A stretch of DNA of 64,000 nt from contig NW_027467782.1 of the NCBI RefSeq assembly GCF_004210375.1, positions 24,531,276-24,595,275 of the forward strand, read 5' to 3'. Source of the stretch: Tachypleus tridentatus. Lineage: Eukaryota > Arthropoda > Merostomata > Xiphosura > Limulidae. Positions 1 to 64,000 of the stretch are shown here, piece after piece (within the stretch, counting starts at the first letter, position 1; the number at the start of each line of letters is the position of its first letter). A model generated the notes under the pieces. It ran no database searches. It saw nothing but the letters and a program-made list of their open reading frames with translations, and was not told the origin of the DNA. A program made the position numbers and the translations under genes.

Positions 1-1320
1 AGCTTTATCCTACTTTCTTCCTTTCTCTATCATTGAGTGGGTGGTAATGTTACATTCTGACATCTTCACTGTAGTAATCAGTATCACAGAGCCAGGAAGT
101 AACAGTTCAAGGTCTCTGTGTTTTCAGATCCTAAATCTCTTTTCTGGGCCCACAATTACCACTTTGTGGTCTTCACTTGCCTTTTCTCCTAAATCTGGTA
201 GTGGATTTTTATCTCCTCCCAACAAGATTCTACATGTGGAATAGTCTCTTAATCTACAGGCCTGTAGGTGGATATGTTCTCAGTTGGAGATATCTCATTT
301 ATGCCTTTCTCCACTGGATCACCAAATTTCCTTTTCTTTCTTCTTCTGTTTATTATCCACTAACTTTGGGGTAGTCGTGTTCAGTCAAGTTTGGAGAATT
401 CTTCACAATTATGCTTAATATCTTATTTGATATTCTTTCAAGAGTTCTATTTTTATTCCAAACCACACTATGTCTTGTTTTACTAGTGGTTCTGTCTTGG
501 CCAATATAACCATCATTCTCACTGCTCCAGCCTTTACTTGTGTAACCTTTGTCTACCCTTAAATCTGTATTCTGTTGATTTCAGTTATATATTGTTCGTC
601 CAGATGTCACCACACTCTGCCTTCACACATGGCTTTTGTCAGGTGCATTGTTTCAGCCCAGGGATTGACTCCATGTGTAACATCTTTTTTTTTCTTGTAC
701 CCTTAGTCCTTCTTTCATGTCCATTTACCACATAGGTGAGAGTATACCTTAAGACTTTGATCTATTTGTTGTGATTTTTTCCTTTCTACCCTTCTGTTCA
801 TTCTCTCTCCTTGTTCTTCACCTGTTTGTTTGACAAAGGGTTCTCCACGTTGGTCATTTCTAGATATCTGATAGACTTGTCAAACACATTCCTTTTCTGC
901 AGGTTTTGTCTTTCCCTTTCATTTCTCTCCATTTTTATTATTTCAAGTCATGCATCCTCTATGTTCCTATAATATGCATGATTGGGATCTTAGTGTGATT
1001 CTTTACATCTTTACCATTCTTACTTTGAACTTTCATTTTCATGTTCTATCATCCTCTTCCCCCCTCAAGATTTTATTTTCTTCTCCTCATTGCTTATGGA
1101 AATCACAAATTAGATATTTCTGTTTTCAATGTTACCCACTTCTTCTACCATTTCTCTTATGACATACTGCTTAACTGGTCTTTCATCCCTAAGATTTGTG
1201 CTGCTCATGGATGCTGTTTGACTATCACTTTCATCTTTCACTGGTGCTGATGCTGATCAACTTTTGTATAGTTCTCTCCTTATGATTTTATGTGGTATTA
1301 CCTGACTACTTTTGAGGTTC
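1..1320 (+). mobile_element. DIRS-like tyrosine-recombinase retrotransposon fossil, left-truncated by window edge
   Basis: This is a broken old copy. Positions about 40-140 resemble the RNase H region of DIRS elements, with a stretch like SRSLCFQILNL. Positions about 1150-1260 resemble the C-terminal tyrosine recombinase region, with a segment like PKICAAHG followed by a TFIFHW-like stretch. The order RNase H then recombinase on the + strand is the DIRS order. The same RNase H signature occurs in the fossil at 9274-13429, so the two belong to related families. It has many breaks and no intact frame. The right boundary is not clear; related T/C-rich sequence may run to about 2450. Confidence 0.6.
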
Positions 1321-3730
1321 AATTTCCCAACTTTTATACCCTGGAAACCTTTCATTTTTCATAATAACTTATTAGGCTGGTGTATTCTAACTCCTCCATG
1401 GAAGGCCCCCACCTCCACAATGTGTTTTCTCACCTTATTCATCATTTTGTCATATCTTTTTGCCTGGTCAGATATGCACTATTGACGTCATGATTACATT
1501 ATAACACTCACTGTAGGAATGGGATGTTTCAACAATACCACTTGTAGCATACCCTGTGGTATGTATATGTATATATCATTTGGAGACCATCACTCATGGA
1601 CTTCCTGAGTATAGCAGAAGGGGATTATCACCCATGCTTGCTGACCTTTTGATTGCATTAATTGGGAGTGATATGCTTTTAAAAGTAGGAATTAAAGATA
1701 CCCATTGTACTTTCTCTAGTGTGATGGTCCTCTGGACTCCCCACCACATTTAATTCCCCTTTTTCTTTCAGTGTAACATAGGAGTTCTTACCCATTTCTT
1801 AGTTTCTGAAAAGATTGATCATGAGTGAGACTAGAACTTTACCAGTTAGAAGAGGGCAAGGCTGATCTGCCTCCTTCCATTTCCTCTGGATGCTTTTTTA
1901 TCAGGTGGACTCCTGTCAAAATAAAGTAACAAATCGGTTGGAGCAGGCCCAGCCTATACAGAATCCTCCTCTTAAAACTAGGTGCAGGATGACACTCTCC
2001 TATTCTTATAGTTGTTTATGGTAGAGACTCCTATTCTCATTAATTCTGGTTGCAGGAGGTTCTTTTCCAGCTCCTACAATTGAGTTTGGGGGACTTCACC
2101 TGCTTCTCAGTGACAGATACAGGACATAAGTGCACTGTTTCTTGTGGTTGAGTAAGTGTTACAAATCTTCCTAATAATTCCAGATGCTGGATATCTCTTT
2201 CCTGTATTTATGACTGGGTAATGAACGATTTCTGTTCGTGACACTGGTTACAGATATTGCTTTGTTCATGAGGTTGATTTGAGGCAACCCTGTAATGCTA
2301 GTTTTGGTGTATTATACTTCTTGTTCCTAATGTGGTTTTGGGAGTTTGTCCAGTTTCAGCCAGAAGCTAACTTCCACTTCTTAATTCCTGTATACTTATG
2401 ATTAGGTTTGTTACGTATATATATAGATAACACAGTCCACGTGGCTTAGCCACGTTTATGTTTATGTCATAATTTATCTTTTTTTCATCATCAACCTTCT
2501 AATGCCAAGGACAAGTCATGAAATCTCATTTGTCTGGTTGAGATTGCACGTGTATGTAGCTAATTCTGTTTATATTTTACTGTGGATTACACCTATGTCA
2601 GATTCATTTCCTACATCATGAGCAAAGAGCATACCTGTTCCAGAAGTCAGTATGGTACCTCATAAGTGTGTTTCATTTTCATCTCAAAGCACATACATTC
2701 ATTCAGGGGAGTCACTTTCCACTTGGTTCCCACATTGTATGCTAAAACTTTGCACTGTTGAATTCAAGTTTTATATGAAAGGAGGTAAGACCATATTGAA
2801 GTTAACATATTTCATGCACTGAAAATGCATTTCTGATAGCTGCTTACTTCCTCTACCCTTGGCTGGTGTTCTTCTTTATAACCTGCCATGAAAGTGAGGA
2901 TTGAATAACAATAGCAGAGGGAGGTAGCTGCAAAATGTAGGTGATGCAAAAAATTAGTGGAGAGTATTCACATGATATGTACATGTTGAGGTATCATGTG
3001 AAATTGGTGAAGTATATTAACTGGCAGGCTGATCATGAAAATGTTTTACAATGCTTAGAGGGCAGAAAAAGGTTGAGATAGCTTTATGTAAGACAAGTAA
3101 GTACCTATTTATAATACATTTTCAGTGTATGAAAATGTCAACTTCTGAACTTTAAAAAATAATTTTTTGCATTTTGAATTTATAATTCTGTGTCTAAGGT
3201 TTACCAAACTCACTTTTATTATTGATTCAAAAAACTATTTTTATTTCTTTGATATAGTAAAACTTTTGCAATAAGTCATATACATGCTTTTTTTGCAAAG
3301 TTTTCCTGTAAAGATAAATTCTCTTCATTTACATTATTAGACGTATATGAATACTTTTAATTTGATATTTTATTAAGTTTATTAGATATTAAATTTTTCC
3401 ATCGAAACCTTCTAGTTCTTTTTCCACTGAAATTTCAAGAACCTTGTTATGTGATATGCAGGTCTTTGATTTGCACTACCTAACACTGTTTGAACTTATT
3501 TTTAAGAACTTCATTCATTGAAGTGTTCAGTTAGAGATGTTAGTAAAGAAAAGAAGGAGGTCCTAATTTTAAAATAGTTTTTGCTATCCTAAAATATGTT
3601 TTAAACCTGTAAATTTTGTTCAAATACAGTTTTATGATAACATTTTTTATGTATTTTTTAGTTTATTATTTTTTTATTTCCCAATAATGCATCTTCATTA
3701 GACTGAAAAAATCACTGTTTAATATGTTAG
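1321..3730. other. T/C-rich then AT-rich noncoding DNA
   Basis: Roughly 1320-2450 keeps the T/C-rich composition of the DIRS-like fossil to its left and may be its 3' part, but I could not assign protein similarity. From about 2450 to 3730 the sequence is ordinary AT-rich DNA leading into the first dynein exon. I see no gene. Confidence 0.4.
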
Positions 3731-3942
3731 AGTGAGAGCAGCTTTGAAGTATGGAGAAAACAGGTTTATGAGTATAAATCCTGGATCAACAAATTTATGT
3801 ACACTGCAGACAAAATTGTTGATCTCGGAATGTTCCAGTTGGATTTTCGGGAACTTTAAGAGTGTTTAGCTAGCCAAACAGAGATCCTTTTGGAAAAGTT
3901 ATTGAATAACATCTCAAATGAGCACCAGGAAGAAAGTAAAAG
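3731..3942 (+). pseudogene. Dynein pseudogene exon a (tail)
   Basis: Acceptor ttag precedes 3731 and donor gtaaca follows 3942. Reads SFEVWRKQVYEYKSWINKF, then YTADKIVDLGMFQLDF, then ECLASQTEILLEKLLNN, typical of the tail just before the ICDEY segment. An in-frame TAA at 3857-3859 sits where a lysine codon (AAA) is expected in the REL-x-ECL context. The exon ends in phase 2, matching the next exon. The exact 5' boundary is uncertain (3731, 3742 or 3751). Confidence 0.8.
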
Positions 3943-5100
3943 GTAACACCATAAAAAATTTAAGCACAGACTTTTTTAATGTTATAAATTCTAATCTAAT
4001 CAGTTTATCAACAAAAAGCATAAAATGAGAGGGTATTAGATACATACTGTTAATTTAAAAAGTGTGTAGCATTTTTTTATTGCACAGTAAATATTAATTT
4101 ACACTAATAAGTACCTTCACAGTTATGTCATCTGATATATTATCTTATCTACTTGATAATAGTCATTTTATAAATTTATTAAAATATTTTTAAGTTGATA
4201 ACCTATCCTGACATAAAAAAGATAACAACTAAAAAATGATGCATAAGTTGTTAAGTTGTATTTTTGTAAAATCTATTAAACAGAAGGAAGTATATATAGA
4301 AGGAAGTAGGAATCTATTGTTTATTGGGTTATTAATCTCTACAAATAATCAGAAGAGCTAAAAGGTAACACTGATAATTTGTGAAAGACAATTTTAAAAC
4401 ATATCTGACCTTTACAAAAATTATGTATGTTGTAGTCGAAAGCCAACTAGTTTAGAACTACATCAGTTATTACAGATCATAATTAAAATGAAATGCCTTA
4501 ATGAAAGTCAACCAGTATAAAAAAAAAAAAATTGTAAAATATACTTACTATTGTAAATCAATGAACTAGAAAATGAAATTCTAAAATAATTAGATTGTAT
4601 TGAGTCATTTGTAGTACTCTTGCTATTTATGATTTTTATTGATATAGAACTGCAACTTCTTTTAACTAATAAAGTCTTATTTCATGGTAATAACTATAAC
4701 CTTTTTCGTTTGTTTATTTATATCACTTCTATTCTTCACCTTCAGGTTTTCACCCTAATAAACAAAATATTAGACTTACACGATGACTGGAAATTCTGTA
4801 CAATTGAGAAAAGCCTTACTATTATTGTTGGATTAACATGTTCATCACCAATGAAGTACTAATGAGTCATTTCTATTAATCAGGCACTAATGATGTGTTA
4901 ACACATCAATCAGCAAAGATGCTATAACTGTGTGTAAGCAAACAGATAAACAGTCCTTTAGTATTGTACAATGATCATGCATGTGTGTTTCCCTCTTTCA
5001 AATAGTAGAAAATATTTTTTTACTAAAATTTCAGTTCACATGACCTGAGATTTCTGCAGTGCCTTGTTTTGATCACTATTATGGCAACAAGATAGCAAAG
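3943..5100. other. AT-rich intron sequence
   Basis: Very AT-rich, with homopolymer runs. I see no exon. The dynein segment between exon a and exon b is contiguous in protein terms, so nothing is expected here. Confidence 0.5.
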
Positions 5101-5149
5101 TTGTTTAGAGTTTTACTCTGAATGAAACTGCAAGTAATTTACAAAATTC

Positions 5150-5547
5150 CAATGCACAGTCATTTGAAGAGGATGAAGTAGGTAGTAATTATGAACCTTG
5201 TGAGCCTGATGATTCAAGAGGACTGGAGTGTAAATACTAGGGTTTTTTTTTTCAAACTGCTTCATCCATGACAGATACAATAACCCAGACACTGACAGTG
5301 CACTGGAATACTGGTATAAACTGACAGGTGGCTGATTGTTCGAGCTAAATGTATCGGTCCAACTAATATTTATTTTATTGCATAGCCTCAACTGGTTACA
5401 GGTTTGTTACAAGAGGCTGTTCCAGTTGGAATATTCAAACTGCTTATTGTGGAAAATTTTTTGAATAGGATGGTTGCTGAAAGGAATAAGTTTGCTGAAC
5501 AGCTATTGGAATTGAACTTCCTGTTTTTAATGCCTCTTTGACACAAG
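5150..5547 (+). mobile_element. piggyBac-type transposase N-terminal relic
   Basis: Short broken + strand similarity: an acidic lead (EEDEVGSNYEPCEPDDS near 5176-5217), then at about 5399-5520 a segment reading GLLQEAVPVGIFKLL, then ENFLNRMVAERNKFAEQLLE. The latter matches the start of the piggyBac DDE domain, where family members read like IDxFKLFFTxxxVxxIVxETNxYA. Several stops separate the two parts. It ends where the pogo-type element begins (TA at 5548). No piggyBac termini were found. Confidence 0.5.
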
Positions 5548-5549
5548 TA

Positions 5550-6357
5550 CCGTGTTTACTCGCTTATAAGACGGGGATTTTTCCTCGAGATTTCGGGCTC
5601 AAATTGGGGGGCCTGTCTTATAGGCGAGGTCTACAGACATAGAAAATAAATTTAGTTCACTCAGTTTATCAGATCGTTCCTCAAATGCGGAATTTCGAAT
5701 TCCATAGATGGGAGTGAGGATGATGAACTTTTCAGTGAGTTTATCGGCGGCAGAGATGACGTAGAGCAGGAGGAGAACACAGAGGAATGTGACCTCTACG
5801 ATGATGGATTGTCCGAGGAGCAGTTTTATGAACTGTTTGGAGATAGCGACAACGAATAATTTGAAGGCTTTTGAATTTCATAACTTGCATACTGATTTGC
5901 TGTGTTCTATTAAAGTGCAGTTTGCTTAAACTCTTTTAATACTTTGAAGAAATGTGGTTTAAAAGTTAGCATAAACGTACTTTGATACTGAAATATGTTG
6001 TGATAAGTTTTGTGCGTTAGATTGTTCTTTGTTATGTGTTTTAAATATGAATATTTATCATACAGTAAATAAAATAGTTGATGAAATTCCATTAAACGCT
6101 TGAACACCGAGTTTGGATTTATTCATTTATTTTCACTTTTCTATCTCTTCTATTTTTCTCCTTCTAATCTGAAATCGAAATATCATATCTAAACCCAAAA
6201 TTAGGTTTCTATTAATTTCCATTTTTTCACTTTTCTCTCGTTACCTGCTTTCCTTCCTTCTGTCTTATAAAAGAGTCTAAACAGAATATTGACAATCTCT
6301 CAGGTGAAGTTGGGACCCGTCTTATAAGCGAATCGTCTTATAAACGAATAAAAACGG
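5550..6357 (+). mobile_element. Internally deleted pogo/Tigger-type DNA transposon (808 bp)
   Basis: Terminal inverted repeats of about 26 bp: the left end starts CCGTGTTTACTCGCTTATAA, and the complement of the right end starts CCGTTTTTATTCGTTTATAA. TA dinucleotides flank both ends (5548-5549 and 6358-6359), the target duplication of the Tc1/mariner/pogo superfamily. Inside, about 5683-5859, the + strand reads KCGISNSIDGSEDDELF and ends in an acidic tail GDSDNE then TAA. This is the C-terminus typical of pogo-like transposases (they usually read KKCGISNALDGSEDD). The DNA-binding and most of the DDE domain are gone, so the element cannot move on its own. Confidence 0.85.
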
Positions 6358-6676
6358 TAAGCAGTAGGAGTCACTGTACATTATTGGCTTAGTGTATGAG
6401 ATATAATTACTGTAGCAGTAAGTGTATGAAACCACGTTACACTGTATTCACTGTGTTTGCACAAATGATTGACACACAAGAACACCAAGAAGTAATGATT
6501 TATTGTTAAAGAAAATACACTTTGATTACACAGATGTGAAAAAACTAAACACTTAAGAGAAATTGTTTGATTGCTCTATATATTTAACATGCAATTTTAG
6601 AGTTTTCTTCATAAATGCCTACTTTTATTTAATTTTAACTAACATGGCACAACATGTATAAGTTTTTATCTTGTAG

Positions 6677-6755
6677 GATTTGTGATGAGTACAAACACAT
6701 TGTAGATAAAGCTTTAACCATTCCAAAAAGCACTCAGGAGTTGATGAACTCTAAG
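6677..6755 (+). pseudogene. Dynein pseudogene exon b (ICDEYKHIVDKAL)
   Basis: Acceptor tgtag, donor gtaaaa. The first base completes the AG from the exon ending at 3942, then reads ICDEYKHIVDKALTIPKS and TQELMNSK. This matches the ICEEYExIxxKALxxPxxTEELMELK segment of DNAH3/7/12. The exon is intact and ends in phase 0. The coding segment that should follow (about 250 residues of tail and linker) is not present before the next exon. Confidence 0.85.
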
Positions 6756-7642
6756 GTAAAAAATGAAAATAATATTGACATTTATTACGTATGTTACATA
6801 TTATAATTTATCTATTAGTCTACAACTAATTACGTCACATACATTACATATTACGATTTCAAATAACTAGACATTTTAATTTTAATTTAGAAGATAATTA
6901 AATGTCACAATGTATTAAATTTACAATATTTGCCAACAGGATTAATACACACAAGTTTCTTAACACAAACCAATTTTGATATACAAAAAAACAATACAAT
7001 TTATAATAACAGTTATTAAAAATAATTATGAGAAATAATTATTTATATACTAAAATTTTACAAACTCACAAACAATATTCAGTCTTCTTTCTAGTCTGGA
7101 ACTAGATATTTCATTAATAGTCCAGGCCCACAACGAATAAATTAGTTTTATGTTGATACACATGCATTTCATTTGACAGGAATGCTAGCTAACTCTATTT
7201 GTGGTTAAAGTAAGCTGCAAAAAATTAATTTTTTTTTTGTTACATAGTTGATGGTCATTCTCAATTTTTTTTAAGTACAGATATAATCATATACATGTGT
7301 ATGTGTGTGTATTGTTTTCTTAAAGAAAAATACACATAAAGATAGATATATACATGAAAAAAATCCAAAAAGGACTATGTTTGAAATGATAGTGTAATAG
7401 AAACATGTTATACTAAGGAGTAATGTTTACTGTGTTTTTAGAAAAACTTAAAGGTAATGTTTCATAAATATAAAAAAAGGTTTGATAAAATATTTTTATC
7501 AAATTAATTATGTTCTAATGATTTTTTCTTTGTTAAATATTACTTTTATTTTATGATAAACACTATATATACCTTTATATTTCATATACTATATATTTCA
7601 AATTGTGAAGTATTTTCACTTTTTTATTTTTCATTTTTACAG
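6756..7642. other. AT-rich intron; expected dynein exons missing
   Basis: Only AT-rich sequence with runs of A and T. Several dynein exons would be expected here from the protein order, and none is recognisable. Confidence 0.5.
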
Positions 7643-7774
7643 AGAGTGGGAACACAAGTTGTTGATGTTAGGAGAGATAATTGATGAGTGGTTAAAAGTT
7701 CAAGCTACATGGCTATATTTAGAGCCAATCTTTAGTTCCCCTGATATTATGGCTCAAATGCCAGAGGAGGGAAG
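7643..7774 (+). pseudogene. Dynein pseudogene exon c (linker start)
   Basis: Acceptor tttacag, donor gtatgc, ending in phase 2. Reads [20 protein letters not shown], then [20 protein letters not shown], then EEGR. This is the most conserved stretch of the dynein linker. No break within this exon. Confidence 0.9.
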
Positions 7775-8236
7775 GTATGCACTACAACTATTTTAATATT
7801 TCCTCAATGTTTTTAGAATTTGTATAAGTAGTATTTTATTGCTTGTGTGAAGACAATTTATATATTATTCTTTTATCTCTGACTTTTTTATTCTCTTTAT
7901 ATACATATTTATGTATATAGCTTAGTATTTTAAACATCAAATATAATTATTAGTGCTTTGTGTAATTCAATTATCTTCTTATACTTATTAGTTGAAATAG
8001 AAAAATGTAGTTGTGATAAAAATAAAATGCAGTTATTAAAAACGTTCCATACAGGAAAGAAATACAAATAGAAAACATATTTTTATTTGTTTAAATCTAT
8101 TGTTACGGGTAGCACCACCTTTTAAATAATTTTGTGGTACATTTAAACTTTAAATGTGTTCCAACATCTTAGATGTAATTATTCAAACAATTATATAAAC
8201 AAAACATCATCTTAATACTCTTATCATACAATACAG
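7775..8236. other. Intron
   Basis: AT-rich sequence between two dynein pseudogene exons. Nothing recognised. Confidence 0.5.
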
Positions 8237-8378
8237 ATGATTCACAACTGTAGACAAGAACTGGAGAGACACCATGAAAGCTGCTGTTTTAGACAGACAT
8301 GTTCTGGCAGTTCTCCAGGTTGAAAAAAATTTAGAGAAACTAAAGAAATCCAGTGAGTTGTTGGAACTGATTCAAAAG
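8237..8378 (+). pseudogene. Dynein pseudogene exon d (FTTVDKNWRDTMK)
   Basis: Acceptor atacag, donor gtaaaa. The first base completes Arg with the AG of exon c. The next codon is TGA (8238-8240) where Arg or Lys is expected, then FTTVDKNWRDTMKAAVLDRH, then VLAVLQVEKNLEKLKKSSEL, then LELIQK. Apart from that stop, the reading frame is clean. Confidence 0.9.
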
Positions 8379-9273
8379 GTAAAATTGCAGTCCTTTTTTG
8401 TTGAAACTGTTTAATATCATTGAGAAGATAACTGTAGTATACTCAATGGCAGTTTTCACCTCTGGGACGTTCCCCATCATAAATTTAAAAAAGTATCTAT
8501 AAAAATATTCAAGAAAACAAAATGGTCATAAATTTTCACTACCTAACTTAAATAAAGATATATACACATATAAATCAAATAAACAAAATAGGTAATTGTT
8601 TTTTTGATTTGTTTATATTTTATAACGTTAATATGTCCTGCTAAGCACTCAGCTGTTGTCACCTTCACTTCACCACTGATATATAATTTTTATAGAAGTC
8701 TGGCCAACTGTTAGGAATACCCCTCCTTACATCCACTTCATTGCTAACTTTTACTCCAACTTTCACACTTCACATCTGTAAGCAAATTGCTAACATAAAT
8801 GCACATGCCACTCATGTGCTAGATGCCATTTGTGGACCACTCCACTTTTTTCTTGTGTAATTGCTTAGTTTTAAATTATATTTTGCTTTCCACAACATTT
8901 CAGTTAATGACATAATTGTTTTGCTATTATCAATGTGTTTTAAGTAAAGTTTTGTGTATATTTTACTTTTAAAATCAACAAAGTGGATTGCATATTTCCA
9001 AATAAGCTCAGTAAATTCACATTATTATTGCACTTGTGTTTAATTAAACCATCATTTTCTGAATTGTATTATATTAACACTGATAAATATTTTAGATAGT
9101 TCACACTTTTCACAATAATACATTCATTAATATAAAAATGTCTTACTTCTGAGACCATACCTACCTCTTCACACAGAAAGCAATCTTTCTTGTGCATCTG
9201 CCTGAGAGATTTGCATTCCACAATTCTTTAGACAACTTCAACCAACACTCACTAGATTTCTCATGATTTTCAC
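8379..9273. other. Intron, nothing recognised
   Basis: AT-rich. Positions about 8640-8840 (CTTCACTT-rich) resemble loosely the sequence near 21660-21780 and could be a terminal piece of a DIRS-like element. I cannot assign it firmly. Confidence 0.3.
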
Positions 9274-12200
9274 CATTACATAATGATGTTATTATGTAAT
9301 AAAAGCCCTCCACTAATATGAGCATGACATAACCTTCCTGTGCACTGAGATTTTCCACTGAGATTCTTCATTAATCTTCCTTAGCACTGTGTGTATTTGA
9401 TGTATTTTGTTGTATTCATAACTTACAGAGGTTTGCAATCTAATAAAGGAACTTTGTTTTCTTTAGTTTATCAAACTATGAACTTTCAAGTTCATGCAAT
9501 TTTGGCATCTGCTGAGATGAGGAATAACCTTGCAATAGTCAATTTCCTAATTTGGCTACTGAAAACATGTTAAACATAAATGGCATGATAGCCATTGTGC
9601 ATAGGGTAGTAGGTTTTATTATGCAGCCAAGAATTATTTCCCCTCATTCTGAGAAGGAATATGATGAGAAAGACAACTTTACTGTTTGTCTCCCCCTTCT
9701 GGTTATGCTTTGAGAACCTCTCTTGTCGTTGAGGAGAATTTTCAGACATCCTCATGCTATTTGGACTGTATCACTCTATCTCTCATTCCATTTTACTATA
9801 TTTCCCATTCTCTACGTCACAACTCCCAACTTAAATAATTTCGATTCTTTTCCCATCTTCTGATAATGATGTTAATATTGCTTCCTTTATAGATCTACCC
9901 CATGCCAGTGATCTTATTTCTTGTCCTTCTTGCTTTCTAATTCCTTTATCATGGCCTACAGTTAACTGAACTTCCTCCTTCTAGAGTCATAGACCTTGAA
10001 ATCTCTTTTGCCTGTTTGGGAGCAAGCCCACTGAGGTCGATTTCACTCTCCAGTGCTTAGTTCTCTTGTCTTTGCTTAATACTACTTTCTGTGTTTTATT
10101 ACCTTTCCTCTCTTCACTTCATGTAAGAGACAATTCATCGAGCCCTACTTGAATTTTCAGGCAATTCCTGTTCCCTTCTCCTTTCTGCCATAGTCTGTAC
10201 TACTACTCTTTCCCTGTTTACTTGGATCATTATACTCCTCCCACTTCCTATATTTTTACCCCTTTTCCTATCTTATCCTTTTGCTCAATACTCTTCAGCC
10301 CAGTGTCAGACTTTCTGGATTCATCAATGACAATGGAGCAGATTCAGTTGTCATGGGGGCTGGTCTTTGTGATATGCACATCTTTGTTAACAACTATCTG
10401 CAGTTAGATAGGTCATACTTGTTAGTTTTCATGGACTGTCCCTTCAATTCTTCTCTCAGTTAATGGCTGGTTAACTTCACTTCTCTCTCAAATTACATCT
10501 ATCTTCAATATCTGGAAGTCACTGTGCCAGATCTATTGCACAAACAAGTCATAGAGAGGGTCTTACTTTCACCTGTTTGTGGTCCCCAATAAAACTGGGG
10601 ACTGGAGGCTGGTAATCTACCTTTCCACTTTCATCTGCTAGGTGGTCATCCCTCATTTTTGCATGGAAAATTTCTTTACTCTTTGTTGGTTCTTTTTCCT
10701 TGGACTTTGGATGAGCAAGAGTGGCATCTCAGATATGTTTCTTCATATTCCCAATGCTGAGTCTTAAAGATATTTCAAATTTGTTTCTTGAAATCATTCT
10801 TTCCAGTTCAGCGATCCTTTTTTTTTTAGCATTGCATTGACCTCCTATGTCTTTAACAGAACAGTCAAGGTTTTTGTGTACCATCTGAAAGAACTTGCTC
10901 TATGATTTTCATTATTGCATGAATGATTGGCTTCTTCTGTCCCATTAACAGGAGAAGTCTTACCTTCATACTTTCCTTCTGTAGGAAACTGTCTTTGAAG
11001 GATGGCTTGCCAAGACTTCTAAATTCTTTCTTATCCCATCAAATACCTTGTTTTTCTGGGAGTATTTTTTCAACTTCTTTCTCAGCTGGGCTGAATCTTA
11101 CCCTGTCTATCTGCAAATGATGGAACATTCTCTCACTGGGATGTGAGTCTGTCCTACTCGTGTTGCCTGAGAGACTCTATTGTCTTTAGTAACTATAGCT
11201 TTCCTGAAACTGTTTATTCTACTGGGCCATGCTCATATCAACCATCTCTGAATGCCCTTGTGCAACCAGTGTAATGAATCACAGGAACCTTTGGACCTAC
11301 TGTTTCTCTTCTCACAGACATTTTTGAGTGGCTGTCTACCACTTCGATACCACTATAAATGTGCACCTACTTCCACCCAAATTTTTCTTATGCCTTTTTC
11401 ACCAATATATTCTTACTAGGAAGAGAGGCATCTCTGAATGACAACCTTATGTTGAACACTCTGATCAAGGATGTATCTTGACTTCAGCTTAATGTACTCA
11501 AACTTTTGGCAGTACTTTGGGCAAGTTCCCATTTTCTACCCCTCCTGTTGGATCATTTAGTTATGGTTCACTCTTTAAACTTCACAGTCGTATCTTATAT
11601 CAAGTGTCAGAAAAGTATCAGATCCAGGACTCTTTGTTTTCAAACCCTATACCTTCTTTTTCTTGTGTCACTTCTCAATACATTTGCCTTATTGTCTGTC
11701 ATGTACTATATGTTGTAAACCTCAATGCAGACCATATATCTTGACCAGACTTTGTTCTGCCCCATGGAATAGTTTATTGACTTTGGGTTTTCAGATGAGC
11801 GAGCTCTCTCCTGGGGAATCTATGCATCTGTGCTTTTACCACACCTCCATGATTTTTATTATGGGCCCTTGTGGCACCTCTTTGACTGACTCATCACTGG
11901 TTTTCTTTTTTGCCTTCTGTCTTGCTATTTCCCTCTTTTCCTTCCTCTCACACCTTCTTTCTTGCTGCAACATGTTGCTATTTGATTTCATACTTGGGAT
12001 TTATCCAATCCATTACCTGTCAAACCAGACATTCTTATTTGGTGATCTTTTTCCTGTCTTATTCTTGTTGCTCATCTACCCTGTCTATCTACCAGTGTAA
12101 TAGTGTTTTTCATTCTGACATATTCATCACCATCTTCATCCTGACTGTCTCATTGTTGGCTATCTCTCTTTTTTTACAATATTTTTCAACAAAGGGTTGG

Positions 12201-13429
12201 CTCTCTCTACCATTGTTGGTTATTAGGCTGCCTTGTCTACCACCCATTATCTTTCCTGATTTTGCAAGGTATTGTCTTCCCCAGTTCTATCCATATTTTT
12301 TCTCTCCTTCCATAGATATCCCTGCCCTGTTCCCTTGCCCAGTTTGGACCTTAATAATCTTGCATACTCTTACCCAGTTTCTCTGAGCCAATGGTCACCT
12401 GCTCCTTATATTAAATTTCCCTATAGTTCTATTTCCTCTTACTCCTTCCCTTAGGTCACCATCTCTATGACTTCTATGCTTTGAACTCTTTCCATACCCT
12501 TTTCTATCCTCCATATCTTTTACTTTATCGTGTCTGGTCTCTTTCCTTTCTAAGACTTCAGCATTTGGGAAGGTGATTCCTTCCATGCTCAATCTGACTT
12601 GTGTCTTCTGTCACATTCTGTTTATGCTGTATCTTGCTACCTAGCCTACATCTCATAATTTCCTGGCTCCCTTCTTCACTTCTTTCTTCCCTGGGATTTT
12701 CTTCTTTGAGGGACTTATCACTATCTAAACTTACAGGCTTAGTTTGTCAACTGCTGTTGTTGGTCTACTTTTCATTGGATGTCAATACCTGCAGGCTGTT
12801 TCATATTTCTTCTCATCAAATCTCCCACCTCACCCATTCTTTTGCCTCTTGTTTTTGATGGCCACTTGATGACATTTTACAGACTGGCATGTGGACTACA
12901 TCTCCCACTTTCATCACACACTATCTTCATCACCTGGCTGTCTCATCTCCTGTGAGTTACTGCCTATTCCAGTCTGCTATCTTCCAATCTACTTACCATC
13001 CTTAGTCAGATGAATACATTTTCTCTATTTTACAGGATTCTGTAAAGTGGCTCGTGGTGCCACTCAGAGTACTTTTATTTCTCAAAATTTTGCACAAGTA
13101 GTATCCCACAAGTATATCCATGTGAAGCTCCTGCTATTGGGTGTCATACTCCATGAGTTTCTTTGGGTGCTCTCTGAATGGAGCTGAAATAGGTAAATCT
13201 TGCACCAGTCCCTTCACTATATTAATGTGGGATTTTAGTTTTTGTGTGATTAAATGTATATCATCTTGAAAGTTAACGTTTTCCCTACCTTAAAATACCC
13301 ACTTCTGCACAAATGTCCCACTCTTCCTCCACACTTCCAGTACAACTTTGTATTTTTTGCATTCACAAGTTATGATGTCTTCATATTGGTGGAGGGCTTT
13401 TGCTACATAATAACATTATTTATGCAGTG
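9274..13429 (+). mobile_element. DIRS-like retrotransposon fossil with inverted terminal repeats
   Basis: A broken element of about 4.2 kb lying in a dynein intron. Near-matching inverted sequences of about 60 bp bound it: 9274-9333 and 13369-13429, each containing AAAAGCCCTCCAC or its complement. Inside, on the + strand, come a reverse transcriptase region (about 10590-11120; pieces like KTGDWRLVIYLS and a DDW-type active-site context) and an RNase H region (about 11490-11700; VVSYIKCQKSIRSRTLCFQT). A recombinase region should follow but is too decayed to place. Inverted ends and this domain content fit DIRS elements. It has many breaks and looks old. Confidence 0.75.
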
Positions 13430-14297
13430 CTAATCACAAAGTGACTAAGTCTATTGCTCCTATCAGAATTTATTTAGTATACAATAATGTAAGGATGAAG
13501 GAAGCTATTCTTTTCATGAATCTAAAACCCCTCCTCAAATTAATCAAAAATCTAAAAGAACTTCTCAACTATAGGGCTTTGTCCGAATATTTTCTTGGAC
13601 AAAAATCTAAAAATAATACTATTTTATTTTGTATTGAGAAGACTGAGGTTATAGTGTTATTTTTGGTTAATCTTATTTTATTGTAAGGTGAAAAACAATA
13701 TTATTGCATTATCACTTTGCTTTATATTCTAATATAATAATGTACTGTGATTAAAAAAAACTAATGTTTTTTTTACCAAAAATTTGATGCTACATTTCTA
13801 GAAAGATTGGTACAAAAAGTAATTTTGTTTGTTCTTAAAGTGCAAAATTTGTAAATTTGACTTTCTATATGTCCAATGTGAAGCAGGAAATGGTTTCAAC
13901 CAATGATAATTTGACTTTTTAACCATAGTGGTTAAAAAAGTCCAGATGAAAATGTATTTGTTATTGCAATAATGGCAACAATTTGACTTTGTAATAATTA
14001 ATATAATTAATTTTTTTCATCATTCAAATCATAAACTGATATTTATATTCTATTATAATCTTCTCTGAATTATATTCAAAGTTGTATAATTGCTGTAGTT
14101 GTGTTATCAGCTTAAAAACACGTTATATGTATTATCATAAAAGGATAAGCTACAATAGATTTGTCACATTTGTTGCAACTGATGTCCAAGGAACTCATTA
14201 AAAATATATTGGAATTGATTGAACATAATATTTTACAACATACATTTTGCATCAATTAGTGCTTTATTTTGTATTTTCATATTTTTTTATCTCATAG
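13430..14297. other. AT-rich intron
   Basis: Ordinary AT-rich sequence between the DIRS-like fossil and the next dynein exon. An open stretch at 13441-13686 has no recognisable protein features. Confidence 0.5.
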
Positions 14298-14393
14298 GGC
14301 TTAAATGACTACCTGGAAAAGGCTTTTTTTCCAAGGTTTTATCTAATGATAAAAACTTTTAGAAATCTTGTCAGAAACAAAAGATCCAAAGAG
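14298..14393 (+). pseudogene. Dynein pseudogene exon e (LNDYLEK), frameshifted
   Basis: Acceptor catag, donor gtgagt. Starts GLNDYLEK, then FFPRF, matching [20 protein letters not shown] of working dyneins, but bases are lost around KKRL. After PRF the match moves to another frame (LSNDKNF, a stop, then KSCQKQKIQR; relatives read LSNDELLEILSETKDPQR). The exon still ends in the phase that would give R-V across the splice. Coding capacity is lost. Confidence 0.85.
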
Positions 14394-15890
14394 GTGAGTT
14401 TGCAAGGAAATTGTTCTATTCCCAGTTTATAAATAGTATAAACCATATTTTAATTTATATTTTGATGGTTTATGTTATAGATTAGCTACATTTTTCACTG
14501 TGTTAGCAATATTCACATTTTAAAAAATTACTTATTTTGTTTGCAACCCTTTGATTTTGTGGTGACTTGTTTTAGAATACATTGACAAATACGTTTAGAT
14601 TTGATGCATATATATTAAAATAAATGTGTAATATCTACTTAAAATAGACTGACTGGTTACTTTATTAAAATCTCCTTTGTTTATTTGTAGAACTCACTAT
14701 TTATTTACTTATGCAAAACACATTATCAGTAAATGTACTTACTAAAGTGGATGTATAATCCTTGTAAATGCAGAGGTATTGGCTATATCGTGGTTAAACT
14801 GCAAGGTAATGGGTAAGAGTAATGATTTCTTTTACTTTTAAAGGAGCATAATTGTAAGTACTTGTTTCGCTGAAGCATCATTATTAACTACTTTTTTAAC
14901 CAAATGTTCAACTACATTTGTTTTCAGAATCTGTGAAAAGTGGCAGTTTGAAGGGGATATACGCATGTCACTAGAAGCAATTATATTCACTAACAGCAAG
15001 CATTTTTTTGGGGATAAGACAGTTGGACAACTTTTAAAGCTTAATTGTCGTCATATATATAACAATTTATTCCATCAACATTAATCAAAATTTAAAATAT
15101 TCAGCTACACTGTGCAAAGAAAACAATAAAAACTGTCAAATGGCAGCTAAAAAAGCAGTCTGAAAATTATTTATCTCAGATTGCAAACAGTAAACATAGC
15201 TTCAGTGCTTAGCTTAAAGCTATTTGTATCTGTTATTGTGTATATTTTAGGCAGTAAATCAATGAAAGAATTTGATGTGATATGATAAACCACATTCCTA
15301 ATTTTTTGATGATACAACGTACTGGTGGAGAAAGACATTAATCAGTTAGCCCTGCTTTTGTTGTTTCCAAAAATATAAGATTTTCCTTAGTTGTTTCTTT
15401 GTTGTTATTTTTTTTAATGCAGTGTTTCAACAGACTTAGGAAGGTTGTATTTATAACTGTGTTCTAAATACAGTGAGGTACCAACTATAAATTTTATTTG
15501 TATAAAGTAATTCATTCAGATTTTTACCACATTTTTTTTTTTAGTTTAAAGCACAAGCTTTCAGCTTAATTACCTAAGCCTTTTACATGCTCAAAACATT
15601 TAGTAAACAGCAGGATCTAACAAAACAATTCAAATCACAAGTTACGAAGCAAAAATGAAAAAAAAAACAACAGTAAACCTAAATAATTTTAAAATGAAAC
15701 TTGTATAAAAGATATATTCATAATTAAAAGCAATAAAATTTAAAATCTCACATGATAAATAATTACTAAAAAAAGGACTTGCCCTAAAAGACTCTACACG
15801 TTTCACTGTTTGTGTGACATTATCTTCAGGAGTAACAGTAGAGGTAATGTTGGGAATGGTTATAAAGAATAATGATGACCTGCAACTGTT
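14394..15890. other. Intron with a possible decayed dynein exon near 14928-15010
   Basis: At 14928-15010, after tttcag, the + strand reads CEKWQFEGDIRMSLEAII. This resembles loosely the VEKWLLELExxMxxSIxxVI segment expected at this point of a dynein heavy chain. The match is weak and has no clear donor. The rest is AT-rich without recognisable content. Open frames at 15642-15968 on the - strand appear spurious. Confidence 0.3.
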
Positions 15891-15899
15891 TATCAGATA

Positions 15900-16580
15900 G
15901 CATCCTGTATCTGTTAAAAATAGTATCATTGAAACCTCACCATGTAGAGTGCATAGAATATGCAGCAAACTACTATGTAGAAACTGAACCTCTACAATTT
16001 GAATTGACTTTTAGTAATAATAAATATCTCGAAAAATTGATAAAAAAAGACTGTCAAAAACTTTTTAATGAGGAAAGTACCATTAAACAGAAAAATAAAC
16101 TATGGATGGTGATATCCTACTTTTAAGAACTTGGATAAAATTGAAAAGAATAATGAATACCTTTAACATTCAAATTATGTTCAGGTGCCCGATTAACTTG
16201 TGCAATATTTTAATCAAGGTTAAGTCTAAATATCAGACTTCCATGTAAAAACACTTTGTTTGCAACATATCATGTGAGCATAAAAAGAATACATTAGAAA
16301 GACTAAATGTCTTGTTAATATTGGGATGAAACATCATCAAAGAGACTTTGCACATGCTTCTGTAGGTACTTCAGGCATTGCATTATACACTTGAGAGGAA
16401 AACCACAATGTTGATCTCAAGAATATAAAACTCATTGCCAAGGACTGTAATACCAGAATGAAAATCAATAGGGAAGCCGTTAGAATTGCACCTCATGACT
16501 GTGGTCCTGCTATAGGCATTAACCATAATCTTGGAATCCCCCTTCATACTTACTGATTACTTATTGTTTAAAGAAATCAA
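15900..16580 (+). mobile_element. Penelope-like element, GIY-YIG endonuclease-side fragment (relic)
   Basis: At about 16285-16560 the + strand reads, across one frame, KCLVNIGMKHHQRDFAHASV, then GTSGIALYT, then NHNVDLKNIKLIAKDCNTRM, then REAVRIAPHDCGPAI and NHNLGIPLHT. This resembles the end of Penelope-type proteins, where an arginine-rich EHKxD stretch is followed by an HxxxxxHxIDFxNxKILAKExNxxxRxxREAxEI block and then an NRDxGLxLxxxY block. An open stretch 15872-16126 ahead of it may be the linker after the reverse transcriptase. Stops occur inside it. Confidence 0.5.
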
Positions 16581-18300
16581 ACCATGCATTTCTCTGTTGC
16601 TTTTATAAAAAGTACCCTAAATTTTTATTAATTTCTTTTTGTTGATTTTACTTTTTGATGTGGTTTTATCTTTCTAGCATTATGTTAACAAATTACAATA
16701 ATAATATGACTTGCTCCGTTTCTTGACTTTGTAACATTATTTTATTTTACCTTATTAGCCTTTAGGCTTATTATTTTACAGAAACTTAGGGCACATTTTA
16801 TTTTAGTTGTTGCTAGGCAACTTCTAATTTGAGTTGTTCTGTAAGATTCTTTTGTTTACTAAACATCTTGCACTTGTAGAAGGCTTAGGTAATTGAGCCC
16901 AAAGATGGTACATCAAGAAAGAAAAAAAGTCGTGATGATAGTCCAAATAAATTGATTAATACAAATATGAGTACTCGTTTAAAAGCCTGAGAAGTTATTT
17001 AATACTTATTGTTCATCAATTATTGTCTTACTTCCTGTTTCTCCATGTTCTTAAGGTTTTTCAAGGAACAACAATTTCTGTTAGAAGGTTTTCCTCCGGG
17101 GATAATGATAACATTATTCCACTAGAATTACAATTTGTTTCTTTAATTACCTTTAGTAAATAACACTTATGAAAGCAAAGACTTCATTTTACATTATGTC
17201 ACCTAAGTGAATTTGGTTGACATAATTGTTTTGAATTTTGAGTTATCATGTAATATAAAAGAAGAAAGAAGAAATTCAAACTTTTTATTGTAATATTTAC
17301 AGACACTTCCAGAACTTATAACTTGATCATTACATATGTTTGTTATTAAAGGTAACGCTATTGCTATTGTAAAGTTCTATGACCTATTGTAAAGATATTT
17401 AAAATTCCATATTTATGAACAATTCTAGCCATTCCTACATAGGCCATACTACTGCCTGCCTGATAAATGTAAACATTTTTCTACACAAGTGCAAAGGTGT
17501 AACAAACAGCAAACTCTATGTATAATCTTTTAAGGCCCAGTCTCAGATTATAAAAAGAATAAACTTTACAGATTATCTGGACATAACTCATATGGAGAGC
17601 AGTGAGGGTGAAAAGAGTTGACAGAAACAATATCTACCTCTCGTGCTTGAGGACAGGTAGAGAAATGGCTTTTACAGTTAGAAGGGATTATGAAAGATAG
17701 CATTCACAAAGTAAGTTCCTTTAGGTTCTGTACTTACATACAATAACATGTACATGTGTTAGAACAAGAAAATATTTTCTTATTCTTACTATTTTATAGG
17801 ACTAATTCTTTTATGCCATAACAAAATATGAATTTCAATGCCATGGCAATGCTTCACTGGTCTCTGTTGAAAATTGAATGAGCCTTGTTGAGAATACTTA
17901 TCATTCTTTAGAATTTCAATATACTTGTACCAAGGGCATGTAATAATGTTTCTGCTTGAATGAACATACTGATCAAATTTGGGATATGCTAAAATAAGTC
18001 AATTGAATAGCACTCCACAACTAAACCTTGATAAAAACAGTGTTTAATACTATATATTAAATTTTGTTGTCATGCCATGGCCCAACAAGTATAAATAATT
18101 GTCAGTAGAGTAGAGATTTTAATAAAAGCTTTACATAATGCTGGTTGGATTACCCTGATAATTGGCTGCAGGCTTCAAATGTTCCCAAACACTGTCAAGT
18201 ACACCCCAGATCATGAAACTGAGATAAATAAATTTGAAAATAGAAAAGGAAGAGGCAGAATACCTTAACACAATGACACTTGTGTGTTTTGTTTATGCAG
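16581..18300. other. AT-rich intron, nothing recognised
   Basis: No exon or mobile-element protein could be read on either strand. The segment is within the span of the dynein pseudogene. Confidence 0.4.
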
Positions 18301-18309
18301 CATTTGCAA

Positions 18310-19045
18310 CAGAAAAAAGACTGCTATTGACCTCATGCATGAGATAAAGACCATGTGCTAAATGATAGAAAAGTGTACATTCAATTCTATAGCTGTTAAA
18401 AAAAATTAACTTTGATCTCCAAGTATTTTCAAGAGACGGAGATTTGCTAAAAAGTACAAAAACTGAATTATTGATGATCGGAAAATGGTGTTATGGACAG
18501 GTAAGTACAAGTTTGAAATATTTAGTTCAAAGCATTGATTGTATAACTGAAGGAAGAAAAGTGAAAGTTACTTACCTCAATTCATAACACCTACCATCAA
18601 GCATGGGAGGAGACCGTGTGATGGTTTTGGAATGCTTTTCTACTAATGCAACAAGAAACCTTTGCAAAATGGATGAAATAATGGACCAGCTCATGGACCA
18701 TCAGTGATTAGCATATTAAAAGATTCTACTACCAAGAAGCTAATGACCTTGAACAGTTATCCAACCCATGCAGAAATTGTTTAGGTAAGGAAGAAGCTAC
18801 TGGAGTAACTCAAATGATGCAATGGTCCCCACAGAGCCTTAATGTTGACCAACTTGATAAATCTGGAATTTGATAAATCAGAAACTTGATGAATCAAATG
18901 CTACTACCAAAGAAACTTTATGGGAATGTATTAGAGACATTTGGAGTAAAATCCTAAAGGATACTTTTGTTAAATATACTGCAAAAATATCTCAAAGACT
19001 GTCTGCAGTTATTAAAGCAAAAGGGGGACATACACAATATTAAGT
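18310..19045 (+). mobile_element. Tc1-type DNA transposon relic
   Basis: Several frames on the + strand align in order with Tc1 transposases. Around 18435-18500 a piece matches the RRFAKKYKNWTIDDWKxVLW region. At 18610-18700 it reads GGDRVMVLECFSTNATRNLC and KMDEIMD (the GGGSVMVWGCFS block). At 18900-19030 it reads TKETLWECIRDIWSKILKD, then VKYTAKISQRLSAVIKAKG and GHT, the C-terminal end. The SPDLNPIE block with the catalytic glutamate is degraded (SLNVDQLD). Multiple frameshifts and stops. I did not find its terminal repeats. Confidence 0.8.
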
Positions 19046-20416
19046 GTGTGTTGAACTCAAACACTACCACAGGCTTTCTGTTGCACTCAATATGAAAATT
19101 AATAAAATTCTGAAATTTCACATTTACCTTCCATTTGAAAGTAACCTGAAATTGAATTTATGACTTCGTGCTAATATCTTTGCACAGTTCTGGAAGAATT
19201 TGCAAACTCATGCAATTATCAGTGTTACCTATGCAAAGAAACAGAATTTTAAGTCATGATTATCTTGGAAATATGTATGTGAGTAAGAATATTATAGAAG
19301 TTATATTGTTTATGCATTATGTATGTAAATATTATCAATTTGAAAAATGCATAAGATATGGTTTTTTTTTTTTTTACCAGTAAGGAAAAATGTATTTAAT
19401 AACATGTTTTGGATTACTTTTGTAGTTAACAATTGCTCTTATATAATGCTATTTATACATATTATTATGCAAATAGGAAATTATTTTTTTCTATATATAT
19501 ATACAATGATGCATCTTTTTATCATTTATAATTAAAAATAACATAAAATTATTCTCTTTTATATTATAATTTTATTTGAAAAGAATATGTTTCAGCACAA
19601 TACAATCAGTGTATAAACTGACATTTTTTATACCATTTTGAAGCACGAGAAATTTATAAGTCTTGCTATTTGTGTATGTGTGTGTTTTGTAAGATTGATA
19701 AAGAAGAATATGTAAGTAATTAAGGATTACTGTATCCTGTGTGTCAAAATATATGTGATGTATTTTGTACTTAGAGAGTAAGAAAAGTGTACTTGTCATG
19801 TTGTATCTCATTATTCTGTTTATACGGGTACCTAACTCGATGTTTTTGTAGGAGTAGAAATATTATATCAATATTTTTTGACAAAATATGTATTAGGAAT
19901 CATTGTTTTGTATTATATTTGTATGTGAGAAGAATGTACTAGTCATGTATTACATTAAGATGTGTTATCTTTATGAATAAGTCATGTTTTTATGTTGTTT
20001 TGTTTTTATAGGTACCATGTGTGGAAAGTAAATAGATCATGTATTTTGCTAGATAGGTAAAAATATGAAGAGATTGTGTTTGTATTTATTTTATTATGTG
20101 TGTGAGAGAATATTATTTAAATCACAGGTCAAAAGTTTTTCACTTTTATAAGTAGGAAAATTGTATGTAAGTCATAGTGGATTTCAGGCATTTGTAAGTA
20201 ACAAGAATGTGTAAATCAGGGCTCATTTTACTCATTTTGCATTGTTTACTGAATATTTTTGTTTCATGTATTAATATTTTGACTATATTTTAAAAAATCT
20301 GTTAGGATAACATAGGAACTGGAATTTACATATTCTTAATGAGCATGCCTTGTACATTCATTAAAAATAAATTATTTGCTCTTCATGGTTTGATAGGTGA
20401 TATCTATATCTATTAG
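19046..20416. other. AT-rich intron
   Basis: Very AT-rich, with short tandem-like repetition of TGTATTA-type words from about 19260 to 20300. No coding signal. Confidence 0.5.
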
Positions 20417-20537
20417 ATCACATTGTGAATCTCCTCGTGAGTCATGGGTAATGAAATGGCCAGGATAAGCTATTCTCTGTGTTTCTCAGACATACTGGAC
20501 AGCAGACATTCATCAAGCTATAAAGAATGGACTAGAA
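20417..20537 (+). pseudogene. Dynein pseudogene exon f (WPG-x-AILCVSQTYW)
   Basis: Acceptor attag, donor gtatgt. Reads ESPRESWVMKWPG, a TAA at 20466-20468, then AILCVSQTYWTADIHQAIKN and GLE. In working dyneins the position of the stop is glutamine (WPGQxxLCVSQxYW), so a single C to T change (CAA to TAA) explains it. The exon ends in phase 0 and joins the next exon in the right frame. Confidence 0.9.
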
Positions 20538-20758
20538 GTATGTTGTTGATTTTACATTAAAAGTTTCACTAAAATGATGTTTGTAAATGTAACATCTGTT
20601 GAAATATTTTGTTATTCTTCAAAACATGTAGTTTGCAGTTTGAATACTTTTAATAAGGTTTTGAGATAAATCATTTTAACAGTGGAACAACAAACTCAAA
20701 TATTTTAGCATTGCATTACAGTAATTTACTTTTTTTTTTACATTGACTACAATTTCAG

Positions 20759-20971
20759 GCTTTGGATAAATACTTGGAACAAAACAATAGGCAGATAGAA
20801 AAAGTTGTGACATTAGTGAAAGGAAATTTTCCCCAACAGACAAGGACAACCCTTGGGTGTCTGGTTGTACTGGATGTGCATGCTCGAGATGTGTTGGCTA
20901 CTTTAATAGAAAACAAAGTGTCATCTGAAAATGATTTTATATGGTTAAGTCAACTTAGATATTATTGGCAG
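20759..20971 (+). pseudogene. Dynein pseudogene exon g ([12 protein letters not shown]), intact
   Basis: Acceptor tttcag, donor gttaga; 71 whole codons. Reads [20 protein letters not shown], then [20 protein letters not shown], then [20 protein letters not shown], then [11 protein letters not shown]. This is the segment just before AAA1 and is fully open. Confidence 0.92.
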
Positions 20972-23168
20972 GTTAGAGCACAGGTATAAATGAACAAATT
21001 ATAGCTTAAGATGAAGAGGTGTTGCCCAATTTCATAATATCAATTAATATTTCTTGTTTGTTTGTTTAGTTATTTTGTAAAAAGCTACACCATGGGTGTC
21101 AAAACCTGATTTTTACCAGCATAAGTCCAGAGACATACCATTATATCACTGGGGGGCTAACATTTCTTATGTAAATGTATGCTGAAATTTGATATTAATG
21201 CTAATCATAGAACAGTTGAGATACTTAATTTTATTATTGCTAACAGGTAAAAAATCACTTGAAATATTCACCTCGACAGGAAAGGAATGCTTCAGGTATG
21301 TGATCTTAGTACTGTCAACAGGTAAAGAACACTTCAGATACTCAGTTGTAGGCTGGTGTTACATAGAACATTTGTTATTATAAAAACAATGTATTCAAAT
21401 TAACAACTAAAATAAAAGGAAATACTGGAGCCAGTTATAAAAAGTTCATAAGGCATACTTCTGATACAATCTTACTTCTTCTTACATAATAGCTTTCCTC
21501 TATTTGTGCTGCTTTATATATACAAATATTTTCACTCACCACTAGTATTGAGGGTCCAAATTCACTTGTTTCCCAAGGATATTACTGTGTTGTAGCATGC
21601 AAATGAGCACGTGACAACTCTCCACCAATAGGAGTGTGACACACCCTTCTAGTGTAGCTGACTTTCTCTTTACTGAAATTTACATGATTCAGCACTCACT
21701 TATGCACATGTATAAAGTTTTTGCTTCTTCCTGTGATTCATACTTCACTTTTATCATAACATTTTCTGTTAACTTTACTTAGTTTGTGGAGGGCTTTTGA
21801 TAATTTTTCCTTTCCTTATTATGAGTTTGCAAGTTCATGTGATTGTTACTTCACCTAGTATAGATTCAAAGGATTTTATTCCTATTAAATGCTATGTTGG
21901 CATTAAAACTAAAGGTTCTTTCTCTAAAGTGCTGCTGTTATAAATATTTTATTTAGTGTCAGCAATTGTCCAGAGGGGATGTTTTAGCATGAATAACTGG
22001 ATTATCTCTGACTTTTTTACTTAAAAATTATTCTCATCTACTCACTTCTGAGATATTAATTTTGAGGAAATATTTTTTTGTCTAGTGTATGATATGTCAT
22101 TTTCAAATTGTTGCCACGGAAGTTTCCATTTCAGCTGTATTGTGAGATAGGAGTATACTAATTAAACAACTTTAGAAGCCTCTTCAATGTGGTATTGTTA
22201 TACAGTTAGCTTTGTTGATAGAATTTCAGTTAGAAAAATAACAATTTTGTATAAACCATTACTGATGTTCCTGTGATGCCCGTCTTTCATTATGCATATC
22301 TTCATCTGACAGTGATTACTATTGGTATGTATTTGACTCAAAAGGTAGTACAGTAATGAAATGATATCAATCCTGTGCTGAGACAGCTCTTGGAAACCAG
22401 CAATGAACTCCAGTTTTACTAGCACAAGCAAATAAAAGTAGTGATACATTCCACCTGAAAAGGATGCCAGTTTGGCACAGTTTAACCTTTTAGCTAATAA
22501 TTTGTACCCATTGTGCAGCTTGATATGCTTGATAGACTGAAACAATCAAAATAATGTGTCTTTCTCAAGGACTTGACAACCATGAGATGAAAGCAAAATG
22601 TCACTGAGCCTACAGCTCCTTTGTATTGAATCTTTTGAATCTACCACATATTGAGTCATATCGTATTATCTACAACTATATATGAGTGAGGTTAATAAGG
22701 TTTAATAAAAGAAATAATGTGTTGCCATAAGTTAGCAACCATTATATCAGTTTTCAGTCATGTTTTCTAACTGTCTTATGTAAAGTAACCTTCATCCCTC
22801 TTATTCTTGAAGGACAAATTTAAAAATCGTTTTCTCAGTTTAAAATGTTTAGTTATAGAGTAAAATGTCGAGGTGTATATGCATATACGAACATGACACG
22901 CAGAAGTTAGGTAAAGCACATTTCTTGATAGCTCATTTATTAAGTTGTTTAAATACTACTTTATTTCTTTAATGTTACCATCTGTAAAAAATGATATTGG
23001 AACATATTCTAAGTCAAACTGTGAAAAAATGTGTATATATATAGACATGCACACTAACATGTATATTATAAATGACAGTTTAATTTGGTCTTAAAATAAC
23101 TTAAAATAAGGAAAACATTCTGTTACTTTGAGAAGTAAGACAGCAATTATGCCACCTTTTAATTTTAG
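20972..23168. other. Intron with SINE scrap and a DIRS-type terminal fragment
   Basis: About 21078-21160 resembles the second SINE family (positions such as CATACCATTATATCACTGGGG). About 21590-22040 contains TTTGTGGAGGGCTTTTG and CAAGTTCATG words shared with the ends of the DIRS-like fossil at 9274-13429, so it is probably a terminal piece of that family. The remainder, including an open - strand stretch at 22198-22545, was not recognised. Confidence 0.4.
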
Positions 23169-23920
<752 letters not shown>

Positions 23921-24055
23921 GGTCTTGCTTCCTGTGGTGCCTGGTCCTGTTTTGATTTAGAAGTTCTATCTGTAGTAGCTCAGCAGATCTTAACTATCCA
24001 ACGAGGAACAGAAATTAAATTAAATCCAACATGTTCGGTATTTATCACCATGAAT
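23921..24055 (+). pseudogene. Dynein pseudogene exon i (AAA1, Walker B region deleted)
   Basis: Acceptor ctaag. Reads [20 protein letters not shown], then [20 protein letters not shown], then FITMN. Working dyneins have CFDEFNRIDLEVLS, so EFNRID (the Walker B element) is missing, and about eleven residues are missing between QRG and TE. Both gaps keep the frame. The match stops at ITMN, where PGYAGRSELPDNLK should follow, and there is no convincing donor. No later dynein exon is found to the right. Confidence 0.9.
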
Positions 24056-25990
24056 GAATGTACGACTAACAACTCATGTTCTCGTTTAATAACTTTCTTT
24101 ATCCATATTACAGTTTTACTTAACTGCTGTTTAAGAATGTCTAAACAGATTTGAAACCAATAAAAATATTTAATATACTTTACAATCATGTTTCCAAGTC
24201 ATTGGTATGTGCTTCGTATAGTATGTTCCATTCTTTTTTTCAGTTTACTTTTACTAACTTTTTTATTATATGTCTGTAATATATTTAATTTATAATGTAT
24301 ATAAGATATGTTGTATGAAATTGTTAACTTAAATAGTATTCCGCAAACTATATTTGCCGTATATAAGCCGGTCTGAAAAGTAACACGCATTCAGCAATAG
24401 ACATTACATGCATATAGTGTGGTTGTATTATGATAAACACTTGTTGAGAATCTCTGTGGAACTATACAGAAAATGTAACGGTTAACAATGTAATAGGTCT
24501 AACACCAATGTCTCATGTTAAGTGTAAATGTATGTTCTAAGGTTTGTCGGGTTTCATTTTATTCACTTTTTATGATTACACTACATTATTAGCTTGATAT
24601 CTTGTTTAGAAATAACCTAGATCTTATGGCATATTGTCGACATTAGGGCTGTTAATAAGTAAAAATCCTATTCTGAATTAGCTGTACTAATCCCGAGATT
24701 TATTATCTAATTCTGATCACCATTGGTTTATTAGATCAGAAGTTAATGAATATAATAAACTGTTTGTCTTTTAACAGTTTTGATGAATCAGTTTAGTTTC
24801 AAAAACAAATATTCTGTAATTCATATAAAATCACATCTAATAATGATTTCTGACTATAGATGGTGGTAAAGATTTAATAGCGAACTTTTATTTATCAGAC
24901 GGTCACTGCTTTCATTTGTTGAAATGAAAATAGGTCGTTAGATGTCACAGTATCTCGTAAAAAATTGTATCATGAAAGAAAGCTTCTTCAGTCGCCAGTC
25001 ACACATCATATCCCATAAACGTATTTTGAGGATTGGCAAACTAAGTTTTAAAACTGATCTGTTAATGTCACGTAAGTGTGTGTCCCATTAACATCACTGC
25101 ATATGGGGTTTTGAATACTGTTCCTAATATGTTTTCCAATGGCACATAGATCTCATAATTTAAATTACATACAAGTTATTTGAATTTTAAAAACAAATTT
25201 TCTATAATTCACACACGTAGATATCGAAATTGATATTGTTTTTTTATTCTATCGTGTAGAAATTGTTTACAAATTTTGTAGAAAACAAACTCTCAGTTAG
25301 ATTTATTTATTATTTCCCTCATCATAATGATATTTTTTTATTATTATGTTCCTGAAGAAAAATATAAACAAATTGAAATAAAAGAGAAGAACATTGATAA
25401 CAAGTGAATATATATCATCACTCATCTAGATTTTTCGGGGAAAAACTCGACTTTTATTTTCAAAACACATGTTGGAGTTGGACTTTTGTGTGTGAACTTG
25501 GTATCAGGCTAACTGTTTGTAGCCCTTGTTTCTTTATCCAATGCTCATTACAAGCTTTTCCAGCCTGTTCACACGAAAACTCTGTATAACTTGAATGTCA
25601 ACTGTACGAGAATTTCGAAAGTACCGAAACACCAGTGGTATCAGATACATATGTTATAAGGGTGCAGAACATCTTTCATACTTCTTTTGGAATAATTACA
25701 CTCATACTGTTCACAGATTGTAGCTACAAGCATTGGTATTAATTAATATAGCAATATTGTTGTAATAACTAATGAATGTTTCATAAAAGAAAATGTGAAA
25801 GGTAAAGTAATATTTCCTAACCACGCAGTAGTAGACAAGGCTACTAATTGTGAAACATTAGATGCAGTAGCACAGCATCATGTGAGAAATAGTAAACACC
25901 AGACACGACAGAGTAAAATAAATTATTATTTATTTCTTAGGAAATGTGAAAGAAAACATAAAGAAAGCGTAATAACGTAACCAGAAGAAT
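24056..25990. other. AT-rich intergenic DNA
   Basis: No gene recognised on either strand. An open stretch 25795-25980 may be the decayed left part of the Ty3/gypsy fossil that follows, but I could not align it. Confidence 0.4.
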
Positions 25991-25999
25991 ATTTGTAGG

Positions 26000-27480
26000 A
26001 GATGTGACCCTGGTCGTGAAAATCAAGTTTGTCACATAATAGTGTTAAATGAAAATAAACCTATAGCAGAAAACCTCATAAAATGCCAGAGATAGAGAAG
26101 TGTGAAACATGTTTGAACAAGCGGTAACAGAGGGCATTATCAGTCATTATGTATCCCCGGTTGCATAAGGTCCTCAGAAGAACGGAAAATTAAAGTTTGG
26201 GGAAGAATTTAAAAAGTGATTGATTATTGTAACAGTTGAAGACATTTATCTGTTACGTAATATACAGGAAACTAAAGAAATGTCAGTTATTGATAAATGA
26301 AATAGAATATCTAAGACATATGACAATGAAAACAGTATTAAACCTGAACTAAAAAGTTAGATATTCCTGCTTTTCTAGGATATATAGGATTTTGTAGTAG
26401 GTTTACACCACATTTTGAATTGTTGGCAAACCTCTGACTGAGCTTACTAAGAAAGAAAGAAAAGTTATTTGGGCAGATAAAAAACAAAAAGCTTTCGTGA
26501 AATTAGGACACGCTGCATTAAAATCACTCATTTTAAGTTATTCATTTTTTAGTTACTCAGGCGTTAGTAAATAAATTATCTTAAACATATATATTTCAGG
26601 TTATGCTATAAATGCAGTGTTGCCATAATTAAATGAAAACAAAAAAGAACATCCTTTAACTTATTACAGTAGACATTTACGAAAAGCTGAAGTAAATTAC
26701 TCGGTCTCAGAACAAGAATGTTTAGCCGTAGTGTATTGAATGAAAACTTTTTGTTGTTATCTGTATGGTAGGAAATTTACTATCATCACATGTCATGTAC
26801 CATTAGGATGACTAATAACATTAATGAACTTTTCCTCTATGTTAGCCATGTTGGTCATTAGTACTCCAAGATTATGATTTTGAAATAATTCATATAACGG
26901 GTAGAAAACATTCTAATGTGAATGCTCCATGTAACATAAGTGTAGAGTCGCTGAAACTGATGAGAATAGTCTAACAAAATTAGAACCGAAAATGAGGATG
27001 AATTAGAAGTAATTAAAATCATGTGATTAGTGAACAAAATAAAGATGAGTAAATAAATAACTTGTGTGTCTGATAAAAAAGCGAATACGATTGTTAAAGT
27101 ATTTTAAAATAACATTGTAGCTGGACACGTTGTACTCCAGTATTTAATGTCGGATATAGAAAGTAACTTTGTTTCCAAGTTAATAAAAGATATTTCTCAT
27201 TTGTTAATTGCCAAAAAAACAAAAAAAAAGAACTGAAACAACTGCTTTTCATCCAACTCCAACCGTATTAGTAGAAAGATTCAACAGAACTTTGTTGGAT
27301 ACGATGTCTCAATACTGTGAGAAAGATCAGAATACTTGGACAGAGCTTTTTCATTTATTACGTATGTGCTGAAAATGAGTCTACTTTCGAAAGTCCGTTC
27401 TTTCAACTACATGGTAGATATGTACTGCTGCCTAAGAAAGAGATAATGACCTCTAAAGTATTTATTATGTAGTGATTACA
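26000..27480 (+). mobile_element. Ty3/gypsy LTR-retrotransposon pol fossil
   Basis: A broken pol region on the + strand. Parts in order are the start of the reverse transcriptase (about 26050-26200), the end of the reverse transcriptase and the RNase H (about 26380-26940), and an integrase core piece near 27240-27420 (it resembles the HPQTNGLVERFNRTL block). The order RT, RNase H, integrase is that of Ty3/gypsy. It has many breaks, and large parts between the recognised segments are gone. No LTRs were identified. It looks old. Confidence 0.75.
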
Positions 27481-27574
27481 AGACTGAGTTTTAACAGAGA
27501 ATGCAGTTCGCTTTTCAGTTAACTGTTAAACATTTAACAAAATCTGCTGAACTTAGAGAGAAACAAGGAAACAG

Positions 27575-27849
27575 GTTTGTTTGTTTTGATTTTCGCGTAA
27601 AGCTTCTCGAAAGCTATCTGCGCTATTCGTCCCTAATTTAACAGTGTAGGACTAAAGGGAAGGCAACTAGTCATCATCACCCACCGCCAAGTCTTGGACT
27701 ACTCTTTCATCAATGACTAGTGAGATTGACGGTCACATTATAACGCTCCCACGGCCGAAAAAAGAGAGCATCTTTAGTGCGACAGGGATTAGAACCATCG
27801 ACCCTTACGTTACGAGTCGAATTCTTAACCCACCTGGCCATGCTGGGCT
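27575..27849 (-). repeat. tRNA-derived SINE, main family
   Basis: Nearly full-length copy. The tRNA-like head is at the right: read on the - strand it has an A box near TGGCCAGGTGGGTTAAG and a B box near GGTTCTAATCC. The body contains the family words CATCACCCACCGCCAA and GTCACATTATAACGCTCCCA, and the GTTTGTTTG tail is at the left. It is more diverged than the copies near 53.3 and 55.5 kb. Confidence 0.9.
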
Positions 27850-28019
27850 CTTTCTGGATAGTATCTGATTGTGCGTGCACTTTGATACTTTTTTCTTTTT
27901 AGTATTATTTGTTGTCGTTATTGCAGCAAAAGGTCATGTAAATGATTCAAATATATTCTGTTACATTTGTCGTTAGTTTGTTGTGAAGAATCAATGACAA
28001 AATATCACAAGATTTCTCA

Positions 28020-28400
28020 AAAACATGCAAGGCTGCAATACTCGGAATAAAAAAAGAAATTTCTTATCCAATCTTCATTTTGTAATAAGACCTGATGTAG
28101 CTGTATCTACTTCACCAGAGACTCTTGATACAGTGTTATCTGATTCTGAATCTGATGTCAATAGAAATAATAATAATGAGTGTTTTCAACTTGAAGCATC
28201 TGATGAACCACAGCTTTTCATACAAGATGAACTTATTAATTCCGTGATAGATTTGAGCCTTTTAAAAGATTCTCCAGGAATTATGGGTTATAGGGTTCTG
28301 GCTTAGAGCTTAATTTCTGTTTTCGCAGGGACATCACATTACTGGTACAGAAATAATGAGAAACAGTTATACTGTTTTCGCATGAAGGTTCCCTTTGTAA
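28020..28400 (+). pseudogene. Fragment of an uncharacterised repeated arthropod protein (N-terminal part)
   Basis: The + strand reads DTVLSDSESDV, then DELINSVIDLSLLKDSPGIM. Then, after frame changes, come TSHYWYRNNEKQL and, in a third frame, EGSL. I recognise this order (DLxLSKDxxxLLGSRLxEKxLLxPGTTFxWYRxREKxF, then DGSLVYC) from a multi-copy family of unnamed proteins in arthropods and cnidarians. This is from memory; I know no biochemical function for it. It is broken. The fragment at 50845-51055 looks like the C-terminal end of the same family. Confidence 0.5.
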
Positions 28401-29500
28401 TTTACTGTTTGTGTTTCCCCAGAGTTACAGCATTTTGGTGTAGCTTGTTCTTTTACATGCAGATATGTGGTGTTTACCGCCACATCCGCAACACCTCGGT
28501 GTTGCTAGACATGCCGCTGAAACGTGTTCATATCGTTGGCAATTATACAATAATATTGTGTAATTTCTACTGCTGGTGTTTTAAGCTGATCAACTTGGAA
28601 TTTTGGTACCACAAAATGATACCATTGTTTATCAGTTCCAAGATGTTGTAATGTTGTTCCATGTAAACTCTTTCTAAATTTGTTGGTTTCTTAGTGACCT
28701 TGGAGATAATTCTTTCCACTTTAGGAGTATGGTATATTTAGTTTATGTAATGCTTGCTCAATATCCTGTTTTGTTATGGAGTGGTACACCCTACGGATTA
28801 CTATTGCCTTAGGTTGTGGATTAGTTCCTGGTAAATATATATTCATGTTCCCAGGTGCGAAGGCGTCCTTGGGCCATTCTTTAAGTAGTTTATTTACGTC
28901 AGCAGTTCCTTGACTTCGGACAATGATACCGCCTCAAGGAAAACGCTTGACACAAGCTGTTTCAACACCTGGTTTACATCTGGTAACTTCCGCTGCTTGT
29001 TGCGGTTGATTATATGTGCCAGGCTCGCCTCAATAATAATAGAATATTTGGGTGTTTTCTTTTAACTGGTGTATTTTTTGGTTTGTAGTTTCATTTTGTA
29101 ATGAATTTCCACTTTTTCTTTTCGACACTACCAGAGTAAACTCTTCATTTTCATTTGTTTGTTCATCGCTTTGTTCTAGATTTTTTCTTCTTCATTAGTT
29201 TTTGCGTTATCAACATCCAAGGCTTTGTTTAAGTTAGTAACATCATTCGTATTATTGTTAGTGTAGGAAGGAACTATCTCCACCTCTGTATGAGAAGTTT
29301 CTTCACCTTCATCTTCAGAATTTTCACTTGAATTACTTAACTATTTTTCTTTCTGGTTTTCGTTATTCTTTTATATTCTTTTTATTGTTTTCTTTATCAC
29401 ATTCCAGAGATGTTAATTTTGCTTTTGTAATATTACAAAGTGCCACTAATGGGGAATTTTTTCTAAATTCTAAATTATTCATAGTTTTTGGCCACCAAGC
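28400..29500 (-). mobile_element. LINE ORF1 (gag-like, CCHC knuckles) relic
   Basis: Read on the - strand, it starts with a charged segment (EDEGEETSHTEVEIVPSY near 29270-29330). A KTPKYSIIIEASLAHIINRN segment at about 29000-29060 follows, then PKVERIISKVTKKPTN near 28700. Near 28440-28530 the - strand reads CQRYEHVSAACLATPRCCGC, then GGKHHISACKR, the paired zinc knuckles of non-LTR retrotransposon ORF1 proteins (Jockey/I-like). Many stops and frameshifts. The ORF2 part is absent; the copy is cut by the + strand repeat at about 28400. Confidence 0.7.
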
Positions 29501-29509
29501 GAAGTAGAC

Positions 29510-29860
29510 TTCTTTGTTTGTTTTTCAGGCCACTCGTTGTGGATGTTTCTTCGTTTTCCAGAGTCGTGGTTGTATTTCAGTGGTCAGCATCGCTTTGTTC
29601 TTGGCGACCCACACTTTCGTCGACCTAGTTGGATCCATTTCTTTTTTCTTCTCATTCAACTGGTGCTGTTTTTTTCAGTATGGGTAATTAGTTTTATCCA
29701 AGTGAGTATAGTAATTTATCTTTGTTCAGATAAGTGAAGGTGGTTGTCGCTGGGAAAGGGTTATAAGTTTTTCCTACACTATTCATATAAACTCAAGAGT
29801 TTGCAGAAAACTCTCCTATATCTCAGCTCACACTCGCTAAAAGTTCCCGGCGTTTGATTC
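29510..29860. other. Unassigned sequence between repeats
   Basis: Contains an open + strand stretch (29537-29737) rich in Phe, Trp and Ser with no recognised similarity; probably chance. No splice sites or domains that I could support. Confidence 0.3.
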
Positions 29861-29861
29861 A

Positions 29862-30016
29862 AAAACTTAGTGCCGCGGGTTCGAATCCTGGTCGTACCAA
29901 ACATACTCGCCCTTTCAGCCATGGGAGCGTTATAATGTTACGGTCAATCCCACAGTCAATCCTACTATTTGTTGGTAAAAGAGTAACCCAAGAGTTGGCG
30001 GAGCGTAGTGATGATT
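29862..30016 (+). repeat. tRNA-derived SINE, main family (3' part replaced by minisatellite)
   Basis: The + strand has the B-box region GCGGGTTCGAATCC at 29875-29888, then CATACTCGCCCTTTCAGCC and GAGTTGGCGGAGCGTAGTG. The copy then runs directly into the 34-bp tandem array at the point where the SINE's CTTACACTGCTAAATTAGGG segment should be. Confidence 0.85.
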
Positions 30017-31137
30017 ACTGATTACACTTCGTTGCTAAGGAGATTTCCCCACTGCTTACACCTCGTTGCTGAAGACATTTACCCCATTCCTTGCCTCCCA
30101 TTGATAGGGGCATTTCCCTCACTGCTTATCCCCCGATGCTAGGGACATTTCCCCCATTTCCTTCCCTCGTTGTCAGGGACATTTCCCCCACTGCTTACCC
30201 CTTGTTGCTAGGGACATTTCGGACACTGCTTACCCCCGTTGCTAGGGAAATTTTTCCCACTTCTTAACCCCATTGCTATGGAAATTTCCCCCACTGCATA
30301 CCCCCGTTGCTAAAGATATTTCCCCCACTCTTTAACCCCGTTGCTAGGGGCTTTTCCGACACTGCTTACCCCCAGTTTCTGGTAACATTTCCGACACTGC
30401 TTAACCCCGATGTTAAGGACATTTCACCCACTTTTTACTATCGTTGCTAGGTACATTTTTCCCTCTGCTTACACCCGTTGCTAAAGACATTTCCCCCACT
30501 GCTTACTCCGATTTACAAGGACATTAAACCTATTGATAACCCCCGTATCTAGGGACATTTTGGACACTGCCAACTCCCGTTGCCAGGAAGATTTACCCTA
30601 CTTTTTACCTCCGTTGCTAGGGTCATTTCGGACACTGCTTATCCCCGTTAATAGAAACATTTCCGACACTGCTTACACCGCGTTGCTAGGGACATTTCCG
30701 CCACTGCTTGCCCCCGTTGCTAAGGGCATTTCCGCCACTGCTTGCCCCCGTTGCTAAGGACATTTCCCAAACTGCTTACCCCATTTGCTAGGGACATATC
30801 TGACACTGATTACCCCGGTTGCTAGGGACATTCCCCCAGTGTTTACCCCATTGCTAGGGACATTTCCCGCAGTGCTTACCCCAGTTGCTAGGGGTATTCC
30901 CCCAGTGTTTACCACATTGCTAGGGACATTTCCTCAACTTCTTACCACCAGTTGCAATCGACATTTCCCCTGTGTTTATTACCCGTTGCTAGGGACATTT
31001 CTTCCACTGTTTACTACCATTGCTATGTAAAGTTCCCCCACTGCTTACCCCCGTTGCTAGGGATATTTCCGACACTGCTTACCCCCGTTGTTAGGGACAT
31101 TCTTCCCACTGCTTCCCTCCCATTGCTTGGGACATTA
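30017..31137. repeat. Minisatellite, ~34-bp unit, about 33 copies
   Basis: An imperfect tandem array with the consensus GTTGCTAGGGACATTTCCCC followed by CACTGCTTACCCCC. Units vary by point changes (for example TTTCCGACACTG in place of TTTCCCCCACTG). Open frames across it are artefacts of the repeat. The first unit (GATTACACTTCGTTGCTAAG) is the one most like the SINE it abuts. Confidence 0.95.
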
Positions 31138-31950
31138 GTAATTTACCAACTATAAGAGATAGAATAACAGAACTTTCTCTCAAATATTATCTAAAAGCAG
31201 AAAATAGAAACAAACTAACGGCATCACTACACAAATTATCAAGTGCACCAACAAAATACATATCACCTTACAACATATTTCAAGAATCACAATCCACTCA
31301 ACAAAGAATCTAAATAAATAAAATCCATCTCATTAACATGAATTCCTTTTTTTTTCAGATACAGGGCACACGACAGGCAAAACTTTCGGCGCCTGTCCTG
31401 TGAAAGTGGGTTTTCTTGGGGCACTCCCGTTTCCCCCCACATCAAAATCTTTAGGCATTGGATTTCTAGATCCCAGCCCAGGCAACTCTTTTGCCAGACC
31501 CTGAATTGTGCCGTTTGATTTGATCTGGATTTGAATTATATTCACATCTGCTCAACTTCTTCCTTTCGGGACAGGTCCCTGGCCTTTCTTTCCGCTGCTG
31601 CCTTTGCCTCCACCCAAGACAACATTTAGAGAGACATCCTCCACCCAAAAAGTCAAAATAATAACAATAATTAATTTATTAAAATAAAAAAAAAACACCA
31701 CTTAATCTTAATAACAATCCACGAAAGGGGACGAAGAGGAACCACAACGTTCCTGAACACCCCGGTTGGGGGGAGAACTCTTCTGATTTCTCTCTCTCTA
31801 AACTGAACCTTTGCCACGTTAGTTTAGTTTAGTTAGTATGTAAAGAGAGCCTGCAGAGATGCAGTTAGCTGTAGAATCATTTAACAAAAAATGCCATAAG
31901 TTAGTTTTATCATAGATACTGCCAAAAATTAATTGTAGTGATGAAGCTAT
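31138..31950. other. Unassigned, partly GC-richer segment
   Basis: At 31360-31650 base composition is clearly less AT-rich than its surroundings, with open - strand frames (GLGSRNPMPKDFDVGGNG and others). It may be a 5' part of a retroelement, but I could not identify it. Confidence 0.3.
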
Positions 31951-33775
31951 AAATATGTCACTAGGGTTAAGTGCTAGGTTTAAGAATAAGCAGATATTCT
32001 AGTTGACTTATGGGATCAGTTCAGCGGATACAGGGAGATTTATTGTAATGGATGATTTACATTTACATAGGGTAGGGGCAGGCTTGCTTACTAAGATTAT
32101 TAACTCAGCTGTAAGAGAAGATTTTAATTAGATCTAAACAATATTAAGGATCAGAAAAACTAAATGCAAAACAAATAAGAGGCAAATAAATGTTTTAGAT
32201 ATGTAATAGCATAGAAGGAGTTATAAGGATAAGTTTAATCGTTATTATTGTTATACTAGACGTATAAGAAATGAAAAAAGATAACTTAGAGTACTGGTAG
32301 GAATGGGCGATTTTTATATAATGAAAATATTCGAAACACGACTAACCCTAGATGATTTTGATATAGAGGTTGTTTTGAAGTAGAGGGTTTTTTGGCTATT
32401 TATTAGGGATGGAGTATTAAAGAGGTAGGAGAAGAGTGACTGTATATGCACAATGTAGGTTACATCCTGTTGTAATTGAAAATACTTAAGATAATAGTAT
32501 GAAGATTAAATCCATTACGGTCTGTATCAGTGGATAAAAAGGGAAAAGCTATTTAGTGGGAATTTCTTACAGATCACCAAATGATGCTGATGTAATAATT
32601 GAGAATCTCTACAATGCGATTAAGATATAAATTGTTAATGAAGTAATAATTTTGGACGATTCTAATTTTAGGCATATATATTGGGAACTGCTAGGGTCAA
32701 ACCATGAAGACAAATGTTTTGTAATCTTTTCAGGATTACTTTATTTACCAAATAGTCAAGGAACCTATCAGAAACAATGCTATTTTACATTTATTGTTAA
32801 TTTCAAATATGGAAATGATCAAGAGTGTTGGAGCTAGAGAACATCTCGATGCAAATGATAATTGGTTTATTAGGTTTAATGTTTTGGTACAAATGGAGAT
32901 AAATGATAAAGATATTTTGGTTACAAGTTTCAAAAAACTGTTTTGAGAGGATGCAACAAGAATTATCTGTTGTTAATTGGTTATGTAAGTTATGTGGCGA
33001 CACTGCTCAAATGTGGAATATTTTTAAAGATAATTTTTCAACATTCATGTTAAATATATTCCTCAGAAAAAGAAAGGGGTAGCCGGAGGTAAAAAAAAGA
33101 GAACAAGTTGGCTCAGAAAGGGTTTAAGAGATAAACTCGAAGAAAAGCATAATAAATTGACTTGTATGACAAGAGTTTCACAGGATTATAGAAGATAAAA
33201 AAATCGTGAAACACGAAATTAGAACATCGGAAAGGATGTGTGATAAAATACTGGCTGGAAATTTAAAAATTAACAGTAAAGATTTCTTTACGTACATAAA
33301 GAGTAAACAAAATGTAAGAATGCTGTTAGTTCGGGCCCTTCAAGGGTGATATAGAAAGCTTAGTATATCGTGATTATGAGATGGCTGGGTTACTAAAATT
33401 TGTTTTTCTTCGATTTTTATTTACGAATATTTAAGCAGTATTCTACGTTTTGAACAATTGATTAATGTAAACGAGTTTGAACTATTTTACTGAATTAATT
33501 TTGAACTGGTTAAGAAAAACATTAGAAGATTAAAGAAATGATAAGACTCCTAAGTCAGATAACATTTCCCTAATGGTTTTGAGGGAGGTTAAAGATTGGA
33601 TAGGTGGGACATTTACTACTATTTTTTATCAGTTCTTAAACAGTTGTCAAAAAACAGAGGATTGGAAGTTAGCTAAGGTATATTCTCTTTTCAAGAGAGG
33701 TAATACAAATTGTCTCATTGAATGTAGACCCATTAGTTTTACATCAGTTGTGGGAAAATATTTGTAAATTATATA
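31950..33775 (+). mobile_element. CR1-like LINE ORF2 relic (endonuclease and start of RT)
   Basis: Fragments on the + strand follow the ORF2 order. Near 31970-32000 comes a piece like ARFKNKQ. At 32641-32720 the APE-type endonuclease block reads VIILDDSNFRHIYWELLGSN (relatives have GDFNxxxIDW). About 33060-33300 is a basic linker. At 33540-33767 the RT starts MVLREVKDWIGGTFTTIF, then SCQKTEDWKLAKVYSLFKRG, then ECRPISFTSVVGK. The copy stops at SVVGK, losing most of the RT including its catalytic aspartates. Many stops and frameshifts. The endonuclease aspartate context is altered (GDF to DDS). Confidence 0.8.
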
Positions 33776-33923
33776 AAAAGAGAAAATAAACGGGATATGA
33801 GTTTTAATTATGGAAAACAAAAATATTACATGTGAGTATTTATAATATTATTATAAGTATAGTTTGAATGGGAACGACCTTATCAATATCATGAAATATC
33901 ATCAATTTCTGTATTGTTAGTTG

Positions 33924-34108
33924 TTATTTTGATCGAGGTAGTATTTTCAACAGTACTTTGTTTTTCTTCATTATTAGGTGGTCTACCTCGTCGATGTCTT
34001 TTTCTTTTACATTTATCTTGTCAACCTCTATAATCTCATCGCCTACGTCGAGAAGCCCAGAGAGAAAAATCGATGATTCACAATCTCTCATCCGGGTTAC
34101 AAATGTTC
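33924..34108 (-). CDS. PDZ membrane protein, last coding exon (second half of PDZ, stop)
   Basis: On the - strand, acceptor tttcag precedes 34108. The first two bases complete Gly with the G left by the exon ending at 36225. It then reads TFVTRMRDCESSIFLSGLLD, then VGDEIIEVDKINVKEKDIDE, then VDHLIMKKNKVLLKILPRSK and TAA. This is the second half of a PDZ domain: GLLDVGDEIIEV is the standard strand-turn motif, and VDHLIM corresponds to the helix that lines the peptide groove. The protein ends only four residues after the last PDZ strand. No break. A CR1-like LINE relic lies just beyond the stop. Confidence 0.88.
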
Positions 34109-35793
34109 CTGAAACCAACAAAACGATACATATATATATGAATAGTGAAATATTTAAAGTGAATTTGCATTGTTATTGCATTTTACCTGCCCAACTAAAA
34201 TTCATCCACTAATATCTAATTTGATTTGTTCGACTATGCTTGTCGAAACACATGAAAAATTAGATTGCGTTTTTTCTACAGGTAAGGATTTCCCAAACTA
34301 ACAACTCAATGTTTTTAATATATTAATCATATATCAGTTATACTGAAATTTATTCAACTATTTTTGGCAGAAAAACAAGTAATAACTCATTGTGGCTTAA
34401 AGCAACATCAAATAAATTAAAAACATGCGAAACAGCGAATTACAATTATATAGGCGTAATTATCCCATTTCTTTTAATGAGGTTTGTTGTATAACTGTTA
34501 GTATTACAACGTGTCCTGGAGCAAATGGGTCATTATTAACCATGCTCAATTTCGCATCCTTTTTCCCTGACTTATATCTCAAATTACAGACATTTTTTCA
34601 GGCTTTTAACTACTGAAGAGAGGCAATACACAAGGTCATATCGAATAATTTTATGTTTTTTTCCTGTTGAAAGTGCTAAGTGGACAGGGCTTGACCTTAG
34701 AGTTAGCAGAAAAGGAAAGTGGACCCGCGTGTATAAAAGTTCATATCTCACCGCCATAAGAAGATACTTCAATCTTTAAGGCTGTGGGTATGCTTTGAGA
34801 ATGAAAGTCAAATCACACTTATTCGGTTAGAAAATAACGTTTTAAGAGTTGGATTGTTTATTTGGATTAAAGAACAGATGCACAATGGGTTATCTGTGCT
34901 CGACCCGTCACGAATATCAAAACCCAAACTTGAGTCCACAAGCACACCGATGCCATTCTTGGGTGCAGCAGTTGTTGGTGAGTGTAATTCCGTGAATAAC
35001 TCCCATCTACGTTATCAGTTATCTGCGCTATGTCCACCATAGCTATTTTCCAAACATTATTTTGAAACCTTCTTCCTTTATCCCAAAAGGAACAACTGGT
35101 AAAGGTAAATTGTAAAAAGTTCAGATGAGATCGTTTCAGTCACGATATAAAACATTTAATCTATATATCATTTCAAAATCAGTTAATACAGGTGATTTTT
35201 ACTTTCTCCTGAAATAAAAAAAATAACTAATTGATAAAATATTATGTTGCGCTGAAACAAGCTTCGTCTTGATATTTAGTTATGAATTTGCTCGACCACA
35301 TAATTTATTTCAAAATACAATAACAACAACTTCGACATGAAGTAAATCCTCACTTTTAATAACTACATCGTTTGAACCTTTAACATGGTACCATCATCAG
35401 TTAAAATTGTTGTAATTCTATTTTCAAATTAACGGTTACTTTATTTTATTTAAGTTTATGTCATGATAATTGTCAGGACAATATTGTTTCCCCTACAATG
35501 AATTAACCTGAAAATAACAAATAATCCTTTCATTTTTGGTTAGATTTGCACCGATGAAATATATTCAAAAAATTGATGCTTACTGAAGGGTCCTCTAATG
35601 TGTTTTGTTTCAAGGGTAGATAAAAACAAAATGAAGAGTAACAAATATTTTTATTTCTTGTTTTTCAAGTTCACGTGTCATAATGCATGTTATAGAGTGC
35701 ATAATTATTCTCATGATTCATGGTATGTGCACGTTTTACTAATATCACGGCAATACAAATCATAATGTTAAGTCTCATTCATATTACATCATC
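34109..35793. other. Intron of the PDZ gene
   Basis: AT-rich. About 34877-35000 holds a decayed copy of the second SINE family (CACAATGGGTTATCTGTGCT). No further exon seen. Confidence 0.45.
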
Positions 35794-36063
35794 GTTTGTT
35801 TATTTTTTATTAATTTCGTGCAAAGCTACTCGAGGGCTATCAGCACTAGCAGTCTCTAATTTAGTAGTGTAAGATAGCAGCTAGTCATCACCACCCACTG
35901 CCAACTCTTGGGCTACTCTTTTACCAACGAATAGTGGGATTTACCGTCACATTATAACGTCCCCACCGCTGAAAGGGCGAGCATGTTTGGTGCGACGGGG
36001 ATTCGAACCCGTGACCATCAGGTTACAAGTCGCACGCCTTAACACGCCTGGCCATGCTGGACC
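35794..36063 (-). repeat. tRNA-derived SINE, main family
   Basis: Full-length copy in the PDZ gene's intron, on the same strand as the gene. Head at the right, with a B box GGTTCGAATCC in - strand reading. Body with ACCAACGAATAGTGGGAT; GTTTGTTTATTTT tail at the left. Confidence 0.92.
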
Positions 36064-36224
36064 ATGACATAATTTTAGTGCCTTCAGACTGAGAAACAAA
36101 CAGAGAAGAAAACAACTGTACGGCGGTGCAAATGATAACAACTGGTAATACCTCTAGGACCTCCTTTGTGGAAATAGTAATAATAAAAGAAACGATATTC
36201 TGGTACAAACAAGAGGATGCTTAC

Positions 36225-36394
36225 CTTTGCTGTTTCCGACCTTTCTCCGAGCGGTAAAAAATCCGTAGGGCTTATGTGGAGGTTTTGTTACTTCCACAAC
36301 ACGTGTTCCATCCGAGAGAAACTGAACGAATCGACCACACGTGTAGTCGGAAAGAGGTAGGGAATTGTTTTCAGATTCCTCAGACGTAGAGTGA
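36225..36394 (-). CDS. PDZ membrane protein exon (first half of PDZ)
   Basis: Acceptor atttcag before 36394, donor gtaagc after 36225 on the - strand. It reads HSTSEESENNSLPLSDYTCG, then RFVQFLSDGTRVVEVTKPPH, then KPYGFFTARRKVGNSKG across the splice. RVVEVTKPPHKPYGFF is the first PDZ strand and the carboxylate-binding loop, with YGFF in place of the common GLGF. The acidic serine-rich lead (STSEESENNS) fits a disordered linker. Phases on both sides match the neighbouring exons exactly. Confidence 0.88.
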
Positions 36395-36969
36395 CTGAAA
36401 TGTGGTGTAATACGTCATGTGAATAAATAAGTTAATGTACAGGTTGATATTTTCCTTTTATATTAACATGGATGAAAAAGTTAAAACATTCAATTACTGT
36501 TATGTCAAGTGGACGATAGTAACAAACATGAAAAACACGACATGGTTGTTAAAAGAAGTTACACTAATATTCATAATATACAAACTCCATACAATTTAAG
36601 CTTTGCTATGGAATGAATATTAAGTTAATAATCAAAGATCATCCAAAGTGATGTCAAAACTACTGTATTTTTCATATCTGAAAAAAAAAACACGCTTCTT
36701 TAAAATAGATCTTCACTGAAGTTAAACTGAAACATTAATTTATTCTAATCTCTTCTACTAAGACAGTCCAGCATATGCATATATGTATAGTCAAAAATGT
36801 ATGTTTCTAAGAGAATCCTAAGAAGCGATAAGGCCAGTCAGGCCATGGCCTGAACAAAATTTTTACAGTTACAATTTATTTATCACAACTTGTTTCTTGT
36901 AATTCAATAGTTTGCGTTCAGTATATGCAGTATGAAAATTTGGTATCCCATTTAAATCCTCGTACTTAC
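36395..36969. other. Intron of the PDZ gene
   Basis: AT-rich, with no repeat or exon recognised. Confidence 0.5.
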
Positions 36970-37212
36970 GACAAGTAGTGACACACAGAGTCATTCTCGT
37001 CGATAGAACTTCCTTTTTCTCTTCCGAAGCACGTGGGAAAACAACATGATTTTCTCGACCTTCGCGGATTTTTCCGTCTTTCTTTCTTGTTTGGTCTGTT
37101 GGCATCTTCCCTGCAGAAGATGCCTTTGATGGAATTTCTGGTGGATCTTGCAAAGACCTGAAGTCGCTTTTTCAGTGACGTTTTCGGTGACTTCGATTCT
37201 TTGCACAGGTCG
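36970..37212 (-). CDS. PDZ membrane protein exon (basic linker)
   Basis: Acceptor attccag, donor gtaagt on the - strand. The frame that fits both neighbouring phases reads DLCKESKSPKTSLKKRLQVF, then ARSTRNSIKGIFCREDANRP, then NKKERRKNPRRSRKSCCFPT, then CFGREKGSSIDENDSVCHYL. It is open throughout. Strongly basic with clustered cysteines (SCCFPTC), it could contact membrane lipid or be palmitoylated; that is inference. No known domain recognised. Confidence 0.8.
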
Positions 37213-37261
37213 CTGGAATAAAAGCAATTATTACAAATAATGAATACGTCATAATACATTT

Positions 37262-37330
37262 ACACCCTTCACGGCAAAAAGGATGAGGATGTTCGGTGTG
37301 ACGAGAGTTCAAATCTGCGTCCCATAGACT
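37262..37330 (-). repeat. Partial SINE head (main family)
   Basis: Contains GGTGTGACGAGAGTTCAAAT, a diverged form of the SINE segment GGTGCGACGGGGATTCGAAC. The body is lost. Confidence 0.4.
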
Positions 37331-37392
37331 GTGACTAGAAGACCCTGACAATCAGTAAAGCTAAGAGTTAGGATTTACTACAAAATACATAC

Positions 37393-37504
37393 GTTTTGGT
37401 CACTTCTGGAGGAGCTGACTGTTGTTGTTCGTCACAGAAGACGTTACCTTTTTGACATTGTTCAGTGGTTCCCACGTGCTTGATCTTCTGTGATAGTATT
37501 ACAC
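37393..37504 (-). CDS. PDZ membrane protein exon (polar linker)
   Basis: Acceptor cttcag, donor gtatgt on the - strand. It reads VILSQKIKHVGTTEQCQKGN, then VFCDEQQQSAPPEVTKT. The last two bases join the C of the next exon to make Thr, continuing T-DLCKESK. The first two bases need a phase-1 donor, which the candidate exon ending at 39266 offers (GAAAAAG then GT). No domain recognised. Confidence 0.7.
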
Positions 37505-39265
37505 CTGAAGAAAAAATATTATACAGATGTTTTCTTTATAAACTTGCCTTCTAAAAAGTTTCTAACTAATATCTTTACGAATTATTTCATTTTATACAAA
37601 CACAAGCATATATATATATATATATATATATGTATACAGGATGTAAAATGAACAATTACATTTTGGTTTGGGGGAAACCCTACATTCACTAACTCACTAC
37701 TGCATTTTATTACAATTATGTACTTGCAAAAACGACTTAGAAACTGAATTAAACTGCTTAAACCATATACTGCTGAGTTAAAGACCATATTTGAAGAAGA
37801 CAGACCAATATTCTGTGGAAACATGTACATCACTTCATTGTATGTATAAATCGTTGTTTGCCAACTTGTTATACCAGCCTAATGTGCTTCTTCACATAAG
37901 TATCAAAAGGAATGTGTACTTCTGCCTTATGTTCCAAGTTTAATTATTATTTAATTTTATGTGTTTAATATCAGCAAAATATTTTATCCTATATTTCAAT
38001 CGACGAATAAGATAAAGTAAATTTTCGTTAATGTTAAAGGATATATACAATTAAAACAAAAAGTTTAAATTTATAAATTTGAATGTTGACATCGAAGAAA
38101 TTGTAAAGTACAGACAAAACATGATCTAAAATATCGTTTAACAGGACATCAGGTATGTAGAAAAAATAATAATATTTATTTCCAAGAATGTGTCAAGACT
38201 TCTCACACTTTTTTGTTTATAAATATTAGAAGTGTAATAACTCAGCATGGTGTCTCATCCCCTATTTTGGTGCTTAGCTTTGAGTGATCATCAGAAGCAC
38301 GCAATTGTGGTTTGTAATCCGAAAGTTATTTGAGATGTTCATTTGGTAAAAGGGTCATGCAAATTGGTTGTCTTATGATTTTTACTTTTCTTTCATCCAA
38401 CTTTTCGCGATAATGATGCTCTAAATTGGTGATGAATTGAGTTTACGGCATTGATTGGCTGTAATGTTAGATTCGATTTTTGTCTTATTTTATCTGAGTG
38501 TAGTCTATACCAGTTAACAGATTATTTGGTACTCCATTAAAATGTATGATAACTCATGCTCACTTAAAATATAGTCAAAACGATTTTGGTTTTGTTCCAA
38601 CTCTTCTAAAGAAAGATGTCTGCTAGAGCGCGACAAGTCCCTGAGCAAGATTTTCTTTTGTCTTCAATATATTTCTGGGCTATAAGAAATGTGTTTTGCT
38701 CTCTACATTTTGATCCTTTTTAATTACATTTGATGTGGTAAGAAGCTGGTAAGATATACTGAATATAAGACGTGTTAGTTTTTAAGGCCTAAGAAACTTT
38801 GATGGTCCTGCATAACTCTGGCTTAAAACACTGGGCTCATATGGTCTGTCTTTGCTTTGATAAGAAAAAAGTTCAGGATGTGTATTGACTAATTCTATTT
38901 GATTAACTGATTAGTCGCTTTTATCATATTAATATTCTGAATGCATATTGTCGAACACAAAGTTCAGTTGTGGAAAATGGAAGTTTATGCGTTGAAGGTA
39001 GTGAATTCATATAAATTGTTCTCTTTCCCAATTCCTTTTCTCCGTTTTTTGATAGAAATTGTTTGTGAAACATTTCTGTTTTATTTTGGTGAAGTTTTAC
39101 TTCTATACTTTGATTGCTTGTATTCCAATATTTCAACTGGTGTAAATTAGTGAAGAGGAGGAGGAAGAAGAGATTTTGTCACATATAAAATAAATATTTC
39201 AGAAAAGTTCTGACTAAAACCTAATAATTTTAACAATAGACAGTCGAAAAATAGAGATATTTTAC
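37505..39265. other. Intron of the PDZ gene, with a TA microsatellite
   Basis: A (TA)n run of about 24 bases lies at 37609-37632. The rest is AT-rich. The stretch at about 38220-38640 is less AT-rich and looks repeat-like, but I could not identify it. Confidence 0.45.
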
Positions 39266-39345
39266 CTTTTTCTTCGGATATTTTCTCGGAATCTTCGAGG
39301 CTTTTGGTGTGGTTCGAAGTCGTTGGTTTTGTTGTATCCAAGTGA
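39266..39345 (-). CDS. Candidate PDZ-gene exon (LDTTKPTTSNHTK), acceptor uncertain
   Basis: The - strand reads LDTTKPTTSNHTKSLEDSEK, then ISEEKG, with a plausible donor gtaaaa and a phase that fits the exon at 37393-37504. The weak point is its start: there is no AG acceptor upstream of LDTTKP in a phase that matches the exon ending at 42436, only an upstream ATG (MHLFHL) next to a TA repeat. It may be an alternative first exon, a shorter exon, or not an exon. Confidence 0.4.
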
Positions 39346-39384
39346 AACAAATGCATATATATATATAAATTTAACCAAAAAATT

Positions 39385-39495
39385 GTTTGTTTGAATTTAA
39401 GCTAAAGCTACACAATGAGCGCTTTGCGCTTTGTCCATCACGAATATTGAAACTAGGTTTCTGACGTTGTAAATCCAGGGATATGCCGCTTCTTT
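39385..39495 (-). repeat. SINE, second family
   Basis: Words GCTACACAATGAGCGCTTTG, TCACGAATATTGAAACTAGG and GATATGCCGCT match the pattern shared by the copies at 50088-50212 and 53281-53650 (CACAATGGGCTATCTGT, then ATCGAAAC, then CATAC-type end). Decayed. Confidence 0.55.
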
Positions 39496-40130
39496 TATTA
39501 ATTTATTCTTCCGGTTTTTTAACTTCAAAAGTTTCTGTTCAGAAAATAGTTTTACTGAGAACCTTTCAGAGAAAAATATTACCTTTCAACTACATATGAA
39601 TAATCTAAATAAATACGTATGCTTTTCAAAAGATTCAGATACACAATAAACTCCATGTATAAATTTAATACCATACAAATGTTCAAAACTAACTAAAATT
39701 AGTCATCATACTTTCTCTTTTAAATATTATCTTCACCATTCTATTCCTCATAATTATAACAGAAATGGAACTTATTTATTTTATAATTACAAAGTTTTAC
39801 TTGCTTTTTCTTTTCTCTAATTGTCAGTAAATTTTTTCACGGTTTCACAGTTACTACCGGTTTTGTACAACCACATTTTTCTACAAGATAATTATAATAG
39901 TGCCAAAAAAATTTGCAAAAATTTTTGCGAAAGACATTCTTTTTCTCATTTACACTACGTTCTCAAAAAAGGAACACATGAAAATGTAGTTTTCTTTTTA
40001 GAACTCTAAATATTTCCAAGATACGCTCAGAAACTGTTTACTGGCATATAGTGGACTTTTTCGGGAAATCTAACATGTAATTTATGTAAATATATTGATA
40101 TCTTTTAATAATGTAATTTAGTCATAAAAG
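39496..40130. other. AT-rich intron
   Basis: No exon or repeat recognised. Open + strand frame 39821-40009 has no features that suggest a gene. Confidence 0.45.
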
Positions 40131-40396
40131 ATTGTTTGTTGTTTTTATTTATTTCGCGCAAAGCAACACGAGGGCTATCTTCGCTAGCCGTCCCTAAATT
40201 AACAGTGTAAGACTAGAGGGAAGGTAGCTAGTCATCACCACCCACCACCAACTCTTTTAACAACGAATAGTGGGATTGACTGTCACATAACAACGCTCCC
40301 ACGTTTGAAAACGCGAGCATGTTTGGTGCGACGGGAATTCGAACCCATGACCCTCAGGTTACGAATCGATTGTCTTAACCCATCTGGTAAGCCCTA
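40131..40396 (-). repeat. tRNA-derived SINE, main family
   Basis: Near full-length, with the body CTAGTCATCACCACCCACCA and the head GGTTCGAATTCC-like B box in reverse at about 40333. Tail GTTTGTTGTTTTTATTTATT at the left. Moderately diverged. Confidence 0.9.
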
Positions 40397-41887
40397 AAAG
40401 AGGTATATTTCATGTTTTCATTTTCTCGGAATGTAATATAAGAGATAAAAAATTATTTTTTCGAAAAAAATTTATAATTTATTTTTTGCGCGACCACAGT
40501 GGTACAGCAGTATGTCTTACAATGTTAAATACCTGGTTTTAATATATGTGTGGAGAGCAAAGCAGAGAGAACCACTTTTGTATCTTTGTGCTCACCTCGT
40601 AAAACTAAATCACTTAATCAAAGTTTTGGTACCACTTTCAATCCCCAGTTCTAAGAGGGCAGAAGAAACTGGATTCGTAAAGACAGTAGAAGTTGTAAAA
40701 TTGTGAAAACAGATAATAAGACTTATATAGAAAAAAAAAGTAAGTAAAATTATGAAATTAACAAATAAATTTTATTTCTATTATAATTACAAGGAAAGAA
40801 TCATTAGAACAACATCTTGTTGTTGTATAGATTATCAGTATTACTATTTCCTGAATAGTGACCGTTAATGTCGAAATACCAATAGAAGAAATTAATAAAA
40901 GAAGTCAGACGATCTGTTGTTTTATTAGATATATTAGTATTTATTTTAAAACAATATTTAAAAATAATTAAAATCTTTAGGTAGGAGAAGAAACATTGAT
41001 TATAATGTAACCCAAATACATTAATATTAATTTCACGAATACATTAAACTTATTTCATTTTAAGAAATCAGGTGTGTGATTTTTATATTTTCTCATAGCA
41101 ATATTTAATGTAAATATTAATCTGTCCTTGATATAAATGTAATTATTTTGTCATTTTCAGAATTTAAGGAGGCGTCAATGAATATCAAAATAAAGAACAG
41201 CTCTTATTAATGCTAAATTATTTTCAGTGCTAACGAGATTTATCAATATTAATTTACGTTCAACTCCAATTTAAAGCTGACCCGTTAATCATCGGGTCCA
41301 TCAGAACTTTTAATGCAGAACTGACATAATAGAAACCCGAGCTACCATCCTGAAACTGAGTTAAAGTTAATATATCTGAGACTGGAAAACAAATTTGTCT
41401 CCTTTGCTTATTACCAAAATATAATAGATATGTACTTTGATGAACTAATTCCTTAAGGTCACAGTGTCAAATTTGAAAATCCCTCAAAAGAATGGCTTAA
41501 CATTCGATCACAACAGTTTTAAAATTGTATATTCAAATTTGAATAGAAATTCAATATCTATAAACATATATTTCAGTGTTAGTACAACAATTATAAAGTA
41601 CGTATTTTCTGGGATTCACTCTACAGGTGATATGTCAGTAGATTTACTGCTTAGTTAGGTGTATATCTAGGATATTACTATGTTTTCAGTTAGAATGAAT
41701 TCATAGATCGAATACCGTTGCTGTGAATTTACTCTCTAAACTTTCGGGCTGTGAGTGCGTTATAAGAGTGACGGTGAAATACCAAAATTCGATTATCGTA
41801 CTTCAAGTGTTTGTAGTGAGTGGTGCTAGCCAGCTACTTCTTTGTAGTATACCAATTCACAATTAAGGACGAATTGCACAAACATTT
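40397..41887. other. AT-rich intron
   Basis: No exon recognised. Open + strand frames at 40512-40706 and 41464-41658 lack splice context and known domains. Confidence 0.45.
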
Positions 41888-42121
41888 CTTTTTTTTTTTA
41901 GTTTTGTTGTTGTTGTTGAATTTCGTACAAAACTAGGGTTATGACTGCTATTCGTCCCTTACTGTAATATTCCAAAACTAGACATGGGTTACTCTTGACT
42001 AACAGATAGTGAAATTGATCGTTATAGTATAATGACCACAAGGCAGTAACAAAAGTCATGTTCGATGGAAGGATTCGACCTCGTGAATGTAACTCAATAA
42101 TCACCAGGACACTCCAGACCA
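41888..42121 (-). repeat. Old, decayed SINE of the main family
   Basis: The layout of the main SINE is still visible: TTTCGTACAAAACTAGGG, TGCTATTCGTCCC, GGGTTACTCTTGACTAACAG, then GGAAGGATTCGACC near the head. Many changes from the other copies. Confidence 0.65.
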
Positions 42122-42244
42122 ACTGTTGTTCAGAGTTGTACGAAAACAAATAACATCATTCAGAAAATATGAAAGAATACAATATCAGTTTCATAGAAAG
42201 TAACATATTTTTCTTTCAAACTAAGTACCACAGTGGTAAATCTG

Positions 42245-42350
42245 AAGCTTTATAAAGTTCAAACTGAGTTTCGTTACCACTAATGGAGACAGCATAGATA
42301 GCCCATTGTGTAGTGTAGCCTTATGCTCCACAACAAATAAACAAAAGTAA
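42245..42350 (+). repeat. SINE, second family, decayed
   Basis: Reverse orientation of the second family: AGTTTCGTTACCACTAATGG, then ATAGCCCATTGTGTAGTGTA ending in an ACAAATAAACAAA tail. Confidence 0.5.
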
Positions 42351-42435
42351 AACTACATTTCTGTGCTCATTGCATAAATTTGAAACATAAATATTGCTTA
42401 TCAGCACCTTAAACTAAATGGTTGTTAACACTCAC

Positions 42436-42517
42436 GTCATAAATATCCGGATTATCTTTTATTGTTGCGTCTCTCTGTTGTTGCTGGTTTGTTTGTCTCC
42501 GTTTCCATATTATCATA
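42436..42517 (-). CDS. PDZ membrane protein exon (inner end of membrane segment)
   Basis: Acceptor cttttag, donor gtgagt on the - strand. The first base completes Cys with the TG left by the exon ending at 43219, then reads MIIWKRRQTNQQQQRDATIK and DNPDIYD. MIIW ends the membrane helix and KRR is the positively charged stop-transfer signal, so what follows should be cytoplasmic. NPDIY has the form of an NPxxY / phosphotyrosine-binding motif. Ends in phase 0. Confidence 0.75.
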
Positions 42518-43218
42518 CTAAAAGAAAAAGAACTAATTTTGCTAAATCTGTTTGTAGTTATAGACATAAGTAGGTACACCTTTATATTAAAAGTAAGATG
42601 AAACCGGCGACAAATAGGGGCAATTTTACCGCAACATGTCAATCGTTAACTTCATTATATGTTGACAGTGGTATATTAGTACACCAGCTACCTAACATGT
42701 TTTATGATAGCATTCTTATTTCTTTTGATCAACATCACAAATTTTCGTTATTCGAAGACAAATTTAAATTAGATCCTAGATTCAGGTAAGGGGAAAAGAA
42801 ATAAATACGAAAATATCAATTCTATACTAAATGAATTAACTAGTCATTTAGTAAATCTAATCAACACTGATAAATAACAGTTTAATCTAAATTATTTTGC
42901 CTAGTGTAGGTACTAGTTAAATATTCGAATTTATTTGCTAATTCTACAACTCCTGAGTCGTAAATTGTTTACATGTTAGATATATTTAAATAGTATGAAA
43001 ATCGTAAGTATCATTGGAAATTTTTCAGTATTCGAAATCACTTTAAAGTTCGTGATAATAAACGTCAGATACATTGAAGTATTTCTAAACTATTACTTCT
43101 TCCAATCAATTAGCTGTAAACTTCAAGATTAATAGCACTACGATTAGGAGTTCGATCCCATTGGATGGCTCTGTACCTAAAAATAAACAAATCTAACCAA
43201 CAGAAATATTATACTTAC

Positions 43219-43297
43219 CATAATAAACATATTAAAAGTGGTATTCCCACTGTCGCTAATGAAAACGAAACTATGCACATCTTCACTGTTATGGGTT
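43219..43297 (-). CDS. PDZ membrane protein exon (transmembrane segment)
   Basis: Acceptor atttcag, donor gtaagt on the - strand. It reads PITVKMCIVSFSLATVGIPL, then LICLL, and joins to C-MIIWKRR. Together they form one hydrophobic helix of about 22-24 residues followed by a basic stop-transfer. Phases fit the next exon. Upstream exons (presumably the outside part and signal peptide) were not found in this window, so the gene likely continues to the right beyond what I can read. Confidence 0.72.
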
Positions 43298-44157
43298 CTG
43301 AAATGAAAACAATGGCAATAGGTTAAATTGTCTTATACTTTCTTTCTCCTTATAAATGATTTTACTTTTGTATTGCTAGTAATAGTTACAAATTTAAACC
43401 ATCAATTAATTAAACTCGTTTAGTTGCAATGTTTGTACCACACCGTCACTCAGTAACATAGATCAATCTCACGTCAGCTTGATACTCGCTATTAACCGAC
43501 TTGACTAGTTTGAATATTTTCAACCAAAATGTAACATAAGATTAAAAACTATGACTAAAGAATTGTGGAATATACTCTTATACAAAGATTACAAAATTTT
43601 AACATCGCTAAAAGTCACTAAAGTAACTTCAAACTTCTGTTATAAAAAGGCCGTGTTTGTTTGTCTTTGAACAAACCATGTTGTTTCCCCATCATGAATC
43701 CAAACAAGAAGATTTCATAACATTAACCATAAACATCACTAAACAACATACTTTTATTCCCATACATAATACAACAGTTCAGGAGCTGTACAAAACATAA
43801 AGCACAAGATACAAGAACACAACAAACAAAATAAGTCAGCATCATAATGACAACAGACAATAGATAAAAATATATGAACTTGGTCTTGTAAAGAGGTCAA
43901 CTACAAACAGACCTTCGTAGATCTTTGAGACAGAAACGCACTTGGCTCTTCCAAATATATAAGATCGAAACTTCGACAAAGGTCACAGACAGACAGAAAC
44001 AAAACAAAAAGATCATTTGTAGTTAACGCATGGAGAAGAAATGCTCCCACTTTGAAAGCGCTGATGTTTTCAAGGTGTCGTATTTTTAATTTATGATACA
44101 TTAAGTGAGATGTACATGACCTGTGAAAATATTAACTTTAGAAAGTACTCTTAGGGA
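43298..44157. other. Upstream sequence of the membrane exon
   Basis: AT-rich, no exon recognised. It ends at the left terminus of the hAT element. Confidence 0.4.
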
Positions 44158-47100
44158 CACGGGCGTAGATGTTTTACACCCGATGGGGGGGGGGATGATT
44201 TTTGCAACCACTTATGTGGACTGTTCAATTTACAAATTGGTAATTTCTGATTACGTGAACCTGAACGCTGTAAACGTGCAGTCACAGAGTAATCTTGCTG
44301 CCACGATACTTCAATGTTTCCATGTGGGTTTGTATGTGAGGTGTCGTGAACAGTTTTCAAAATGTTAATGGGATAAAGACAAATGTGTCACAAATTAACT
44401 GCCACATGATTTTATTCCTGCACACTGTTCGGTATAAAAGATGGCCATTATACTTGACAAGGTTACTAATAATTTTCATTGCATGAATTACGTTTTCAAA
44501 TATTAATAAAATTAGTAATTACCCTTGATAAATTTATATCTACTGAAAAACTGTTCATGTTGTTTGATAAAAAATAATTAAAATGTCTTTGCGAACTCTT
44601 GAAAATTACACATCAATACAATGTAGCACATAATTATTCATACTTTTCATTGAAGTAAGTTTCATTTAGTCCTCTGGTCTACATGTTCTCAAACGTAGAC
44701 CTCCTCTGTGATGATCTGTTTATGAATTCTTTCATGAGCTCTTCTATATTTATCTTGTCGACCTCATCTTTTGTGAGTGTGACAAACTGCCACATGGTTG
44801 AGGTGGCACTGAGACACAGTTGACCTTAACCACGTCTTCAGCCGTCTTAATGCAGAAAAACTGCATTCACATTCGCAGCTGGATACTGGACACACAAGGA
44901 AATTGTCAGTAGAAGAAACACTTCACTAAACATCTGCTGGTTTGTTTCATGCATTTTACAGTAAGCATATTTCGCACCTTTCAGGGATACTGCTTTTGTT
45001 GTTTCTTTGAACATGAGCAACTGAAACTCGAGCCGTTGTGCAGAGATTTCTGGATAGAAGTTTATAACCGAGTTGTCATACTTGCAAAATGTGATCATGT
45101 TCTCAAATGTCAGATATTGCCTCAAGTCATTGTTGTCTGCATTGAATCTAGTGGTCAGATATTATATAACTGTGTCAACAAATTCAAAATATTGGCTTCT
45201 GTAGTAATCTCTAGCTGTTGCAGAATGATGAGCTGAGCCATCACCTGTGATCCTTCTTGGGGATCTGCGAATGCGTGGTAGTTGAATAGGCACCAGATTT
45301 AGGGAAATTGCCTTTTTCTCAGCTTCATCAAATATCTTGTTGTAATTTTCCTCTGTTCGCAATTCCCACAGTTGCTCAACTGTCATTGCAGATGCATCAA
45401 TCATGCCAGATACTGTCGCTAATATGGTTTAGAATGCACGGTTTAGTTCCTCTTATGCAGCTAATGGATGCTGAGCCATCAACAATACTAAAAGTGTCAA
45501 ATATGTCCAGCAGACCTCGTGCTTTCACTGTTACATCTGATTTTTCACTTGCTAATTCAAACAAAGAATCAACAATGTCACTATAGTGATCATTAGCACA
45601 TGTAATTGCAGTTAGGGGGCACAACCAGCGTGTTGGACACAGTGGGTGGATGTATTTAACTGGACCATTGTGGCTGTCTGACGATACAATATTTACAAAG
45701 ATTGTCTTGTATTTGCCTGACCTCTGAAGCAAGACACCAAGTTCATGTGCCCACTGGATAGAATATCAAACACATTCCCAAGCTTCAACTGCATGTTGCA
45801 TTGTTAAATTAGCCTTGATAAAACAAAGCTGACGGTTGCTTCTCTTTTATTTTTGCCTGCCATCCACTGTACGCACCACTCATGTTAGCGGCTCCATCAT
45901 AAATTTGTGCTCTTAATCCTGATAGTGTTAAATTGAGTCTAGTCAGTACATCAAGTATAGTCGAGGATATTGTTTCACCAGTTGTATTGGAAACACTGTA
46001 CAAACCAAGAAATGTCTCATGGACGTCAAGGTTCTCATCTACGTATCGTACACATATTGCTTCCTGTTCGGCACCTGTAACATTTTGAGTGCCATCAACC
46101 ATTGATGCAAAGATTTTACTTTGCTGCACTTCGTGTGCTATGTTCCTCAGTATTTGATGGATGAACATCTCCATTATTTCATTCTGAACCTGGGGTGAGA
46201 TGAATGTGGTTTTCTTTGACAAGTAGGCCGTCAACTCAGGATCATCCTCTTCCAGGAGCTTCATAAACTGCAGGAAGTTCCCCTCCGTATCAGTATGTCC
46301 ACGTAATGCTAAACCTTGACGCAGTAAGAAACGTAAACTTCTGAATAATTTGGCTAGACTTCTTTTGCATTCTTCCTGCTGCTTCTTTTTTCCATCATGT
46401 AGCTAGGCAGTCACTGGAGTTACATCAAGTGAACCTTCTGCAGATATAGCGAATCTGTGCTGAGAGGAGGATTGTTCGTTGAATTTCTGTTTTGCCTTTT
46501 TCCAGTTGCTAAAACCGGTGGATATGAAGGTATACTCCACTGGCCTCTCCAAATTTCCTATAAAAAGGACTGTATTTTCCGCCTTGGCACAATGAAAGTA
46601 TGTGAATTTTTGAGTCTGATTGTCGAAGTGCAGCCATGGGAACTCATCAAACCGATTGCCCTGGAAGTTGATATTTTGAGATTTTGCTTTCTGTCGTGGT
46701 ATTAGTTGTGCATCTGGATGATATGGCTTTCCACAATGTATCTGTGGAGTGTCAAATTTTTCATTACTGCACAAATGTGTTTCACAACTATCTGGTGGTT
46801 CATGATGTGCAATAATTGCACAAGCATTTTCAGACTCGCTCTCTGATAAACATGGTATTTCCTCTGTATGGCAAGTTTTGTTTTCCTTTGCTTAAGGCTG
46901 TTTGATTATCTGCATTGTCACTTGTAATACCAGTAGCTGGCTTGCAGAACTGTCTAATATCGGAAAGTATCAGACGCTTGCTTGTCATAATTGGCATGTG
47001 TTTCCAAGATGACTCAACAGGCTAAAATACAGTCTTTACTGAAAAACTCTAACGTACAACGAACGAAGATAGAACAGAATGGAAGTAGGACTGAACTGTA

Positions 47101-48235
47101 CAAAGTATTTAAGTCGAACGCGCAAACCTCACAGTGATTACCGAACCGACTGACCACCTGGGCATCGCTGATTCAATAATGTGTGCTAGTTACAACACAA
47201 GTAATTGCAAGTTTCTCGAAAAGTAATTAAACAATCATAAATATATTATATTCCACTTAAAGCTCATCAAAAGGCAAACACGTTGTGATATAATATCTAT
47301 AAGCACGTCTATTAAATTAAGACACCTAAACAAAAACTAGCAATACAATTGGAGTAAAGGCTTCAGGCCGTTGAAATCGCTCCTTTTGTGTTCTGATTAT
47401 ACAAGAAAATACAATATTTTTACCATCTATGATAAGAGAATATATTGTTCTTTTACCATAAAGCATTAGCACTTTATTAGAGGGCAGTGATAATCTGAAA
47501 TTTCATGGATTAATGAGAGCCACAAACACAGGTCTAATGAGCCCCGTTGTAAAATCGAGGCTCAAACTAAAGGGAGAAGGGGGGGGGGTATGTGGGGCGC
47601 GTCTGGATCCGAGCGGCCCGAACCTGTCGTAAGCTGTACACTAAACGTACACCACTGTCATCAGCTTCGGCAACTAAGGAGAGTAAGGCGTTCGACAATA
47701 AAACCGGCTAGACATGCATAAGAACAAATGGCGTAGGAAAACCGCACAATACACACATAAGATTGATGCAGCTACAAACTACAAATGGCCTCCAAGATCT
47801 AGATCGCAGGAGTTTACGCTTGGGAGTAATATTTTCGAATTTCATGCTCTGTTCAATCTATTGTGATGAAAATTTTACTTAATCTTACACTACGTACAAG
47901 ACGTAGGCAGATTCTGTGATAGTGCTTGCAAGCCTTGCATGTATACTTAGGCCTACTGACTGATACGAACTATCGCTTTGATCGAAAAGCTTAGAAGTAC
48001 GCCTATATTAAAGATACACATTTCGGCTACTGAGAAAGCCTACATCTAGGCCTAATTATGTAATTCGATTGGCAAGAACACGAGAATCACAAGAACAAAC
48101 ATACAATTTGTAGGCCTGTGATGCAATAAAACAATTCAACATACCAAACTGTAGGGGGGGGAATTATATGCACCATACTCCCCACCTAAAATGAAGGGGG
48201 ATGTATCCCCCATCCCCCCTGAATCTACACCCCTG
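44158..48235 (-). mobile_element. hAT DNA transposon, ZMYM1-like / DUF4371 type, about 4.1 kb
   Basis: The ends are short inverted repeats: the left starts CACGGGCGTAGAT, and the complement of the right starts CAGGGGTGTAGAT. Both are followed by a G-rich stretch (GATGGGGG). On the - strand a transposase runs from about 47000 to 44700 in several frames. An N-terminal MTSKRLILSDIRQFCKP leads to a TTF-type zinc finger (HFDNQTQKFTYFHC near 46590). Then comes the DUF4371 core (45809-46264: FASMVDGTQNVTGAEQEAI, LRAQIYDGAANMSGAYSG), then CPTRWLCPLTAI, then a C-terminal dimerisation region ending MKEFINRSSQRRSTFENM. Eight-base flanks (CTTAGGGA and ATTACAAT) do not match. A handful of stops and frame changes make it inactive, yet long open stretches suggest a fairly young copy. 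Confidence 0.85.
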
Positions 48236-50087
48236 ATTACAATAATTGTAATATTTCTGTAAATCTGCGTTTACATGCCAGAAAATCGGTAGACAATATA
48301 TTAATTCAAAGATACGGTCAAAATGCATTATTTTTTCATTCACAAGAAAATTCTGACTTCAAATCTACAGAAAATGGATTTAGATATAGCTTTTATCAAC
48401 TTGCAAAACTAAAAAGTTATACTCAAGTCCTTAAATATTAAACTTTGTGTTACAGCCTACAATCGATGTCAAAAACGCCTACTGGAAGAACTCAATTGGA
48501 AACATCGGCATAAAAGTCATCTCACGGCAAGCACATAACAAATTTGCCTATTTATGTTCCCAATAATTCTACTGTAACTCAAGATTTATTTGGTACTAAA
48601 TTTAAAACTCCTGCATTTTCATATATTCATAATTATAGTTATATTAAATTAATGTATTGACTTAATTGTTTTAGGCCTATTAATTTGAATCCAAGTAATC
48701 AAGTGCTTAAATAATCTAAGTCATATTTTACCGATTAATTCCTGATGTAAAATTTAAATCAAGTTTTTTTACTAGGTTTTGTTCGTCTTACGAAATCTGA
48801 AGCAGATTTGTTTGTTTTGTAATTACTTCCAGTTAACTAATATTGACAGTTTCTGCACTAACACTTTTAAAGCTATCTCACAATTCAAATTTCCGTTAGG
48901 TTGCAATGATACCGTGACGCTCAGAACAGTTCTTGCACGTGCGGTGGTTTTGAATTAAACGTATAAGAGTGTGTGTATTTATTAACCAATGGTTACGTTT
49001 TTATAAAAAAAATTACCATACCTTCATTTATTACCTTAAAATGTTTATATTATTTTTTTCATTGTTTTATATTTTTATTACTTTTTTCAATCACTTTATA
49101 ATATTGTTTAATTCTCGTTGCTCTACTACGTCACATTCTATTTTCATATGTCGTTTCTTTTCAAAATGTTTCCTAGGTTAACTGATAGGCTTGTTTCTGG
49201 GTTGAAAACAGCGTTGCTCGATACGTCGTCAATAGAATAAAATAATACCATAGTTTATATATTAGGTTTAGATTCTTCTTCCAGTTTCATGAAAGGTAAA
49301 ATTTAAAGGAGAACCTATAATGTATACGCCTAATGTTTCACTTATTTGGCCCTACCCTCTGCTATAGGCTGGCTAATAAAATAAACACAGTTAGGCCTCG
49401 TATAACGGTGATTGTATACAACGTTAATTTGGGTTTTAAGTACTTTTCGATCACCAATAATGTAACCTGAAATAGTTTAGGTATTTGAATAACGTCAGAG
49501 CTTGTGCCTAAATCACTATTCCACATTATATATTGGACCAAGTATTTATTGTTAAGGTGGTTCATCTCGAAAAGTAATTCGTTTATTTTATCACTCACAT
49601 TTTGTTACTCGTGTATATACAACTCAGCAGTTCTCTGATATACGGCTTCCAGAGTCTGTAAAATCTTTATACACGTTTAGTTGTTATTTTGTCACATAAT
49701 CTTCTCTCTAGAGCTTTGCATTTACGAATTTACTCTTCCATTAAGGATCCCAGAAGGCATTGTCTGAAATGTTTCACTGACTAGACCAATAACTACGAAG
49801 TCTAACTTCACCTTCACTAACTTAACGTTTTCTGACTTCACATTTTTTCTTGCGCTCACTTAGTTGCCTATATATCAAACACCTAACATAGCCCTAGAAC
49901 TTTCTACCAACCGTCAGACGATATCATGTGACAACACTCACTCAAGAAAATAAGAAAAATTCATAAAATTCGAGTAATGTGATGTCATCTTAAAACATAA
50001 ACTACACACACAACATACGACCCATACCGATTAACGCAACGAAATTTGTCGTAACTAAGACTTCTAAACTAATTATATTTTAACACT
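48236..50087. other. AT-rich DNA, nothing recognised
   Basis: Open frames at 48969-49181 (+) and 49362-49598 (-) have no known domain and no convincing splice context. I see no repeat with an identifiable protein. Confidence 0.4.
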
Positions 50088-50212
50088 ATTGTTTGTTTTT
50101 ATTTGAAGTTGAGCACAAAGCTACCCATGGGCTATCTGTTCTCTGCCCACCACGCGTATCGAAACTCGGTTCTAGCATTGTAGTTCACAGGCATACTCTG
50201 TGCCACAGGTAA
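50088..50212 (-). repeat. SINE, second family
   Basis: GTTTGTTTTTATTTGAAGTT, then GAGCACAAAGCTACCCATGG, GCTATCTGTTCTCTGCCCAC, CACGCGTATCGAAACTCGGT, then GGCATACTCTGTGCCAC. This is the best-preserved copy of the second family in the window. Confidence 0.7.
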
Positions 50213-50844
50213 GTTTCTTGTTATGAAAGCTATATAATAATTAAAGCACTGAATAATAACTCATTCAGCGTCATAAGTTTGCAGACTTATCGCTGACCCA
50301 ATAGGAGACAAACATTTCTTAAGTTAATTTATATACTTATATATTTCGATTCTCATTTAAAAGACATCATAATTCGACTCAGAAACTTTACTCTTAACTC
50401 CCATGGTGGAAGATCAGTAATTTTACAGATAGACAACACTAAAATCAGGAGGTCGATTCTCCGTGATGGAAACACAGGTAGTCCAATATGACTTTGTCCT
50501 AACACGAACAAATACTACTTGTAATTAAATATGCTTTTAAATGGTGTCTTTCTGGTGAAAATGTTTCTTCGATTCTCGTTTCTTTCATGTAATTTTGTGC
50601 TATGTAGAACACTACATAAAAACCTCGTTCTATTAAGGTATTGCACTGACGTTAAGAAATTATGTGGTCTTAAGATTACTCTGCCATTTTTAACATCAAG
50701 TTCTCATATCAGAGGAGGAAAAATACATTTTTTATAGTACTGTGTTATGTGACGTCCAAAGAGTGAAAATTTTATATTGACAAAATTGTATTAGAAAGGA
50801 TTGAAATGTGAGAGAATACTATATTATCATTTTACGAAAGTCCA

Positions 50845-51055
50845 TATTCTAGACGCTCATCTTGATAAATTCAAGGAGAACATTGGAGCATACTCAGAGG
50901 GCCAAGGCGAGCGCTCCCACCAAGATATACTGGACTTTAAACGCCGCTACCAAGGAGCGTACGAGAACATGATGGGAGACTATATTTGAGGGCTGATGCG
51001 TGAAATTGATTTAGATTACAGTCGCAAATCTCGAAAAACTACTTACTTCTAAACA
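50845..51055 (+). pseudogene. Fragment of the uncharacterised repeated arthropod protein (C-terminal part)
   Basis: The + strand reads ILDAHLDKFKENIGAYSEGQ, then GERSHQDILDFKRRYQGAYE, then NMMGDYI, a TGA in place of the usual Trp codon TGG, then GLMREIDLDYSRKSRKTTYF and a stop. I recognise the pattern KFKENxGAYSEEQGERFHQDI, RRYQG, MxGDYxWxLxRE from a multi-copy arthropod family of unknown function. Apart from the TGA the C-terminus is continuous. The fragment at 28020-28400 appears to be the other end of the same family. Confidence 0.65.
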
Positions 51056-51370
51056 TATTTGTATAACGTTAGTATAAATACATGTAAATCTTGATTCATA
51101 TGTTGTGTTATTCAGACCTTATGTGAATGAAAATGTGCAACTTTGCCCGTTTTTACATAGAAAATAGGTTAATTTATAACTTTCATTATCCAGGTCACAT
51201 AAGCAAAGTTTGAAGGAAATATTGGTCATTTTCTGGCTTTTATAACATAAGCAATTAAGAAATAACACATACTATCCAGGAACAAAATTTGTGTTACATA
51301 GCGTAGTAGCACGTTAAGCCAATAATGTTACTTTTATATTTGAATCATTTAATAATGCATATAAGGAATC
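51056..51370. other. AT-rich DNA, nothing recognised
   Basis: No gene or repeat recognised. Confidence 0.4.
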
Positions 51371-51492
51371 GTGTGTGTGTGTTTTTCTTACAGCAAAGTC
51401 ACATCGGATTATCTGCTAAGCCTACCGTGGGGAATCGAACCGCTGATTTCAGCATTGTAAATCTGTAGACTTACCGCTGTACAAGGATGGGG
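51371..51492 (-). repeat. SINE, third family
   Basis: TTTTTCTTACAGCAAAGTCA, CATCGGATTATCTGCTAAGC, CGTGGGGAATCGAACCGCTG, then GTAGACTTACCGCTGTAC. The B-box-like GGTTCGATTCC (in - strand reading) indicates a tRNA-derived head. It differs in body from the other two families. Confidence 0.65.
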
Positions 51493-53280
51493 GCGTAAGG
51501 AATCGTCCCTAAACTGTAAATACGCTGATTTGGTGAGATGGACACTTCACATAAAGCAAATAGGGAAAATAGTGAAATTACTGGCTGCATTACTTTCCAA
51601 AATTTAATCAAAAACTTAGATTATATACATATTTAATGATCTACACTCAGATCTTATTTAACATAGGTTGATTAAATAATGCAAGAAAATAAATATAAGC
51701 TAATGAAGATATCAGATAGATTAAATATCTTACAAGTACGTTATATATTTTTATATGTACTTTAAATTTTTCATTATTTTCTTCGATTTCTCATAAAAAA
51801 TCACAAACTTGTATGCTACGTTTCTCTTAAGCGATCAGTTGGCTAGTAAACATAAAATATATGTTTTGTGACTACTTAAATTTATCTCAAAGGAATATTC
51901 TGTAAGAGGTCATCGTACACTATTTATTGAAGATATGCAAAAGTACGTTATATTTAACTATAACAGAAGGGGGCTTCTGCATTCATCTAGAGGTTATTGC
52001 TATCGAACATTTTCCCTTACTGTTGTGAAGTCCGACATGTTAAAAAGAAACAAAAATATAGTCATTTAGAGTTGGAAATGTAATTTGTATTCGATTAAAA
52101 CAAACAATGTACATCAACCATGGACGATAAAAAATATTTCCTATTCCTGTTCACTAATAACCTCACATACAATGTTCTGAATTATGAAGCATATGCCAAA
52201 TGTCCATCGCATAATCTTCTTCAGATTTTACACAGCAGTGGCACACTTAACAGAACCATAATGACATTTTTCCATGACCATAGTGTAAGGTTTATCAAAA
52301 TAAAAACTCTTCTCGGCAAGATTGAAGAAAGGAAGCTGTTTGTCTTTCTTACTATTCCTGAATGGTTCGAAGAAAAACAACATTAGTTAATTACGAAGAC
52401 TTTCAGCATTATTTGATCTCCGTGCGACCCTTGTTCATATTTTGAAGTAGTTTGAAAACAACGTTGGAACTTTACGAGGAACTGTTTCTTCCGAAAAAGG
52501 CATCAGCTTATTTGAAGAAATCCCAATCAAACCGCACGTGTACTCATGATTTCATTTAATCTCATTGGTGCGACCAACCAAACAAACATTTCTCTACAAT
52601 AACCCATTAATGCATCAGCTACCAATACTTAAAATCACTGGTTAAAAGAATATTTAAACAAGTTCGTAAAACAATAACTTCAAAATATTGTATATGCTTG
52701 TTTTTCCACAAATCACAATTAGTACGTGTTCAACGACAATGTAGAGCACTTAGTGACTTTTTTGACTTCTTGTAGTGAAGTACTTTTAGTAGGAACCGTT
52801 GTATTTAACAAAAATACAGAAAAATTGACCGTTTTTTATGATATCAGTAGGTTTTATATATATGGAAATCAGTCTTCATGCACATTAGATACACATTTAA
52901 AAAGTTTTGGTTTTGTGTATAATTGTACTTTATTAATTCCTTTTATTAACGGTGATATGAAAAACAACAACACACATTCAAGATGTCTCTAAGGTGAAAC
53001 ACATGGTTTCAGTTTATTTTTCTTTTGTCCTCTCCTGAGTCAGTATTGAGTTTATTAAAGCTACAGTGCTAAAATATAGGGTTTCATTCTTGTGGTGGAC
53101 AGAGCCCAGACAGCCTATTATGTAGCTTTGAACTAAAACAACAACGGACAATTAAATAATAATTTGTTTTTTTAATTCAGATCTTTTAGAACAACCAAAT
53201 TTATAAGTTAAAAATAATAAAAATCCTACAAGAATAAAATATTGTGCCAATTAAAATATTTATTGGAGAATAAATGAAAA
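51493..53280. other. AT-rich DNA, one weak SINE relic
   Basis: Open + strand frames at 52120-52386 and 52726-52992 show no known domain. At 53075-53150 the + strand carries a decayed second-family SINE (GGGTTTCATTCTTGTGGTGG, then CAGCCTATTATGTAGCTTTG). Confidence 0.4.
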
Positions 53281-53650
53281 CTTATTTGTTCGTTTTCAAG
53301 CACAAAACTACACAATGGACTAGTTTGTTTGTTTTGGGAATTTCGCACAAAGCTACTCGAGGGCTATCTGTGCTAGCCGTCCCTAATTTAGCAGTGTAAG
53401 ACTAGAGGGAAGGCAGCTAGTCATCACCACCCACCGCCAACTCTTTTACCAACGAATAGTGGGATTGACCGTCACATTATACACCCCCACGGCTGGGAGG
53501 GCGAGCATGTTTAGCGCGACGCGGGCGCGAACCCGCGACCCTCGGATTACGAGTCGCACGCCTTACGCACTAGGCCATGCCGGGCCAAACACACAATGGA
53601 CTAACTGTATTCTGCTCACCGCCAGTATAAAAGCTTGATTTTTACTGTTA
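53281..53650 (-). repeat. SINE, second family, split by a younger SINE
   Basis: The two halves are 53281-53322 (CAAGCACAAAACTACACAAT) and 53591-53650 (TGTATTCTGCTCACCGCCAG). A main-family SINE is inserted between them. The join is marked by a duplicated 13-base target ACACAATGGACTA. Confidence 0.75.
53323..53586 (-). repeat. tRNA-derived SINE, main family, young subfamily
   Basis: Full-length, flanked by a perfect 13-bp target-site duplication ACACAATGGACTA (53310-53322 and 53591-53603). It carries subfamily-specific words TTATACACCCCCACGGCTGG and TTTAGCGCGACGCGGGCGCG, shared only with the copy at 55525-55794. Confidence 0.95.
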
Positions 53651-54990
53651 TATATCCTCATATTTATCTTTTTCTACTGGAACTGTTCCATTAAAACAAT
53701 TATTGTCGAAAGCATTTATGTTGAATTTAGAGCAAGTCATTCGCATATTTTATGGTTTTTAGGTATATGTGTAAAAAATAGTATAAATAATTTTCTTGAA
53801 ATTGTATGTCTGTGATTCTTTGAATAAAATTAAAAATTCTCAGGTCTAACTACGACTTTAAAAGCTCCGAAGATAAATAACCTTGTGTTGATCTCAAAAT
53901 GTCTCGAATTCTCCATTAATTTTATTGTACTGGTTCTGTGTATTGGTTCGATACCCTCTTAAGAGAAAAAAAGACTAACCACAATTATCAATTTACTATG
54001 TACATCTATGGGAAATGTGACATGCCCTTGGTGAAGTGTATACGCTTGTTTTAAAAATTAAAATAAAAAATAGATGAGATATGAAGATACTTATAGTCAG
54101 TTTTCTTTCACCATCCTCGTATAAGACATCTGGTAATTACTCTACCTTGAACTAATTAGAACCATAAAGGGGAGTAAATTTAATAGTTTACAATTCTTAC
54201 ACTAATACGTAATACCGTGTTGACTAGCGCTCTGTAAAAAGTCCTGGCTAGTATCTTTAATTTCAAGAATTTAAAATAATAATTGTTTCATACCAGTAAC
54301 TTTTATATCTTTTAAGGACTTGTTAGACAGCTGTTTTTGTTTATACTTTAACGATTTGTTTGGTAGACCCGATTTACGTTCAAGAATGTGTTGCATCAAT
54401 AAATCTGTCATCTTTGCAGGTCTTTTAAGGGAGCAGTTTGTTTATATGTAGGTGAGTATCATATATATAAATTTGTCCGAGTTTTTGTTTATCGGTATTT
54501 AGTGCAATATAAACATTTTAAAAGCTATTTTGTATTGTATTACATCAAAATGCTTTTGGAACTTCCCCGCATTTGTCACCACGTCAGGTTACGCTTTTCC
54601 TAATGATTGTGAACTTTACAAACAGCCCTGAAGCGTAACTGTCATTGTAAAAGGCATGGACTTGAAGCGATAACGTTCCATAATCCATCTTACTTAGGAT
54701 GACAATGGTTTTTAAGCAGCATTTTCAACAATAGAATCAAATAGAAATTCAAAGATGCTCTGTGTCTAGAAACACGGCCCAACGTTTTCGCTTGGAATAA
54801 CATGTTTACATGTATTTTCCAGATGCTTGAAGTATGTCAAGGTTGAACAGGAGGTATACTTGGAAGCCCTATCTTGATAAGCTCACACACTGTTGACCTC
54901 ATTTCGAGACAGAGATCCTACTTTATTATGTTGCTTACTATTGTCTAGTTTACGAAGACGAATTTGCTACTGATTCTGGATTTGTCTGTT
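53651..54990. other. AT-rich DNA, nothing recognised
   Basis: No gene recognised on either strand. Confidence 0.4.
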
Positions 54991-55206
54991 CAGGTGGGTT
55001 AAGTCGTGCGACTCGTAATCTGAGGGTTTCGGGTTCGCATCCCCGTCCCACAAAATATGCTCGCCTTTTCAACTGTGGGAACGTTATAATGTTCAGTCAA
55101 TCCCACTATTCGTTGGTAAAAGAGTAGCCCACTGCTAAATTAGAAACGGCTAGCGCAGATAACCCTCGAGTAGCTTTGCGCCAAATTCAAAAACAAACAA
55201 ACTGTT
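54991..55206 (+). repeat. tRNA-derived SINE, main family, internal deletion
   Basis: Head at the left: GGTGGGTTAAGTCGTGCGAC, then a B box GGTTCGCATCC, then the body in the opposite orientation to most copies, ending in AAAACAAACAAACTG. About 60 bases of the body (the GGCGGTGGGTGGTGATGACT segment) are missing: AGAGTAGCCC is joined to ACTGCTAAATTAG. Confidence 0.9.
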
Positions 55207-55524
55207 TGTTTATTCTCGCTTCTTAGAAAACGTTATGATTTGCTACAAATTTCTTTTTGGATGGAGCTGGTCTCGCATATTAATTCATATGACATAATTT
55301 CTGATAATGTTAATTTCAGTTGTCATAAGCATACTCTGATAATAGTTTATCTATATTTAAATTACTTTGTGATTTTTTTAGTCTTCTTCATATTTCAAGT
55401 TATTTATTCTGATTGTTATGTAACCCTTATTAATTGAGCCCATGTAAGTGTAAAATCTTTACTAACATTTCAAATTTAAAAGTAATTTATTATATGATGT
55501 AACATTAACAATTTTTTAAAACAT
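55207..55524. other. AT-rich DNA
   Basis: Open + strand frame 55240-55437 has no known features. Nothing recognised. Confidence 0.4.
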
Positions 55525-55794
55525 TGTTTGTTTGTTGATTTCGCACAAAGCTACTCGAGGGCTATCTGTGCTAGCCGTCCCTAATTTAGCAGTGTAAAAC
55601 TAGAGGGAAGGCAGCTAGTCATCACCACCCACCGCCAACTCTTGGGCTACTCTTTACCAACGAATAGTGGGATTGACCGTCACATTATACACCCCCACGG
55701 CTGGGAGGGCGAGCATGTTTAGCGCGACGCGGGCGCGAACCCGCGACCCTCGAATTACGAGTCGCACGCCTTACGCGCTAGGCCATGCCGGGCC
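55525..55794 (-). repeat. tRNA-derived SINE, main family, young subfamily
   Basis: Full-length, flanked by an 11-bp target-site duplication TTTTTAAAACA (55513-55523 and 55795-55805). Near-identical to the copy at 53323-53586, differing by a few single bases and by a short gap (CTTGGGCTACT is present here and absent there). Confidence 0.95.
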
Positions 55795-56815
55795 TTTTTA
55801 AAACAAGTATTGAAACATCCAAACATCTCTATACTATAGGTGTATCTGTAGGGTTGTCAAATCATAACTTTTCCCAAACAGTCCTAATGGTGGATATTTA
55901 TGCTCACTGTTACTTTTGATGCGATTTGAGTAATGAAGTAAATTTCAAGAACTAGACTAAGAACTATAGTTAGTTTACCATTTTAACTAACATTTTAGTT
56001 TTGTGAGAACTGTAATCAAAGGTTTTCAAATGAGTAGGTTTTATTCCATTGTTACAGTTTTAATATGCCTACACGTCTGTTACCAGAATCTTAGTGTAAA
56101 ATAAACTGAATTTATCATAGAAGATATAAAAAAAATTAACTTTATTAATTAATTCAACAATATATTTTCAATAGGCTTCTTACTTATTTTCAGCTAACAC
56201 TGATTACATTGTGTTTGTGTACAGGAAAAGTTAAGGTTAAGTAAGTAAATAGATAGTATAAGTACTTACAATGAAATGAGAAAATAACTATCATAAATCA
56301 CTGAGGCAACCTCAGAGACAAATATATCACAGCCATACTGTTTATTCAGGTTCACATATTAGGTTAGGTTCGTTCAGTATTTTGATGATAATTTATAAGT
56401 GCATCTTAAACAATATAAAACAAGGTTAATCATATGAAACACAAAATATTAATTTTGTACCAGAATGAACAAAATAAACGAATGAGTAACATAACATTAC
56501 GCAAGTGTAATGAAGCTGCAGTTGTAATACTTCTTCAAAGTTTTCTCCCACAAAAGGCTGATTGTTGAATCTAGTTGTGTTGATGCTTTGTTCAGATGAT
56601 AAAACTACACAATTCATAAAGAAGCAATAAATTCTTACAGTTCTACATACAGGTATTATTGTTTGTTTACTGAATCTAGATGTGATATTTTTTGTTCAGA
56701 TGATGTGTATTTTACTAAACAGAAACAATAGATACTTACAGTTCCATATATTTACTATCGTTACCTAAATGTTGCATTTATATGCATTAATTCCTTATTC
56801 AGATGATATATATAT
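55795..56815. other. AT-rich DNA, nothing recognised
   Basis: Contains short direct repetition of CAGATGAT-type words at about 56590-56810 (for example GTTCAGATGAT three times). No gene. Confidence 0.4.
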
Positions 56816-57538
56816 ACACTGCTGACCAAAATTTTAAGGCCAATGAACACAAAGAAAAAAATATGCATTTTGCATTGTTAGACTCAACCACTCATTTCAG
56901 TAGAGCTTTGAAAGATAAAAATAAGAAAAGGGAAAAAAAAACTTTATAGCATTTAATAGGGAAAATGTGAACACCATGAAATTAGCCTCAATACTAGCTA
57001 GTCAAAAGTTTAAAACCATACCAAAAAGACGTCCTCAACAGGGTAGGAAATGCCCAACAAGAGTTCTCAGTAGTTAGTTGCATGGCCGTCATTACAAATA
57101 ACTTTAAACATTCACTTTGGCATAGTTGATACAAGCGTTTGCAGAAGGCTGGCTAAAATGTTATTCCAAGTGGTGAAGATGGCTTCACGAAGATCATGCA
57201 TTGTTTGGAATTGACGTCCATTTCTATAGACTTCCCTTGCCATCCAACCCCAAACATTTTCAATGGGGTTCAGTTTGGGCAAACACGCTGGATGGTCCAA
57301 AAGAATCACATTATTTGCCATTAAAAAGACCTTTGTCCTGCGGGCATTGTGGATTGCAGCATTGTCCTGCTGAAAGATCCAGTTATTTCCACACAAGCGA
57401 GGGCCTTCAGTCAATAAGGATGCTCTCTCCAACATGTCAACTGCTGTTTGATGCCCCTGTATAACCTGAAGCTCCATTGTTCCATGGAAGGAGAAAGCAC
57501 TCCAGATCATGATGGAACCTCCTCCACTGCGTTATGTA
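56816..57538 (-). mobile_element. Tc1-type (DD34E) DNA transposon, 3' part, cut by assembly gap
   Basis: On the - strand from about 57525 to 57112 it reads SGGGSIMIWSAFSFHG, then ELQVIQGHQTAVDMLE, then NWIFQQDNAAIHNARRTKVF, then PKLNPIENVWGWMAREVYRN, then LASLLQTLVSTMP. The Asp of QQD and the Glu of PIE are separated by 34 residues, the Tc1 spacing. The left end has CACTGCTGACCAAAATTTTA next to a TA run, which looks like the terminal inverted repeat. The N-terminal DNA-binding part and the other end lie in or beyond the gap; an in-frame TAA stands just before the SGGGS segment. The long open frame suggests a young copy. Confidence 0.88.
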
Positions 57539-58038
57539 NNNNNNNNNNNNNNNNNNNNNNNNNNNNNNNNNNNNNNNNNNNNNNNNNNNNNNNNNNNNNN
57601 NNNNNNNNNNNNNNNNNNNNNNNNNNNNNNNNNNNNNNNNNNNNNNNNNNNNNNNNNNNNNNNNNNNNNNNNNNNNNNNNNNNNNNNNNNNNNNNNNNNN
57701 NNNNNNNNNNNNNNNNNNNNNNNNNNNNNNNNNNNNNNNNNNNNNNNNNNNNNNNNNNNNNNNNNNNNNNNNNNNNNNNNNNNNNNNNNNNNNNNNNNNN
57801 NNNNNNNNNNNNNNNNNNNNNNNNNNNNNNNNNNNNNNNNNNNNNNNNNNNNNNNNNNNNNNNNNNNNNNNNNNNNNNNNNNNNNNNNNNNNNNNNNNNN
57901 NNNNNNNNNNNNNNNNNNNNNNNNNNNNNNNNNNNNNNNNNNNNNNNNNNNNNNNNNNNNNNNNNNNNNNNNNNNNNNNNNNNNNNNNNNNNNNNNNNNN
58001 NNNNNNNNNNNNNNNNNNNNNNNNNNNNNNNNNNNNNN
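57539..58038. other. Assembly gap (500 N)
   Basis: Exactly 500 N; a placeholder, so the true length is unknown. Long open frames crossing it are meaningless. Confidence 0.99.
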
Positions 58039-59120
58039 ACACCCTCTCTTCAAGATATGTTAGTTCTCTTGTACATTTAATCAGCATACTACCTATAAAA
58101 CAATAGGAAATTAAGGTTTTTCTGTCAAATGATATGTTTACTCTGTTCTTAATAGGTATAATGTAATTTAGGTTTTATTTACAGTTACTAGGTCAGCCAA
58201 AATGACTGATTGTATTTTGAGTTAGGGTGGAGAAAATAACAGATGAAATACAAATGGTTACAGGAAACAAAAAAGCATTTAAATGTCTATAAAGGTTTTG
58301 GGTATTATTAAAAGGAAATTTGGAATTTTTTGAGATTACTAAAAGTATTTTTAATCACTGATTAATCAACAGCAAGAAACAAGAAGTTTTGGTAAATACT
58401 TTTATTTCTTGATTTTTCATGTTTGTTTGTTATTTATTATTATAAAAGTAACTAAAATATAAAAGTAGGGATCTTTTAGGTTAGTAAAGACTAAATTAGG
58501 TAAAATAAATAATATGATAAAAGTGTTTCACAAGGCACCCAAATGAACTGCATGTGCTCCAAGTGATTTAAACCTTATAATGGCACAGATAGTAGCTAGA
58601 AAAAGGTTCAAAGTGCAAGAAAACAAAATTTGATTATAAATGTATGTGCACTATTATGAGCTTAAAACTACATCAGATAGTTTCATGTTACAATTCTAAG
58701 AATAAAAGAGGGTAATTTAGTTTTATTTAATGGTGGTTAGGAGATTAATCGAACTGACTGATCTGGTTTTAAGATAGGGAGAAAATGAAAGGTGAAATAT
58801 GAAGTTTTCTGGGAAAACATTTGAAATGTATTTAAGTGGTTTTATAAATTGCACAAAGGAATACTGAAACTTTTTTGAGGAGAAAAATATTTTTAATCTT
58901 TACACACTGCATCCTCAAACAAATACATAATATATTTACAGACAAACCTTTATTGTAGTTTGTTAAAAATACTTAAAAAATATGATTTTGTTGTGTGTGA
59001 AAGACTTGTAATGTTAACTGAAAGACTACCAAGTTTTGTTAAGACTTGAAATGAGTACAAAGAGGTCATGTGTTTGGTCATTTTAACTGAATTCATGATG
59101 AGAGGGTTAAATCAAAAGCA
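58039..59120. other. AT-rich DNA, nothing recognised
   Basis: No coding signal or repeat recognised. The right end of the Tc1 element was not seen in the first bases after the gap. Confidence 0.4.
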
Positions 59121-59129
59121 CTTTAATGA

Positions 59130-59660
59130 AATCATAACAAGGCAAGTCCCATTACAACTTTCTGAGCCAAGGAAAGTTCCATGAAGATATAATAATGAAG
59201 AGCCTGCTGCTTCTTTCAAGGCAATGACCTCTTTCACGACTATTCCATATCTGTATAGGTCTTGTTACATTATTTTAGAACCAAAAATAATTTCATGACT
59301 ATTTGACATTATAGGTCTTGTTACATCATTTAGAACCAAGAACACTTTCATGACTATTACAGGTCTTTTGCATCGTTTAGAACCAAAACACTTTTATGAC
59401 TACCTAATATTACAGGTCTTGTAACATTTAGAGCTGAGAAAACTTTCATGGTGATGCAATGTTACAGGTCTACCAAAGGTGTTCAAAACTCAAAATTATT
59501 TCATAAAGATGTAACATTGTGTCCTTTTGAATTTACCACTTTCATAGTAATTTGATGTTGTAGGTTCTTTCATTTTAAGAACACTCTTGATATGTTGTAA
59601 CTGTAAAGGCCTATTTACATCCTTCCAAGTCCAGAACACTTTCTGGTTGATCCTTTTATT
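59130..59660. repeat. Degenerate tandem repeat, ~55-65 bp unit
   Basis: Roughly eight diverged units, each with a form of AGAACCAA..CACTTTCATGACTA followed by TTACAGGTCTTGTTACAT. Clear at 59230-59420 and fading towards both ends. Confidence 0.75.
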
Positions 59661-60640
59661 TTTGGAAGTGAATATTTATGCTTTTATTTATACAGTGAAG
59701 AACAGATACTACTAAAGTCGTATTCAATGAATAATATTTGTAAAATTATTAATTTAAAAGAGTGGAATAGAGATCATCAAAATAGTACAGCCTTGATATT
59801 GATGAATCTTCTGTCCAGCTGAAGGAAGTGATAAAAGACACCAATAAGAACTACATATAATCACATTCTGTTCTCATTTATAAAATCACATATTTCTCTT
59901 CACTAATTCACCAACTTGTGACAACTGCTGCAGCCCTTCCAGGTAGCACCTCTGAAGTGGAGTGTGTCTCTCCGATGTGCACAGCACAGTCACAGACACA
60001 AAACACTACACCCACCTTAAAGGAAGTTGATAGAGGAAATAAGAATGACTAGGGCTATGTTTTATAACATTAATCCACAACTGTTTGAAGGACCATGAGC
60101 AGTGATTTCCTGGTTAATAAAAACATGATCAGTAACAAAAGTTGGATGTGTTTATTGTTATTACTTAGTAAAATCTACATATACATCTATACTAATAATG
60201 AAATTAACTTTGACATGTGTTTATTGTTATTACTTAGGAAAATCTACATATACATCTATACTAATAATAAGAAATTAACTTTGACATGTGATTCAAAAGC
60301 ATGCATGTAAAGTAAAGTCAGATACATGCCCTAAATCTAATAAGCTACATGTGTGTCACTCTGTCCTTTTTTTTTGATAGTTGGCTGGATTTTGTTCCTC
60401 TTGCACAAAGTAGTAAAGTGTTTTCTTTTTTGCATCCCCACATTTAGTTATCTTAAATCAACAAGTAAAGTATAGTGTCCCCTCCCTAGTGCAAAGAAAA
60501 TGGCTTTACAGAACAGAAGAACCAAATCTTGTATTGTACTGTTAAACTTTGAGAGAAGGATGAACCCACCATAAATGTTTCCCCTAACTCATGGATTGTG
60601 TTTTTTAAATAATAGATATTATTGTATAAGAAAATTTAAA
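59661..60640. other. Intron or intergenic DNA with a 69-bp tandem duplication
   Basis: At 60146-60214 and 60215-60285 a unit of 69 and 71 bases (starts ATGTGTTTATTGTTATTACT) is present twice with very few differences, so the duplication is recent. The rest is unassigned. Confidence 0.6.
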
Positions 60641-60649
60641 GGCTGAACA

Positions 60650-61850
60650 CTATGTGCTTGGTGTGTTGATTCTTTTGTGTGGTAAGGGGTCTTACCAGGA
60701 AAGGTTCCATATTTTTAGTTTACTTTCTGCAGATGGGTGGCCTTGTGGTGACCCCTTCCAGGATCAGACAGCCAGGATTAACCTGAGAACCAGTGTTGGA
60801 TGTTTTCAACAGATGTTGTGGACATTGTGTCTAGATGTTGGTGTTCAAGGTATGATGTTCATGAAACCCTGGTGTAGCTGCAATGTCCTTGTTTAGCATT
60901 GTAATGTGTAGCCTCATAGGACTCCATTGTGGGCAGGGTCAATGGGTAGTAAATCTTCCTCTCACTCTTATGAATTCCATAATCCTTGAAAATCACCACA
61001 ACCATCAGATCTTGTAGCTCAATTTTTAATCCTTCATTCTTTATCTGATTAATCCTTAGGGCATATGTCTCCCTTTTTCATTTAAAGGGATTAAAGTGGA
61101 ATATTGGTTTTCCCAAGTCCATCAAGAAGCTATGTTTTGGGGACATCTTTGTGGAAATATCAACCCCAAAACACAGTGAACACCTCCTGAATTTTAAGGC
61201 CATTGGGGATATACCCATTGATGTTACTCCCCTGGCTACTGTGAATTCTTTCCAAGGAGTAATTGTTGAGAGTAATTTGAAGAACATTCCCGAGAGTTGG
61301 AGATTCTTGCTTGTTTCCCACAACCAAGGAGTTTCTGTTGTGCAGCCATTTCTTCACTTGCAAGGACAGAATTATGCTGCCAACCAGTGTCGTAATTTTG
61401 ACATTTAAATTGTTACATCTATCTGCCTTGACATCTACCTGAATTGTAAGGTGTGGGTATATTCCTAACCCTCTCTGATTTTTCAGTGCCAGCAGTTTTG
61501 ATTTCAAAGACATCACATCGTAGTTCTTTGACGTGCACTTTTTTGTGGTGGCAAAGACCACAATGCATATGAGTACAAACTGGAACCACATTGCATTAAA
61601 AGTAGTGGTTGTCACCTCTTTTACTTTTGTCCTTGTCTTAGGTGGGTGGAGGAGAAAGAGGTACAGTGTTTTAAAACAGTTGACAACATTTAGCTTGAAA
61701 CTCAGAAATTATTTTCCCCAACTCCATTTCAGACATATGCTTCTGCATTATGTACCACTGCTGCAGTCGCGAGTGCAGAAAGATTTATTTTCCAACAATG
61801 TGAAGAGTATTTTGCCCTCTTTGGATAAGTGAATTGGCAAGTCAGTGTCT
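60650..61850 (+). mobile_element. LINE ORF1 (gag-like, CCHC) relic
   Basis: On the + strand at 61130-61345 it reads FGDIFVEISTPKHSEHLLNF, then KAIGDIPIDVTPLATVNSFQ, then GVIVESNLKNIPESW. This matches the ORF1 domain of Jockey/CR1-like elements (GxLLVEVxxxxQSxxLLxLxxIGDxPVxVxPHxTLNSxxGVI). Further on, in other frames, come YIPNPL, a decayed CQRFG knuckle, then TCTFCGGKDHNAYECKLE (61530-61580). After this comes RWVEEKEV near 61640, the usual RWxxEKEV stretch. ORF2 is absent. Several frameshifts and stops. Confidence 0.75.
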
Positions 61851-62906
61851 ACTCCTCACTCTGTTCCCACCATTCTTTCCAGTGATGGCACCATTTACTA
61901 TATGCCTTAAGTATGGGTTTACCCTTGACATTGGAAATGGTAACACTGTCCGACTTCCTCATGTCTTTAACTTTTTATGGGCCATTTGCATTTTTAATTC
62001 TATTTAGATCTTTTGTACAAATTTTGGACATTGTTTTGTTTTAATTTAATTTATTTTTTTTGCCTTTATAAGACATTCCTTTTCCTATTTTACTGCTTGT
62101 TTGGTGTAGATAGTCTAGTTGGTTTGTGCCAGTAAACACCAACCAACTGAACACAATGTAGAAATATCAAAGTTGTTTTGATTAACAAAGTTTCCATTTC
62201 TTTGTTAGGTGGAATTGCCATAATAAAATGAGAAAGTGCTTAACAGTCATGAAATACAATTATATAGAAACATCACAAAGTCTAAAATAGTGGTTATGTA
62301 CATAATAATGTGAAGGAAGTTTTTCATGACAATATGACTGAATCTATTTTACTGAATTATTTTGCATGGTGATGTATTTTATGTTTAAGCAGTCAGTCAG
62401 GTTTAAAAGCAATCCTTTTGGCAAGTTGAAGTAATGTGTTCAATAAATACAAGTTGATTTTGTTGCAAACTGCAGGTAAAGAACAGTATTTAGGGAAAAA
62501 GATGCAAGGCTCATATCACTTGTTATTGCACTGAAATTGAAAAAGTATAATTAAGGGAACATGAAGACTGAAGAATTCAGTAGTACTTATTCAGTAACCT
62601 GTTTCTATTGTTTTTTAGCTGTATTGGACTCACTGCAGTTTATTTATTGTATTCAGTGCAATTATTTTGTTACAAAATATAATAAACTTAGTTTATTGGA
62701 GTTCGTGTATCTGTTAAAATCAGTAAAATAGATCCCAGTAAATGACAAGTTTTAGAAAAGATGTTGGAAAGCCCTTCATTTTTTCATTTTTTTTTTACAT
62801 TAACTTGCATGAATAATTTATGTGCATCTCTAAACAACAGTTCATAAGTTATTTGTAATATATAGGAATACATTCGTGAAGATGAGAAACACACTTCAAG
62901 TAAAAT
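61851..62906. other. AT-rich intronic or intergenic DNA
   Basis: No exon recognised. Confidence 0.4.
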
Positions 62907-63076
62907 GTATTCTGAAGACAGCTGGTATGGATATTAGAACTTTAATTAACATAAAGCAGAGTCAGTTGCAAACTCTCTCTTTGTTAACCTGAAGATTACA
63001 TGAGAAGACCAAAATATTCTTCTGTGCTTTATGTTAATTAAAGTTCTAATATCCATATTAGCTGTCTCAAGAATAC
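62907..63076. repeat. Inverted repeat, 52-bp arms, 66-bp loop
   Basis: The arms 62907-62958 and 63025-63076 pair with only 4 mismatches by my reading (the central TATGGATATTAGAACTTTAA is perfect). The element is flanked by direct repeats ATATAGGAATACA at 62860-62872 and 63077-63089. It could be a foldback/MITE-type element or an inverted duplication. If transcribed with the gene to its right it would form a long hairpin. Confidence 0.9.
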
Positions 63077-63160
63077 ATATAGGAATACAGATTATTTTGA
63101 AGTAGAGAAGTTTGAGTTGAAACTTAAATAAATGTTTATCTTTTTTTGTTTTGTTTTTAG

Positions 63161-63296
63161 ATTAGAAATGAGGAGATTGAGTGAGAACCAAAAGTCTTCA
63201 TTTTTTTATTTAAGTGTAGAAGATGAAAACTTTGCTTATGATTTGGTTCAAGAGCTAGTTAGGTCTTTCCTAGCAGCTGAAGACACCAGAATACAA
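63161..63296 (+). CDS. Internal exon of an unidentified helical protein (possibly ATR-like)
   Basis: Strong acceptor with a long pyrimidine tract (TTTTTTTGTTTTGTTTTTAG) and donor gtgagt. It holds 1 + 135 bases, starting in phase 2 and ending in phase 0. It reads LEMRRLSENQKSSFFYLSVE, then DENFAYDLVQELVRSFLAAE, then DTRIQ. The second half is amphipathic helix of HEAT-repeat type. From memory it recalls the DVLVELLRFL segment of the kinase ATR, but I cannot confirm that. Clean frame and good splice sites argue for a live gene whose next exon lies beyond the window. Confidence 0.65.
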
Positions 63297-64000
63297 GTGA
63301 GTGGTTATTTTATACTGAAGTGTGTCTTTTGACTCTGTGTTATTGGTTTTATTTCACATTGACATACTTATGAGAAATGGTTAGAATAATTAGACTACCT
63401 ATACAAAAGTTGCACAGATTTGAAAAATACTTTATTTTCACTTTACTTAAATTTAAGTTTTTCATTTGTTAAAACTTAATCATTTATTTAAAAAAAAATT
63501 AGTTTAAAATATAATCTTAATTATCTATGAACCTTGCCATTTATTTCTTTCACTATACATGAGATATTAAATTTTTCAGAAATCTCAAAACAAATTGTTG
63601 ATCACAGTAATCACTAGATATTCAGTGAGATATGACATTTAGTTTACATTACCCAGTTGCTTTCTTACCCAACAAATGGTTTGTAACATGATGTTCTGAA
63701 ATATGGACAAACATGTTTTGAATCTCCTGTGGTCTTCAAAATATGGATACAAATGGGTGAAGAAGTTCAGTGCAACAAAACATAAGCCACATTTTAAGGT
63801 GTGTTTCCAAATCCTGGACTTACGAATGACAGCAGAATGTGCTTTTATATATTTCAAATACTGCATACCATTTTGGATTGTATATATGCTTTGAACAAAA
63901 TACAGATTGTGACAATCATAACTCGCCACTGAAACACACTGTAAATGGAGAAAGTTTTAAATCGTCATCAGGTAAATAGAATAAATAAACTATCAAAAGA
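63297..64000. other. Intron following the exon
   Basis: AT-rich. Open frames at 63639-63929 (-) and 63703-63894 (+) overlap each other, lack splice context and are not recognised. Confidence 0.45.

Follow-up and report, generated by a model that had tools for sequence, protein, structure and literature searches.

Exon layout and reading frame

We propose, as the best explanation of the locus, that the window (the whole 64,000-nucleotide stretch of Tachypleus tridentatus DNA analysed here) contains the 3' half of an apparently intact gene from a horseshoe crab family. The initial annotation had listed six exons, and all six were found in place on the minus strand, with AG...GT borders and a stop codon closing the last. 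Exon A (43297-43219; phase 1 in, phase 2 out), which contains an in-frame ATG, and exon B (42517-42436; phase 2 in, phase 0 out) together encode a membrane helix plus KRR, with B supplying the end of the helix, the KRR stop-transfer and the motif NPDIYD. The best 19-residue hydropathy was 2.59 compared to 0.93 for the best stretch beyond residue 60, which bears out the membrane helix reported earlier. Exon C (37504-37393; phase 1 in, phase 2 out) encodes a linker, exon D (37212-36970; phase 2 in, phase 2 out) a basic, cysteine-rich linker, exon E (36394-36225; phase 2 in, phase 1 out) linker together with the first part of a PDZ domain, including its YGFF loop, and exon F (34108-33924) the remaining PDZ domain and the stop codon. 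Phases agree at each of the four junctions drawn in the annotation (A/B, C/D and D/E in phase 2, E/F in phase 1).

Exon B exits in phase 0 and exon C requires phase 1, so the A-B and C-F groups cannot be joined as listed. Exon X (38654-38564; phase 0 in, phase 1 out; KILLRDLSRSSRHLSLEELEQNQNRFDYIL), which we add here, closes this gap exactly and is probably the bridging exon between B and C. With X included, A-B-X-C-D-E-F forms one frame of 319 residues, not counting the codon that A shares with its preceding exon, and all seven exons are open in the window copy. Of the 9 close copies that were read, 8 encode the same X protein. The donor of X is good, and its acceptor (gaagacaaaag) is poor and purine-rich; X was recognised via a conserved stretch and a genome search, and scans for a bridging exon that applied a pyrimidine-tract filter did not pick it up as 38654-38564. 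The six exons listed at the outset are real, but the list had overlooked both this probable bridging exon and the large duplicated family to which the gene belongs.

Upstream of exon A, Pfam scans in three minus-strand frames gave, for window 44-64 kb (E up to 0.1), only transposon domains, and the next 20 kb upstream of the window (E up to 1) gave no notable match. Neither a signal peptide nor an ectodomain exon turned up across window 44-64 kb and these next 20 kb, in scans that begin at 44.0 rather than 43.3 kb, and Pfam scans of the copies L053, L058 and L060 likewise detected no ectodomain. A genome search for I-set domains listed none near these loci among its matches, and is uninformative because only 150 of 3011 candidates were scored.

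The PDZ domain and its constraint

The PDZ domain reported earlier was recovered in the joined C-F sequence as a match to Pfam PF00595 (E=1.6e-4, 22.4 bits), albeit just below the 23.2-bit cut-off. The whole 319-residue chain scored 21.7 bits, likewise just below the cut-off, and the diverged copy L060 scored 27.3 bits, above it. Searched against the PDB, the E-F sequence of the window matched MPP5/PALS1 best (5.6e-4), then PAR-6 (from 1.6e-3), KIAA1719, which we take to be GRIP2 (0.013), and CASK (0.03), while L060 matched KIAA1719 (6.3e-6) and PAR-6 (0.008); judged by these nearest sequences, no single PDZ family stands out. Read by eye against the PDB alignments, a GLGF-like carboxylate-binding loop is present in both the window (KPYGFFTARR) and L060 (KPYGFYIAKG). 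The helix of the peptide groove seems, also by eye, to start with a hydrophobic residue like those of PAR-6 and CASK, and the domain would be class II-like. The stop codon lies 5 residues past the last residue matched by the PDZ profile.

Compared with copies of several ages, PDZ exon F (55 codons) is under purifying selection: it shows 0 nonsynonymous (N) and 6 synonymous (S) changes relative to a C8 copy, and its dN/dS relative to the C6 copy L060 is 0.25 (0.44 for E and F together). The other exons (A, B, X, C, D and E) look nearly neutral among recent copies, with 57 N and 25 S compared to 19.5 S expected, in a count that omitted gapped sequences, those below 88% identity or 95% coverage, and loci L053 and L058-L062. 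The same count held 0 stops compared to 4.3 expected, which is partly a product of the filter since L064, with a stop in X, was excluded with 80 of 91 bases identical; this figure is not used as evidence. Across 11 copies, decayed ones included, six of the seven exons carry more changes than the block average, with F at 1.34 times. Positive selection on A, B and D, considered for their excess divergence over the block, was dropped given pN/pS values of 0.88, 0.34 and 0.87, respectively (exons with gaps or stops omitted), and given that A' represents a separate exon version.

Copies of the gene and the probable joining of its exons

The window gene is one of a large, partly decayed family, whose copies are ~95% identical, introns included, and several of which carry stops or frameshifts. 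The same exons recur at other loci on the same strand and mostly in the same order, which makes the exon set more than a chance assembly. By the positions of genome search matches, 19 of 36 D exons have a B-type exon no more than 30 kb upstream, a count that includes the window's own positions and many recent mutual duplicates that are not independent; 13 of these are among the 16 close D exons (identity 69-98%) and 6 among the 20 diverged ones (49-64%). None of the B-type exons near the 36 D exons is on the opposite strand or downstream, and no B was detected upstream of the remaining 17. For X, 24 of 32 exons have a B exon in the 10 kb upstream of them. The D set comprises 36 matches after removal of overlapping other-frame matches at the same place. 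The B set combines 22 matches of one search and 14 of another after removal of weak ones, and retains three weak matches (E 0.09-0.18; two on C1, one on C6), one of those on C1 being confirmed in the DNA. The X set holds 32 of 98 search matches, some of them weak (E 0.02-0.09), most other short weak matches having been removed.

Individual copies vary around this arrangement. L063 and L064 (~13% divergence) retain the A-B-X-C-D succession, each with frameshifts or stops, and at C8:78.29M an X match lies upstream of B rather than between B and D. Some relatives have a longer B exon. An ITIM-like tyrosine motif, [IST]EYSNV, occurs in the diverged copies L062 (IEYSNV, by eye), L063 (TEYSNV) and L064 (SEYSNV), all of which carry stops or frameshifts. 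The co-occurrence of membrane and PDZ exons, which extends to some diverged copies, favours one gene, as the initial annotation had held while overlooking the B/C phase break, and the two groups are likely joined in one transcript.

Splicing could instead yield two products from one locus and decide whether the PDZ tail is included, a reading that we consider unlikely, albeit the least so of the alternatives. B joined to an acceptor at 38674 (tttcttatagcccag), which is pyrimidine-richer and matches the phase 0 of B, would run to a TAG at 38608-38606 and give a membrane form without PDZ, and the PDZ exons would be reached through another X acceptor, for example from A to 38622 (phase 2/2) with B skipped. 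An AG at 38624-38623, suited to the phase 2 of A, is kept in 7 of the 7 copies aligned there and in L060, and L060 also retains, as read by eye, the short frame of the 38674 acceptor and its stop. That acceptor is, however, missing in both L063 and L064, and the counts for its frame (9 N and 4 S compared to 3.3 S expected) are not in its favour.

It is quite unlikely, in our view, that the two exon groups are separate genes, one for a membrane protein with its end close to B and one for a soluble PDZ protein spanning C-F (or X-F), that are simply neighbours duplicated together as a block. Such an origin would fit the B/C phase mismatch, the alignments of L058 and L060 to the window, which stop at ~38,650, adjoining X, with no A or B found in 4.7 and 2.6 kb further upstream, respectively, and a C13 duplicate that has A/B without C-F and stops matching the window at 40,114. 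Yet 6 of the 20 diverged D exons also have A/B-type exons ahead of them in the same orientation, and the diverged, decayed copy L061 has A and then D, E and F within 5 kb. Least probable of all is that the window copy is a decaying gene fragment that lacks ectodomain and promoter, belongs to a large set of dispersed partial copies and makes no protein. Although the ~95% identity across introns, the stops or frameshifts in several copies, the near-neutral changes among recent ones and the failure to find an upstream exon in window 44-64 kb and the next 20 kb are consistent with decay, the seven open exons of the window copy and the purifying selection on exon F argue against it.

The predicted protein and known systems

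The best explanation, to which we assign about an even chance, is a protein of the A-B-X-C-D-E-F family with a single membrane helix and a self-carried PDZ end that recruits partners. The predicted chain would cross the membrane once, with its N-terminus outside and KRR inside, and continue through a short tail segment, which in diverged copies includes the tyrosine motif, and the basic, cysteine-rich linker to the terminal PDZ domain. This putatively class II-like domain would recruit partners with a hydrophobic C-terminus directly to the membrane protein, which would bring its own scaffold module rather than dock onto a soluble one. Weighing against this explanation are the poor acceptor of X and the better one at 38674, the 17 D exons with no B detected upstream, the X match ahead of B at C8:78.29M, the frameshifts or stops in L063 and L064, the near-neutral changes outside exon F among recent copies, the above-average changes in six of the seven exons across 11 copies, and the negative scans for a signal peptide or ectodomain in window 44-64 kb and the next 20 kb.

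The layout of the 319-residue chain is not covered by any Pfam family, and literature searches (weak evidence) returned no membrane protein of such helix-linker-PDZ layout; the initial annotation had called a PDZ domain at the tail end of a membrane protein rare and knew of no named family with this arrangement. MPP5/PALS1, PAR-6, CASK and GRIP2, the nearest PDZ sequences, are soluble scaffolds with L27-SH3-GUK, PB1-CRIB or many PDZ domains, in contrast to the window chain, which has a membrane helix and ends after one PDZ domain. MAGUKs (PALS1, CASK) have SH3 and guanylate-kinase domains after the PDZ, neither of which has a Pfam match in the 319-residue chain, where the stop soon follows the PDZ; PAR-6 has a PB1 domain and CRIB motif before its PDZ, and the chain (exon A onward) has no PB1 match. 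SYNJ2BP/OMP25, PDZD8 and HtrA2 combine a single membrane helix and a PDZ domain in one chain, as here, but there the helix serves as a tail anchor or the protein resides in an organelle, whereas the layout here would be receptor-like, with the PDZ at the far cytoplasmic end. TMEM51 (Pfam PF15345) was rejected at 17.9 bits compared to a cut-off of 25.5. ITIM/ITSM receptors (SLAM and the like), which carry [IVLST]xYxx[VIL] in the cytoplasmic tail, are similar in the phase-1 entry of the membrane exon and in the [IST]EYSNV of diverged copies. They differ in that no immunoglobulin ectodomain was found here (window 44-64 kb and the next 20 kb), and to our knowledge they have no PDZ domain of their own; the motif is absent from exon B of the window copy.

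Chelicerate sDscam clusters, as described in PMC4835542, are likewise a chelicerate family with tandem cassettes upstream of a single 3' part; those cassettes encode the extracellular part as 5' exons, whereas here it is A-B-X, with the membrane helix and tail segment, that is repeated. The word "PDZ" is absent from that paper (0 occurrences). Neither window 44-64 kb nor the following 20 kb yielded an sDscam-type immunoglobulin/FNIII ectodomain. Tandem A-B-X cassettes, with or without the tyrosine switch motif, might be alternatively spliced to a common PDZ end in a horseshoe crab receptor family. Each receptor would then bring its own scaffold module, and its signalling or docking parts would depend on which cassette or X acceptor is used, although we regard this as improbable.

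PDZ domains mostly reside in soluble scaffolds, which bind receptors by their C-terminal tips; a receptor-like protein ending in a PDZ domain would, if real, invert this relation and catch the tips of others. The layout would be unusual if transcripts confirm a membrane helix with its own PDZ domain at the inner end of the tail. Its many copies are found in a horseshoe crab, a group for which PMC7210998 reports tandem expansion of innate-immunity genes. With membrane cassettes duplicated in tandem and a constrained PDZ exon F, the family would allow a test of how membrane proteins can be built around a docking end that they have in common.

Exon chain and a proposed bridging exon

The initial annotation placed six exons on the minus strand, A (43297-43219), B (42517-42436), C (37504-37393), D (37212-36970), E (36394-36225) and F (34108-33924), and all were found at these positions with AG...GT borders and a stop at the end of the last one. 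The proposed phase chain from C through D and E to F agreed exactly, and A and B, as claimed, were in phase and encoded a helix followed by KRR. Since B ends in phase 0 while C begins in phase 1, the six exons alone do not form a single reading frame. A proposed bridging exon, X (minus strand, 38654-38564), encodes KILLRDLSRSSRHLSLEELEQNQNRFDYIL, and its phases (0 in, 1 out) exactly fit the needs of B and C. The X protein was identical in 8 of 9 close copies whose DNA was read, and pooling over 9 copies (not mutually independent, and leaving out L064, which has a stop in X) gave 12 changes compared to 33 expected at the intron rate. The weak point of X is its purine-rich acceptor. Alternative acceptors in the same stretch would permit a truncated tail (38674, missing in the diverged copies L063 and L064) or a direct A-to-X join (38622). 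The X stretch is also open in a second frame (38606-38674; KYIEDKRKSCSGTCRALADIFL, then a stop), the end and stop of which are retained, by eye, in L060, a diverged copy on contig C6.

Exon A contains an ATG, making a translation start within A possible; the second version of this exon, A' on C8:89.9M, has none. Neither an ectodomain nor a signal peptide was found upstream of A, in window positions 44-64 kb and the next 20 kb, using Pfam on unspliced frames, which is blind to short or fast-changing exons and to signal peptides. In diverged copies, exon B is longer and includes [IST]EYSNV, which we take to match the ITIM/ITSM pattern. This motif is absent from the window copy and from those close copies that were read, which keep NPDIYD or similar, frame-shifted copies excepted.

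An AATAAA signal lies ~430 bases upstream of A, in a stretch (43729-43828) among the least changed of the block, with 11.5 changes observed and 44 expected (over two neighbouring windows selected from the block as a whole); a transcript that terminates ahead of the membrane exon may be polyadenylated here. The minus strand at 44794-46531, likewise upstream of A, carries remnants of a hAT-type transposon (DUF4371, E=3e-20; weak hAT dimerisation match, E=0.03) in a stretch also present in the C13 copy of the block, and a DDE_3 transposase match (E=7e-7) lies on the minus strand at 57187-57387. Elsewhere in the window, cross-matches revealed copies of one dispersed repeat of ~250-280 bases at 27.6-27.8, 35.8-36.07, 40.1-40.4, 53.3-53.6 and 55.5-55.8 kb. 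Its start is tRNA-like by eye; ARAGORN reported no tRNA gene in the window.

Linkage of the membrane and PDZ exons

We next asked how these exons are arranged elsewhere in the genome. Using selected position lists, we found that 19 of 36 D exons have a same-strand B-type exon no more than 30 kb upstream. These comprise 13 of the 16 with 69-98% D identity (window included) and 6 of the 20 with 49-64%. None of the 36 had one upstream on the opposite strand or downstream on the same strand. Likewise, B lay within 10 kb upstream of 24 of 32 X exons (the 32 accepted as matches among 98 rows of the X genome search), while at C8:78.29M a weak X match preceded B, contrary to the usual order. Reading the DNA of L063 and L064 directly revealed the order A-B-X-C-D, followed in L063 by the start of E, with frameshifts or stops in both; L061, decayed too, carried A, then D, E and F. 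Evidence against a single-gene join came from three further copies. Alignment of L058 and L060 to the window ended at ~38,650, with neither A nor B found in the 4.7 kb and 2.6 kb, respectively, examined upstream, and that of L053 reached 37,762, apart from apparent repeats. Taken together, the arrangement across copies indicates that the membrane exons are likely joined to the PDZ exons in one gene, and we concluded that the putative A-to-F unit predates the recent duplications, although not every copy has it.

PDZ domain and selection

The joined C-F protein scored 22.4 bits against Pfam PDZ, slightly below the 23.2 cut-off, while L060 scored 27.3 bits, above it. Among solved PDZ domains, joined E-F best matched MPP5/PALS1 (E 5.6e-4), followed by other MPP proteins and PAR-6, with CASK at 0.03. 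The best PDB match of L060 was the PDZ domain of KIAA1719 (6.3e-6), presumably GRIP2, with PAR-6 at 0.008, so the matches do not point to one particular PDZ family. Exon F displayed 0 nonsynonymous and 6 synonymous differences from the C8:89.9M copy (55 codons), and dN/dS of 0.25 against L060 (55 codons), 0.36 against L053 (46 codons) and 0.21 against L058 (47 codons); against L060, E alone gave 0.73 and E+F 0.44. On these comparisons, we regard the predicted PDZ domain as genuine, with its second half under constraint.

Among recent, gap-free copies, exons A, B, X, C, D and E carried 57 nonsynonymous and 25 synonymous changes (19.5 synonymous predicted under neutrality), suggesting evolution close to neutral. 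The absence of stops in these copies (0 compared to 4.3 expected) is partly due to the copy filter. Across 11 copies, decayed ones included, exons A to F changed at 1.11 to 1.52 times the block average, and X at 0.78 times. Exon D was frameshifted in three recent copies. The family therefore includes dead members, whereas the window copy is open in every exon.

Gene family

The window corresponds to C19:24531276-24595275 of a 2.17-Gb genome that has 19 matches to Coagulin (PF02035). Coagulogen is not known outside horseshoe crabs, and on this ground we take the animal to be one; the 14 control genomes gave no Coagulin match but, as far as they are named, are prokaryotic and so not informative on other animals. 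Searching the genome with exons C-F returned at least 158 matches (from the best 150 of 530 candidates), and with A-B, 39 at E up to 10. Within the DNA stretches compared, ~95% identity, introns included, linked window positions 44.2-33.9 kb to C8:89.9M, 43.0-37.1 kb to C12:21.67M and 53.0-40.1 kb to C13:187.6M; the C8:77.89M copy was ~90-93% alike, and those at C1:16.86M and C8:113.08M ~87%. At C8:89.9M (L049), A-B-X occurs twice in tandem ahead of one C-F set, with A exons at L049 positions 842-944 and 8319-8421. The second, A', differs from the window's A at 19 of 79 bases, though nearby introns differ by ~3%; when 12 bases to either side of the exon are counted in, divergence was ~18% for A' and 1% for the first tandem A.

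A literature search largely short of full texts found no description of a membrane helix with a PDZ tail. PDZ has 0 occurrences in the sDscam paper (PMC4835542), and a term search found neither PDZ nor Dscam in the main text of PMC7815833. PMC7210998, whose main text has 0 occurrences of PDZ, reports that innate-immunity genes of a horseshoe crab have undergone tandem expansions. By the genomic matches, the predicted gene is a member of a family rather than a single gene.
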